This document shows positions 1 to 43,436 of a stretch of DNA of 43,436 nucleotides, in pieces; positions within the stretch are counted from its first letter, which is position 1, and every line of letters starts with the position of its first letter. The position numbers and the translations under genes were made by a program. A model generated the notes under the pieces. That model made no database searches. It worked only from the letters and a program-made list of their open reading frames with translations, and was not told the origin of the DNA. The stretch comes from Armatimonadota bacterium. Its GTDB lineage: Bacteria > Bacteroidota > Ignavibacteria > OLB7. The stretch is taken from the NCBI GenBank assembly GCA_020850315.1, contig JADZEY010000103.1, forward strand, positions 1 through 43,436. Direction: 5' to 3'.

Positions 1-169
1 ATGGTGATATGTTGTGGATTAAGTAATTATTATCAGCGCACCCAATCACCGCTCGTTGGATAACATTTGCCCATCAACCTTCATTACGCCTTCTTCGTCT
101 TTATCACTATTCCTGAATAAGTCTACTAATTTGCGTCACACATCCTTCACACTTTACACTTTACCCATC
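1..169. other. Window edge, no gene recognised
   Basis: This AT-rich leader precedes the ABC ATPase gene. It holds a short repeat, ACACTTTACACTTTAC, just before the chosen GTG start. I see no convincing promoter, RBS or end of a preceding gene. The rest of a branched-chain amino acid transporter operon, if present, would lie to the left, outside the window. Confidence 0.4.
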
Positions 170-877
170 GTGCTTCAGGTTGAACATCTTCACGTAAACT
201 ACGGCGCAATTTCAGCGATTAAAGGGATCAGCTTCACTGTCCCTGAGCGTTCCATCGTGACCTTGATTGGCGCAAACGGTGCGGGAAAAACAACCACCTT
301 GCGAACAATTTCTGGACTGGTGAAAGCCGCATCGGGGAAAATTTTGTTTAAGGGGGAGGATATCACTTCAATTCCACCACACCATATCGTCTCGATAGGA
401 ATCAGCCAATCACCGGAAGGCCGGATGATTTTCCCAGAACTAACTGTTCTGGAAAATTTAAAAATGGGGGCATACCGCAGGAAAGATGCGAAAGGGATTC
501 AGGAGGATATGGAGTACTGTTTTAATATCTTTCCTCGGTTAAAAGAACGGATAAAACAAGCCGGCGGAACGCTAAGTGGTGGCGAACAACAGATGCTGGC
601 GATTGCCCGTGCTCTGATGTCGAAACCTTCTCTTCTGTTGTTAGATGAGCCATCGCTGGGGATTGCCCCACTGTTGGTAAAATTGATTTTTGAGAAAATT
701 GTTGAGATCAACCGTGATTTGGGAACAACGATGTTGTTAGTGGAGCAGAATGCAGCAATGGCACTAAATATAGCACACCACGCATACGTCCTGGAAACGG
801 GTGAAATAACCCTTGAAGGAAACGCCAGCGACCTTGCACAAAATGAGGAAGTTCAGAAAGCGTATTTGGGGATGTGA
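170..877 (+). CDS. livF: Branched-chain amino acid type ABC transporter, ATP-binding protein (LivF-like)
   Basis: This is a cytoplasmic ATPase subunit of a HAAT-family importer for branched-chain amino acids or similar amides. It carries a Walker A GANGAGKTT, a Q-loop ISQSPEGR, a signature LSGGEQQM, a Walker B LLLLDEPSLGI, and the LVEQNA switch region typical of LivF, where Gln replaces the usual His. The frame is open from base 56, but the first 38 residues of that longer reading look like non-coding sequence. The GTG at 170 gives 235 aa, the normal LivF length, and starts directly on the conserved LQVEHLHVNYG strand. No clear Shine-Dalgarno is visible. Partner permeases and binding protein are not in the window, so substrate is inferred from family only. 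Base composition is more AT-rich than in most later genes. Confidence 0.85.
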   Translation: MLQVEHLHVNYGAISAIKGISFTVPERSIVTLIGANGAGKTTTLRTISGLVKAASGKILFKGEDITSIPPHHIVSIGISQSPEGRMIFPELTVLENLKMGAYRRKDAKGIQEDMEYCFNIFPRLKERIKQAGGTLSGGEQQMLAIARALMSKPSLLLLDEPSLGIAPLLVKLIFEKIVEINRDLGTTMLLVEQNAAMALNIAHHAYVLETGEITLEGNASDLAQNEEVQKAYLGM

Positions 878-909
878 TGGATATCAGTTTCCGAATGCTT
901 GATAACAAC

Positions 910-943
910 AGCAGAGTAACCCTATCGGTTACTCTGCTTTTTT
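910..943 (+). terminator. Intrinsic terminator of the livF-like gene
   Basis: A perfect 12-bp stem (AGCAGAGTAACC / GGTTACTCTGCT) with a 5-base loop is followed by TTTTT on the plus strand. The stop codon of the convergent ClC gene (922-924) lies in the loop, so the hairpin also encodes the last ClC residues. The minus-strand side lacks a good T tract. Confidence 0.85.
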
Positions 944-2796
944 AGTACAGACACCATTTTTTGCCCCCGCACTAAAATTTTTAGCCCCTGGCGCTTCAAT
1001 GAAATATGTTTTTGTTTTTTCTCATGCTCATCACTTCTTTGTTTGTACATGGAGATCACATGCTGGTAGGTTAAAATGCCCGTAATAGTATTATCCACCA
1101 CCACAGGCAATATATCCACATTTTCACGTGCCATGATTTCCACTGCGGAGCGCAAGGTTTCGGCTGGGTTAATAGATATGTTATTGCGCTTCACTAAGCT
1201 GCCAACTTCTTTATCGGGAAGGTGATGCGCGCCATACAAACTGGATGAGCTAAGAAGCCCTTTATACCCTCCGTCAACGTCTGAGATAATGAAGTAGTTG
1301 GTTTTCAAATCTGTTTCCTGCTCGAACCAATCCCTTACCTCGCTAATTTTCATGTTGTCGCTTACCACAAAGCCATCGTTCTCCATTACTTGGTTAACGG
1401 TTGTTTTTTCAAGTATATCTGGTTCGTAGGAGTGAGGTGTAGGAATTCCTTTCCGTACTATTTTTTCTGTCATAATAGTGTTATCCATTAAAAAGTACGA
1501 AACAAGGTATGCGCTAGTGCAGGTAGCCAAAAGGGGTAATAATGCGTTGGGCTGCCCTGTTGTTTCTAACGCAAATACGATTGAGGTAAGAAAAGCCCGG
1601 GAAGCACCCGCAAACATTGCCGACATACCAACCAGCACGGACAGCGGAATTGTTATTCCTACATCCGGGAACCAGAACATGCCGACGCTACCGAACAACG
1701 CACCGATAGTGCCACCAATAGTGAGTAAAGGGGCTAACGTGCCGCCCGATGTTCCACTACCTAACGAAATAGCCCAAGACAAAAATTTCAGCAAGCAAAG
1801 GGATAGTATCACCTGCATCGGCATACTGCCTGATAGCAGGTCGGTGATATTTTCATAACCAACTCCCAATGTTCTTGGCGCAAAAAATCCGATAACGCCA
1901 ACCGCTATGCCACCTATTGCAGGCCACCAAGCCCAGTGGATCGGAAGCTCCTCAAACAGGTCTTCAATCCAATAAACAATTTTTGTGGCGATAACCGATA
2001 ACAATCCCATAGCTATGCCCATCGCGCTATAAAATAGCAGCGCGTAATTCGACGATGGAAGCACAAGGCTTCCCATTGCAAATACAGGGTTTTCTCCGAA
2101 CAATAAGTGGTGCCCGGCAGCACCAGTAATGCAGGCCAGCGCAACGGGGATAAAAGAGCGTGGTGAGAATTCAAACAGAAGCAGTTCAATGGCTAAAAAA
2201 ATACCGGCGATAGGTGTACCAAAAATGGCAGCCATGCCGGCGGTAGCACCAGCAGCAAGCAAAATTTTACGCTCGTTCGGTGTGATTTTTATCAGTTGTC
2301 CGACTGTCGAACCTAATGCGCCGCCAGTTGCAATAATTGGACCTTCGGCACCAAACGGGCCACCTGTTCCGATTGAAATAGCAGCCGACAGAGGTTTTAA
2401 ATAGGTTATGGATGGCTTTATCCGGCTTTCGTTCGTGAGTATCTGCTCCATTGCCTCAGGAATACCGTGGCCACGAATTGCTTTGGAGCCATATAACGCC
2501 ATCAATCCAACAATAATTCCGCCTATGATTGGGATCGCTATTACGAACACACCGTATGTGTTGTCTGCCGGGCTTAGTGGTGCAATGGAAAATTTTCCAT
2601 AAAACATCAAATTGGTGATTAAATCAATTAAATAAACAAGCAGCTTGGCAAGAAAACTAACGCAGCCAGCTATCAGAACGGATGAAACAGATAGCAGAAA
2701 AAGCCTTTTTTTGTTGTAGTTCTTTTTCGTTGAAATGTCCTCTTGTTGAAGTGTGGGGGTGAGTGAGGTAGAGACTGGAATACCGTTGCTAAGCAT
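922..2796 (-). CDS. ClC-family chloride channel/transporter with two CBS domains
   Basis: This 624-residue integral membrane protein moves chloride or a similar anion across the inner membrane. ClC signatures are visible: GHGIPEA (about residue 109), GPFGAEGP with the gating Glu (about 150), and GSGTSGGTLAP late in the membrane domain. A cytoplasmic C-terminus (about residues 455-590) carries two CBS-like regulatory modules. By eye, the residue aligned with the internal proton glutamate of E. coli ClC (Glu203) is Leu in AIELLLF. That would favour a channel over a proton antiporter, but it is an alignment inference. The ATG at 2796 gives a typical start. The gene is convergent with livF and unusually AT-rich, as is its upstream region. 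Confidence 0.9.
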   Translation of the reverse strand: MLSNGIPVSTSLTPTLQQEDISTKKNYNKKRLFLLSVSSVLIAGCVSFLAKLLVYLIDLITNLMFYGKFSIAPLSPADNTYGVFVIAIPIIGGIIVGLMALYGSKAIRGHGIPEAMEQILTNESRIKPSITYLKPLSAAISIGTGGPFGAEGPIIATGGALGSTVGQLIKITPNERKILLAAGATAGMAAIFGTPIAGIFLAIELLLFEFSPRSFIPVALACITGAAGHHLLFGENPVFAMGSLVLPSSNYALLFYSAMGIAMGLLSVIATKIVYWIEDLFEELPIHWAWWPAIGGIAVGVIGFFAPRTLGVGYENITDLLSGSMPMQVILSLCLLKFLSWAISLGSGTSGGTLAPLLTIGGTIGALFGSVGMFWFPDVGITIPLSVLVGMSAMFAGASRAFLTSIVFALETTGQPNALLPLLATCTSAYLVSYFLMDNTIMTEKIVRKGIPTPHSYEPDILEKTTVNQVMENDGFVVSDNMKISEVRDWFEQETDLKTNYFIISDVDGGYKGLLSSSSLYGAHHLPDKEVGSLVKRNNISINPAETLRSAVEIMARENVDILPVVVDNTITGILTYQHVISMYKQRSDEHEKKQKHISLKRQGLKILVRGQKMVSVLKKQSNR

Positions 2797-2901
2797 TGTT
2801 CATTGGGTTTGGTTGGCAAAAACGTAAATAAAACTTCATTCATAAATAATTAAATAAAGTAATGATAACGGGACATGGCCTTCACAACAACGCCGTGCTA
2901 C

Positions 2902-3384
2902 TCACCTTTCCAACTCCCCTACCACCGCTCCTTTCCCCCCGGATAGCCGCACCCGAAACGCCCGAATTCCTTTGCTGAGAGCCGTTAGAAGGTTCAGCGT
3001 TTCCAACACAGGGGCTTGCACTTTACGTTGGATATTCTGCTCCAACTCAAGCACGCTTACCACCACTTGCTTGGCAGAATCCACAACCTCGGTAACGTCG
3101 CGGCTGATGTCGCTGGCACTTACCACAATTCCTTCAATATTTTCCAACTGGGTGTTTAGCCGGGCAACGGTTCCTTCAACTTGCTTAGTGACACCAGCCA
3201 GATTTTCCACCACACCCGTCACCGCAGCCCTGGTTTGCTGCACTTCCCCAACAAGATCCTGGACACCACGTGTTGCGGTGTCAATCAGCGGGCGGATTCG
3301 GGAAAGAAGAACGGTGAGGTAGATAAACAGGCCGGCAAGTGCCAACAGAGCGATAGAAGCGGTGACGTACAGAGCAAGTTCCAT
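2902..3384 (-). CDS. DUF948-type membrane-anchored coiled-coil protein
   Basis: This is a 160-aa protein with one N-terminal membrane segment (about residues 5-27, rich in Ala/Leu). A long helical region with regularly spaced Val/Leu and Gln/Glu follows, typical of DUF948 proteins that often sit next to YtxH-domain genes. The frame extends upstream, but the ATG at 3384 places the membrane segment at the N-terminus, so I prefer it. Function is unknown; members are linked to general stress loci by neighbourhood. The YtxH gene lies directly upstream on the same strand but is separated by a terminator-like hairpin, so coupling may be partial. Confidence 0.7.
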   Translation of the reverse strand: MELALYVTASIALLALAGLFIYLTVLLSRIRPLIDTATRGVQDLVGEVQQTRAAVTGVVENLAGVTKQVEGTVARLNTQLENIEGIVVSASDISRDVTEVVDSAKQVVVSVLELEQNIQRKVQAPVLETLNLLTALSKGIRAFRVRLSGGKGAVVGELER

Positions 3385-3439
3385 AGAAGTAGAGATTGGA
3401 GAATGTGTGGATGGAATGTGCGGAAGCATGAATTGCCAG

Positions 3440-3474
3440 AAAAACAATGGGGAGCAACGCGATTGCTGCTCCCC
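3440..3474 (-). terminator. Terminator-like hairpin after the YtxH gene
   Basis: Read on the minus strand, GGGGAGCA and TGCTCCCC (8 bp, 10-base loop, 3449-3474) are followed by ATTGTTTTTC. This fits an intrinsic terminator just after the YtxH stop codon, ahead of the DUF948 gene. Confidence 0.65.
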
Positions 3475-3489
3475 AAGTTCATCACAGGC

Positions 3490-3933
3490 TTATGATGCTG
3501 ATGGGTTCCGAAGCTCTTCCTTGAAAGCATCGGTTCCGGCTTTCACTGCATCGGCAAATTTCCCAGCAGAGGCTTTTACTTCGCCTGCGGCTTTGCTGCC
3601 GCCGGTGGTTGCCTTTGCACGGGCATCGTTCACAATTCGCTCGGCATCGTTCAGCAGGCTGGAGGCGCGTTCGCGTGCGTCGTCAACAAGGGTTTCGGCG
3701 CGCTTGCGTCCTTCGTTCACAATCTGCTGCGCCCGCTCCGACGCAGCCACCACTAACTCTCCGGCTTTGTCCTTGTACTGATTGGTTTTGTACTGGATGT
3801 CCGAGCGGAGTTCGCGGCCTGATTTGGGTGCAAACAGCAGTGCCAACGCGGCTCCAACCGCTCCTCCAGTCAGCATTCCAATAAGCAGCCCTTTTGCAAA
3901 TCCCGTGGTTTCGTCATTTGAGTAGTCCGACAT
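3490..3933 (-). CDS. YtxH-domain protein
   Basis: This small 147-aa protein has a glycine/alanine-rich transmembrane segment (GLLIGMLTGGAVGAALALLF, about residues 14-33) followed at once by APKSGRELR. That is the hallmark of the YtxH family. The rest is a charged helical stalk of Ala/Arg/Glu heptads (about 40-110) and an Ala/Lys-rich tail. YtxH proteins are associated with envelope stress; the exact role is unknown. The ATG at 3933 is set by a strong GGAGG five bases upstream, which discards a longer open frame. Confidence 0.8.
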   Translation of the reverse strand: MSDYSNDETTGFAKGLLIGMLTGGAVGAALALLFAPKSGRELRSDIQYKTNQYKDKAGELVVAASERAQQIVNEGRKRAETLVDDARERASSLLNDAERIVNDARAKATTGGSKAAGEVKASAGKFADAVKAGTDAFKEELRNPSAS

Positions 3934-4017
3934 GATAGCCTCCGTGTGTATGTAAGGGTTGATTGATTGTATGGTTAAGCCTATCTGGGTTGGGGGGGTG
4001 CTGCAACCAGAACGCCC

Positions 4018-4050
4018 CAAGTATACAGCGGCAACAACGTACACTCCAAA
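4018..4050 (-). promoter_or_regulatory. Bacteroidota-type promoter of the YtxH gene
   Basis: On the minus strand TTTG (4047-4050) is followed after 21 bases by TATACTTG (4018-4025), one mismatch from the TAnnTTTG element of Bacteroidota primary sigma. Transcription would begin near 4010, giving a leader of about 75 bases. Confidence 0.5.
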
Positions 4051-4117
4051 CAAGCGCAGAAGTTTTTAGCGACGTAACCAGCGTTTCGGCTGGGGAGAGC
4101 CACAGCATTCCCCTTGT

Positions 4118-4129
4118 CCCCCCCCCCCC
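4118..4129. repeat. Homopolymer run of 12 C
   Basis: Twelve consecutive C (G on the other strand) lie about 185 bases upstream of the YtxH start. Runs of this length are prone to slippage; no open frame clearly spans it. Confidence 0.9.
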
Positions 4130-4356
4130 GCGTAGCTCGCAGCAACTGTTGCTGGTGCGCACTTACAATCGCGATTGCTGTCATGCGCACACGGCGGGGT
4201 GGCATCGCGCAAGCTCACACACGCCGGTAGTGGGTTGTTGTTACAGCGAAACTGGTGGGATGGGTAGTGAATAGGAATACCTGTGTAATGGACTAGAAAG
4301 CTGTTGGGAAGATATGGGCTGGGCAACCGTGAAGTAATATACTTGATGATGGAGAC

Positions 4357-4403
4357 AACGAAGGGAAGAGGTTAGCACGTATAGCTGCCCTCTTCCCTTC
4401 GTT
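4357..4403 (-). terminator. Long hairpin downstream of sdhCAB
   Basis: A perfect 15-bp stem (AACGAAGGGAAGAGG / CCTCTTCCCTTCGTT) with a 17-base loop lies 70 bases after the sdhB stop. The T tract is poor on both strands, so it may act as a 3' stabiliser or a weak terminator. Confidence 0.5.
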
Positions 4404-4473
4404 TCTTTACGCCATTTTCACAATTACCGCGGTTGACTTTCGCTGCCGGTGCCCTCACTCAGTCTTCGATAGT

Positions 4474-5232
4474 CTAGCTCCCAACCACTGCCTTCACATA
4501 CTCACGGCGCATCATCGCGATTGCACTGATGCTGATCTCTTTGGGGCAAGCCGCCTCACATTCGCCGTGGTTGGAGCAATCGCCAAAGCCTTCTTTCTCC
4601 ATCTGCTCCACCATGTTGATAACACGGCGTTTCCGCTCCGGCGCGCCTTGCGGAAGCAGCGCAAGGTGGCCAACTTTGGCCGCCGTAAACAGCGACGCGC
4701 TTGCGTTCGGACAAGCGGCAACGCAGGCCCCGCAGCCGATGCAGGCAGCGTAGTCGAAGGCGCGGTCGCTGTCGTCTTTGTCAACCGGAAGTGAGTTTGC
4801 GTCGGGCGCGGCACCGGTGTTGGTGCTGATGTAGCCGCCAGCGGCAATGATTCTATCCAACGAACTCCGATCCACCACAAGGTCGCGGATCATCGGGAAG
4901 GCAGCGGCGCGCCAAGGCTCCACCACAATGTGGTCGCCATCCTTAAAATGACGCATATGAAGTTGGCACGCGGCGGTTCCGCGTTGCGGGCCATGCGGCA
5001 TCCCGTTAATCACCATGCTGCAGGATCCGCAGATACCTTCGCGGCAGTCGTTATCGAACTCCACCGGGATATCCCCTTTTACCGAAAGCTGCTCGTTCAG
5101 TAGATCGAACATCTCCAAAAAGGACATGTGAGGATTCACCCCCGGAACGGTGTACTGGACAAACTTCCCCGGCTGCGTCGGCGCATCCTGCCGCCACACC
5201 TTCAAATGGATGGTCATAAGTGTATCGCTCAT
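4474..5232 (-). CDS. sdhB: Succinate dehydrogenase/fumarate reductase iron-sulfur subunit
   Basis: SdhB carries electrons from the flavoprotein to the membrane anchor. It has a plant-ferredoxin type [2Fe-2S] motif CREGICGSC, a [4Fe-4S] motif [12 protein letters not shown], and a final Cys set in [12 protein letters not shown]. The product of 252 aa has the inserted linkers seen in type-B enzymes with a single cytochrome subunit. The frame opens further upstream, but the ATG at 5232 begins [13 protein letters not shown], lies 16 bases after the sdhA stop and has a purine-rich GGGGGAAG upstream, so I use it. It is the last gene of sdhCAB. Confidence 0.93.
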
Positions 5233-5248
5233 CGTACGCTTCCCCCGG

Positions 5249-7183
5249 TTATTTGTAGCTGCGCTGTGACGGCGCAACGTATTCAAAGGTGAGTGGTTCT
5301 TTGTTCATCGTCGGTAAGGTCCCCTCCCCTTGATATTCCCACGCTGCGGCAAAGCTGAAGTTCTCATCGTCCCGCTTGGCTTCCCCCTCTTCGGTCTGAT
5401 ACTCCTCGCGGAAGTGCCCGCCGCACGATTCTTCCCGCTGCAAGGCATCGCGCGCCATCAGCTCGCCAAGCTCCATGAAGTCGGCCACACGCCCAGCGAA
5501 TTCAAGGCTTTTGTTCATGGTGTCGGGGCTTCCGGGGATTTTCAGGTTTTGCCAGTATTCTTCCCGCATCTTTCCAATCTCCGTGATGGCGTGCTGCAAT
5601 CCGTCGCGGGTGCGCCCCATGCCAACGTAATCCCACATGATATGCCCCAGCGAGCGGTGATAGTCCTGCACGGTTCTGGATCCGTTGACGCTCAACAGCT
5701 GGTTAATCCGCCCACGCGCCTCTGCCTCGGTTGCGGCAAACGGCTCGCTGGATTCATCAACCTTCGGGAAGGTGTTGTTGGCGATGTAGTTGCCAAGCGT
5801 GTAGGGGATCACAAAGTATCCATCGGCAAGGCCTTGCATCAGCGCGCTTGCGCCAAGCCGGTTTGCGCCGTGGTCGCTAAAGTTTGCTTCCCCCAACACA
5901 AACAGCCCGGGGATGGTGCTCATCAAGTGGTAATCCACCCACAAACCGCCCATGGTGTAGTGGACCGCTGGATAGATCCGCATAGGCACTTTGTAGGGGT
6001 CGTCGCCGGTGATCTTCTCGTACATCTGGAACAGATTGCCGTACCGCTCGCTGATGGTGTGATCCCCAAGCCGGCGGATGGAGTCGGCAAAATCGAGATA
6101 GACCGCCATGCCAGTTTCACCAACGCCTTTGCCGCCGTCGGCTTGTTCTTTGGCGTTGCGGCTGGCAACGTCGCGCGGGACAAGGTTGCCGAAGCTGGGA
6201 TATTTCCGCTCCAAGTAGTAGTCACGTTCGGCTTCCGGTATCTGCTCGGGCGAACGCTTATCGCCAATGGTTTTTGGAACCCACACGCGGCCATCGTTCC
6301 GAAGGCTTTCGCTCATCAGGGTCAGTTTGGATTGATAATCGCCGCTGACCGGAATGCAGGTTGGGTGAATCTGGGTGAAGCATGGGTTGGCAAAAAACGC
6401 ACCCCGCTTGAAGCACCGCCACGCAGCGGTGACGTTGGAGTTTTTTGCGTTGGTGGAAAGGTAATAGACGTTGCCGTAGCCGCCAGTGCACAGCAACACC
6501 GCATCGGCAGCGTGGCGTTCGATTTCGCCGGTGACAAGATCCCGAACGATAATGCCGCGTGCTTTCCCATCGGCCACCACAAGGTCCAACATCTCATGCC
6601 GGGCGTACATCTGGATTTTCCCCGCTCCCACCATCTTCTCCATTGCCTGATATGCCCCAAGCAGCAACTGCTGCCCTGTCTGCCCACGGGCGTAGAAGGT
6701 GCGGCTAACCTGCGCGCCACCAAACGAGCGATTCCCCAACAGCCCGCTGTACTCGCGTGCGAACGGGACACCTTGCGCCACGCACTGGTCAATGATGTTG
6801 TTGCTGATCTGTGCCAAGCGATAGACGTTCCCCTCGCGGGCGCGGTAGTCACCCCCTTTCACGGTGTCGTAGAACAATCGCCAGATGGAGTCGCCATCGT
6901 TCGGGTAATTTTTGGCGGCGTTGATTCCCCCCTGGGCCGCGATGCTGTGGGCGCGGCGGCCAGAATCCTGGATGCAGAACGCCTTCACGTTGTAGCCAAG
7001 CTCCGCCAGCGAAGCCGCTGCCGACCCACCAGCCAACCCAGTGCCAACCACAATAATGGTGTGCTTCCGCTTGTTGTTCGGGTTTACCAGTTTGGCGGTG
7101 GATTTGAAGTTTGTCCACTTCTCGCTGATATGCCCTGAAGGAATCTTTGCGTCAAGTTTTGGATGTGTCGGGGTCTGGCTCAT
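5249..7183 (-). CDS. sdhA: Succinate dehydrogenase/fumarate reductase flavoprotein subunit
   Basis: This 644-aa subunit oxidises succinate to fumarate (or the reverse) using covalently bound FAD. Visible are the dinucleotide fold GTGLAGGSA (about residue 47), the FAD-linking His in [11 protein letters not shown] (about 81), the substrate-site [17 protein letters not shown], and [10 protein letters not shown] near the C-terminus. The ATG at 7183 overlaps the sdhC stop by four bases (ATGA) and has AGGAG seven bases upstream, implying translational coupling. A longer upstream frame lies inside sdhC and is rejected. The long open frame on the opposite strand here is a shadow. Whether the enzyme works as oxidase or reductase cannot be told from sequence alone. 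Confidence 0.95.
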
Positions 7184-7893
7184 ACGGTGGCTCCTCGGTG
7201 ATTGATGTAAATCCAAATGGGAAGAATCAGAAACCCAACAGCAAGCAGCACGGCAAGCAGAAACGCCACCGAGTAAATGGCCGTTGAGTAGCGGGGCTTC
7301 ATTGCCGCAAGCGATTGCAGCGCGCTCCAGATACCATGCCGAAGGTGAAAGCCCAGCATAATCATCACCCCAACATAAAACGCCACCCACCAGATGTTGG
7401 AGAAAACCTCCACAACCAAGCGGTGCAGATCACGGACTTCTTGGCCGTTAATCATGGTGCTGTACCCCTGGCTGATGCTTGGCCCAAAACGCATTTGGAC
7501 GATGTGGATCACCAAAAAAAGCAGCAGGATGATTCCCGTGACGGCCATTGTGCGGGAAGAAAGCGACTGGCGGCTTGGCCCCCCTTTGCTGGCAACAACG
7601 TCGTAGCCTTGTTTGCGTGCCGCCCGTTTACGCTGCATGATGGTGATGCCAACATACGCGTGCAGCAGAATGAGCAGCCCCAGGCCAACCTCCACGATAA
7701 TCAGCAATAGCCCAAAGCTGTGCAGGGTTTGGGTGTACTGGTTAAACGGGGCCGGGTCCGATCTCAGCAAGGCAAGATTCCCCGACAAGTGCGAGATCAC
7801 GAACAACACCAGTAAAACGCCAGTGATGCCGGTCAGCAGCTTCCGCCCTACCTGCGACGTGAGCGCCGATAATAATTTGTTTGGTTCCTTCAT
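7180..7893 (-). CDS. sdhC: Succinate dehydrogenase type-B cytochrome b subunit
   Basis: This 237-aa membrane anchor of the Sdh/Frd complex should bind two haems b and reduce quinone. Five hydrophobic helices are visible. His residues lie at family positions: [11 protein letters not shown] in helix 1, LLHAYVGI in helix 2, VIHIVQM in helix 3 and [13 protein letters not shown] in helix 4. A single cytochrome subunit without SdhD defines the type-B enzyme of Bacteroidota, Bacillota and Epsilonproteobacteria. The ATG at 7893 ([11 protein letters not shown]) is preferred over an upstream extension that lacks membrane character. It is the first gene of sdhCAB. Confidence 0.92.
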
Positions 7894-7969
7894 GGCTACG
7901 GTAATGATCCAGAAGTTGATTGTCCACCAGTAGGACGTGAGTGTGAAACGGTTGGAGTACCGGAACAAG

Positions 7970-7986
7970 GGTTGCCAACGGCAACC
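7970..7986. repeat. Inverted repeat in the sdhC leader
   Basis: GGTTGCC-AAC-GGCAACC forms a perfect 7-bp hairpin about 80 bases upstream of the sdhC start, downstream of the predicted transcription start. It could be an operator or an mRNA hairpin; sequence alone does not decide. Confidence 0.4.
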
Positions 7987-8029
7987 TATCACGCAGATAT
8001 TCCAGCAGCAGTGTTGAAGAAAGGCGGGG

Positions 8030-8059
8030 CGAATTTACGAATTGCGTTTCCCCATCCAA
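8030..8059 (-). promoter_or_regulatory. Probable sdhCAB promoter
   Basis: On the minus strand TTGG (8056-8059), an 18-base spacer and TAAATTCG (8030-8037) resemble the Bacteroidota -33/-7 pair with one mismatch in TTTG. Start would be near 8022, leaving a leader of about 130 bases. Confidence 0.4.
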
Positions 8060-8213
8060 GCGTTTTCACTGTTTTTTTTCCGGCCTCCAACGCACGAATT
8101 ACGGCAATTTGCCAGCATCAGAACCCTGACAGATGTCATCCTACAACATTCCGATAAGGACGAAGGCAGGCCGGAAGGAGCAAGCCGGCTGGCACAACGC
8201 CCAATCGCTGTTG

Positions 8214-9164
8214 CTACTTCCCCCCGTGGTAGCCCCGCAAAAATTCCTCGATACCCATTGCCCGCTTCCCTTCTTGTTGCAGTTCGGTGATGGAAATGGC
8301 CGCCGTCCCAGTCCCGATAAGAAGTGCGTTCGGTTGGATGCGGAACACCCCGGCAGGAATATCAGTCTGGTTGGTGATCTGCGAGCGGAACAGTTTCAGC
8401 GTGCGGCCATCGTGGATTGTGAACGCCCCGGGATAGGGGGAAAGCCCACGGATGAAATTATGGACGATTTCGGCTGGGCGGCTCCAATCAATCTGGCAAT
8501 CGTTGCGGAAAATTTTTGGCGCGGGGGTTGCCTCCTGATCGTCTTGCGGAAGCGGGTTAGCAATCCCTTGCTCAATCATCCGAAGCGTGTCAACAACGGC
8601 GGCGGCCCCAACGTGCATCATGGTGTCGTGCAGCTGGCCGGCGGTCATCTGGGGGGAAATCGGGATTTCGCGGCGCACGATGATGTTCCCCGTATCCACC
8701 TTCTGCTTCAGAAAAAACGTGGTGACACCGGTCTGCGTTTCGCCGTTGATAATGGCCCAATTGATTGGCGCGGCCCCCCGATACTTCGGCAGCAACGACC
8801 CATGCAGATTGAAGCTCCCCAACCGAGGGATGGTGAACACCGACTCCGGCAAAATCCGGAACGCCACCACGCAAATGATGTCAGGATTGGCCTGCCGAAT
8901 CGCCTCGGCAACCTCAATATCCTTCAGTCGCTCGGGGGTTAGCACCGGGATGCCGTGATCCAGCGCAGCTTGCTTCACTGCCGATGGCGTTAGCCGCAGC
9001 CCACGCCCTTTGGCCCTGTCCGGCGTTGTGACAACCAGCGGAACGGTGTACCCATGCTCCAGAATTTTTTCCAGCGATGCCACCGCAAACTCTGGCGTTC
9101 CCATAAACAGAACCCGCAGTTTGGGGTGTGATGATGCTGCGACCACTTCTGCTTCTTGGCTCAT
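8214..9164 (-). CDS. fmt: Methionyl-tRNA formyltransferase
   Basis: Fmt transfers a formyl group from 10-formyl-tetrahydrofolate to initiator Met-tRNA. The 316-aa product starts its Rossmann-like core at RVLFMGTPEFAVASL (about residue 17). It holds the catalytic stretch FNLHGSLLPKYRGAAP, which contains the Asn and His, and the catalytic Asp in KVDTGNI. A C-terminal OB-like tRNA-binding domain follows. Length matches the family. It starts 15 bases after the stop of the miaE-like gene on the same strand, so the two tRNA-modifying genes form an operon. Confidence 0.95.
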   Translation of the reverse strand: MSQEAEVVAASSHPKLRVLFMGTPEFAVASLEKILEHGYTVPLVVTTPDRAKGRGLRLTPSAVKQAALDHGIPVLTPERLKDIEVAEAIRQANPDIICVVAFRILPESVFTIPRLGSFNLHGSLLPKYRGAAPINWAIINGETQTGVTTFFLKQKVDTGNIIVRREIPISPQMTAGQLHDTMMHVGAAAVVDTLRMIEQGIANPLPQDDQEATPAPKIFRNDCQIDWSRPAEIVHNFIRGLSPYPGAFTIHDGRTLKLFRSQITNQTDIPAGVFRIQPNALLIGTGTAAISITELQQEGKRAMGIEEFLRGYHGGK

Positions 9165-9179
9165 TGATGTTTTTTCCGT

Positions 9180-9755
9180 TTATCCGTGCATTGTTGGCTG
9201 CGATTCCAGCCCCAGCACAATTTCCGATTCCCGCTCGGTCAGCGCGTCCAACCGCTGGCGAACATCACGCTCGGGGAAGTACTGGCAGGCGATGTCGTAG
9301 AACGTGCGGTAGTGGCCGGCCTCGCTGGCAAGCAGCGAGCGGTAAAATTCCTGAAGCTCGGCATCGGGGACGTGCTTGCTGAGGATGGAGAAGCGTTCGC
9401 AGGAGCGCGCCTCGATGATTGCCGCCACCAGAAGCTGATCCATCAGCCGCTCCGGCTCGTTCTTCCGGATCTCTTTATGAAGTGCTTGGGCGTAAGGGTC
9501 GCCGGGATCCCGTTGCAGCGTGAACCCACGTTTGCGGATGTACTCATACACCATGCCGAAATGCTCCATCTCCTCCTGGCAAAGCGCGATCATCTGCCGA
9601 ACCAGCATCTCCTTTTCTGGATAGCGGCTCACCAGCGACATAGCGTTGACGGCAGCCTTTTTTTCGCAATGGGCGTGGTCAATCAACACCTTCTCAAGGT
9701 TCGATTCAGCAGCCATAATCCACGATGGCTGCGAGGGGATTTTTAGGCAGAGCAT
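9180..9755 (-). CDS. miaE: tRNA-(ms[2]io[6]A)-hydroxylase (MiaE-like diiron protein)
   Basis: MiaE hydroxylates the isopentenyl side chain of ms2i6A at tRNA position 37 through a ferritin-like diiron centre. Metal ligands are visible as paired Glu/His motifs: DHAHCEKKAA, EEMEHF, EARSCERF and SEAGHYRTF. The start is uncertain. ATG 9755 gives MLCLKIPSQPSW and 191 aa, matching my memory of family N-termini. An in-frame ATG at 9794 gives 204 aa, but its start codon lies inside the terminal repeat of the neighbouring MITE-like element. Neither has a strong RBS. It sits upstream of fmt on the same strand. Confidence 0.85.
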   Translation of the reverse strand: MLCLKIPSQPSWIMAAESNLEKVLIDHAHCEKKAAVNAMSLVSRYPEKEMLVRQMIALCQEEMEHFGMVYEYIRKRGFTLQRDPGDPYAQALHKEIRKNEPERLMDQLLVAAIIEARSCERFSILSKHVPDAELQEFYRSLLASEAGHYRTFYDIACQYFPERDVRQRLDALTERESEIVLGLESQPTMHG

Positions 9756-9793
9756 AGTTGGGAATGTCAAATGAAGAGTAGCCTCTTTGCTCA

Positions 9794-10092
9794 TAACTGA
9801 CCTTACGCAAAGCCAAGGTCAGTGGTCAGTTGTAAAGAGGGTCATTAGTCATTGGTCACTCACCTTACGCAGAGTTTGGAGAGTGAAGATTTGCTGGCCG
9901 GTGGCTTGCTTCGATGCTCTTCTTCTCTTCGGCTTTGGCTCCCTCTCCCACCCGACCAATGGAGTGGAATCAGTAGCATCACCCGCTTGGGAGAGGGTGT
10001 GCCGATAGGATCGGCATCTTCGAGAGGGTGAGGGCTGGCCCAATGCGAGTGCCTTCGACCATATCCAGCTTGGCTTTGCATAAGGTGAGTTA
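9794..10092. mobile_element. MITE-like element with 25-bp terminal inverted repeats
   Basis: The left end (9794-9818, TAACTGACCTTACGCAAAGC...) and the reverse complement of the right end (10068-10092, TAACTCACCTTATGCAAAGC...) match at 22 of 25 positions. Between them are an internal direct copy of CTCACCTTACGCA (near 9859), GGTCAGT repeats (about 9817-9830) and an inverted pair CCCTCTCCCA / TGGGAGAGGG (about 9950-10005). No ORF of note lies inside. The right end abuts the stop codon of the TauE/SafE gene; the left end covers the alternative miaE start. A target duplication is not evident. Confidence 0.6.
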
Positions 10093-10866
10093 CTAACTGA
10101 CCAGCGCCCACACCGTGAAGCCAACGGCAAACGCCATCATTAACGCCCCATAGATTCGCTCCAGTGTGGCACTGTGAAGCCGCGTGGCAAGCCGTGCGCC
10201 AAGCGCGCTGCAGGGGATTGAGGTACAGCAGAGCAGCAGCCCCGTTGGCCAGTCAATGTGCCCTTCCAGCCCGTGCGTTATGGTGTTGGGAATGGAAAGG
10301 CAGGCAACGCAAAACAGTGAGGTTGCCAACGCCGTTTTGGTTGGCAACTTCACCACGTTCATAAACGCTGGCCCAAGCACAATCCCGCCGCCAATGGCAA
10401 GGAAGCCGGAAAGGAAGCCGGAAAGCGCGCCCGCGCCGTACATGATCGCGCCGGAGTGGTGCGGGTGATCGGCTGGATTCGGTTGCGCCTTACCACGCGC
10501 CCCGATTTGCCAGCCCCGCTCGATAAAACTCCACGCTGACCAAATCAGCACAAGCCCTGTTAGCACCATCAACACTGCATCGGATGTTTGGCTGGTTAGC
10601 AGCGCGCCAACGGCGGTTAGCGGGAACGCCACAAGTAATGTCCGCCATGCGATATCGAACCGCACCATCTTCTGCCGGGCATAAACGATTGAGCCAGAGA
10701 TTGCCGCAGGGATTGCCGCCGGAAGGGGCGTTGCTACCGCCAACACCGCCGGCATTCCAATCAGCAAGCGAAGCAGTGGCGTGGAAAGCAACGCGCCGCC
10801 AACCCCGAACATCCCCGCCGAAAACCCGATGATTGCGCCGATAAGTAGAGTAAGCAGAATATCCAT
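10093..10866 (-). CDS. TauE/SafE-family sulfite/anion exporter
   Basis: This 257-aa polytopic membrane protein belongs to the TauE/SafE (DUF81) permeases, which move sulfite, sulfoacetate or related organosulfur anions. About eight hydrophobic helices are visible, arranged as two repeats. The first opens with GAIIGFSAGMFGVGGALL and the second with GALSGFLSGFLAIGGGIVLG, the internal duplication typical of the family. ATG 10866 begins MDILLTLLIGAI. The substrate cannot be assigned. Its stop codon touches the end of the MITE-like element. Confidence 0.88.
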   Translation of the reverse strand: MDILLTLLIGAIIGFSAGMFGVGGALLSTPLLRLLIGMPAVLAVATPLPAAIPAAISGSIVYARQKMVRFDIAWRTLLVAFPLTAVGALLTSQTSDAVLMVLTGLVLIWSAWSFIERGWQIGARGKAQPNPADHPHHSGAIMYGAGALSGFLSGFLAIGGGIVLGPAFMNVVKLPTKTALATSLFCVACLSIPNTITHGLEGHIDWPTGLLLCCTSIPCSALGARLATRLHSATLERIYGALMMAFAVGFTVWALVS

Positions 10867-10930
10867 GGTTGCGGCGAAGATAAGACTATGTGGAGAGGAA
10901 TCGGCACCTCACCTCACACCTCCGTCATTG

Positions 10931-10948
10931 CCCCGACCCATGTCGGGG
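10931..10948. repeat. Short GC hairpin
   Basis: CCCCGAC-CCAT-GTCGGGG forms a perfect 7-bp hairpin between the TauE/SafE gene and the downstream end of the pyrE operon. No T tract follows on either strand. It may act as a weak terminator or be a dispersed intergenic motif. Confidence 0.45.
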
Positions 10949-10965
10949 TCTTCGACAAGAAGTCT

Positions 10966-12174
10966 TCACTCCTCCCCCCTTCCCGCAGCCCTTCCCACGT
11001 AGGGGCGATAGACCAACCCGAAGCCGAGCCGGAAGTAGAGTATCCCCCCCGCAAACCCGGGGTCGTAGCCACCAAGCGCGTTGCTGGAATATCCAACGCG
11101 GGCCCGCACGTTGATGTGAGGTCCTTCATCGAAGGGGATGCGGTAATCGGCAACGCCGGAAAGATCAACCCCAAGCCCAAAACCGGTTTGGATTGCCTGG
11201 CTCTGTTGGCCTATCGCATCCCCCGATTGCACCGAAACCGCTGCCAACCCAACCATCGGGGTGAAGGCAATCCTCCCCTGCCGGAACTCATATCCCAAAC
11301 TCAGCGTGGCATTGGTCATGCTGGCATCCCCAGCCGGCCACGAATCCCCGCCCGCAACGAACGCGCTGGGGACAGCAAGCGAAAGGAATTGAATTGCGCC
11401 AGAAAATGTAGCCCAATACAGATACCCCTCAAGCTCCACCGCCAAGCCATGCAGCTTCCCGAAGCGCTCCCCAAATTGCCCGGTCGGCATCCCGCCACCG
11501 TAGCTTGTCAGAATCCCCAATCCCCCAACTTGCTCGGAATACTGGCGGCTGATGTACGATTGCGCCAACGGCAGAAATCGGCTTCGGGGATACTCGGCAG
11601 CAAATTGCGCCACCAGTGTGTTCAGCGATTCCTGCGCCCGGTATCCACGCACGGTCAGATGGTTCAGCAGCAGATTGAAGAACCGCCGTTCCTCCTCGGT
11701 TGGGCGGTAGCCATCAAACCGGTCGCTTGCCGAAGCCGCGCCGGAACGCAGCAAGTAGCGCAATCGGTCGCGAACTCCATCGGGCCTGAGCGACCCGGCA
11801 ATGCTCCATGTTTCGGCAAGCATTGGCTCCAGCATGGCGGGGTTCAGCAGTGTGGCGGTGTCGGGAAGGATTGCCAGCAGCAGCAACCGCTCAGGGCCGT
11901 TCAGCCAGGGGCCATTGTTTTGGCGGTTATCCATGAACGCCATCAGCAACTTGGTTTCATCCCACGCGCCACGCTTCACCGTTTCCGCCATTGCCAGCCG
12001 CGCGTTGGCCACCACCGGCTTGCGCCGATTGATCCCCACCAACCATTCTTCGTACGCTGCGGAATCGGCTGGATCCTGCGGCTGATCCTGTGGCTGGCCC
12101 GGCAGCCGGCCCGGCGTTGCAGCCAAGCAAAGCAGGAGCAGCATGGCAAGGACAATCTGATTACCGCCGGACAT
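10966..12174 (-). CDS. Secreted protein with probable C-terminal outer-membrane barrel, unknown function
   Basis: I do not recognise a named family. ATG 12174 gives 402 aa starting MSGGNQIVLAMLLLLCLAATPG, a clear type I signal peptide; a longer frame upstream lies in the preceding gene. Residues about 30-220 are helical and Leu/Arg-rich with repeat-like spacing, as in TPR-type folds. The last 150 or so residues alternate hydrophobic and polar residues and end in paired aromatic strands (ILYFRLGFGLVYRPYVG), as in an outer-membrane beta-barrel. It overlaps the upstream lipoprotein gene by 14 bases and is the last gene of the pyrE operon. A surface or envelope role is inferred only. Confidence 0.6.
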   Translation of the reverse strand: MSGGNQIVLAMLLLLCLAATPGRLPGQPQDQPQDPADSAAYEEWLVGINRRKPVVANARLAMAETVKRGAWDETKLLMAFMDNRQNNGPWLNGPERLLLLAILPDTATLLNPAMLEPMLAETWSIAGSLRPDGVRDRLRYLLRSGAASASDRFDGYRPTEEERRFFNLLLNHLTVRGYRAQESLNTLVAQFAAEYPRSRFLPLAQSYISRQYSEQVGGLGILTSYGGGMPTGQFGERFGKLHGLAVELEGYLYWATFSGAIQFLSLAVPSAFVAGGDSWPAGDASMTNATLSLGYEFRQGRIAFTPMVGLAAVSVQSGDAIGQQSQAIQTGFGLGVDLSGVADYRIPFDEGPHINVRARVGYSSNALGGYDPGFAGGILYFRLGFGLVYRPYVGRAAGRGEE

Positions 12175-12718
12175 TCGAGGTATCCCGCGAAAGGGTTTCC
12201 ACGCAGGCAACCAAGCGTTCCACCAGCGCGCTATCCATTCCAACAACAAAGGCTTGCAGCTGCATCGGCGCTGCGCCAGCGTTGCCGATTGGGAAGGGAT
12301 ACGGAAGGATCACCTCACGCTGAAGCACCCTGGGCGTTTCATCATCCAACGTTGCCTCGTTCCAATTAATCCCTTCGCCAAACAGTATCCCGGTGCTGTT
12401 GCCTGTGGCGATTGAGTCGGGGATAATCGGGATGGGGTTTTGCCGAATTTGGATCACCGCCATTCCGCGCTGCGTGCCGCTGCTGTCGGCTGGGTTGACG
12501 ATGTAGAACATATCATGCTTTGCCTCGGGGGCCGCTTCAATCATAAATCCGAATGGAATCTGAATTGCCAAATCCCCCCCCTTTGTCCGGCTGCATTGCA
12601 TAACCGACGGAACCAGCCGAACCCCTTTCAGCACCGAGGCGCGGTCGCTGGTTGGCTGGCAACTGGTGAGCAGCAATGCCAGCAGCAACAGCAGAAAAAA
12701 GGGACGGGAAGGGATCAT
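12161..12718 (-). CDS. Predicted lipoprotein, unknown function
   Basis: This 185-aa protein starts at ATG 12718 with MIPSRPFFLLLLLALLLTSC, a lipoprotein signal with lipobox LLTSC. The mature part contains an amphipathic segment LAIQIPFGFMIEAAPEAKHD, a central beta-rich region and a C-terminal helix (VERLVACVETLSR). Its layout parallels the neighbouring upstream lipoprotein: both have a short linker, an 'I-x-hydrophobic-P-x-G-F/Y' strand and an aromatic stretch with FYIV or FYIF. This suggests distant paralogy. It starts 17 bases after that gene's stop and overlaps the downstream barrel-like gene. Confidence 0.6.
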   Translation of the reverse strand: MIPSRPFFLLLLLALLLTSCQPTSDRASVLKGVRLVPSVMQCSRTKGGDLAIQIPFGFMIEAAPEAKHDMFYIVNPADSSGTQRGMAVIQIRQNPIPIIPDSIATGNSTGILFGEGINWNEATLDDETPRVLQREVILPYPFPIGNAGAAPMQLQAFVVGMDSALVERLVACVETLSRDTSNVRR

Positions 12719-12735
12719 GATGAGCTGGGAAAGCC

Positions 12736-13326
12736 TTATGGTGTTGTTGCCAATGTTGCGGCAGCGGCCATCAGCGCGGCAACCTGCGTTGTGTCGGTTC
12801 CGCCAATGTAGATGTGCAGAAACAGAGGCGTTTTTTTCAGATCGGGAAACGTTGATTGGAAAAAATCTTGGGCGGCAATCTCGGCAACGTAGAATTTCTT
12901 CTCCCCCTCGGCTGACTCCTTCCACTCGCGCCAGCGTGTGCGGTAGCTCATCAGTTGCGCCCCGGTTTCGGTGAACTGAGTGTTCTTCCCCAACCCGGTT
13001 TGGGCAACGGTCCCCATGTAGATCCGGAGGAAGCCGGGGCTGGTCGCATTGGAATCGGTGAGGGTTGGGTCGTCGCTGCGGAAGATGTAGAACTCATCGG
13101 AAGGGAGCCGCCCAACAAACTTCACCTGATAGCCCGGGGGAAGCTCTATCCAGAAATCGGGAGCCGGCGTGTGCTTTGTTGGAAGCTGGAACCGCCCGGA
13201 CGGGAGGTTCTTCACCAGCTTCGCGGTGTCGTGCGGGGCTTCGTTGTGGGAAGGCTTATCGCTGCATCCGGCAGCACCCCACAGCAGCAACAACGCAACG
13301 AAAAAACCGGGGCGATACGCAACCAT
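12736..13326 (-). CDS. Predicted lipoprotein, unknown function
   Basis: This 196-aa protein begins MVAYRPGFFVALLLLWGAAGC, a signal peptide ending in a lipobox (GAAGC). The mature domain has FWIELPPGYQVKFVG and EFYIFRSDD followed by basic/aromatic strands (SYRTRWREWKES) and a C-terminal Ala-rich helix. No named domain is recognised. It follows pyrE by four bases on the same strand, so it is almost surely co-transcribed with it. The next gene encodes a similar-looking lipoprotein. Confidence 0.6.
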   Translation of the reverse strand: MVAYRPGFFVALLLLWGAAGCSDKPSHNEAPHDTAKLVKNLPSGRFQLPTKHTPAPDFWIELPPGYQVKFVGRLPSDEFYIFRSDDPTLTDSNATSPGFLRIYMGTVAQTGLGKNTQFTETGAQLMSYRTRWREWKESAEGEKKFYVAEIAAQDFFQSTFPDLKKTPLFLHIYIGGTDTTQVAALMAAAATLATTP

Positions 13327-13330
13327 GCTG

Positions 13331-13990
13331 TTAGGCTATTCCGGTTGCAAACGTGGCCAGATGTTCGCGCAAGCGTTCGGCCAGCTCGGGCCGGGTTTCG
13401 ATGATGTCGTGGACCGAAAGGATGGCATGAACCAGAAGCCCCGATTCCTGCTGGAACGCTTCGCGGGCGGTGCGTCCGCTGTCGTCAATCGGCTCGCAGC
13501 GGTCGAAGGCAATCACAAAACCAACCGGCGTGCAACCAGCTTGGTTCAGCTTCTGGATTGCCTCCAATTTTGTTCCGCCGGTGGTGATAACGTCGTCCAC
13601 AATCACCGCCGAATCGCCCGGGCGAATCACTCCCAAAAATCCACTGACATCACCGTGCGTTTTGGCTTCTTTCCGGTCGCTAACGGCGCGGTGTTCCCCG
13701 TCGCCATCGCTGGCAAGCGCGGTTGCGGTGGCAACCGCAATCGGTATCCCCTTGTAGGCCGAACCGAAGATGACCGGGGCTTCGGCAAACGGCGCAATCT
13801 GCTGGATTGCCCCTGCGTACAGCTTCCCCATCGCCGCAAGCTGGCGGCCAGAACAGAGCGATCCGGTGTTGAAAAAGTATGGCGACTTACGCCCGCTCTT
13901 CAGCGTGAAATCGCCAAAGGTCAGGACGTTTTCCGCCACAAAAAACTCCAAGGCTTCGGCGCGTAGTGCGGAGGAATCAGGATAAAGCAT
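13331..13990 (-). CDS. pyrE: Orotate phosphoribosyltransferase
   Basis: PyrE converts orotate and PRPP to OMP in pyrimidine synthesis. The 219-aa product shows the orotate loop LKSGRKSPYFFNTG, catalytic Lys regions AYKGIP and DRKEAKTHGD (flexible loop), and the PRPP-binding motif VIVDDVITTGGTK. ATG 13990 gives MLYPDSSALRAEALEFF, the usual length; a longer open frame upstream is not supported. It is the first gene of a four-gene minus-strand operon with two lipoproteins and a barrel-like protein, an unusual set of partners. Confidence 0.95.
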   Translation of the reverse strand: MLYPDSSALRAEALEFFVAENVLTFGDFTLKSGRKSPYFFNTGSLCSGRQLAAMGKLYAGAIQQIAPFAEAPVIFGSAYKGIPIAVATATALASDGDGEHRAVSDRKEAKTHGDVSGFLGVIRPGDSAVIVDDVITTGGTKLEAIQKLNQAGCTPVGFVIAFDRCEPIDDSGRTAREAFQQESGLLVHAILSVHDIIETRPELAERLREHLATFATGIA

Positions 13991-14120
13991 GGTAGTTGGT
14001 TGGATATGCTGGATTGATGCTTGGCAAAATAGTTGCTTCGGCAGTGATGCGTGGCGTGGCTTGCATTGTGTCACAGTGGGGAACTCCATTTCCCAGCCAC
14101 AGTGTTGGCCATTCAGTGAT

Positions 14121-15041
14121 TTATTCTTCCCCCCAGGGGGCCACCACATCCACACAAGCATCGTGTCCGGCAAACGTTGCGCGCCACTGGTGAGCGGTGC
14201 GGCTTTTCACGGCACTCACTATCAGTTGCTTCACCGTGGCGGCGCGCTCCCCTTGTGCCAAGCCATCGTCATCACTCAGCATCGTCAGCCCTGTCAGGTT
14301 GCGGAATCGTTCCCAAAATTTTGGCTCAACGGCGGCCACCGCAAGGTAGCCGCCATCGGCAGTGCGGTAGATGTTGTAGCAGGGGAATCGTCCGTTGTGC
14401 AGAAACGTGGCGGGGGTTCGCTGATGGAGTGACGTTGGATAGTAGGCGTTGGTGGATTGGTCAACGGCATCTTGCAAGTAGCACCAATTCTGGATCGGTT
14501 CGGATTGCCTTTTTTGGCGCAGCACCGTTGCCAGCACCGTAACGGCAATGTGGTAGCTGAAGAACATCCCCGTCACCGGAAGCAATGGCGGGGCGATGAT
14601 GTCATCGGTGCGATCCAGGATGTGCATTTTTAGCAGGTTGCTTTGCGCCAACGTGTTCAGGTCGTGGGCCGAATGGTCATCGCCCGGGCGAAAACCCAGC
14701 CGGGTGAAACAGACCCCACGAAACTCGGCAGCAATAGCTTCCGGTGCCAGCCCCAGTTTCGCCTCCACCCGTGGCGGGAACCCCATCACCACAGCATCAG
14801 CGTGGCGGATTGCTTCGTGAAGTTCGGCCAGGTCATCGGGGTTGCCAAAATCAATCAGCCGCAACTCCTTCGGGGCCTGGAACGCACCGTACACTTCGGC
14901 AAACGCAGGGTCCCACCCCCACTGCAGAAACGGGTCGCGGTGGTGGTGGTCTTCGTATTTCACAACGGTCATCCCTTGCTGCGCCAGGTAGTAGGTTGCC
15001 AGCGGGCCGGGAAGTCGCCACGTTAGGTCAATGATGGTCAT
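14121..15041 (-). CDS. CaiB/BaiF (family III) CoA-transferase, alpha-methylacyl-CoA racemase-like
   Basis: Family III enzymes move CoA between acids, or racemise alpha-methylacyl-CoA, through an active-site Asp. Visible are YLAQQGMTVVKYED near the N-terminus, SAHDLNTLAQSNLL with the catalytic Asp, TGMFFSYHIAVTVLATVL, and YRTADGGYLAVAAVEPKFWE, which looks most like AMACR. ATG 15041 gives 306 aa. That is shorter than typical members (about 360-400) and lacks some C-terminal sequence, so activity is uncertain. The first Met of the open frame, 16 codons further up, is unlikely. It is divergent from ddl. Confidence 0.8.
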   Translation of the reverse strand: MTIIDLTWRLPGPLATYYLAQQGMTVVKYEDHHHRDPFLQWGWDPAFAEVYGAFQAPKELRLIDFGNPDDLAELHEAIRHADAVVMGFPPRVEAKLGLAPEAIAAEFRGVCFTRLGFRPGDDHSAHDLNTLAQSNLLKMHILDRTDDIIAPPLLPVTGMFFSYHIAVTVLATVLRQKRQSEPIQNWCYLQDAVDQSTNAYYPTSLHQRTPATFLHNGRFPCYNIYRTADGGYLAVAAVEPKFWERFRNLTGLTMLSDDDGLAQGERAATVKQLIVSAVKSRTAHQWRATFAGHDACVDVVAPWGEE

Positions 15042-15215
15042 GCTGATGTGTGCGGATAACAGGAACGAGGGAACAAACCGAACGGCCAACCGCTACCGGG
15101 GTTGGCCACGGGTCAAAGTACAAAAATCCTTTCAGCGCGTGCGGCCTTTGGCGGCTGGCACGGACGCGCGGGCGTGTAACGCTTGCGGCGGAAGTGCGAG
15201 AGTGTGGCAGGTTTG

Positions 15216-15223
15216 TAGCTTTG
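15216..15223 (+). promoter_or_regulatory. Possible ddl promoter (-7 element)
   Basis: TAGCTTTG, an exact match to TAnnTTTG, lies 40 bases before the ddl start. No good TTG is placed 18-21 bases upstream. CA-dinucleotide runs (about 15226-15263) fill the leader. Confidence 0.4.
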
Positions 15224-15263
15224 CTAACACACACACCGTTAACCTAATCACACACACACGCAC

Positions 15264-16277
15264 ATGAATATTGCTGTTTTGCTGGGAGGAACATCGCCGG
15301 AGCGTCACGTTTCCATGGCCAGTGGCAAAGGGGTTGCCACGGCCTTGCTTGCCGCCGGGCACACCGTCCACCTGTATGATATTGCGCTTGGAGCCAACGC
15401 CCTGATCTCCTTCAGCGACCTCCACCTTCCCACCGAGCAGGCTCCCGACGATGCCGAGCTTTCCAGTTTCAACAACAACGCGATTATCACTGCTGTGCAA
15501 TCGTTGCCGCAGGATCTTGACGTTGCGTTTCTGGCACTGCATGGCGCGCCGGGGGAGGATGGCACTGTGCAGGGATTGTTGGAGTTGCGCGGAATCCCCT
15601 ACACTGGCTCCAGCGTTCTGGCAAGTGCGCTGGCAATGGACAAAGCAATGTCCAAGCGGGTGATGGAACACTACGATATCCCCACCCCCCGCTGGTTCCA
15701 GGCCACACGCGGGCAACTGGATCCATCAATGCTCCGCTCCCGCGTTGAGCAGTACACCGATTTCCCCGTGGTGGTCAAGCCGAACGATGGAGGCTCAACC
15801 GTTGGGCTTACCATTCTGAACGATGCCGATGGATTGGAGACGGCGTTCCAGCTGGCCGGGCATTACTCGGCAACGGTGTTGTTCGAGGAGTTCATCGAGG
15901 GGCGCGAGCTGACCGTGGCAATTTTGGGGGAGGAAGCCTTGCCGATTGTTGAGATTCGCCCCAAAAGCGGCATCTACGATTACGCCAACAAGTACACCGC
16001 CGGGCGCACCGAATACTTCTGCCCTGCGGACCTTCCCCGCAGCCTTGCCGAAGAAGTGCAGGAGCTTGCCCGACGCGCCCATGCTGCGTTGGGTTGCAGC
16101 GGCTACAGCCGTGTGGATTTCCGGCTGGATACCGATGGCCAGCCGTTCTGCCTAGAGGTCAACACCCTTCCCGGAATGACCGCCACCAGCCTTGTTCCCA
16201 AAGCCGCAGCGGCGGCTGGGATGAACTACCAAGAACTCTGCGAGCAGATTATTCGATTGTCGCGAAGTGGAGGGTGA
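15264..16277 (+). CDS. ddl: D-alanine--D-alanine ligase
   Basis: Ddl joins two D-Ala for peptidoglycan precursors. The 337-aa ATP-grasp enzyme has VLLGGTSPERHVSM at the N-terminus, FLALHGAPGEDGTVQG, the ATP-binding KPNDGGSTVG, EEFIEGRELTVAIL, YDYANKYTAGRTEYFCPA and the metal-binding EVNTLPGMT. Tyr in YDYANKY fits D-Ala rather than D-lactate specificity. ATG 15264 begins directly on the first strand. It stands alone on the plus strand, divergent from the CoA-transferase and convergent with the FG-GAP gene. Confidence 0.95.
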   Translation: MNIAVLLGGTSPERHVSMASGKGVATALLAAGHTVHLYDIALGANALISFSDLHLPTEQAPDDAELSSFNNNAIITAVQSLPQDLDVAFLALHGAPGEDGTVQGLLELRGIPYTGSSVLASALAMDKAMSKRVMEHYDIPTPRWFQATRGQLDPSMLRSRVEQYTDFPVVVKPNDGGSTVGLTILNDADGLETAFQLAGHYSATVLFEEFIEGRELTVAILGEEALPIVEIRPKSGIYDYANKYTAGRTEYFCPADLPRSLAEEVQELARRAHAALGCSGYSRVDFRLDTDGQPFCLEVNTLPGMTATSLVPKAAAAAGMNYQELCEQIIRLSRSGG

Positions 16278-16279
16278 GG

Positions 16280-16296
16280 TTCGCTAAACAAGCGAA
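16280..16296. terminator. Small hairpin between convergent ddl and FG-GAP genes
   Basis: TTCGCT-AAACA-AGCGAA is a perfect 6-bp stem in the 30-base gap between two convergent genes. T tracts are weak, so terminator activity is only suggested. Confidence 0.3.
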
Positions 16297-16307
16297 TTCC
16301 TCATACT

Positions 16308-17984
16308 TCATCGTTTTCCGGGGCGGCCCTGGTAGCCACCGTTTCGCCAGAAGGTGACGCGGCCAAGCCTGTCGAACGGGGGGAACAGGTGCATCCCCCC
16401 GCCAACAATGTCGGGAAGGTGGTCGCCGTTCAGGTCACCAACGTCAATTGTCAGCAGGTGCGTTGGCGCGGTGGCGATTCCGTGGCCCATAAATTTTTGC
16501 TTCCCGTTATTCTCTAACCAGATCAAACTTGCGCGGCGCGGGTCGCTCCAGTCGTTGAACAGGCTGCTGGCCACCACGTCGGTGTCGCCATCGCCATCAA
16601 GGTCCGCGGCCTGGGCGCGGTAGGCCCCGTAGTAGCGGAGCAGGTCGTGCGAAACGAACTTCAGGTTCCCCTTATTCTCCAGCCATTGCACCCCGTGATA
16701 TGGGCGAACAACGATGGTGGGAAGATCCAAGTTGTCGCCGTTGGAGTACAGAATATCTAGGTCGTTGTCACCATCAATATCCACCAGCTGAATGCCCGAC
16801 GATCCGTAGCTGGGGGTTGGGGCTTTGAAGATGGTTTTCTCCTGGAACCGCTTTGCCGGAAGCACTGGCTTCGCATTTTTTTTGCCTGATTTTTTCTGGT
16901 TCAACAACACGCTCACCTCCTCATGCTCTTGTGAGATCACCGCCACGATGTCCAACTGGTGGTCGCCATTCAAATCAGCTATCGGGACGTTGATTGCGCC
17001 AGCTTTTCGGCTGATGATGTGATACTCAAACTGCCCAGCTTCTTTCTGCTCAATCCAGCCAACGCCGCCACGGTTCAGGTAGCCGAAATCGGCCACCGCG
17101 AAATCCACATCACCATCGCCGTCCAGATCCCCCGGCTGTACGTCGGCAGCGCGGCCAATCGAGTCAAGTATCACCTTCCCTTTGAAGTTCATGGCTCCGT
17201 CGTTTATCAGCAATCCAACTGCGCCAACGGGGGCATCGGTGGGGGCCATGCTGCCGATGCACGCCACCACAACGTCCAGCGCGCCATCGCCGTTAAAATC
17301 CAGCACCTCGGCATGGCCCGGGTTGGGGAGCTGCGCAATCGTGTCCTCGCGCCAGACAGAACCGACGCGGTGGATCCAAGAAAGCAGTTCGCCGCCAGCA
17401 TCGCAGACCAGAAGATCGTTCTGGCCGTTTTGGTCAAGGTCAACCACGTTCACATGGCCGATAGCTGGGCGGCTGGCGGTATCAATCGCCAAGCCGATTG
17501 GCTGTGCCGAAAATCCTATCGGCGAGGTCAGCGGGTCGGGGGCAAGCTGCGGCTGGTGCTGGGGGCTGAAGGTGTAGTAGTAGTGAATCACCTCCAACCA
17601 AACGCTATCGCTGTAGTTGGCCATTTTGCGGGTATGCAGCACTTCTATCATGTGCTGGATTGCTTCGGACCAGCTATCCATTGGCAGCAACTCCGGCTGC
17701 GGCACAAGGTGGCACCCGCCACAACGGAACGGTAGGTTGATTTTTTTTGCCCACGCTTGCTTGCTCAGGCTCGCTTTGGCGTTCAGGTAGTTTTTGGGGT
17801 CATCGCCAACGCGAGTTGCGGTTCCATCTTCGTGGCAGGCATTGCACGGGGTGCGCGGTTCGGCAGCGGTTGGCGTGGTAGAAGGGGTGGCAGCCCCAAC
17901 CCCAGCCAACAGAAGCGCCGCAAGAAGAAGACCCACGAAAACAAGAGAAAAGGGTGAGTAAATTTTAGAGGTTGGAGTTGGCAT
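16308..17984 (-). CDS. Di-haem FG-GAP/VCBS propeller protein
   Basis: This 558-aa exported protein has an N-terminal hydrophobic signal (about residues 11-32) and two c-type haem motifs, CNACH (about 47) and CGGCH (about 88). Behind them come seven Ca-binding DxDxDG-type loops such as DLDGDGDVDFAVAD and DLNGDHLPDIVGGG. Seven loops fit a seven-bladed beta-propeller. The haem part resembles small cytochrome c domains fused to propellers in environmental bacteria. A role in periplasmic or surface electron transfer is inferred. ATG 17984 is chosen over an adjacent TTG. It follows a cytochrome c5-like gene by 33 bases on the same strand. Confidence 0.8.
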   Translation of the reverse strand: MPTPTSKIYSPFSLVFVGLLLAALLLAGVGAATPSTTPTAAEPRTPCNACHEDGTATRVGDDPKNYLNAKASLSKQAWAKKINLPFRCGGCHLVPQPELLPMDSWSEAIQHMIEVLHTRKMANYSDSVWLEVIHYYYTFSPQHQPQLAPDPLTSPIGFSAQPIGLAIDTASRPAIGHVNVVDLDQNGQNDLLVCDAGGELLSWIHRVGSVWREDTIAQLPNPGHAEVLDFNGDGALDVVVACIGSMAPTDAPVGAVGLLINDGAMNFKGKVILDSIGRAADVQPGDLDGDGDVDFAVADFGYLNRGGVGWIEQKEAGQFEYHIISRKAGAINVPIADLNGDHQLDIVAVISQEHEEVSVLLNQKKSGKKNAKPVLPAKRFQEKTIFKAPTPSYGSSGIQLVDIDGDNDLDILYSNGDNLDLPTIVVRPYHGVQWLENKGNLKFVSHDLLRYYGAYRAQAADLDGDGDTDVVASSLFNDWSDPRRASLIWLENNGKQKFMGHGIATAPTHLLTIDVGDLNGDHLPDIVGGGMHLFPPFDRLGRVTFWRNGGYQGRPGKR

Positions 17985-18017
17985 CAAGCAAAGCGGTTGG
18001 CGTGTGTCTGGTTGATC

Positions 18018-18416
18018 TTATCGCAGTTTGGCAAGCATGAAGTCGAGCGCAAGCGTCACCTGTTTTTTTGTTAGGGTTGTGTGGCCCCCTTTGGCCGGCA
18101 TCAGGCCAAAGCCTTCCAGCGAATGCTTCAGCAACGTTTTGCGCCCTTTGCCCAGCCGCTCCTTCCACTCCTCCCGATTTCCCAGCCGTGGCGCGCCTTG
18201 CGCTCCGGTTTCGTGACAGGCATGGCAGGTAAGCTGGTATATCTGCTCCCCCTTTGATAGCCGCTTGGGGGATTGCTCTGCTGGCAATGTCACCATTGGA
18301 TGATTAGCTCCACTTACGGGGCCATGGCTGGCGATTGTGCTGGCGGCCATTGCAACGCTGACCCCCAACAACACTGCTGCCAATGCCGCCAGCAAGATAG
18401 GACTCTGTATCTTCAT
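18018..18416 (-). CDS. Cytochrome c5-like monohaem cytochrome
   Basis: This 132-aa periplasmic cytochrome c has a signal peptide (MKIQSPILLAALAAVLLGVS), haem motif CHACH, and the cytochrome c5 style GAQGAPRLGNREEW followed by LMPAKGG with the distal Met. ATG 18416 places the signal at the N-terminus; a nine-residue upward extension is unlikely. It is the first gene of a two-gene unit with the di-haem propeller protein, suggesting they exchange electrons. It is divergent from the rhodanese operon. Confidence 0.85.
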   Translation of the reverse strand: MKIQSPILLAALAAVLLGVSVAMAASTIASHGPVSGANHPMVTLPAEQSPKRLSKGEQIYQLTCHACHETGAQGAPRLGNREEWKERLGKGRKTLLKHSLEGFGLMPAKGGHTTLTKKQVTLALDFMLAKLR

Positions 18417-18545
18417 GCCAGAAGAACGAATAAGGAGCCGCAAAAATTACCAACCCAGAAGATTTTTTCCGGTTGGCAGGCAATGTCCCGGCTGGGGTTT
18501 GCGTCCATCCAGCGGTTTATCGAATGCCCCTTTTCTACTTCCCGC

Positions 18546-18574
18546 CATTGTGTGAGGAGCGAAGCGACGTGGCA
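18546..18574 (+). repeat. Degenerate copy of a widespread intergenic repeat
   Basis: CATTGTGTGAGGAGCGAAGCGACGTGGCA closely resembles the dispersed 'CATTGCGAGGAGCGAAGCGACG' element found between genes in many unrelated bacteria, which I know from memory. The exact 16-base core GAGGAGCGAAGCGACG is at 18554-18569. It lies between the divergent cytochrome and rhodanese genes. Confidence 0.5.
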
Positions 18575-18683
18575 CCGCAAAGTGCAGCGGCGCAAGCCCA
18601 TCCTGCGGCGGACAGTGAGTTCAAGGTTCTCCCAGAAACACGACTTTGGTCTAATCTTCAACCCTATTTACCAGCTTCCAGCG

Positions 18684-19409
18684 ATGACGCAGAACACCAA
18701 CACAAACCCGTGGGGCAAGGCATTTCGCGAGGCACGCACGGTGCTGCTTCCGGTGATTGTTGTGGCCATTGGGTTCAACCTCTTCTCCGCCACTGGCGTG
18801 CCCTGGGTTCGGACCATGCCGCAAGGCCCAGCCATCAGCAACGATGAGCTTTTTGGCGGCGACACCACGGCGGCCCCCGCCAACACGCTCCCCCCCACCA
18901 TTGCTGAATCCCCGCACGACACCGCCACCGCCAACGACAGCGCCGCAGCAATTGCAGCACTGGAACAACAACGGGTTGAGGATTCGCTGAAAGCCGCACG
19001 CAAGGCCGCCGCCGACAGCATCCAAAAAGCAAAAGCCGCCGAAGCCCAAGTGAAAGAAGCCGAGAACGTGCAGAAAGGGACGGTGAAGGAGATCACCACC
19101 GACCAAGCCAAGATGCTGTTCGACCGGAAGAAAGGATTCTGGATAGATGCGCGCCCGGCGGACTTGTACGCCAAAGGGCATATCCCACGGGCAATCAACA
19201 TCTTCCCGGAAGAGCTTCGCAAGCATATCAACGACCTTCCCGCCAGCGATTTGAACACCCTGATTGTGGTCTATTGCAACGGCGGATTATGCGAACTAAG
19301 CCACGAGCTTGCCAACAGCCTGGTGGCAATGGGATTCACCCGTGTGGTGGTTTATACCGGCGGCGAAGCCGAGTGGAGCGAGCGGGGATATCCGCTGGTG
19401 ACGAAGTAA
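18684..19409 (+). CDS. Membrane-anchored rhodanese-domain protein
   Basis: This 241-aa protein has one N-terminal membrane segment (TVLLPVIVVAIGFNLF, about residues 19-34), an Ala/Thr/Pro then Ala/Lys coiled linker (about 60-130), and a C-terminal rhodanese domain. The domain has FWIDARPADLYAKGHIPRA and the active-site loop YCNGGLC with Cys198; a second Cys lies at 203. Rhodaneses pass persulfide sulfur or act in thiol redox. The start at ATG 18684 (MTQNTNTNPWG) is well placed before the membrane segment; the upstream extension is not credible. It is the first gene of a plus-strand run with a MauE-like gene, lexA and ogt. Confidence 0.82.
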   Translation: MTQNTNTNPWGKAFREARTVLLPVIVVAIGFNLFSATGVPWVRTMPQGPAISNDELFGGDTTAAPANTLPPTIAESPHDTATANDSAAAIAALEQQRVEDSLKAARKAAADSIQKAKAAEAQVKEAENVQKGTVKEITTDQAKMLFDRKKGFWIDARPADLYAKGHIPRAINIFPEELRKHINDLPASDLNTLIVVYCNGGLCELSHELANSLVAMGFTRVVVYTGGEAEWSERGYPLVTK

Positions 19410-19446
19410 TCCGCAAGCAACCCGAACACGCAACCAACATCAATCT

Positions 19447-19971
19447 ATGAGCAACCTGATATCTGCTAACTCACCGCTTCTTCCCGAGGAATCCGCACCG
19501 GCGAATACCCCGTTGCTGCAAACCCTTTCGCTTGCGGCACGGCTGCTGGTCGGCTTTGTGATGCTGGTTGCCGGCGCGGGGAAGTTAGGGGCAATCGAAC
19601 AGTTCGGCCACAACATCTACAACTACCAACTGCTCCCGTTATCGCTGGTGAACATTGCCGCACTGCTGTTTATTTGGGCCGAGATCACCATCGGCATTTT
19701 GCTGATTGTTGGCGCGGCGGTGCGGGGAAGCGCGTTGATTAGCGGGGTGCTGCTGCTGCTGTTTATCGCTGCGGTGCTTTGGGCCATGTCGCAGGGTTTG
19801 GAGATTGATTGCGGATGCTTCGGCAACGCCAATGGCGAAGGTGGGGTGAAAGTTGGATGGCCAAAAGTGCTGGAAAATCTGGGGCTGCTTGCCGCCTCCA
19901 TGTTCCTGATCTACTTCCCCCGCTCCTACTTCAGTCTGGATCAGGTTATTCACCAACATTGGGAATCGTAG
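19447..19971 (+). CDS. MauE/DoxX-like four-helix membrane protein
   Basis: This 174-aa protein has four hydrophobic helices and the family motif LVAGAGKLGAIEQF between helices 1 and 2. A CGCFG motif after helix 3 (about residue 122) is typical of MauE-like proteins, which are linked to periplasmic disulfide or thiol maturation. DoxX-like membership is an alternative name for the same fold. It starts 37 bases behind the rhodanese gene. The pair of membrane thiol proteins suggests joint sulfur or thiol redox chemistry; this is inference. Confidence 0.75.
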   Translation: MSNLISANSPLLPEESAPANTPLLQTLSLAARLLVGFVMLVAGAGKLGAIEQFGHNIYNYQLLPLSLVNIAALLFIWAEITIGILLIVGAAVRGSALISGVLLLLFIAAVLWAMSQGLEIDCGCFGNANGEGGVKVGWPKVLENLGLLAASMFLIYFPRSYFSLDQVIHQHWES

Positions 19972-20016
19972 CACCCGACCTCCGTTTTCATTTCATCACT
20001 CACAGGATACTTCCAC

Positions 20017-20658
20017 GTGATCCGCATATCGCTAACGCCGCGCCAGAACGAGATTTATGAGTTCATCCGCAGCTGCATCCAGCAGCAGGGCGTGCCGCCA
20101 ACGCTTCCCGAAATCGGGGCGCGGTTCGGGATGAAATCGAACAACGGCGTGAACGATCTGCTGAACGTGCTGGAACGAAAAGGCTACATCATCCGCCGCC
20201 GCGGAACCGCACGCGGCATTGCCCTAACCGACCACGCCCCCCCTTCCGACCCAAAAAGCAAAGGGGTGAAAAAGCTGCCAATCGTTGGCGAAGGGGAAGC
20301 ATCCAACCCCATGTCCATGTTTCTGAACCAGCAAGGAACGCTTGCGCTGGACCCCCAGCTTGTCCCCCCCGGCAACGCCTTCCTTGCCGTGGTGGCCGAT
20401 GACGGAATGGACAAAGAAGGGATACTGAAAGGGGATTACGTTGTGGTGCAGCAAAACCCAACCCCACCCAACGGCGCGCTGGTGTTTGCCCTTTCCGGAA
20501 GCGACCAAATCGTCCGCCGCAGCAGCCCCGATGGAGCGCACCTGCTATCGGCCAACCGCTACTATCCAGCCGTCGGGGTTCAGGATTCGGAGAACGTGCA
20601 GATCGTCGGGGAAGTAACCGCAATACTCCGAACCGTGAAGCGGAACCCCGCCACCTAA
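20017..20658 (+). CDS. lexA: LexA-family repressor lacking autocleavage residues
   Basis: This 213-aa LexA homologue starts with GTG 20017. The N-terminal winged helix is canonical: LTPRQNEIYEFIR, VPPTLPEIGARFGMKS and RGTARGIAL (residues 6-70). The S24-like C-terminal domain is full length, but key residues differ from E. coli LexA. The cleavage pair Ala84-Gly85 reads Ala95-Ser96 (GEGEASNP). The nucleophile Ser119 of GMSM is Gly130 (ADDGMDKEG). Lys156 is Arg167 (QIVRRSS). It should bind DNA and dimerise, but not self-cleave with RecA. Cyanobacterial LexA with similar losses is known to have left SOS control. The gene is intact, follows the MauE-like gene by 45 bases and precedes ogt. Confidence 0.88.
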   Translation: MIRISLTPRQNEIYEFIRSCIQQQGVPPTLPEIGARFGMKSNNGVNDLLNVLERKGYIIRRRGTARGIALTDHAPPSDPKSKGVKKLPIVGEGEASNPMSMFLNQQGTLALDPQLVPPGNAFLAVVADDGMDKEGILKGDYVVVQQNPTPPNGALVFALSGSDQIVRRSSPDGAHLLSANRYYPAVGVQDSENVQIVGEVTAILRTVKRNPAT

Positions 20659-20707
20659 CAGCAATAGACCCGCCGCCCCTTCCGCCTGCGCGTTCGGTTC
20701 TGTTTTG

Positions 20708-20715
20708 TACTTTTG
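20708..20715 (+). promoter_or_regulatory. Possible ogt promoter (-7 element)
   Basis: TACTTTTG matches TAnnTTTG exactly in the 100-base gap between lexA and ogt, 43 bases before the ogt start. The -33 side is weak. ogt may thus have its own promoter besides read-through from lexA. Confidence 0.4.
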
Positions 20716-20758
20716 GCAAGCCTTTTTCTGCCCACCGACCTATCGCGCACGCATCGCC

Positions 20759-21271
20759 ATGACCGAACCAGCAGCAACAACCGAACACACCGACATAGCC
20801 CACATCACTATCGCCTCCCCCGCTGGGTTTCTCTCCATCCAAGGGACGCGCCGTGGCGTTAGCGGCATCCGCTTTGTTGAGACCGCCCAACCCGCCACCC
20901 AACGGCTTCCGGCCCCACTGCGCGATTGCGCTATTCAATTAGAGGAATACTTCGCCGGGAAACGGCAGGAATTTTTCTTGAAGTTAGATATGTTCGGCAC
21001 CGAGTTCGAGCAGCGCGTCTGGCAGGAAGTGATGCACATCCCATTTGGCGAAACTCGTAGCTACGGGGAGATAGCCGAGGTGCTGGGAGACACAAAAATT
21101 GTGCGCGCCGTTGGCCAAGCCAACGCCCACAATCCGTTGATGATTGTAGTCCCCTGCCACCGCGTTGTTGCCCACGATGGCGCACTGGTTGGCTACGCCG
21201 GCGGACTTCACCGGAAACGCTGGCTGCTGGATCACGAAGCCAAAGCATCGGGAATGAAGCTGGCGTTGTAA
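20759..21271 (+). CDS. ogt: Methylated-DNA--[protein]-cysteine S-methyltransferase
   Basis: Ogt removes O6-alkyl groups from guanine by moving them to its own Cys. The 170-aa product has the DNA-binding and active-site block RSYGEIAEVLGD, VGQANAHNPLMIVVPCHRVV (Cys133) and the closing GYAGGLHRKRWLLDHE. ATG 20759 (MTEPAATT) is chosen over an upstream Met, whose codons would overlap the promoter-like sequence. It lies behind the LexA-like repressor, so its expression may be tied to that protein. Confidence 0.93.
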   Translation: MTEPAATTEHTDIAHITIASPAGFLSIQGTRRGVSGIRFVETAQPATQRLPAPLRDCAIQLEEYFAGKRQEFFLKLDMFGTEFEQRVWQEVMHIPFGETRSYGEIAEVLGDTKIVRAVGQANAHNPLMIVVPCHRVVAHDGALVGYAGGLHRKRWLLDHEAKASGMKLAL

Positions 21272-21308
21272 AACCACACCGCAACCTCCATCACTGTTCA
21301 CTCTGCAC

Positions 21309-21500
21309 CATCTCAAGAGCGATTATCGGTATTCCAAAGACGTAGTGCACAACACCTTCCCCTTCCCCGATGCCATCACCGAGAAGCAGCGGGAATCCGT
21401 AGAAAAGCCTGGGGGAGATGCCAAAGAGGTCGAACGTAGATCGGCTATCACTTCGCCTTCCCACCAAGCCTGGGGGGAAGAACTACTGAGTGTCGAATAG
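21309..21500 (+). pseudogene. C-terminal remnant of an MmeI-like (type IIG) DNA methyltransferase
   Basis: The plus-strand frame reading HHLKSDYRYSKDVVHNTFPF at 21309-21368, then PDAITEKQRESVEK, closely matches the conserved C-terminal block 'LKSDYRYSKDIVYNNFPWP...TEKQ...IE' of large SAM-dependent DNA methyltransferases of the MmeI type. The catalytic and recognition parts are absent; ogt ends only 37 bases upstream. After about 21404 the frame runs through repeat sequence to a TAG at 21498. It marks a lost restriction-modification gene. Confidence 0.65.
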
Positions 21501-21540
21501 CCACTGACCACTGACCACTGACTACTGACCACTGACCACC
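21501..21540. repeat. Heptanucleotide tandem repeat (CCACTGA)n
   Basis: Five units of CCACTGA, one with a C-to-T change (CTACTGA), plus a partial sixth. The reverse-complement form (GGTCAGTGGTCAGT) also appears inside the MITE-like element near 9817-9830. Confidence 0.9.
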
Positions 21541-21545
21541 AATTT

Positions 21546-22925
21546 TCATTCTTCATCCTTCCCCAACACAAACTCCAATCCCTGCGCTAACTCAGGGTGG
21601 CGGAAACGATAGCCGGTGGCAAGCAGCACTTGTGGCGTTACCCGCTGGCTGGCAAGCAGCAACTCCTTCCCCATTTGCCCCAATGCTGTTTTCAGCGCGA
21701 AGGCGGGCACGGCAAGGGCGCAAGGGCGGCCAAGCACCGATGCCAGCGTTCGGGAGAACTCCCGATTGGTGGCGGGGTTGGGTGCAACAAGGTTCATTGC
21801 TCCGTGGATATCCTCGTTCATCAGCGCGTGGTGGATTCCGCCGATGGTGTCGTCAATCGTGATCCAGCTCCAGAACTGCTGCCCGTTGCCCAACGGCCCG
21901 CCAACCCCCAACCGGAACGGGAGCAACATTGGGGCAATCGCACCACCAGCCGGGGTCAGCACAAGGCCGATGCGTGGGTGCACCACTCGGATTCCCGCCT
22001 GGCGGGCTGGCTCGGCAGATTCCTCCCATCGTTGGGCAATCGCCGATAAAAAAAGGTCGCCCGCGCCCGCCGATTCATCCAGCAATTCCGCGCCACGGTC
22101 GCCGTAGAACCCGACGGCGGATGCCGAGATCATCACCGTTGGTTTCTGCTTCAGTTGCGCAATGGTGGTTGCCAACAGTTCGGTGCCCAGCACACGGCTT
22201 GCAATGATTGCCATGCGTTTGCTTCCGGTCCAGAGCGCGGCAATTGGTTCGCCAGCCAGATGCACCACAGCATCAATCCCTTCCAGGCGCGCTGCATCAA
22301 TTTCCCCTGTTTCCGGATTCCAATGGATCATATGTTCTGATGAACGCCCCCGCGTCAGCCCAATCACCCGATGCCCGCCAGTTGATAGGAAGGCAGCAAG
22401 CTGAGTTCCAAGCAGCCCGTTCGGGCCGGAGATCAGCACGGTTAATCGTGGTTTGTGGGCGTGCAACTGGTGGTCGGCAAGATCACGCTGGGTTAGCTGG
22501 TGGCGGTAGCGAAACGCGCGGTCGAACTTCCGGCGGGCGAAGCCACCGGCCACCAATCGGCCAAGCCGGCCAAACCGGAGCGTATATTCCAAACGGTCGG
22601 TCAGAATCGTGGTGTGGTTATCCTCGGAAGCGAACTGATGAAGGTGCTGGTATCGGGCAAACGGCCCGGATTCTTGCACATCCAGAAATTGGCGGCCATG
22701 CAGATACTCCTGATGCCGGATACTCCATTTCATCGGGAACAGGCCGGGCCTAATGCGAAGCACCACACGCGCGCCGTCGCGGATTCCGCCGGTGTGGGAA
22801 AGGATGGTTGTTGCTTCCCACGGGGGCATTAGTCGTGTAAGCGCGCCGGGGCGTTCGTGCCAATCGAACACCTGCTGGGTTGGGGCCGTAATTCGTGTGC
22901 TGTACTGGCGAACTTCCGGTTTCAT
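21546..22925 (-). CDS. SRPBCC-SDR fusion, TIGR01777-type epimerase
   Basis: This 459-aa protein joins an N-terminal START/SRPBCC-like ligand-binding domain (residues about 1-150; EVRQYSTRITAPTQQVFDWHERPGAL) to an NAD(P)-binding extended SDR of the YfcH/TIGR01777 family. The SDR part has VLISGPNGLLGTQLAAFLS, VVHLAGEPIA, SASAVGFYGDRG (Tyr of the active site) and HPRIGLVLTPAGGAI. The substrate is unknown. ATG 22925 (MKPEVRQYSTR) suits the SRPBCC start; a 24-residue extension is unlikely. The two domains also occur as separate genes elsewhere. An IS3 remnant lies just upstream. Confidence 0.85.
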   Translation of the reverse strand: MKPEVRQYSTRITAPTQQVFDWHERPGALTRLMPPWEATTILSHTGGIRDGARVVLRIRPGLFPMKWSIRHQEYLHGRQFLDVQESGPFARYQHLHQFASEDNHTTILTDRLEYTLRFGRLGRLVAGGFARRKFDRAFRYRHQLTQRDLADHQLHAHKPRLTVLISGPNGLLGTQLAAFLSTGGHRVIGLTRGRSSEHMIHWNPETGEIDAARLEGIDAVVHLAGEPIAALWTGSKRMAIIASRVLGTELLATTIAQLKQKPTVMISASAVGFYGDRGAELLDESAGAGDLFLSAIAQRWEESAEPARQAGIRVVHPRIGLVLTPAGGAIAPMLLPFRLGVGGPLGNGQQFWSWITIDDTIGGIHHALMNEDIHGAMNLVAPNPATNREFSRTLASVLGRPCALAVPAFALKTALGQMGKELLLASQRVTPQVLLATGYRFRHPELAQGLEFVLGKDEE

Positions 22926-22975
22926 GTTGGTGCGGTTCCGGTATGATTGTGCTGCGTTCCTGCTGTGGCTTGAAT

Positions 22976-23377
22976 CTACGGTATGAGGTGGCACCACCGA
23001 CCTCGACCGTCCATGCTGATTCGAATATCAGCAGCCGCAACTGGACAACCCGCGAACGCCGAAATGAACTGCGCTCCCTGATCGCTGTTGAACATCTCCG
23101 GCCCGCCACTGCTGAGCGCTTCCTCCTTGCGGGCTTCGCCCTGCTGTGAACGCGCTACCCGCTTGTCATCAAAGATCGACTCTGCTCCATCAAGCAGCTG
23201 CTTCTTCCATTGTGAAATCTGGTTGGGACGAACCCTATAACGTGCCGCCATCTCGTTGATCGTCTTCTCGCCGCGTAGTGCTTCTGGGCATGATGCTCCT
23301 TCTCCTTGCTGTTAGATCTGCCGCGAATCTACACGACCATCCACCAACTCTTCCTGTCCAAATTTTGGAGTCCACTA
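22976..23377 (-). pseudogene. Internally deleted IS3-family element (orfA-orfB remnant)
   Basis: On the minus strand the frame contains the orfA helix-turn-helix (EKTINEMAARYRVRPNQISQ, then WKKQLLDGAESIFDDK). After a short junction it jumps to the DDE region of orfB: FNSDQGAQFISAF, then IRISMDGRGRW, and then stops. The middle of the element is missing. A likely left end, TAGTGGACTCCAAAATTTGG, lies at 23358-23377. The other inverted repeat is absent. It is a dead transposon fragment between the SRPBCC-SDR gene and radA. Confidence 0.75.
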
Positions 23378-23462
23378 TAGTTCCCCCAACGCAGTCTTCA
23401 GGGCACTGTGGTCTTGTTGCGTGCGGCTTGCCTTGTGAGGAGGGGGGGGTGTTTGCACCGAA

Positions 23463-24824
23463 TTAAATCACCGCATCAATCCCAAACGCAACGGCGGAAA
23501 CGGGGCGAAGCTCAACGCCGTCACGGGGAGTAGTTTTGCGGGCGTTTGCTTCGGGAAGCACCACGGTTTTGAATCCCAATTTTGCGGCTTCGGCAACGCG
23601 CTGGTCGGCTTGCACAACTGTGCGGATTTCCCCACCTAAACCGATCTCACCAATCACCACTGCCTCGCTTTCGGCAGGGATGTCGCGGAAGCTGGAGACG
23701 ATTGCCGCAGCCACAGCAAGGTCCACCGCAGGATCATCCACCCGCACGCCGCCAGCAATATTGACGAAGACATCGAACTGCCCAAGCCCCAGCCCAAGCC
23801 GTTTTTCCAGCACCGCCAACAACATCTGCAGCCGCTTGTAATCGAACCCCGTTGCCGACCGCTGCGGCACGCCGTAGCTGGTTGGCGTAACCAGTGCTTG
23901 GGCCTCCACCAAAATCGGGCGGGATCCCTCCAGCGTGGCAGTAATCACCGATCCGCTTGCGCCGTAACTCCGTTCCGATAAGAACACCGAGCTTGGATTA
24001 GCCACCTCTACCAACCCCTGCTCCCCCATCTCGAACACGCCGATTTCGTTGGTGGATCCGTAGCGGTTTTTTGTGGTTCGCAAAATTCGGTACAGGTGCG
24101 TGCGCTCCCCCTCAAATTGCAGCACCGTATCCACCATGTGTTCCAGCACTTTTGGCCCAGCAATGGTTCCTTCCTTGGTCACGTGGCCAACGATAAAAAT
24201 GGAGGTCCCGGTGGTTTTGGCAAGCTGCATCAGCGCGGCGGTACACTCACGCACTTGTGCAACCGATCCGGGAGCCGATTCAATTTCGGGGTGGTAGGTG
24301 GTTTGGATTGAGTCAACAATGGCAACATCGGGGGCAAGGTCACGGATTGCGCCAACAATCAGCGAAAGGTTCGTCTCGGTCATCAGGCTAACGCCGGGGT
24401 TGTACACGCCCAGCCGGTCGGCACGCATTTTAATTTGGCGAAGCGATTCTTCGCCGGTGATGTACAGGATTGCGCGCCCCTTCAGCCCAGCACACATCTG
24501 CGCCATCAGTGTGGATTTGCCAACGCCGGGATCCCCGCCAACAAGGATGATAGAACCTGCCATAATTCCCCCACCCAACACCCGATCGAACTCACCAATC
24601 CCCGTCAGGATGCGAAGCTCCTGCTGCACCGAAACTTGATCCAACGTCACCACTTCGGCGCGTGTGGTTGCCGAGCGTGGCCCGCGTGCGCCGGAGGGAG
24701 CGGCTGGGGCGGCTATCTCCTCCACATACGTTTCCCAGTTGCCACACGATGGGCATTTCCCAACCCACCGCGAAGCAACCGCGCCGCAGCTTTGGCAGAC
24801 AAATCGAGTACGTTGTTTGGACAT
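23463..24824 (-). CDS. radA: DNA repair protein RadA/Sms
   Basis: RadA is a RecA-like helicase acting in branch migration during recombination. The 453-aa product has an N-terminal C4 zinc finger (CQSCGAVASRWVGKCPSCGNW), Walker A GGDPGVGKST, Walker B region DVAIVDSIQT, the RadA motif as KNRYGSTNE (usually KNRFG), and a C-terminal Lon-protease-like domain (LGLGLGQFDVFVNIAGGVR...). The start at ATG 24824 precedes the zinc finger directly. It is divergent from the PAP2 gene. TATATTCG at 24871-24878 (minus strand) could be its -7 element. Confidence 0.95.
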   Translation of the reverse strand: MSKQRTRFVCQSCGAVASRWVGKCPSCGNWETYVEEIAAPAAPSGARGPRSATTRAEVVTLDQVSVQQELRILTGIGEFDRVLGGGIMAGSIILVGGDPGVGKSTLMAQMCAGLKGRAILYITGEESLRQIKMRADRLGVYNPGVSLMTETNLSLIVGAIRDLAPDVAIVDSIQTTYHPEIESAPGSVAQVRECTAALMQLAKTTGTSIFIVGHVTKEGTIAGPKVLEHMVDTVLQFEGERTHLYRILRTTKNRYGSTNEIGVFEMGEQGLVEVANPSSVFLSERSYGASGSVITATLEGSRPILVEAQALVTPTSYGVPQRSATGFDYKRLQMLLAVLEKRLGLGLGQFDVFVNIAGGVRVDDPAVDLAVAAAIVSSFRDIPAESEAVVIGEIGLGGEIRTVVQADQRVAEAAKLGFKTVVLPEANARKTTPRDGVELRPVSAVAFGIDAVI

Positions 24825-24937
24825 GGTTCGGTGAAAGAATTATTGGTGATTGGCGGTAATGATGACTTGGCGAATATACAACTTGCCGGTTGCCGTTACC
24901 CAGAGAACACCATGATAAAAAATCAGAGAAGAAGATT

Positions 24938-24945
24938 TACCTTTG
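24938..24945 (+). promoter_or_regulatory. Possible PAP2 gene promoter (-7 element)
   Basis: TACCTTTG matches TAnnTTTG exactly, 48 bases before the chosen ATG. No clear TTG sits 18-21 bases upstream. Confidence 0.4.
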
Positions 24946-24993
24946 GCCGAACCCATGTGGGGTTGCTTCCTTCCACCGTTACTTTTTACACCA

Positions 24994-25839
24994 ATGCCGA
25001 ACCTTTCCACAAAACCTTCGTGCGTCCTTAGGCTGTTTCTTCCATTCCTCGTTCTGTTCTGCTCCGTATCACCCTGCATTGCCCAAGAAGAGGAAACTCC
25101 ATCACCGTACACCAGTGGTTGGTTACGGGATGGGCTAATCGTCGGCGGCAGTTTTGCGGTGGGCCTTACCGCATCGGCCTTGAACGATGAAATTGCCCCG
25201 CTAACCGAGCAACAAGTGCTGGCTTTATCAAAGGATGATATCAACGCGCTTGACCGTGCCACAGCCTCCAACTACTCCCCTGACATCAGCCGCGTGAGCG
25301 ATATTCTGCTTGGGGCTACAATGGTTTTACCAGTAACATTCGCCTTCGATAGCAGGATGAACGATGATGCCGGAACGTTGGGATTGATGTACTTCGAGAC
25401 GCTGATGTTTGCAACGTTTTTGCCCTCGTACGGGAAAGGGGGTGTGCAACGTACACGCCCTTTTGTGTATGTCCCAGAAGCACCGATGGAGGAGAAACTA
25501 ACAGCCGAAGCACGCCGCTCATTTTTTAGTGGTCACGCCTGTTTGGCGTTTTCTTCTGCGGTATTCTTTTCTACGGTCTATGGCGACTACTACCCGAACT
25601 CTGCATGGAAACCATATATCTGGGTCGGGTCGCTAACGGCGGCAACGTTGGTGGGTGCGGGGCGGCATTTTTCTGGCGCGCACTTCCCTACCGATATTCT
25701 TGTGGGTGCTGCGGTAGGTTCGTTGGTCGGTTGGGGGATTCCGTATCTACACCGCGTCAACAGCGATGATGATGGCATGAGCCTGATCCCCACCGTCAGC
25801 GGGTCGCACGTTGGGTTAGCAATGCATATGAAGTGGTAG
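24994..25839 (+). CDS. PAP2-family phosphatase, exported
   Basis: This 281-aa protein has an N-terminal signal sequence (LRLFLPFLVLFCSVSPCIAQ) and the acid-phosphatase motifs of PAP2: KGGVQRTRP, FFSGHACLAF and GRHFSGAHFPTD with its His. The substrate may be a lipid phosphate such as undecaprenyl pyrophosphate or phosphatidic acid; this is family knowledge. ATG 24994 starts MPNLSTKPS and fits a normal signal peptide; a 17-residue extension starts inside the likely promoter. It is a single gene with its own strong terminator. Confidence 0.88.
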   Translation: MPNLSTKPSCVLRLFLPFLVLFCSVSPCIAQEEETPSPYTSGWLRDGLIVGGSFAVGLTASALNDEIAPLTEQQVLALSKDDINALDRATASNYSPDISRVSDILLGATMVLPVTFAFDSRMNDDAGTLGLMYFETLMFATFLPSYGKGGVQRTRPFVYVPEAPMEEKLTAEARRSFFSGHACLAFSSAVFFSTVYGDYYPNSAWKPYIWVGSLTAATLVGAGRHFSGAHFPTDILVGAAVGSLVGWGIPYLHRVNSDDDGMSLIPTVSGSHVGLAMHMKW

Positions 25840-25851
25840 CATAGCCCCAAT

Positions 25852-25910
25852 ATCAACAAGACACCGCCCGGAATACCTGCGCATTCCGGGCGGTGTCTTG
25901 TTGATTTTCT
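25852..25910 (+). terminator. Strong intrinsic terminator of the PAP2 gene
   Basis: A 23-bp perfect stem (25852-25874 with 25883-25905) with an 8-base loop is followed by TTTCT on the plus strand. It starts 12 bases after the PAP2 stop. Confidence 0.88.
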
Positions 25911-25928
25911 CCCCCTGTTATTTACTGG

Positions 25929-25942
25929 CTCACCTTACGCAA
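25929..25942 (+). repeat. Solo copy of CTCACCTTACGCAA
   Basis: This matches the terminal and internal repeat sequence of the MITE-like element at 9794-10092. Here it stands alone in the gap between the PAP2 terminator and the anti-sigma gene. Confidence 0.5.
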
Positions 25943-25986
25943 CACCATTGGCAGCGTGTCCGATGCCATCTGAGAAACCCGGTGGG

Positions 25987-27717
25987 TTACTCAGCCTTGC
26001 CCAAACGGCGCAAATACGATTGCAACTGCTGGCGTTGCTTGGCTGAAAGGGGGGTTACATCAATCACTGCCTTGCCATTCACCATTTCGTACTGAAGCTG
26101 AGTTGCTCCCCCTCGTGTTCGTTTTCCTTCCCCTTTCTGCACCAGCGTGACTTGGATTGTCAGGGCCGAATCAAGATGCAGCTGGGCATTGCGTGCCACC
26201 GATTTGCCCGCAAACAGGCGTTGCGTGGCCGGCCCGGTAACGGTCAGTTGGCTGTTGCTCAATCCAATAAGATCATCCGCTCCAACTTGTGGGCCAGCGG
26301 CGGCGGCAATTCCTTTTTGTGATGGACTGGTTGCAGCCACCCGGGCCGGGTTGGACTCTATTTTCCGGACTTTGGAACGCGACTTTCCCTCTTCTGATTT
26401 CTCTGCCGCAAATCCAGCCGGGACATCCTCGGAATCATCCTTGAACTGCTTGGAAGAAGGGTTTGCATTTCTGCCACGCGGGTTCACCTTGTGCAGATCC
26501 GCAGCGATGATTGGCGCAGGCGGTGGCGGCGCGGCGGTGGCAGTCCAACTGTCAGAAGCGCTCATGGACTCTGATCCCCATTCCATCTGCGCCACCGACG
26601 CGGAATCTTCCGCTGCTTCTCTGGAGACTGACCCCATCAAACTGATGCCGCCGCTGGGTGGGATGGAGTGGCTGAACACCACATCTCTATCCAATGGGCT
26701 TGCTGCGTCCACATCTCCATCAAGCACATCGGCGATAGTTGTGGGGGAGGTGGTATCGGCAGGAACGAAGGTTTTAGAGCCTCTTCCATCCAGCAGTACG
26801 GTGCCGTCCTTAGCATTGATTTTCAGCGGAGTTGTGATTTCATCCTCATCAAGTTTTGCGATCCCTCCGCCGCTGGCTTCGGTTGCGCCGCTGGCCGTGG
26901 CTATTGTCGCACCAGAAATATCTTCCACTGTTCCAGATAGCGCAGATAGGGAAGTAGGTTCGGAAGCCATGTCATCCATTTCAGCGATTGCATCATCATC
27001 GTGGCGCGCTTCCGCTGGACTGGTGCGGGCGCGGTACAATGCCACATCAGCTTCATCCGCTGCAACGGCTGCTGGTTGGATAGCTGGCTGATTCATCGCC
27101 AACAGTTCTTCCCCAACGTTTCCCGCAATCACAGAATCGGCCTGAATCGGGGAAGTTGCTCCATTGCCCGCTTCTGTTGTTGCTTGTGGCCGGGCGTTCA
27201 ACCCAACGTCCTGGCCAGACTGAGCATCGGCAAGGCTTGGCTCGGATTGGTTGCCGCCAAACCCGCCACGTTGCCAAACGATGCCGCCGGCAACCACCAA
27301 CACCAGCAGCGGAAGCAGGATTGCGGCCAATCGCCGACGGCGGCGCGCAAGCGTTTGATTGGCTGCCAATACCGAGCGGGGAGCAGGATGATTTGGTGGC
27401 GCAAACCGCGGCCCAGTGGAAGCTGGCGGAGGCTCCTCCAGCAACGACGCTACCAGAGCTGCCGGAACGGAAGCTGCCGAATCGGTAAGCGATCCCATCC
27501 CTTCTTCCTGTTGCAGGCGGCTGAACAGGGCGTTGCGCATCTGCACGCTTGGCGTGTGCAGCACCCGTGCGTCGCGCGCAACCCCCTGCAAGGCGATCTG
27601 CGCCCTGAAGATCTTCCGCGCCTCGGGCGAGACCGACAAGCGATGATGCAGCTCGGCCTCGGCCTCACTGCTCAACGTGCCGTCAAGGTATTGTGATATT
27701 AGATCTTCGATATTCAT
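25987..27717 (-). CDS. Probable transmembrane anti-sigma factor
   Basis: This 576-aa protein starts MNIEDLISQYLDGTLSSEAE, a cytoplasmic anti-sigma-like N-domain (about residues 1-75) without zinc-binding Cys. One membrane segment follows after a basic stretch (RRRRRLAAILLPLLVLVVAGG, about 130-150). A long periplasmic part of low complexity comes next, rich in Ala, Ser, Asp and Pro, ending in a conserved-looking domain (about 490-576; LTVTGPATQRLF...QYEMVNGKAVIDVTPLSAKQRQQL). It lies 84 bases behind the ECF sigma gene, so it probably holds that sigma until a signal arrives. ATG 27717 is preferred over an upstream extension. Confidence 0.7.
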   Translation of the reverse strand: MNIEDLISQYLDGTLSSEAEAELHHRLSVSPEARKIFRAQIALQGVARDARVLHTPSVQMRNALFSRLQQEEGMGSLTDSAASVPAALVASLLEEPPPASTGPRFAPPNHPAPRSVLAANQTLARRRRRLAAILLPLLVLVVAGGIVWQRGGFGGNQSEPSLADAQSGQDVGLNARPQATTEAGNGATSPIQADSVIAGNVGEELLAMNQPAIQPAAVAADEADVALYRARTSPAEARHDDDAIAEMDDMASEPTSLSALSGTVEDISGATIATASGATEASGGGIAKLDEDEITTPLKINAKDGTVLLDGRGSKTFVPADTTSPTTIADVLDGDVDAASPLDRDVVFSHSIPPSGGISLMGSVSREAAEDSASVAQMEWGSESMSASDSWTATAAPPPPAPIIAADLHKVNPRGRNANPSSKQFKDDSEDVPAGFAAEKSEEGKSRSKVRKIESNPARVAATSPSQKGIAAAAGPQVGADDLIGLSNSQLTVTGPATQRLFAGKSVARNAQLHLDSALTIQVTLVQKGEGKRTRGGATQLQYEMVNGKAVIDVTPLSAKQRQQLQSYLRRLGKAE

Positions 27718-27801
27718 CGTGCTGTTTTCCGAAAGCTCATTGGAGTGCCAAATGCCAAGTGTCGAGTGTTGAATGGAAATGGGTGAGGTGGCTGGCATTG
27801 T

Positions 27802-28479
27802 TTACTCATCGTTCACCAAAAATTTTTCTAATGCTTTGCGAAGTGCGCGGCGGGCGCGACTGATTCGCATTCGGGCTGCTTCTTGGGTGCAACCGACGGT
27901 GGTTGCCACCTCCTCATACTCCATTCCGTTGACCTCACGCAGCACAAACACATCCCGAAGTGATTGCGGCAGAAGGTCAATCGCTATCTGCAGTTGCTTG
28001 TAGATTGTCTCGCTGGCGAACAGATCATTTTCGCCGTACAACTGCGAGAAGGATTCCTCGATGGGAACCATCAGGCGTTCGTCCCAGCGGCTGGTCTCCT
28101 CGTCGTCGCTGGGGGTAAGGCTGATGGTGGGGCGGTTCGAGCGGTGGAAGCTGATAGCCAGATTGTGTGCCACACGGAACAACCACCCACGGAAATTCTG
28201 CACCGGCCTGTACTCTTCTCCACGGTTCAAAATCTCCTGCCGCCGTCCCCGCTCGCGGAATACTTTCACAAACGTCTCTTGGAACAGGTCGTCGGCAACG
28301 TCAGGGGTGTCTTTCAGGATGGTGCGCAGGTAGGTCAGGATGCCTTTATTGTAGCGTTCGTACAGGGCAACATAGGCTTGCTCGCTTCCAAGCAGAAACT
28401 GCTCAAGCAGCGTTTCATCGCTAAGGTCGGCTGCGGCTGATGTTCGTATCTGGTGTCGGGAGTTCAACGCAATGCTCAA
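27802..28479 (-). CDS. ECF-type RNA polymerase sigma factor
   Basis: This 225-aa sigma-70 relative of the extracytoplasmic-function class directs RNA polymerase to a special set of promoters. Region 2 is seen in AYVALYERYNKGILTYL, DVADDLFQETFVKVF and NFRGWLFRVAHNLAI. Region 4 is seen in LPQSLRDVFVLREVNGMEYE, then EVATTVGCTQEAARMRISRARRAL. No ATG or GTG is available between the upstream in-frame stop and region 2; the best start is TTG at 28479 (MSIALNSRHQ). It is followed by a membrane anti-sigma gene. The partner suggests control by an envelope signal. Confidence 0.88.
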   Translation of the reverse strand: MSIALNSRHQIRTSAAADLSDETLLEQFLLGSEQAYVALYERYNKGILTYLRTILKDTPDVADDLFQETFVKVFRERGRRQEILNRGEEYRPVQNFRGWLFRVAHNLAISFHRSNRPTISLTPSDDEETSRWDERLMVPIEESFSQLYGENDLFASETIYKQLQIAIDLLPQSLRDVFVLREVNGMEYEEVATTVGCTQEAARMRISRARRALRKALEKFLVNDE

Positions 28480-28578
28480 GATTGTTTCGGTTGCGCGTTA
28501 CTTGGCCTGACGCAGCGGTGGGAGTGATGTAACACCAGCAGCGCGAGATCACCACGGTTTGTGCGATGTGTGGTGTGG

Positions 28579-29439
28579 TTATAAATCCCGTGCGGAGAAT
28601 GTGTCCCCCCCCTGCAACGTCCCTTTCTGCAGCCCCTTGCGGAACCAGCGCGTGCGCTGCTCGGAGGTCCCGTGCGTGAAGGCATCGGGAACGGTGTAGC
28701 CTTGTGCCTCCATCTGCAAACGGTCGTCGCCGATGGCGGTGGCGGCGCGCAAGGCTTCTTCGATATCGCCAATTTCCAGCAACCCTTGCTGTTGCGCGTG
28801 GTGCGCCCAAACCCCGGCCAGATAATCGGCCTGAAGCTCCAACCGCACCGAGAGCTCGTTGGCTGCGGTTTTCCCCACGCGCTGCTGCTGGCGGTGAACC
28901 CGCTCGGAAATTCCCAACAGGTTCTGGACGTGGTGGCCAACTTCGTGGGCAATCACGTAGGCTTGCGCAAAATCCCCCGGCGAGCGGAATCGGCTGCGAA
29001 GCTCGCGGAAAAAGGAGAGATCAATATAGACCTTCTGATCCATGGGGCAGTAGAAGGGGCCCACCGATGCCCCCGCCGCGCCGCACGCCGACTGAACCTG
29101 GTCGGAAAAAAGAACCAATCGCGGCTGACGGTAGGCCTCACCTTCGCGCTGCATAATCCCCGACCAAACGTCCTCGGTGTTCCCCAACACTGCCGAGACG
29201 AACGCCTTGACGGAATCGTCGGCAGGATTGGTTGGAGGGGTAGCTTCCGCCCGCGAAGGGGAAGGGAGCATCGGAGCTTGGTCGGTGACGGCACCGGGAT
29301 CCACCCCAAGAAGGTAGGCAAGAAGTGCCATCACGATTGCCCCCATCCCCCCACCAACCGCTAACCCACGCCGCGGCCCCCCGCCTGTGCCACGTTGGTC
29401 TTCGATGTTGCTGCTTTGGCGTAAGTCTCTCCAGCGCAT
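28579..29439 (-). CDS. YpfJ-type neutral zinc metallopeptidase
   Basis: This 286-aa protein is close in length to E. coli YpfJ. It has a membrane segment near the N-terminus (GGGMGAIVMALLAYLLG, about residues 29-45), the zinc motif HEVGHH, a distal acidic ligand region ELQADYLAGVWAHH and the signature ASVGPFYCPMDQKVYIDLSF. The catalytic domain should lie outside the cytoplasm. The substrate is unknown. ATG 29439 begins MRWRDLRQSSN. It lies 55 bases behind the STAND-BTAD gene on the same strand, so the two may be co-transcribed. Confidence 0.88.
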   Translation of the reverse strand: MRWRDLRQSSNIEDQRGTGGGPRRGLAVGGGMGAIVMALLAYLLGVDPGAVTDQAPMLPSPSRAEATPPTNPADDSVKAFVSAVLGNTEDVWSGIMQREGEAYRQPRLVLFSDQVQSACGAAGASVGPFYCPMDQKVYIDLSFFRELRSRFRSPGDFAQAYVIAHEVGHHVQNLLGISERVHRQQQRVGKTAANELSVRLELQADYLAGVWAHHAQQQGLLEIGDIEEALRAATAIGDDRLQMEAQGYTVPDAFTHGTSEQRTRWFRKGLQKGTLQGGDTFSARDL

Positions 29440-29494
29440 GATGTTTTCTGGTTGATGTGATTCGCGGTTGTGTGTTCCCTTCTTACATTTTCTG

Positions 29495-32400
29495 CTACTC
29501 ACTCTCCTCGGCCTTCATCTTCACCCATTGGGTATCGGCCAGTTTTCCCTGGCGGAGAAGTGCTGTTCGTAGCAGGTTTGCCACTTCCTCATCCTCCGGC
29601 AAAATAGAAAAGGTTTGCTGTAATAGTTGCTCGGCCCCGGTGGTGTCTTCTTCCTTCAGCAATCGCTTGGCAATCGCCACCGAGGTGTCGCGGGCGCGGG
29701 TCTCAAATTCTTCACGAAGGCTTTCGTAGAACTCATCGTACAAACCGGGGAAGGGCACTTGGCCACACCACATGGCCAGCGTCTGCTGGATGTTCCGCAA
29801 GGCATCGGCAACGCCCCCTTCGCGAAGCGCCTGCCGGGCGTTGCGGAGCGCGGTGTAGGCTTCCAGAATATCAGCGTGGCACAGGTCGGGGTGCAGTCGT
29901 GGGGTGTCGCCATCGGTCAGGATCATTTCCGTGCCGATTACCTCGCGAAGGCGAAGCACGGCAACGTTCATCGAGCGGCGTGCGCGGTCGGGATCCTGGA
30001 AGTCGTTGGTGGCCAGTCGGCAAAAATCAATTTTTTCTAACGGTTCGCGCAGCATTGCATCGGCCACCAGAAGCCCCAACAGGGCTTGGTTCCGTGCCCC
30101 GCGAAGCCGGGTTGGTTCGGTTCCGCGAGCTTGGATTGTCATCTTGCCAAACATTCCAATCCGCAAGGCTGGCTCGTCAACGGTAGCCGATTGCTGATTC
30201 CCTTCGGCGGTTTTTGCCATCCCACGCGCAGTGCGCCGCCAACGGGCTGCCTCCTCTGGCGGAAGAACGTGGCCGTAGTGCTCCATCACCCCTTCGATTG
30301 GGGTGTGCATCCCATGCTCCACAAACCACTCAATCACGCTTCGCACCACCGTTTGCGGAAGCTGGCTGGCGGCATCCACTGCCCACCCCTTCCCTTCGGC
30401 TTGGGCGCGCTTCATTTGGTGCAAAAAGCAGTAGCGGTCGGCAAGGTCGTAGATGCGGAGTATCGGCTGCTGAAACTCCTTGCGCAGGCTCTCCATCGCC
30501 TCCATCACCATTGGCTCAACTCCATTGCCAGCGGTTATCGCAGCGTGAAGTTGCAGCAGTGGATGCTCTTCTTCTTCCAACAAACCGTCAGTCGGGTTGG
30601 CGTTGGGGGATACCTGATTCCAGAAGAGTTTCTGCACGGTTGGCAGATCTTCGGGATCGAACTGGCAGAATTTGGCCATTGCAGCCGCCCCCTCCGCGTC
30701 GAACCGGAGGGCGAACGCAAGGCAAATATCCCAGCAACGGCGGGCGATTAAGGTGTGCAATCCTTCATCAACATCCCCCCAGTTTGGCAAGGCCGCAAGC
30801 AGCGATTGAAGTTCCATTGCCGAAGCACCCATCAACGCCAGCGACGCAGCCTTCAGCAACGAAGCGGAGTAGAAACTTTGCCAGTAGGCGGCATCGCGGA
30901 AGTAGCGCAGCAGCGGGTTGGCTTGGGTGATGGTTTCGGCGGGATATCCGGTTGTGTACAGAAACTCTAGAATCCACGGGCGGTGGCGCAGATCGCCTCC
31001 ATCCAGCGCGTCCAGTTGCTGGCGCAGCCGCTGGCGGCGCGATAACTCCTCGGCGGTGTCGAACTTCAACATCAGATAGCGCGCAACCTGCAACAACGCA
31101 TGGCTTTTGAACGGCTCGGTGGCTTGCTGGCTTTCCATCAGCTCATCCAACTCCTGCTCAATCACCTCCATCCGCCCAAGATCTGGCTCGATAATGGCAA
31201 AGTGCATTGCCTGGCTCAGGAACTCTAGATATGGGAAATCGAAACGGACTTCTGGATGCTTGCGGCAAAGCGATTGAACCTCCTGCCAGACGTTCAGATA
31301 GGTGGGGTCCTGGGTGTGCCACAGATATTCTTGCTGGAAGGAGAGCGCGTACATCCGTGCGGTTGGGTAGCCATCATCCAGCAGCTTTGCCGATAGCTGC
31401 ATAATCTCCTCAATCATTTCGGCATAGGCTTCGGGGGCATTTCTGGAACGGAGTTGGTTTACCCCACGCATCAGCAACTCAATCCGGATTCGGTCCTGGT
31501 CGGTTTGATTGTCCCAATGCTCCACCTCCTGGTAGATAGCCTGGCAAGCGTGGTAGATTGTTAGGGCGTAGGGCCAATCGGCAGAGTGATCCAGCGTGGC
31601 AGCAACCGGAAGCAGCCGCCTGATTGCTTGTTCGGTTATCGGCTGTGGCAGCGGTTCCGGGTTAGCGCACTCCAGCAGAAATTGAAATGGGCGAACGGAG
31701 AAGATCGGGGGGAAATCGGCAATCAGTCGAGCAATGCTTCCGAACGATGGTGTGGCACGTTCCCACAACCAGCGGTGCAGCAGCGTGTGGACAAACGCAA
31801 ACGGCGGATGAGAGCTTGCCACGCCATTCAGCGAATAGGAAACCGTAAGCGGGCGGGCAATCACCCCTTGCTCAACAAGCTGCGGCAACAGTGTTTCAGC
31901 GTCGGGAAGAAGCCGTGTAGCCGATTCAAGCGAGAACGATTCCCCCAACACCGCAAGCAGCTGGGCAGCGTGAAGCTCTTGATCGGAAAGGTGAGAGATC
32001 ATCCCTTCGGAGATACGCTGGGCGGTGCGGCCCACCACTTCGGCAAACGCCCCCGGTGTAAGGCTAATCTGCCAGACGTTGGTTGCCTCCTCCATCCGCA
32101 TCGCGCCGCTGTTGATTGCCCCACGAAGGGCCGAACGGAACGCCAGCGGATTGCCAAGCGTTGCCCGCTCCATTGCTTGCAAGGCTTGTGGGTTGGCGCG
32201 GTCGCCAAACAATTCGCGCCAAAGCTGGGCAAGGTCGTCGCGCTGCAATCCGCCCAGGGGTATCTCTTCGCGGATGAAGGGTTGCAGCAACCCACGGGCA
32301 TCAAGGTCAGCCGGGCGCGACGTGCAGAGCAGCGCGATGGGGTCATCGGCAAGCGAATCAAGCAGAATCGCAAACTCGCGGAGGGTGATCCCGTGCAGCA

Positions 32401-32800
32401 GATGGATATCCTCGATTACCAACAGCGTGCGGCGCAAGCCAGCAATCCGTTGCAGTGCGGCGGCCACAGCGGCGATTGTCCCTTCCGGTTCCTGCTTCAG
32501 CAGCGGCCCTGCCGATTCGGAACCCCACATTGCCAACGCCAGCACCGGCCCAATGGATGCTGATTCTTCGGGGCGAAGCCGTGCGTGAACCACCGCGCCA
32601 TCGGCAGCAGCAATCCGCCGGACTGATTCTTCAACAAGGCGACTTTTGCCGCTTCCTGCCTCGCCAATCAGCAATGCGGCCCGCAGCGTGGCGGCCTCGG
32701 TATCGTGCCACAACCGGGTGATCTGCTCAAGCTCGGCCAAACGCCCCACAAACGGCAGCGCGCCATTGCGAACAAAACGATCAATGGAGGGGATAGACAT
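29495..32800 (-). CDS. STAND-type AAA ATPase with C-terminal SARP/BTAD domain
   Basis: This 1101-aa regulator-like protein has an N-terminal AAA/NACHT-like ATPase (FVGRLAELEQI about residue 17; Walker A GEAGSGKS about 45; Walker B LLVIEDIHLL about 127; GNPLAF and HLSDQELHAAQLLAVLGESF lid region). A long helical TPR-like middle follows (about 380-850). The C-terminus is an OmpR-type winged helix (RIGMFGKMTIQ, ARNQALLGLLVADAML) with a BTAD helical domain (ARQALREGGVADALRNIQQTL). Actinobacterial SARP regulators carry BTAD at the N-terminus before the ATPase; here the order is reversed. It is likely a signal-dependent transcription activator; ligand and targets are unknown. Confidence 0.78.
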   Translation of the reverse strand: MSIPSIDRFVRNGALPFVGRLAELEQITRLWHDTEAATLRAALLIGEAGSGKSRLVEESVRRIAAADGAVVHARLRPEESASIGPVLALAMWGSESAGPLLKQEPEGTIAAVAAALQRIAGLRRTLLVIEDIHLLHGITLREFAILLDSLADDPIALLCTSRPADLDARGLLQPFIREEIPLGGLQRDDLAQLWRELFGDRANPQALQAMERATLGNPLAFRSALRGAINSGAMRMEEATNVWQISLTPGAFAEVVGRTAQRISEGMISHLSDQELHAAQLLAVLGESFSLESATRLLPDAETLLPQLVEQGVIARPLTVSYSLNGVASSHPPFAFVHTLLHRWLWERATPSFGSIARLIADFPPIFSVRPFQFLLECANPEPLPQPITEQAIRRLLPVAATLDHSADWPYALTIYHACQAIYQEVEHWDNQTDQDRIRIELLMRGVNQLRSRNAPEAYAEMIEEIMQLSAKLLDDGYPTARMYALSFQQEYLWHTQDPTYLNVWQEVQSLCRKHPEVRFDFPYLEFLSQAMHFAIIEPDLGRMEVIEQELDELMESQQATEPFKSHALLQVARYLMLKFDTAEELSRRQRLRQQLDALDGGDLRHRPWILEFLYTTGYPAETITQANPLLRYFRDAAYWQSFYSASLLKAASLALMGASAMELQSLLAALPNWGDVDEGLHTLIARRCWDICLAFALRFDAEGAAAMAKFCQFDPEDLPTVQKLFWNQVSPNANPTDGLLEEEEHPLLQLHAAITAGNGVEPMVMEAMESLRKEFQQPILRIYDLADRYCFLHQMKRAQAEGKGWAVDAASQLPQTVVRSVIEWFVEHGMHTPIEGVMEHYGHVLPPEEAARWRRTARGMAKTAEGNQQSATVDEPALRIGMFGKMTIQARGTEPTRLRGARNQALLGLLVADAMLREPLEKIDFCRLATNDFQDPDRARRSMNVAVLRLREVIGTEMILTDGDTPRLHPDLCHADILEAYTALRNARQALREGGVADALRNIQQTLAMWCGQVPFPGLYDEFYESLREEFETRARDTSVAIAKRLLKEEDTTGAEQLLQQTFSILPEDEEVANLLRTALLRQGKLADTQWVKMKAEESE

Positions 32801-32896
32801 AAACGGGAGTATCTACTGCGAGCAGGAAAGGGTTTGATTGGGAAGATAGCACGGGAGATGGTGACGATTGACCAGCGGCATCAACCGGAAACAAGA

Positions 32897-32928
32897 CAAG
32901 CCGCAGGATACGATGATCCTGCGGCTTG
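32897..32928 (-). terminator. Terminator of the ribosomal operon
   Basis: A perfect 13-bp stem (CAAGCCGCAGGAT / ATCCTGCGGCTTG) with a 6-base loop lies 65 bases after the rpsR stop. Read on the minus strand it is followed by T-rich TCTTGTTT. Confidence 0.65.
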
Positions 32929-32992
32929 AAAGAAGTGCATAACTTCCGAAGAAAAAAACTCAGGCCAAGTGCCAGAGAGAGGGAGAGCGTGC

Positions 32993-33280
32993 TTAGCGTG
33001 CGTCGTCGGTGACGAACGGAAGGAGCGCAAGGTGGCGTGCGTACTTCACCGCACGGGTTAGCGCGCGCTGTTGCGTTGCGGTAAGCCCGGTGATACGCTT
33101 CGGGAGGATTTTCCCTTGGTCGTTGGTGAAGCGAAGCAGCAGCTTGGTGTTCGTGTAGTCAATGTACTCGATCCCCTTCAGCGGGTTCCGGCGGCGGCGC
33201 GGCGGCTCGGCACGTTTTTGCTGGCGAAGCGCAGCATCGGCGTTGTTTTGGTCGCGGCGATTATTAAAGCGTGGATTCAC
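32993..33280 (-). CDS. rpsR: Ribosomal protein bS18
   Basis: bS18 is a small-subunit protein next to bS6 on the platform. The 95-aa product shows the family core IEYIDYTNTKLLLRFTNDQG, then KILPKRITGL and QQRALTRAVKYARHLALLPF. The N-terminus is Asn/Arg-rich. The only reasonable start is GTG at 33280; no ATG is in frame before it. It follows rpmE by 44 bases on the same strand. The usual bS6 and single-strand binding gene partners are absent here. Confidence 0.95.
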   Translation of the reverse strand: MNPRFNNRRDQNNADAALRQQKRAEPPRRRRNPLKGIEYIDYTNTKLLLRFTNDQGKILPKRITGLTATQQRALTRAVKYARHLALLPFVTDDAR

Positions 33281-33324
33281 GATGGCCTGAAATATGGAAG
33301 TTCTACGTTGTTCGTATCGCTGGT

Positions 33325-33555
33325 TTACGAGGTCTGCTTGGAAGCGCGGATATCCTTGGAGCGTTGCGAGCGCTGGTTAAAGCGGTCAATACGTCCTGCG
33401 GTATCAATCATCTTCTGCCGTCCGGTGAAGAACGGGTGGCATTCGGAGCAGATTTCTAACTTGATGTTGCCGATTGTGGAGCGAGTGATAAACACCGACC
33501 CGCAAACGCAGCTTACCTGCGCAGCAACATACTTCGGATGGATTTTCTCTTTCAT
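33325..33555 (-). CDS. rpmE: Ribosomal protein bL31
   Basis: bL31 bridges the ribosomal subunits. The 76-aa product has the zinc-binding form: VSCVCGSVF and [10 protein letters not shown] give the CxC and CxxC ligands. MKEKIHPKY starts the protein and matches family N-termini. It sits between the DUF4295-like gene and rpsR in one minus-strand operon. The C+ form is usually the zinc-replete version. Confidence 0.95.
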
Positions 33556-33586
33556 TGTTGTTCAGCCCCTTTTCAAAAAAAAGTGA

Positions 33587-33757
33587 TTAACCCTTTACAG
33601 CTTTCTCAACTTCGGCAAGATCCTTCACCTGAATGAAGCGTTCGCCGAAGGTGTAAGTACCCCGATTGGACTTGTTCATCGTGACGATTTTCACCGAAAT
33701 TTTGTCCGATGCGCCCTTTTTCTTGTTCTTATCTTGGAACGATTGCGTTTTTGCCAT
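33587..33757 (-). CDS. Small basic ribosome-linked protein, DUF4295-like
   Basis: This 56-aa protein starts at ATG 33757 (MAKTQSFQDKNKKKG) with GGAG about seven bases upstream. The core VKIVTMNKSNRGTYTFGERF resembles the 'KxIKMVKSPKTGAYTFxEE' block of the DUF4295 family. In Bacteroidota DUF4295 genes accompany ribosomal protein genes and have been reported as a ribosomal component; I recall that from memory. Here it heads the rpmE-rpsR operon behind a good promoter. A longer upstream frame is rejected. Identity is tentative because only the middle is alike. Confidence 0.6.
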   Translation of the reverse strand: MAKTQSFQDKNKKKGASDKISVKIVTMNKSNRGTYTFGERFIQVKDLAEVEKAVKG

Positions 33758-33808
33758 GGCTGACTCCGAATCTAGGTCGTTGTTATCGCTGTCTGCAGAA
33801 GAGGACGG

Positions 33809-33840
33809 CAAAGATACGCCCGTGCGTGTACGTTTACCAA
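33809..33840 (-). promoter_or_regulatory. Promoter of the DUF4295-like/rpmE/rpsR operon
   Basis: On the minus strand TTGG (33837-33840), a 20-base spacer, then TATCTTTG (33809-33816): an exact TAnnTTTG at ideal spacing. Transcription would start near 33802, about 45 bases upstream of the first ATG. It is the best promoter match in the window. Confidence 0.7.
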
Positions 33841-33889
33841 GCCCTGAACATCTTGCAATTTTTCTGGGGAATCCACGATGGAAACCACG

Positions 33890-33921
33890 AAAGAGGGCGA
33901 CCCCCTTGCGGGAAGCCGCCC
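33890..33921 (-). terminator. Probable terminator of the tRNA-Leu transcript
   Basis: On the minus strand GGGCG (33917-33921) pairs with CGCCC (33895-33899), with an inner CCC/GGG stem and a GCAA loop. TCTTTC follows. It lies 86 bases behind the tRNA. Confidence 0.45.
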
Positions 33922-34006
33922 GTCTTCCGTTTCTAGACCATTATGGGAACTTGCTGAAAGAGCTACGTTTGCCGTCCGGAAGTTGTACTGGTCGCGCTCT
34001 GTTGTG

Positions 34007-34091
34007 TGCAGGAGGGGGGAGTCGAACCCCCACGGGTGTTGAGCCCGCCAGATTTTGAGTCTGGTGCGTCTGCCTATTCCGCCACTCCTGC
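34007..34091 (-). tRNA. tRNA-Leu (anticodon CAA)
   Basis: A full class II cloverleaf is visible: acceptor stem GCAGGAG/CTCCTGC, anticodon stem CCAGA/TCTGG with loop CTCAAAA (anticodon CAA, reading UUG), long variable arm CGGG...CCCG, and T stem GGGGG/CCCCC with loop TTCGACT. CCA is not encoded (CAC follows the discriminator A). It lies between gyrA and the ribosomal operon. Confidence 0.95.
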
Positions 34092-34187
34092 TTCTTGCCG
34101 TCGGTGTTGCCAAGTACGATGTTGTCAGAACTGGCATTCCTGTTCGGCAGATTCCGCAGTTCGGTAAGTGGCACTACCGTTCTGCGG

Positions 34188-34217
34188 AAAAGGGCTGCAA
34201 TGATACGGCCACAGCCC
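34188..34217 (-). terminator. Probable gyrA terminator
   Basis: On the minus strand GGGCTG (34212-34217) pairs with CAGCCC (34192-34197) across a 14-base loop and is followed by TTTT. It lies 35 bases behind the gyrA stop. Confidence 0.45.
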
Positions 34218-34251
34218 CCACGAATGCAACAAAAGAATTGTAAACGGCAAA

Positions 34252-36741
34252 TTATTCTGCCGAATCGCCGATTTCCTCGCTGTTTTCGCCATTCACTTCG
34301 CCATTGCTCTCCCCTTCTTCAGAGGCCACAATCGCCACCCCGGTGATTTGATCCCCTTCGTTCATGCGGATCAGCCGCACTCCTTGCGTGTTCCGGCTAA
34401 GCACCCGAATCTCGGCCACGTGCTGGCGGATCACCATTCCCCCTTTGGTCATCACCACAATGTCGTCGGCATCCACCACTTCGCGCATGGAGATGACGTT
34501 GCCGGTTTTGTCGGTGGTGTTCATGGAGATCACCCCTTTTCCGCCACGCCGCGTCAGGCGGAAGTCAGCAACTTGGCTCCGCTTGCCGTAGCCGTTTTCG
34601 GCCACCACCAGCAGGTTCGATTCGGTGCGTTTAACAGCCACCATGCCGATGACAAAATCCCCGCTGCCAAGCGTCACACCGCGAACCCCTGCGGCTTGGC
34701 GGCCCATGTCGCGCACGTCGGTCTCGCGGAACCGAACAGCCATTCCGGAATGGGTGCCGATCACAATGTCGTTGGTTCCGTCGGTTAATCGGGCTTCCAC
34801 AAGGTTGTCGCCATCGGCAAGGTTAATGGCGATGATGCCGTTGGTGCGGATGTTTGCAAAATCTTTCAACGGCGTTTTCTTCACAGTCCCCTGTTGCGTC
34901 ACCATAAAGACGAACTCTTCGGTGGTGAACCCACGCACGGCCATCACTGCGGTGATATTCTCATCTTTCTCCTTTGGCAGCAGATTGGCCAGCGAACGCC
35001 CTTTTGCGGCACGCCCCGCTTCCGGTATCTCGTAGATTTTCACCCGGAAGCAGCGGCCACGGTCGGTGAAGAAGACAAGGTAATGGTGGGTGGAGCCAAC
35101 AAAGACGTGTTCGATGAAATCATCTTCACGGGTCTGCATCCCCGTCACCCCTTTTCCGCCGCGAAGCTGGCGACGGTAGCCGCTTGCGGGGAATCGCTTG
35201 ATGAAGCCGTTGTTGCTGATAGTGACCACCATATCCTCCTCGGCAATCATATCCTCAATCGTGAAATCACGATAGTCGTAGATGATCTCGGTTCGGCGGG
35301 GGTTGTCGTACTTCTGCTTCAGATCCAGAAGCTCGGTGCGGATGATCTCCAGCTGCAGCTCTTTGGAGGCCAGAACCGCTCGCAGTCCTTCAATCATCTT
35401 GATGGTTTCGCGGTATTCGTCCTCAATTTTTTCACGCTCCAACCCAGTTAGCCGTTGCAATCGCATATCCAGGATTGCCTTGGATTGTATTTCCGACAGG
35501 CCGAACTTGCTGATCAGGCTTGCTTTTGCGGTTTCCACATCCTTCGATTTCTTGATCGTCTCAATCACCGCATCAATGTTGTCGAGCGCGATGATGTAGC
35601 CTTCAAGGATGTGGGCGCGGCGTTCGGCGGCTTCAAGGTCGAACTGAGTTCGGCGAACCACGACTTCGTTGCGGTGTTTCAGGAAGTGTTCCATCACCTC
35701 CTTCAGGTTCAGCACACGGGGGCGGCCATCCACCAACGCCAGCATAATCACGCCGAACGTCTGCTGCATTTGGGTATGCTTGTAGAGGTTGTTCAGCACC
35801 ACTTCGGGGGTTGCGTCCCGCTTCAGCTCCACCACAACACGCACGCCGTCGCGGTCCGATTCGTCGCGGATGTTGGAGATGTCTTCCAGCCGTTTTTCCT
35901 TCACCAACTCAGCAATTTTCTCAATCAAATGGGCTTTGTTGACCTGGTAGGGGAATTCGGTGATAACCAGTTGTTCCTTGCCCGATTTCAGCACTTCAGT
36001 GTTCACCCTTGCGCGCATCACCACGCGGCCACGCCCACTTTGGAACGCTTCGGCAACGCCTTCATAGCCGTAAATAATCCCCCCGGTTGGGAAGTCGGGA
36101 GCCTTCACGAACTTCATCATCTCCTGGATGGTGACTTCGGGATTTTTGATCAACTCAATCAGCCCATCCACCACTTCGCCAAGGTTGTGTGGCGGGATAT
36201 TGGTGGCCATTCCAACAGCGATCCCGCTTGATCCGTTGACCAGAAGGTTCGGAAAATTTGCGGGGAGAACGCTTGGTTGCTGCAGCGAGTCGTCGAAATT
36301 GGGGACGAAGTTGACGGTGTTTTTGTCAATGTCCCGAAGCATCTCCATGGCAACGTGGGTCAGGCGTGCTTCGGTATACCTCATGGCCGCCGGGGGATCT
36401 CCATCCATGCTGCCGAAGTTCCCCTGCCCATCCACCAACGGGTGGCGCATGGTAAAGTCTTGGGCCATCCGGACCAGCGTGTCGTAAATGGAAGCATCGC
36501 CGTGCGGGTGGTACTTCCCCATGGTCTCGGCAACCGGGCGGGCAGATTTTTTGTACGGGCGGCCTGGCGAAAGGCTCAGTTCAGACATAGCGTACAGCAC
36601 GCGGCGGTGCACCGGTTTTAAGCCGTCGCGCACATCGGGAAGTGCGCGGGAGACGATCACCGAAAAGGAGTAATCCAGGAAGGAGTTCTGCATCTCCTCT
36701 TCAAGAGTGATGGGAACCAATCGGTCGGACGTTGTTGCCAT
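34252..36741 (-). CDS. gyrA: DNA gyrase subunit A
   Basis: GyrA cuts and rejoins DNA during negative supercoiling. The 829-aa product has the N-terminal breakage domain with [31 protein letters not shown] and the catalytic Tyr in [10 protein letters not shown]. The C-terminal beta-pinwheel has a GyrA box that reads QLRGGKG. The tail is acidic ([16 protein letters not shown]). At the position of E. coli Ser83 in the quinolone region there is Ala, with Asp87 kept. The start at ATG 36741 is usual. gyrB is not adjacent. Confidence 0.95.
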
Positions 36742-36936
36742 GAAGAGCCTATTCTGTATGACTGAAAGTTTTGGTTGCTACAAGTTGCCAAGTGCCATAA
36801 CGGTTGGCCAACCGAACGGACAACAAGTCACCACTGCTCCCACCTCTATTTTGGCGATTATCGGCAGGGAGCAAATCGTTGAAAAATGATAGAAATCGGT
36901 GATTTCTGTGGTTGTTGTGCAAGTCGGCATCCGCCG

Positions 36937-36944
36937 CAAAGATA
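36937..36944 (-). promoter_or_regulatory. Possible gyrA promoter (-7 element)
   Basis: TATCTTTG on the minus strand matches TAnnTTTG exactly and is followed by CGG. The nearest upstream TTGG is only 15 bases away, short for the usual 18-21. It lies 196 bases before gyrA and directly downstream of the T9SS gene terminator. Confidence 0.45.
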
Positions 36945-36953
36945 GGCAAAACA

Positions 36954-37013
36954 GCCTTTCCAACAGCCGAAAAAATCGCCCATCGCATGGGATTTTTTTG
37001 CTGTTGGGAAGGC
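36954..37013. terminator. Bidirectional terminator hairpin
   Basis: Arms of about 25 bases (GCCTTTCCAACAGC... with GCTGTTGGGAAGGC) pair with few mismatches. The core CCCAT-CGC-ATGGG is flanked by ATTTTTTT on the plus strand and GATTTTTT on the minus strand, so both directions have T tracts. It ends the T9SS gene before gyrA. Confidence 0.75.
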
Positions 37014-37108
37014 CGGAACTGAATAGGTAGCAGGAACTATGGATAGATGTTTTTTGATACGAGGAAGCACGAAATTCCTGCACTCAACTATCATACTCCC
37101 CTCTTCTT

Positions 37109-39778
37109 CTACCTGACCACCACCATCTTCTCCACAACCCGCTGCTGGCCCAGCATCAACTCCACAATGTAGGTTCCCGGCGGCAGCTGGCTTGCGTCGA
37201 ATCCAACGGCGTAGCGGCCAGCGTCCATCCATTGCCCCGGCAGAACCTCGGCAACCGGGCGACCGATGGGATCGAACACCCGTATCGCAACATCCCCGGC
37301 ACTTGGAATGCTGAACCGAAGTTCGGTGGTTCCGCTCAACGGGTTTGGTTGCGCCGAAATCCGGGCGTGGTTGCTGGTGATAGCTCCTTCGCGGCGAACT
37401 TTGCCCAAGCCATCACCATCAATCTTCGATAGTATCTCCGAAACACCGTACCGTGAACCGTATTGCGCAACCGGAACGCTCACATTCGCGGTGTCGAAAC
37501 GCACCCGTAGGAAGTATGTTCCTGATAACAGGTCGAAGGTGGTATCAATACTGCGGCGGTACAATGCCGATGATGCGCTCAGATTAAAGCTGTCTACTTG
37601 ATAAACAACGCTGTTGCTTGCCGAATCCATCAACTCTGCAACTACCATTACTCGTCGTCCGGTGGTGTCGCTTCCGGCAAACTCTCCAACAACTGTCAGT
37701 CCAATTCGTGTGCTATCATGGCTGTGGAAATAGAGAGTGCGGAACAAGGCTTGAGCTTGGGGTAGGGTGTTGATAATCCGATCAGTAGTGTCGCGGGCTA
37801 CCAGTGATATTCCTGCTGCTGTTGCATCATTGGCGTACCAAGCGTTGAACATCGTGCTATGCACTGAACAGGTGGCCGAGTCATCTACAAGCATCGCCAG
37901 CGCGCGTCCTTCGGCCATATACTCGGTTGGTGCCGATCGTGCAAAAAACTGGCGTGTGGTGTGCATCGTTGGATTATCACCTTCACCCCCCGTCTGGTAC
38001 AATACCCCCTGCCGCCCCACTTGACGAAGCTGGCTGGTGGCTGCCTGCGGGAACACCCCGCCAAAGCTGTAATCCAGTATTCGCTTCTCATTAAAATCCT
38101 CGGTGTAGCGGAACGTTCCCTGTTTCATGCCACGACTGGTTGTGTAGGGAATCGAAAAAAACGCATGATGATCGTCTGGTACGGCAACCCCTGTCAGATC
38201 ATTCGTTGATGCGATGCTAGCATACATTGGCGCAGCATAGTCTGTCCCTTGTCCACCCATTGCTGGAATGGAGGCAACAACAGTGTTCGTTCCCCACAGC
38301 CACGGGGTTCCCAGAAGCGATGTTGGCTCCACCCAGATGCTGCGCAGGTTCAGGCATTGCATGGAGGTTTGGTTGGTCAATAATCGCCTGTTGATGGATA
38401 CCGGGGTCTCCCAAACAATGACTTCCTGAATTCTTCCAAATGGGTCTTGAGTTTGATCCATGCTGGGGAAATAATGCCGACCGTTTGGCTCGTTGAACGT
38501 CACGTTGCGCAGCGTGGAAGCGTTGGTGATAACCATCGGAATAGCCGGATTCCCCGGCTCGCGACCTTGTGCAAGCCGCCCATAGAGAATCGTTTGCCGA
38601 CCGCTCACCGTCGGTTGTGCCCAGGAAAACCCAGTCGTGCTATCGCGATTGCCAACGTGAGCAAAACTGGGAACGGTTGGAAATCGCCCAGCTTCGGACA
38701 TCATGTACGGGTAAATATCGGAGACCGTCACCGCTGCTGAATAGACTCCTGGCATCCACCACCATGTTGAGATACCGGGGCGTTTACGGATTTTGGCTTG
38801 GATACCGAACGTTGCGTCCGAGTAAAGGATAGCGAACCCAGAATCGGACAATCGGCTGATCACAGGGGTCCCCCACGCCGTCCATGCCATGCTTTGGCCA
38901 AGGTTGTAGATGTTGTTCTTGTAGTAGTCATCCACATGCTCCAATTGTCCAAAGCTTCCGTTAGCAGCCCCATCCTGAAAGAAGACATTGCGGAAGACAA
39001 CCTCACGATGCAGCGTGTCGCTGGCCGTGACGCTGTGGCAACTCCAGACCACCGAAGCAACAACATCATTTCCCGAAGGATACAGCGTTAATGCTGGATG
39101 CAGATTCTGAATGCGGGTTAACCCAGCGCTGATCGGGAGTGCGTACTCCATCGGCTCCCAGCGAATCACCCCAGTGGTATCCACCGGCAAGGAGCGGCGG
39201 AGGAAGGTCCAGGTGGTACGATATGGGTTCAGCGAATCAGGAATGTCGGGATTGTAGAGCGCGGTGTCTTTGTAGTAGGTGGCGTAGTAGCGGCCCCACG
39301 ATGAAGTCGGTGGCTTGTAGTACGCCATTTTGTGTTGATTATTGTAGTCCAAATTCCCCGTGATTGCTTCGGCGGGTTGTTTGTACACGATTTCCAGCAA
39401 TGAACCCGATCCTGGGCGAAGTGCTATCTCAATGGTTCCATCCGCTGGTACAATGACGTTAAGAGCCTGGCGCGGAACACTATCTCCTACCAAGCGAGTA
39501 GTATCGGCGGCAAGCTCCCGCACCTGCACAAACTCATACTGCTGAAAATCCTTGCGTAGGAGATTCAGCTTCAGCCGGATGCGGCGGTTTTCGGCTAACG
39601 TCACCATGCTGTCGCGGCGGGCTTGGCTGATGGTGGTTCTGTAGTCTGGTGGCTCGAACGTCCGGCGGTTGACCACAAACACATAGCTTGGTGTCCTTCT
39701 TGGGGTCAGCCTGCCCGTTGGTAGTCCCTGTTTTCTTATCGAAGAGTCCAATCTCCACATAGGTGGCTTCGGGGGCAT
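37109..39778 (-). pseudogene. 3' part of a frameshifted T9SS cargo gene (C-terminal sorting domain)
   Basis: The open frame of 889 codons lacks a signal peptide, and its first 31 codons read like out-of-frame sequence. True coding probably begins near 39685 with YVFVVNRRTFEPPDYRTT, continuing the upstream frame after loss of register. The C-terminus (about the last 80 residues: AQPNPLSGTTELRFSIPSAG ... DASQLPPGTYIVELMLG) is a Por/T9SS type A sorting domain. The middle is beta-rich and not recognised. Joined to the upstream frame, the product would be about 1655 aa. It may be a genuine pseudogene, a sequencing error, or rarely a programmed frameshift. Confidence 0.7.
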
Positions 39779-42077
39779 CGGGAATCGTGTCGTTGATCTT
39801 GTACGACTTCACCTCCGTGATAATCTCACTTGACGGCAGCGGGCGGGTTCCGAAACCATACTTCCCATCATTGGTTCCCGTTCGCGCAGCCGCATAATGA
39901 AGGCTATACGAGTTCCTCCACCCCAGCGGCATCATTGCCGGCCCGATCTGTTGCAGCCACTTCACCTCCTGCTTCAATGCCCGCGACCGTGTGCCACGAC
40001 CAATAAACAGGTCCGGCACAACAATCCGTGGTGTGCTGTTAGCATCCGACGAGGTGAACGCAAACGATGCCGAAAAATCTTGCGAGCTATCGGTCGTTAG
40101 CGGACCCGATGGACCGAACCCACCCCCCATCGGCTCTTCGCTGTACCAGAGTTGCGTTGCGTCATCGTACTTATTCACAAAATTCTGATACCCGCCATAC
40201 CACCAATAGGCGATCCCTTTTGCACCATACGCCAAGGCCATGGATAGCAGCAACCGAGATTCCGCAGCCGTCGGAATGTGGCCAATAAGCGTATCCAGCC
40301 GTGGTGGTGTGGCCGCCAGGTTAATCCGAAAATGAACGTCACTATTGGAACTTGGCACAACAATCAACCGCCGCCCAGTACTGCGGCTTACTCGCGCATT
40401 GCCCCCCAACTTGTAGGCTGCAAGATTCTGAACATACTCCTTCGCATAACTGGAATCCGGTTGATTGAACCCGATGATTGCGTACTGCAAGGTTTTCTCG
40501 TAGTCTTCGACCCCTTGTGGGGTTAGCCGCAGCAATGGCACATAGAATCGCCCTCCGTTCTGCTCGGCGATGCTGGGAAGGTGGGCTGTGGGAACGTTAA
40601 AGAACCCAGGGTAGTACTGGTGAATGCCATCGCTGGTATCGGGAAGGAAATTCAAGTAGGTCTCTTGCAGCACCGCTTGTGGTCTGCTGGCATGGTGGTC
40701 TTTATCGGGTCTTCCGGCATGGCTTTGGGCACTGAATGCCGGAAGGCTATCGCGAAGGTTGCTGTTGTTGGGGTTGGTGAAATTGAAGGTGTCGTGAAGC
40801 ATCTTATCGAACTTGGTATATCCGGCGTACTCGGTTCGTGTGTGTTCTTCGCCGCTGTAGATGCCGATAATGCTGCGCCGCAGCGAATCGGGGTTTAGGC
40901 TTGGGCCATAGATCAGCCGCCGCACACGATCCATCAGGCCGCTTCGGTACGCATCGTGGCTTGCACCGCGACCGAACATCAGTTGCCCCAACGAATCGCG
41001 CAGTGCTATCGAACGCAAGGCTACTTTTTCGCCACCCAGCCAGGTGACGCGGATATTCAGCCGTTGCGATGTCTCCCGGTTGAAGCGGGGCCCCCGCTGG
41101 CCGTTGGCCAACACCTTCAAGTCTAACGGGAACACCGCTTCTTGGTATTGGTCGTACGTCTCACCTGTTTTGCGATCTAGATCAGCTTTGGTGACATATC
41201 GGGTAGCAGCAAGGAAGGAGAGGCTGTCGGTAGCGGTCACGGTATCGTTCGAACTGTTGTAGTACAATTCTCCTTTATCTACTTCGTAGAACACCTCCAG
41301 CTTGAAGAGTTGATCCGTAGCTTGAGAAGCACCACCAGTAAACAGGTGTCCAGTGGCCACCAGATAGGTGAGGCTGTCGTCCCACTTGAAGCGATGGTCG
41401 CGCAAGAACTGCCGTGTGTTCTGCAGGCTATCCTCCCGGTGATCGTACAGAATCCACGACGGCGCGAACCGATACACCTGTGTCGGACGATGATCGAACA
41501 CGATCCGATCTGCGATGATTTGGTTGGGAGTAGTGTTCGATGTTGAATACACTCGTTCCTGCAATGGTTCATCTGGGTTATTCAGATTCACCCCATAGGC
41601 TCCCCCTGACCGTCCCATGAACTTGCAAGCCATGTACGGGGTCTCGACACTATCGAACAGGAAGAACTGCACGTTGCGTCCCCATCCGGCATTGTTCAAC
41701 TCGTCATCGCTGACCACCATCCGTCGCGTTGCCCCAGCCGACCATGCTAACGTGTCTATTCGCGCGGGATTGTTGTCTGCCGGGCGGATCATAAAGCTCA
41801 GACCTAAGGCATCCCATAGGTTCCACAACTCCGCCACGCGCTCGCTGGGGTGGCGGGTTGCTGGCCATGCTCCAATGAAAAACTCCGTATCGCCAACCCC
41901 ATACATCCGTTCTAATGGGGCTTGCGATTGTGCCAGCATCGGTAGGCCAAGCCCTAACACTATCAGGGCAATGAGATACCGCACCCGGTGTGGGAGCTTC
42001 TGATGAACGATACTGATGGTTGATGCTGTTGCTGCGGTTGCCGCTGTTGGTGCGGCGTTGTCAGATGATCGTCTCAT
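39534..42077 (-). pseudogene. 5' part of the frameshifted T9SS cargo gene
   Basis: The frame of 847 codons starts at ATG 42077 with GAGG eight bases upstream. It has a signal segment (YLIALIVLGLGLPMLAQSQA, about residues 34-53). The part up to residue 797 reads naturally; the last 50 codons after DPKKDTK (below 39687) are Pro/His/Arg-rich and out of register. Skipping one base at 39686 restores KYVFVVNRR in the next frame. Residues about 620-640 (YGAKGIAYWWYGGYQ) recall the end of a glycosidase-like barrel, but no family is certain. Likely a large secreted or surface-attached protein. Confidence 0.7.
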
Positions 42078-42115
42078 GATCGAACCTCACGGTTATGTGG
42101 ATAGAATGAATGGCC

Positions 42116-42135
42116 CGTTGGCACTCCTGCCAACG
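42116..42135. repeat. Inverted repeat between the two T9SS genes
   Basis: CGTTGGCA-CTCC-TGCCAACG is a perfect 8-bp hairpin, 38 bases upstream of the large T9SS gene, in the 139-base gap. No T tract follows; it may be an operator or an mRNA structure. Confidence 0.4.
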
Positions 42136-42216
42136 TTGCCTGTGTCAGGATGTTCAGGTTTATATGATGTGCATAGAGGGGGTAGTTCTGTTGGACTGTC
42201 ATTGGCATCTCCCGTG

Positions 42217-43436
42217 TTATTGTTTGATGATCGTTGCTGTTGCAATGGCTTGATTCTTCGCATCGTATGCCGTCAGGACGTAGCTCCCAGTGGCCACCTC
42301 ATCGCAGTGCCACACCGCTGCACCGATGCTGGATTCGACTGTTCCGCCAGCCACACGCTCTCCGCTGAATGTATGAATCTCAAACCGCTGTGGCATCCGT
42401 TGCAAGTCCCCGCGCCATGCGATGTTCAGCACCTCACGAACAGGGTTCGGCCACACGGCAAGGGCATTTTCCTTCCCTTCGGCAGGGATGTCCTGCACGC
42501 TGGTGGTGTTGTCATCGCGAGGAATGTATGGCCCACCAGCCAAGATCATCGCGATCCCTGCATCGTTGCCAAACCAACCCGGATTAGCCGTCAGGTAGTC
42601 GCTCCAGCCGTCGCCGTTTACGTCACCCGCTGGGCCGCCTCGACCAAAGACACCCCCCGATGATAATCCATCAAGACTTGCTCCATAGTACGCATCGTAC
42701 TTCCCATCAATCGGACCTTGGCTATTTGCACTCAGTGTTAGAATCATCCCCTCAATGCTTGGTGTTGAACCATACAACGTCAACATCGAATACCGACCAC
42801 TGCTATCACCCAAGGCTCCTACTGACTGTCTGCTATGAAAGTTCTCTGGTGCCAACAAGTAGCGGTCGGCATCACTAATAGTCAATCGCCGTCCACGAAA
42901 ATCTTTCTTGGATGATGAAAGAAAGCAATACACTCCACGGTTTATCCCGGTTAGGATGGTTCCCATGAAGTCAGCAATCTGGTCTCCATCAAGGTCGGCG
43001 ATCGTTAGCGGAATGCCGATGGGGTGAGGATCATTCGAGGAATAATCGAAGGTGATAGCATGATCGGGGGTAGAGGAGAGTTGCTGCAATGAGGGTTTGC
43101 CCCAGAAGGTTTTGAGTTTAGAAGCACCTTCTATAATGTAAAGGCCGCTGAGCAGGAGATCGGGAAGGGAGTCACCGTCGAAATCGTGGATAGCAAGATA
43201 GAGTCGGTCGTCATTCTCCTCGGTATCACGAAGGACTACCGTCGGCGAATCCACCTGGAAGTTCGGGCCGCCTTCATAAATCCAAACCTCACCAACACCA
43301 CTGCGTACCCCTGCACGAAGGAACCCACCAAACAGGATCACCAGATCGCTATAGCCATCCTTGTTCAGATCGGATACTTCGATCGAAGACGGGAATAAGT
43401 TATGAGCACTATCCAACACATGGCCATCTAATACGA
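42217..43436 (-). CDS. FG-GAP/VCBS-repeat secreted protein with T9SS sorting domain (5' truncated by window edge)
   Basis: The minus-strand frame is open to the window edge (VLDGHVLDSAHN precedes the first listed start), so the N-terminus is missing. Ca-binding FG-GAP loops are seen (DLNKDGYSDLVI, DFDGDSLPDLLL, DLDGDQIADFMG, DVNGDGWSDYLT), forming part of a beta-propeller. The end (about the last 80 residues: VWPNPVREVLNIAWRGD ... ATGSYVLTAYDAKNQ) is a type IX secretion sorting domain. A cell-surface or released protein is expected. It lies upstream of the large frameshifted T9SS gene on the same strand. Confidence 0.85.
   Translation of the reverse strand, partial: VLDGHVLDSAHNLFPSSIEVSDLNKDGYSDLVILFGGFLRAGVRSGVGEVWIYEGGPNFQVDSPTVVLRDTEENDDRLYLAIHDFDGDSLPDLLLSGLYIIEGASKLKTFWGKPSLQQLSSTPDHAITFDYSSNDPHPIGIPLTIADLDGDQIADFMGTILTGINRGVYCFLSSSKKDFRGRRLTISDADRYLLAPENFHSRQSVGALGDSSGRYSMLTLYGSTPSIEGMILTLSANSQGPIDGKYDAYYGASLDGLSSGGVFGRGGPAGDVNGDGWSDYLTANPGWFGNDAGIAMILAGGPYIPRDDNTTSVQDIPAEGKENALAVWPNPVREVLNIAWRGDLQRMPQRFEIHTFSGERVAGGTVESSIGAAVWHCDEVATGSYVLTAYDAKNQAIATATIIKQ

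Follow-up and report, generated by a model that had tools for sequence, protein, structure and literature searches.

The window, which is the whole stretch of 43,436 nucleotides that was analysed, contained a repeat-bounded unit between two genes of the same strand. The downstream neighbor was miaE, encoding a tRNA hydroxylase (9180-9755, minus strand), and the upstream neighbor was a gene of the TauE/SafE family (10093-10866, minus strand). The original prediction placed a 299-base MITE-like element between them (9794-10092), with 25-base ends matching in inverted orientation; these ends matched at 22 of 25 positions (9794-9818 against the reverse complement of 10068-10092), and the repeat-bounded unit was real. 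Its extent had to be revised: judged against copies flanked by clean target duplications, the element proper spans 9797-10089 (293 bp). The outer bases TAA and TTA of the predicted unit belonged to target-like heptamers, CTCATAA on the left (9790-9796) and TTACTAA on the right (10090-10096). The terminal repeat common to the aligned copies was CTSACCTTACGCA, and the 13-bp ends of the window copy had zero and one mismatch, the outer left terminal inverted repeat being exact (CTGACCTTACGCA, 9797-9809, plus strand) and the right one carrying the mismatch (TGCATAAGGTGAG, 10077-10089, minus strand).

The internal repeat copies and the GC-rich inverted pair of the prediction were also present. A second left end, exact and oriented like the outer one (CTCACCTTACGCA, 9859-9871, plus strand), lay where the minimal unit of other copies starts, and the spacer between the two left ends (9810-9858, plus strand) consisted of heptamer-type repeats, GTCAGTG/GTCAGTT and then GTCATTA/GTCATTG. 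The cargo (9872-10076, plus strand) was derived from a genus-wide palindromic repeat, designated 'a' (GCTCCCTCTCCC...GGGAGAGGG), but had a small additional hairpin inserted and a different right arm. It contained the GC-rich pair CCCTCTCCCA (9941-9950) and TGGGAGAGGG (9988-9997), as well as a smaller hairpin, TGCCGAT-AGG-ATCGGCA (10000-10016, arms 10000-10006 and 10010-10016). The ORFs that overlap the element (up to 93 aa) were mechanical, and none resembled a transposase on inspection by eye, as predicted. The right flanking heptamer fitted the target consensus of the family, but it agreed with the left heptamer at only 4 of 7 positions, and TTGGTCA at the inner end also agreed with it at 4 of 7. 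The window copy was without a clean target duplication and, therefore, its two left ends, single right end, heptamer spacer and hairpin cargo probably represent a rearranged or composite copy. Elsewhere in the window, a second exact family end (25929-25941, plus strand) was followed by an apparently truncated 'c'-type interior, and no facing end occurred nearby at up to three mismatches; the stretch 25929-25990 is a truncated copy. No curated RNA family of Rfam matched the element, and the sole match in the window was a tRNA at 34007-34091.

The element was predicted to touch both neighboring genes and possibly to affect their expression. The TauE stop codon (10093-10095) did fall within the right heptamer. 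On the other side, an ATG at 9794 exists as an alternative start of miaE, but the likely start (9755) lies about 40 bases from the element, because similarity to the sister genome was lost upstream of position 9766 or so and the frame from 9755 matched the Pfam MiaE model almost completely (residues 4-190 of 191). A regulatory function under selection, with the element acting between TauE and miaE as a hairpin or attenuator, would agree with the shared strand of the two genes and with the predicted RNA fold, which is strong (-104.1 kcal/mol, z -3.40). However, any inverted-repeat element should fold in this way, an unrelated element occupied the same spot in the sister genome, and no intrinsic terminator-like or promoter-like site was found within the element; one weak promoter-like site lay outside it, at 9691-9719. 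A regulatory role was therefore considered unlikely.

The genome of origin (G000; 4.24 Mb, 138 contigs) contained many further copies, as was anticipated. The 299 bases matched 64 stretches of this genome (E ≤ 0.01), and the exact 13-mer CTSACCTTACGCA occurred 125 times (65 and 60 on the two strands) vs. none for the reversed control; at up to two mismatches, there were 376 ends vs. 106 for the reversed control. The stretches used for comparison were a sample picked by BLAST match or exact end: the window, 33 by BLAST and 40 by exact end (74 in all), with 100 of the 376 ends among the matches listed. They gave 97 candidate pairs, several of which were nested alternatives of one copy, after pairs longer than 700 bp, shorter than 60 bp or with more than four mismatches in all had been dropped. 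At least six of seven flanking bases matched in 39 of the 97 pairs (20 of them perfectly), whereas cross-locus control heptamer pairs matched at 7/7 in 1.6% and at 6/7 in 8.4% of cases; the 58 pairs below 6/7 were in many cases nested alternatives of the same copies. The duplication consensus was approximately TTASTAA, and left heptamers approximated T[TG]A[CG]T[AC]A. The family combines terminal inverted repeats, short length without a transposase, and high copy number with variable presence, and it has the target-site duplication that the window copy (4/7) does not.

An open frame of at least 100 codons ended in the duplicated heptamer in 12 of the 39 good pairs vs. 108 of 5324 random positions, which might suggest a specific strategy of insertion at stop codons. 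Sites matched for the target motif gave 11 of 39, so that the observed number was at the level of chance, and the corresponding count in distant genomes was 1 of 23. The excess is a by-product of the target motif, and specific targeting of stop codons is highly improbable. An equally improbable reading concerns the heptamer arrays by the ends (TTAGTCA and similar units), which could be footprints of repeated insertion and excision: the unit TTAGTCA fits the target preference and was found as an actual duplication (L075), and the accessible text of PMC4679880 raises transposon excision as a possible origin of TAACTGA repeats. However, across 245 genomes the arrays and the ends were not associated. 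TTRGTCA tandem pairs numbered 127 in G001 vs. two exact ends, and 21 in G108 and 23 in G201 vs. none, whereas the end-rich genomes G172, G110, and G103 had no such pairs. The arrays look like landing sites instead. Tandem TTRGTCA arrays were abundant in a few scattered genomes (G001, G000, G155, G108, and G201), absent from most, and unrelated to the MITE.

The closest named relative found was a genome of the same genus (G001, Chlorobiota bacterium isolate new MAG-306, JAEUSP01), whose TauE-family protein was 93% identical. It contained the exact 13-mer only twice (one on each strand). The window element was absent from its syntenic miaE/TauE spot and is thus not conserved in place. A clean empty site, as called for in the original prediction, was not obtained because the corresponding spacer of G001 is occupied by an unrelated MITE flanked by TA (L043:1320-1477). 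The shell of this other MITE, ACTCCAAACAGARTGGTTTGCG, had 119 hits in G001 at up to three mismatches vs. one in the genome of origin, and its flanks were TAT/ATA; further loci examined were L209 and L211-L220. A second candidate for a clean empty site, L086 against L118 of G001, was rejected on the same grounds, since the G001 spacer also holds the other shell. Different shells are thus present in the two species at two syntenic spacers, in a comparison from which alignments shorter than 250 bases were dropped before counting. The G001 shell enclosed ATTCCCGCGAAAGCGGGAAT hairpins or, at the miaE/TauE spot, a 'c'-type hairpin, and the sole ACTCCAAACAGARTGGTTTGCG copy in the genome of origin (L210) also enclosed 'c'. 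One of the G001 cargoes may be 'dRS3-like'.

The interiors of the family in the genome of origin belonged to three classes, 'a' (the GCTCCCTCTCCC hairpin), 'b' (CTCAGCATGAGCGG), and 'c' (GTCATTGC... hairpins), which occurred alone or combined, with or without the heptamer spacer; only 2 of the 97 pairs fell outside these classes. Ten 'a' units aligned with one another at 92-97% identity, while the inner unit of the window copy reached 78-83% with them because of its extra hairpin and different right arm. The same hairpin families were found within the CTSACCTTACGCA shell, within the other shell of G001, and bare. It is conceivable, though doubtful, that the interior palindromes are mobile or replicating REP-like units that invaded pre-existing MITEs, with the ends being passive. 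Among the fetched stretches of the genome of origin, 40 of 93 'a' or 'b' core matches had no facing ends, and 'a' was widespread in G001 (at least 23 core matches, in stretches without CTSACCTTACGCA ends), where such ends are almost lacking. Moreover, bare 'b' occupied three G001 spacers (L236/L237) that are syntenic to the window, making them approximately 200-240 bases long vs. 35-39 at positions 14081, 15132, and 16278 of the window. On the other hand, complete end-to-end units between 7-bp duplications indicate that movement bounded by the ends did occur, and where these ends and duplications recurred in other genomes, the interiors were unrelated.

The same ends were not confined to this genus. 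At least one exact end was present in 23 of 245 genomes of the same class, including the genome of origin and G001, and the highest counts after the genome of origin were in G147 (61), G172 (25), G110 (24), G103 (17), and G048 (11). A distant sample of 40 stretches from 14 end-bearing genomes, tested together with L175 and L163, gave 34 candidate pairs, and 23 of these (from 10 of the 14 genomes) had duplications of at least 6/7, 20 of them perfect and mostly TTANTAA. The distant units were 112-359 bp long, and the sequences adjacent to the ends differed from genome to genome; 10 distant genomes of the class hence shared the ends and the duplication around unrelated interiors. In contigs of G110 (L156-L158), ends lay within approximately 20 bases of many contig ends, which suggests an assembly-breaking multi-copy IS of this kind.

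Contig ends of G172 and G103 also carried the end, together with a common coding stretch. A 32-residue peptide from such a contig end led to an intact frame of 371 codons in G172 and to one of 358 codons in G129; such ends enclosed both frames, and the corresponding full-length elements were located at L175:451-1636 and L163:765-1945, respectively. Both proteins exceeded the cut-off of the NCBIfam model NF049921 for the IS701 family (325 and 339 bits, cut-off 250), and both frames contained DDE domains in Pfam. A third element, in G165 (L224:1391-2571), had the ends CTGATGTTACGCA and a perfect TTATTAA duplication. The flanks in G172 were exactly TTANTAA in 9 of 13 cases on the C-terminal side and in 9 of 12 on the N-terminal side (duplicate loci removed). 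The matching full-length transposon that the original prediction called for therefore exists in G172, G129, and G165, and in the genome of origin as a decayed relic only. This relic (C9 of G000) had 29% identity over 91 residues as well as 12 of 18 N-terminal residues, adjoined an end with one mismatch, and was also recovered by NF049921 (8.6e-10). Searches of the genome of origin with NF049921 or by homology recovered no intact transposase of this type, and no DDE_Tnp_1 domain (PF01609) was found there either.

In the class-wide search, NF049921 had matches in 22 of 245 genomes, four of which were above the cut-off. Seven transposase loci were checked for flanking heptamers: G165 (L224) had 7/7, G129 and a relic in G198 (L222 and L233) had 6/7, and G172 (L223) had 5/7, while the loci of G126 and G239 (L225 and L226) had ends without matching heptamers and that of G059 (L221) had no such ends. 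Ends and transposase occurred together in seven of the 245 genomes vs. approximately two expected (23 with ends, 22 with transposase; Fisher p = 0.0017, kinship ignored). No NF049921 match was detected in 16 of the 23 exact-end genomes, in some of which multi-copy IS are broken at contig ends. A pair of ends in G172 (L138, 1917 bp, 492-aa protein) was rejected as an autonomous element because other inverted ends, AGAGGCTGTGTxAAAAT, were seen inside it by eye; it therefore looks like a foreign IS within a shell of the CTSACCTTACGCA-end family (L138:456-2372), and its protein is one that we take to be IS1182-like. Judged from sequence, the MITE was most likely mobilised in trans by a transposase of the IS701_2 type, because full-length elements with the same ends encode IS701-type transposases and the genome of origin holds only the relic.

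With many further copies, no conservation in place, and transposase-bearing relatives elsewhere in the class, the MITE-like designation was right, and the stretch 9794-10092 is confirmed as a member of a multi-copy, non-autonomous inverted-repeat element (MITE) family in this Chlorobiota-related genome. Bacterial MITEs are short, have no ORF with a function of its own, and are characterized by inverted ends, direct target repeats, and high copy number, all of which agree with the family, according to the accessible text of a review (PMC10969869); here, however, the interior is not a shrunken IS but is exchanged for several dispersed palindromic families, and no DNA homology between the MITE interior and the IS interior was shown. 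The terms 'IS701', 'IS4', and 'chimeric' do not occur in this review. The transposases of full-length elements with near-identical ends resembled the IS701 family in their curated-model scores (312-339 bits, cut-off 250; G129, G165, and G172). However, in the accessible text of PMC2266710 (2008), the 27 IS701 elements treated nearly all have a duplication of exactly four bp, whereas the MITEs and the IS of G165 have one of 7 bp (approximately TTANTAA), and the full-length elements are approximately 1.18 kb here vs. 1.4-1.55 kb there. The ISPepr1 subgroup of the IS4 family is similar in that it duplicates 7-8 bp, uses AT-rich targets, and prefers 5'-CT ends, but ISPepr1 elements are 1.5-1.6 kb long, as far as given in the same source (PMC2266710), and the G172 transposase scored 325 bits with IS701_2 vs. 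103 bits with the best IS4 model. A literature search with the exact end sequences returned only an unrelated match (liver cancer cells, judged by title), and no match for IS701 with 7-bp repeats was recognised among titles and the beginnings of abstracts.

These results suggest, with little remaining doubt, that the window element is a composite non-autonomous copy (MITE) whose CTSACCTTACGCA ends are those of an IS701_2-type IS that duplicates a 7-bp target of approximately TTANTAA. The unit was most likely cut at these ends and moved by a transposase acting in trans. Since the genome of origin holds only a decayed transposase fragment, the family is probably no longer mobile there, unless a gap in the assembly hides an intact copy. 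The interior is not derived from the IS; a genus-dispersed kind of hairpin repeat was presumably enclosed by the ends and then amplified, and the constant junctions suggest that there were few captures. The insertion adjoins the TauE stop codon and separates two genes of the same strand, a position in which it does little obvious damage; a transcript of the element is predicted to form a strong hairpin.

The element is of an ordinary kind, a MITE, in an uncommon form, with IS701_2-type ends, a 7-bp target, and exchangeable palindromic cargo. Like REP and BIME palindromes, those of its interior are short and rich in GC and occur in large numbers between genes, but unlike the former they sit within a shell that makes target duplications. 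The reciprocal pattern of shells and cargo in the two sister species is the most unusual part, and from it we infer an exchange of cargo between shells. As a tentative extension, MITE shells might form one layer of a two-layer system, serving as interchangeable vehicles for a pool of dispersed hairpins: the sister species would each have amplified an unrelated shell (CTSACCTTACGCA with a 7-bp duplication, and the TA-flanked ACTCCAAACAGARTGGTTTGCG) loaded from a common pool (hairpins of the GTCATYGCGAGGAG family occur in both), and intergenic palindromes may hitch-hike in MITEs. Inverted-repeat elements with otherwise unrelated interiors are hereby tied, across the class, to one transposase type through their ends and 7-bp target, and this subgroup departs from the duplication length stated for IS701. 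How intergenic palindromic repeats disperse is a question that dates from the description of REP elements. If shells do carry interchangeable cargo, they would provide a testable route for the dispersal of such repeats in bacteria.

Follow-up and report, generated by a model that had tools for sequence, protein, structure and literature searches.

Can a LexA protein that has lost the residues for self-cleavage still serve as a regulator, and if so, of which genes? The question is raised by a gene in a stretch of 43,436 nucleotides, referred to here in its entirety as the window. The gene and the parts of it that matter to the argument are:

20017 to 20658, plus strand: predicted protease-dead LexA paralogue of 213 amino acids, with a GTG start and an intact open reading frame
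20029 to 20217, plus strand: LexA winged-helix DNA-binding domain, recognition helix around KSNNGVNDLLNVLE
20299 to 20304, plus strand: Ala-Ser replacing the Ala-Gly cleavage site, codons 95-96
20398 to 20406, plus strand: Asp-Asp-Gly where the catalytic Ser belongs, codons 128-130
20515 to 20517, plus strand: Arg replacing the catalytic Lys, codon 167

By homology, the window protein belongs to the LexA family. Its DNA-binding domain (LexA_DNA_bind, PF01726; E=4e-19, 68.5 bits) and its S24 domain (Peptidase_S24, PF00717; E=2e-12, 47.6 bits) both exceed the curated Pfam cut-offs, and the NCBIfam model TIGR00498 (lexA) scores 119.1 bits against a cut-off of 110.95, in agreement with a preliminary description of a full-length LexA with an intact DNA-binding domain. 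An AlphaFold2 model (mean pLDDT 90.4) adopts the LexA fold, and its best matches in the PDB include E. coli LexA, at an E-value of about 1e-16, and Thermotoga LexA. Alignment to E. coli LexA places A95-S96 at A84-G85, G130 at S119 and R167 at K156, confirming the substitutions that the same description had listed. A self-cleaving LexA is recognized by an Ala-Gly scissile bond and a Ser-Lys dyad; the window protein has Ala95-Ser96 in place of the former and Gly130 and Arg167 in place of the latter. By every sequence criterion the protein is thus predicted to be non-cleavable, as had been proposed at the outset, and it would be insensitive to RecA. Alignment to LexA from related genomes, the check suggested in that description, yielded the same residues (AS/G/R) in a relative that is 88% identical (genome G004) and AS/A/R in one that is 59% identical (G002). 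Since the substitutions recur in both relatives, a sequencing error is excluded as the source of the lost active site. Random decay is rejected as well, because like substitutions mark a single clade.

The extent of that clade was determined by profile searches covering the window's class and phylum. Many relatives carry Arg for Lys together with Gly or Ala, rarely Thr or Ser, as the nucleophile residue, and the Ala-Gly site is absent. In a tree of 80 LexA proteins, a sample that contains no cyanobacterial LexA, all 44 Arg-type proteins form a single group with 100/99 support and one state change; with the catalytic columns masked, the group is still recovered (SH-aLRT 92). The lost active site therefore has a single origin in one clade of Arg-type LexA, with members both in Chlorobiota, the window's class, and in a second class (Rhodothermaceae and kin). 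In the second class the protein is present in 32 of 146 sampled genomes and 15 of 55 genera at E <= 1e-40, and within the window's own family two of five genomes (G001 and G003) have no copy. Two Gemmatimonadota LexA proteins that were examined are both of the normal type. Across 33 aligned members D128 and R167 are invariant and D129 is nearly so, and the invariance of D128 and R167 points to selection on the altered site, for which a buried Asp128-Arg167 pair would be a plausible reason. The single Cys of the window protein (C20) is not conserved across the clade. One member, L050 (G142), has Ser as the nucleophile residue, but its cleavage site reads Val-Thr and its Lys is replaced by Arg; it is a possible intermediate or reversal.

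The neighborhood of the gene offers a guide to its targets. In the window, the genes adjoining lexA are:

18684 to 19409, plus strand: rhodanese-domain gene upstream of lexA, probable ATG start, outside the conserved system
19447 to 19971, plus strand: gene for a MauE/DoxX-like membrane protein, a neighbor in the window's genus only
20759 to 21271, plus strand: ogt (O6-methylguanine-DNA methyltransferase) downstream of lexA, probable ATG start, longest open reading frame from 20705

The run of rhodanese, mauE and lexA genes occurs only in G000 and G004, both of the window's genus, and no linkage of ogt to lexA was seen outside the window genome. A different arrangement emerged from the DNA around Arg-type lexA in 40 genomes. 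In 34 of these genomes, which represent ten families that all lie outside the window's family (f7, f15, f16, f30, f40, f49, f51, f53, f56 and f61), lexA stands head to head with mraZ, the first gene of the division and cell-wall (dcw) cluster. Behind mraZ lie conserved open reading frames that, judged from their sequences, correspond to rsmH, ftsI, mur genes and mraY. The same position of mraZ is found in two named records, L021 (Rhodothermaceae bacterium) and L022; in G117 the contig stops short of mraZ. All 14 hold-out genomes of the second class, which were looked at only once the mraZ idea had been formed, combine Arg-type residues with a divergent mraZ at 206-400 bp. The gene lies away from mraZ in the window's family, in G110 and in G181; in G002 it is opposite a HAD-like gene, and in the window genome it occupies the rhodanese-mauE run with mraZ on another contig (C90). 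Two further features of the window may be recorded. About 4 kb upstream of lexA is a gene for D-Ala-D-Ala ligase (15264-16277, plus strand), a cell-wall enzyme often encoded within dcw clusters; its presence there is probably coincidental. A short open reading frame at 22976-23251 on the minus strand resembles the helix-turn-helix start of a transposase and has no Pfam match.

The gaps between lexA and mraZ usually hold palindromes near [G/C]TGAAAATATTTTCA[G/C], that is, of the form TGAA-N6-TTCA. Most members in the second class have two copies close to GGTGAAAATATTTTCACC, about 32 bp apart, with a possible lexA promoter box, TAnnTTTG, immediately downstream. In f15 the palindrome reads CTGAAAATATTTTCAG. 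In f16 (genus g28) it reads TGAACAAATGTTCA and fills the 17-bp spacer of a sigma-70-like TTGATT/TATATT lexA promoter; this site occurs once per genome, at the lexA-mraZ locus, in five of six genomes. Family f7 (L081-L089, L110) has no TGAA-N6-TTCA palindrome in the lexA-mraZ gap; an element reading GCTAAACTTGTGTT (GCTAAAC) is conserved in its lexA promoter spacer, and its recognition helix is altered, reading STRAV instead of the ST/SN type. Away from lexA and mraZ, sequences close to the operator are few, and none of those inspected lies at a recognizable SOS gene. Separately, repeats of the TTCCCCACTTTTCCCCA type, or their reverse complement, precede mraZ in most genomes (e.g., L116 at about 1430-1450), and they resemble the MraZ binding repeats known from E. 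coli.

When f7, f16 and the window's genus are set aside, 21 of 21 genomes have a site that departs from STGAAAATATTTTCAS by three mismatches or fewer, each site being reached by at most 1.5% of dinucleotide shuffles, as against two of 31 control genomes without the protein; the 21 are, however, mutually related rather than independent trials, and the consensus was drawn from some of them. The independent part of this evidence therefore lies with the unlinked genomes and the hold-outs. Of the 14 hold-outs, 11 contain a site that matches with no more than three mismatches. Where lexA is unlinked, G110 and G181 retain the site at mraZ. G002 provides the strongest test: the sole exact match in its 4.7-Mb genome lies 238 bp upstream of mraZ, with none found near its lexA.

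The homologous site of the window genome lies some 251 bp upstream of mraZ on contig C90 and has the sequence CTGGCATTTTTTTCAGTAT. Its right half and the spacing to a conserved ATAACGCACAT box are kept and its left half is eroded. This site has four mismatches and does not by itself rise above chance. Half erosion of the mraZ operator is seen in G000 and G004. When up to two mismatches to the family palindrome were allowed, the window genome yielded one site only, within a long open reading frame, and no clear palindrome was visible by eye in the upstream regions of the rhodanese gene and lexA. With lexA relocated to the rhodanese-mauE run and half of the mraZ operator eroded, the circuit in the window's genus may have weakened or shifted to other targets. 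In G003, a member of the window's family without the protein, GTGAAAAGATTTTTAA is found upstream of mraZ (L112) and is perhaps a remnant operator.

The preliminary description had also proposed looking for a second, cleavable LexA, and one exists in the window genome: contig C80 encodes one further LexA_DNA_bind protein with Ala-Gly, Ser and Lys all intact, followed by an open reading frame whose sequence resembles an SRAP/HMCES-type gene. The recognition helix of this cleavable LexA is IHQSAVRKHLAALE and that of the window protein is KSNNGVNDLLNVLE; different targets are therefore expected for the two. The upstream region of the C80 gene contains no exact palindrome with 5-bp arms that could be its operator. 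In 16 of 47 genomes searched, the Arg-type LexA is the sole LexA_DNA_bind protein, and in 13 of those 16 it is the only S24-fold protein found, so that no cleavable LexA- or UmuD-type protein of that fold was detected there. Two proteins of the canonical lineage depart from type: L144 (G454), with DG/A/C, has also lost the catalytic residues and shows much reduced similarity in the C-terminal domain, and L146 (G371), with GG/T/K, has lost catalytic residues and much of the similarity in that domain. They represent a possible second loss of cleavage.

The reading to which these results lead, at a probability of roughly 0.6, is that a LexA paralogue has taken on a new role as a regulator, insensitive to RecA, of dcw and of its own gene. 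Starting from what is observed, namely the residues, the clade, the divergent mraZ linkage and the palindromes, the protein would bind the TGAA-N6-TTCA palindrome as a dimer and thereby block its own transcription, and the same binding would tune how strongly mraZ and the genes behind it are transcribed, presumably without a response to RecA. From these sequence data, repression and activation cannot be told apart. E. coli LexA is reported to repress the dcw cluster through three SOS boxes (PMC3265435), and B. subtilis LexA binds a site at an mraZ gene recovered from gut metagenomes (PMC3998124). These precedents make it a credible history that a link between LexA and division was in place and later lost its cleavable input.

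Several other explanations deserve weight. The palindrome is usually closer to lexA than to mraZ, so that autoregulation alone would explain most linked cases; the position beside mraZ would then be inherited gene order, with dcw no target at all. The operators do usually sit at the lexA promoter, in f16 within the -35/-10 spacer, but this explanation is unlikely given that G002, G110 and G181 keep the palindrome upstream of mraZ though lexA lies elsewhere, the G002 site being the single exact match of its genome with none near lexA. It is also conceivable, if improbable, that a different regulator of mraZ or lexA uses the palindrome and that the dead LexA binds something else. The absence of the motif from f7 would fit, as would the fact that LexA binding is itself a prediction; yet the motif tracks the protein through the 21 genomes and the controls, and f7, which does without the motif, is also the family whose recognition helix differs.

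Two further explanations concern the window's genus more directly. The preliminary description had envisaged that the protein constitutively represses local genes, the set being rhodanese, mauE and ogt, and perhaps responds to redox state. All three adjoin lexA in the window, and rhodanese and mauE do so in G004 too, but the idea is unsupported because this context is confined to the window's genus and lexA in most other families faces mraZ; with no clear palindrome visible by eye upstream of the rhodanese gene or lexA and no conservation of C20, it is very improbable. That description thus held on non-cleavability and on the second LexA and failed on redox control, and it did not contain the single origin, the mraZ/dcw linkage or the palindromic operator. 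Alternatively, the protein in the window's genus may have lost its old targets and be on its way out or serving new ones, as the relocated gene, the half-eroded mraZ operator and the missing copies in G001 and G003 would suggest. This is improbable in view of the intact reading frame and DNA-binding domain, the 88% identity between two species, and the retained right half-site with its spacing to the ATAACGCACAT box.

Repurposing as a regulator of dcw and of itself may be set against known systems. Canonical E. coli-type LexA (TIGR00498; PF01726 and PF00717) has the same domain order, fold and sequence family as the window protein, which differs in lacking the Ala-Gly site, Ser and Lys, in its recognition helix and palindrome, and in its predicted targets, which are its own gene and mraZ in place of SOS genes. 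At dcw/mraZ in E. coli (PMC3265435) and B. subtilis (PMC3998124) it is the cleavable SOS repressor that acts, whereas here a separate, cleavage-dead paralogue is encoded beside mraZ. The LexA of Synechocystis sp. PCC 6803 is predicted to be non-self-cleaving and is reportedly no standard SOS repressor (PMC3091678); in that one species the replacements are Gly-Gly for Ala-Gly and Asp for Ser, whereas the Arg-type lineage has Arg for Lys throughout an mraZ-linked clade. IrvR of Streptococcus mutans is described as a LexA-like regulator that is an exception to the RecA rule (PMC7101444); it belongs to another phylum and pathway. Non-cleavable LexA and RecA-independent LexA-like regulation are therefore already known. 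The non-canonical LexA of Bacteroidetes (PMC8565304), likewise an S24-fold regulator from the same broad phylum, has a CI-type N-terminal domain and keeps the cleavage site and Ser-Lys dyad; the window protein, with a LexA_DNA_bind domain and no cleavage residues, is not of that type, and the text of that paper has no mention of mraZ, Rhodotherm- or Chlorobi-. No report of an Arg-type, mraZ-linked LexA lineage was found in the open-access literature.

It stands at about even odds that the whole bacterial clade uses a RecA-blind, protease-dead LexA as a dedicated dcw regulator and that, in some genera where it is the only LexA or S24-fold protein, "LexA" denotes a division regulator and there is no LexA-type SOS switch. 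A lexA gene in these genomes is normally read as evidence of an SOS response, and for the Arg-type lineage that reading is probably wrong. If true, a conserved LexA without catalysis, whose predicted regulon at mraZ is very small, would connect the LexA fold directly, and in a testable way, to control of the division cluster independently of RecA. It would also exemplify the conversion of an SOS repressor into a housekeeping regulator.
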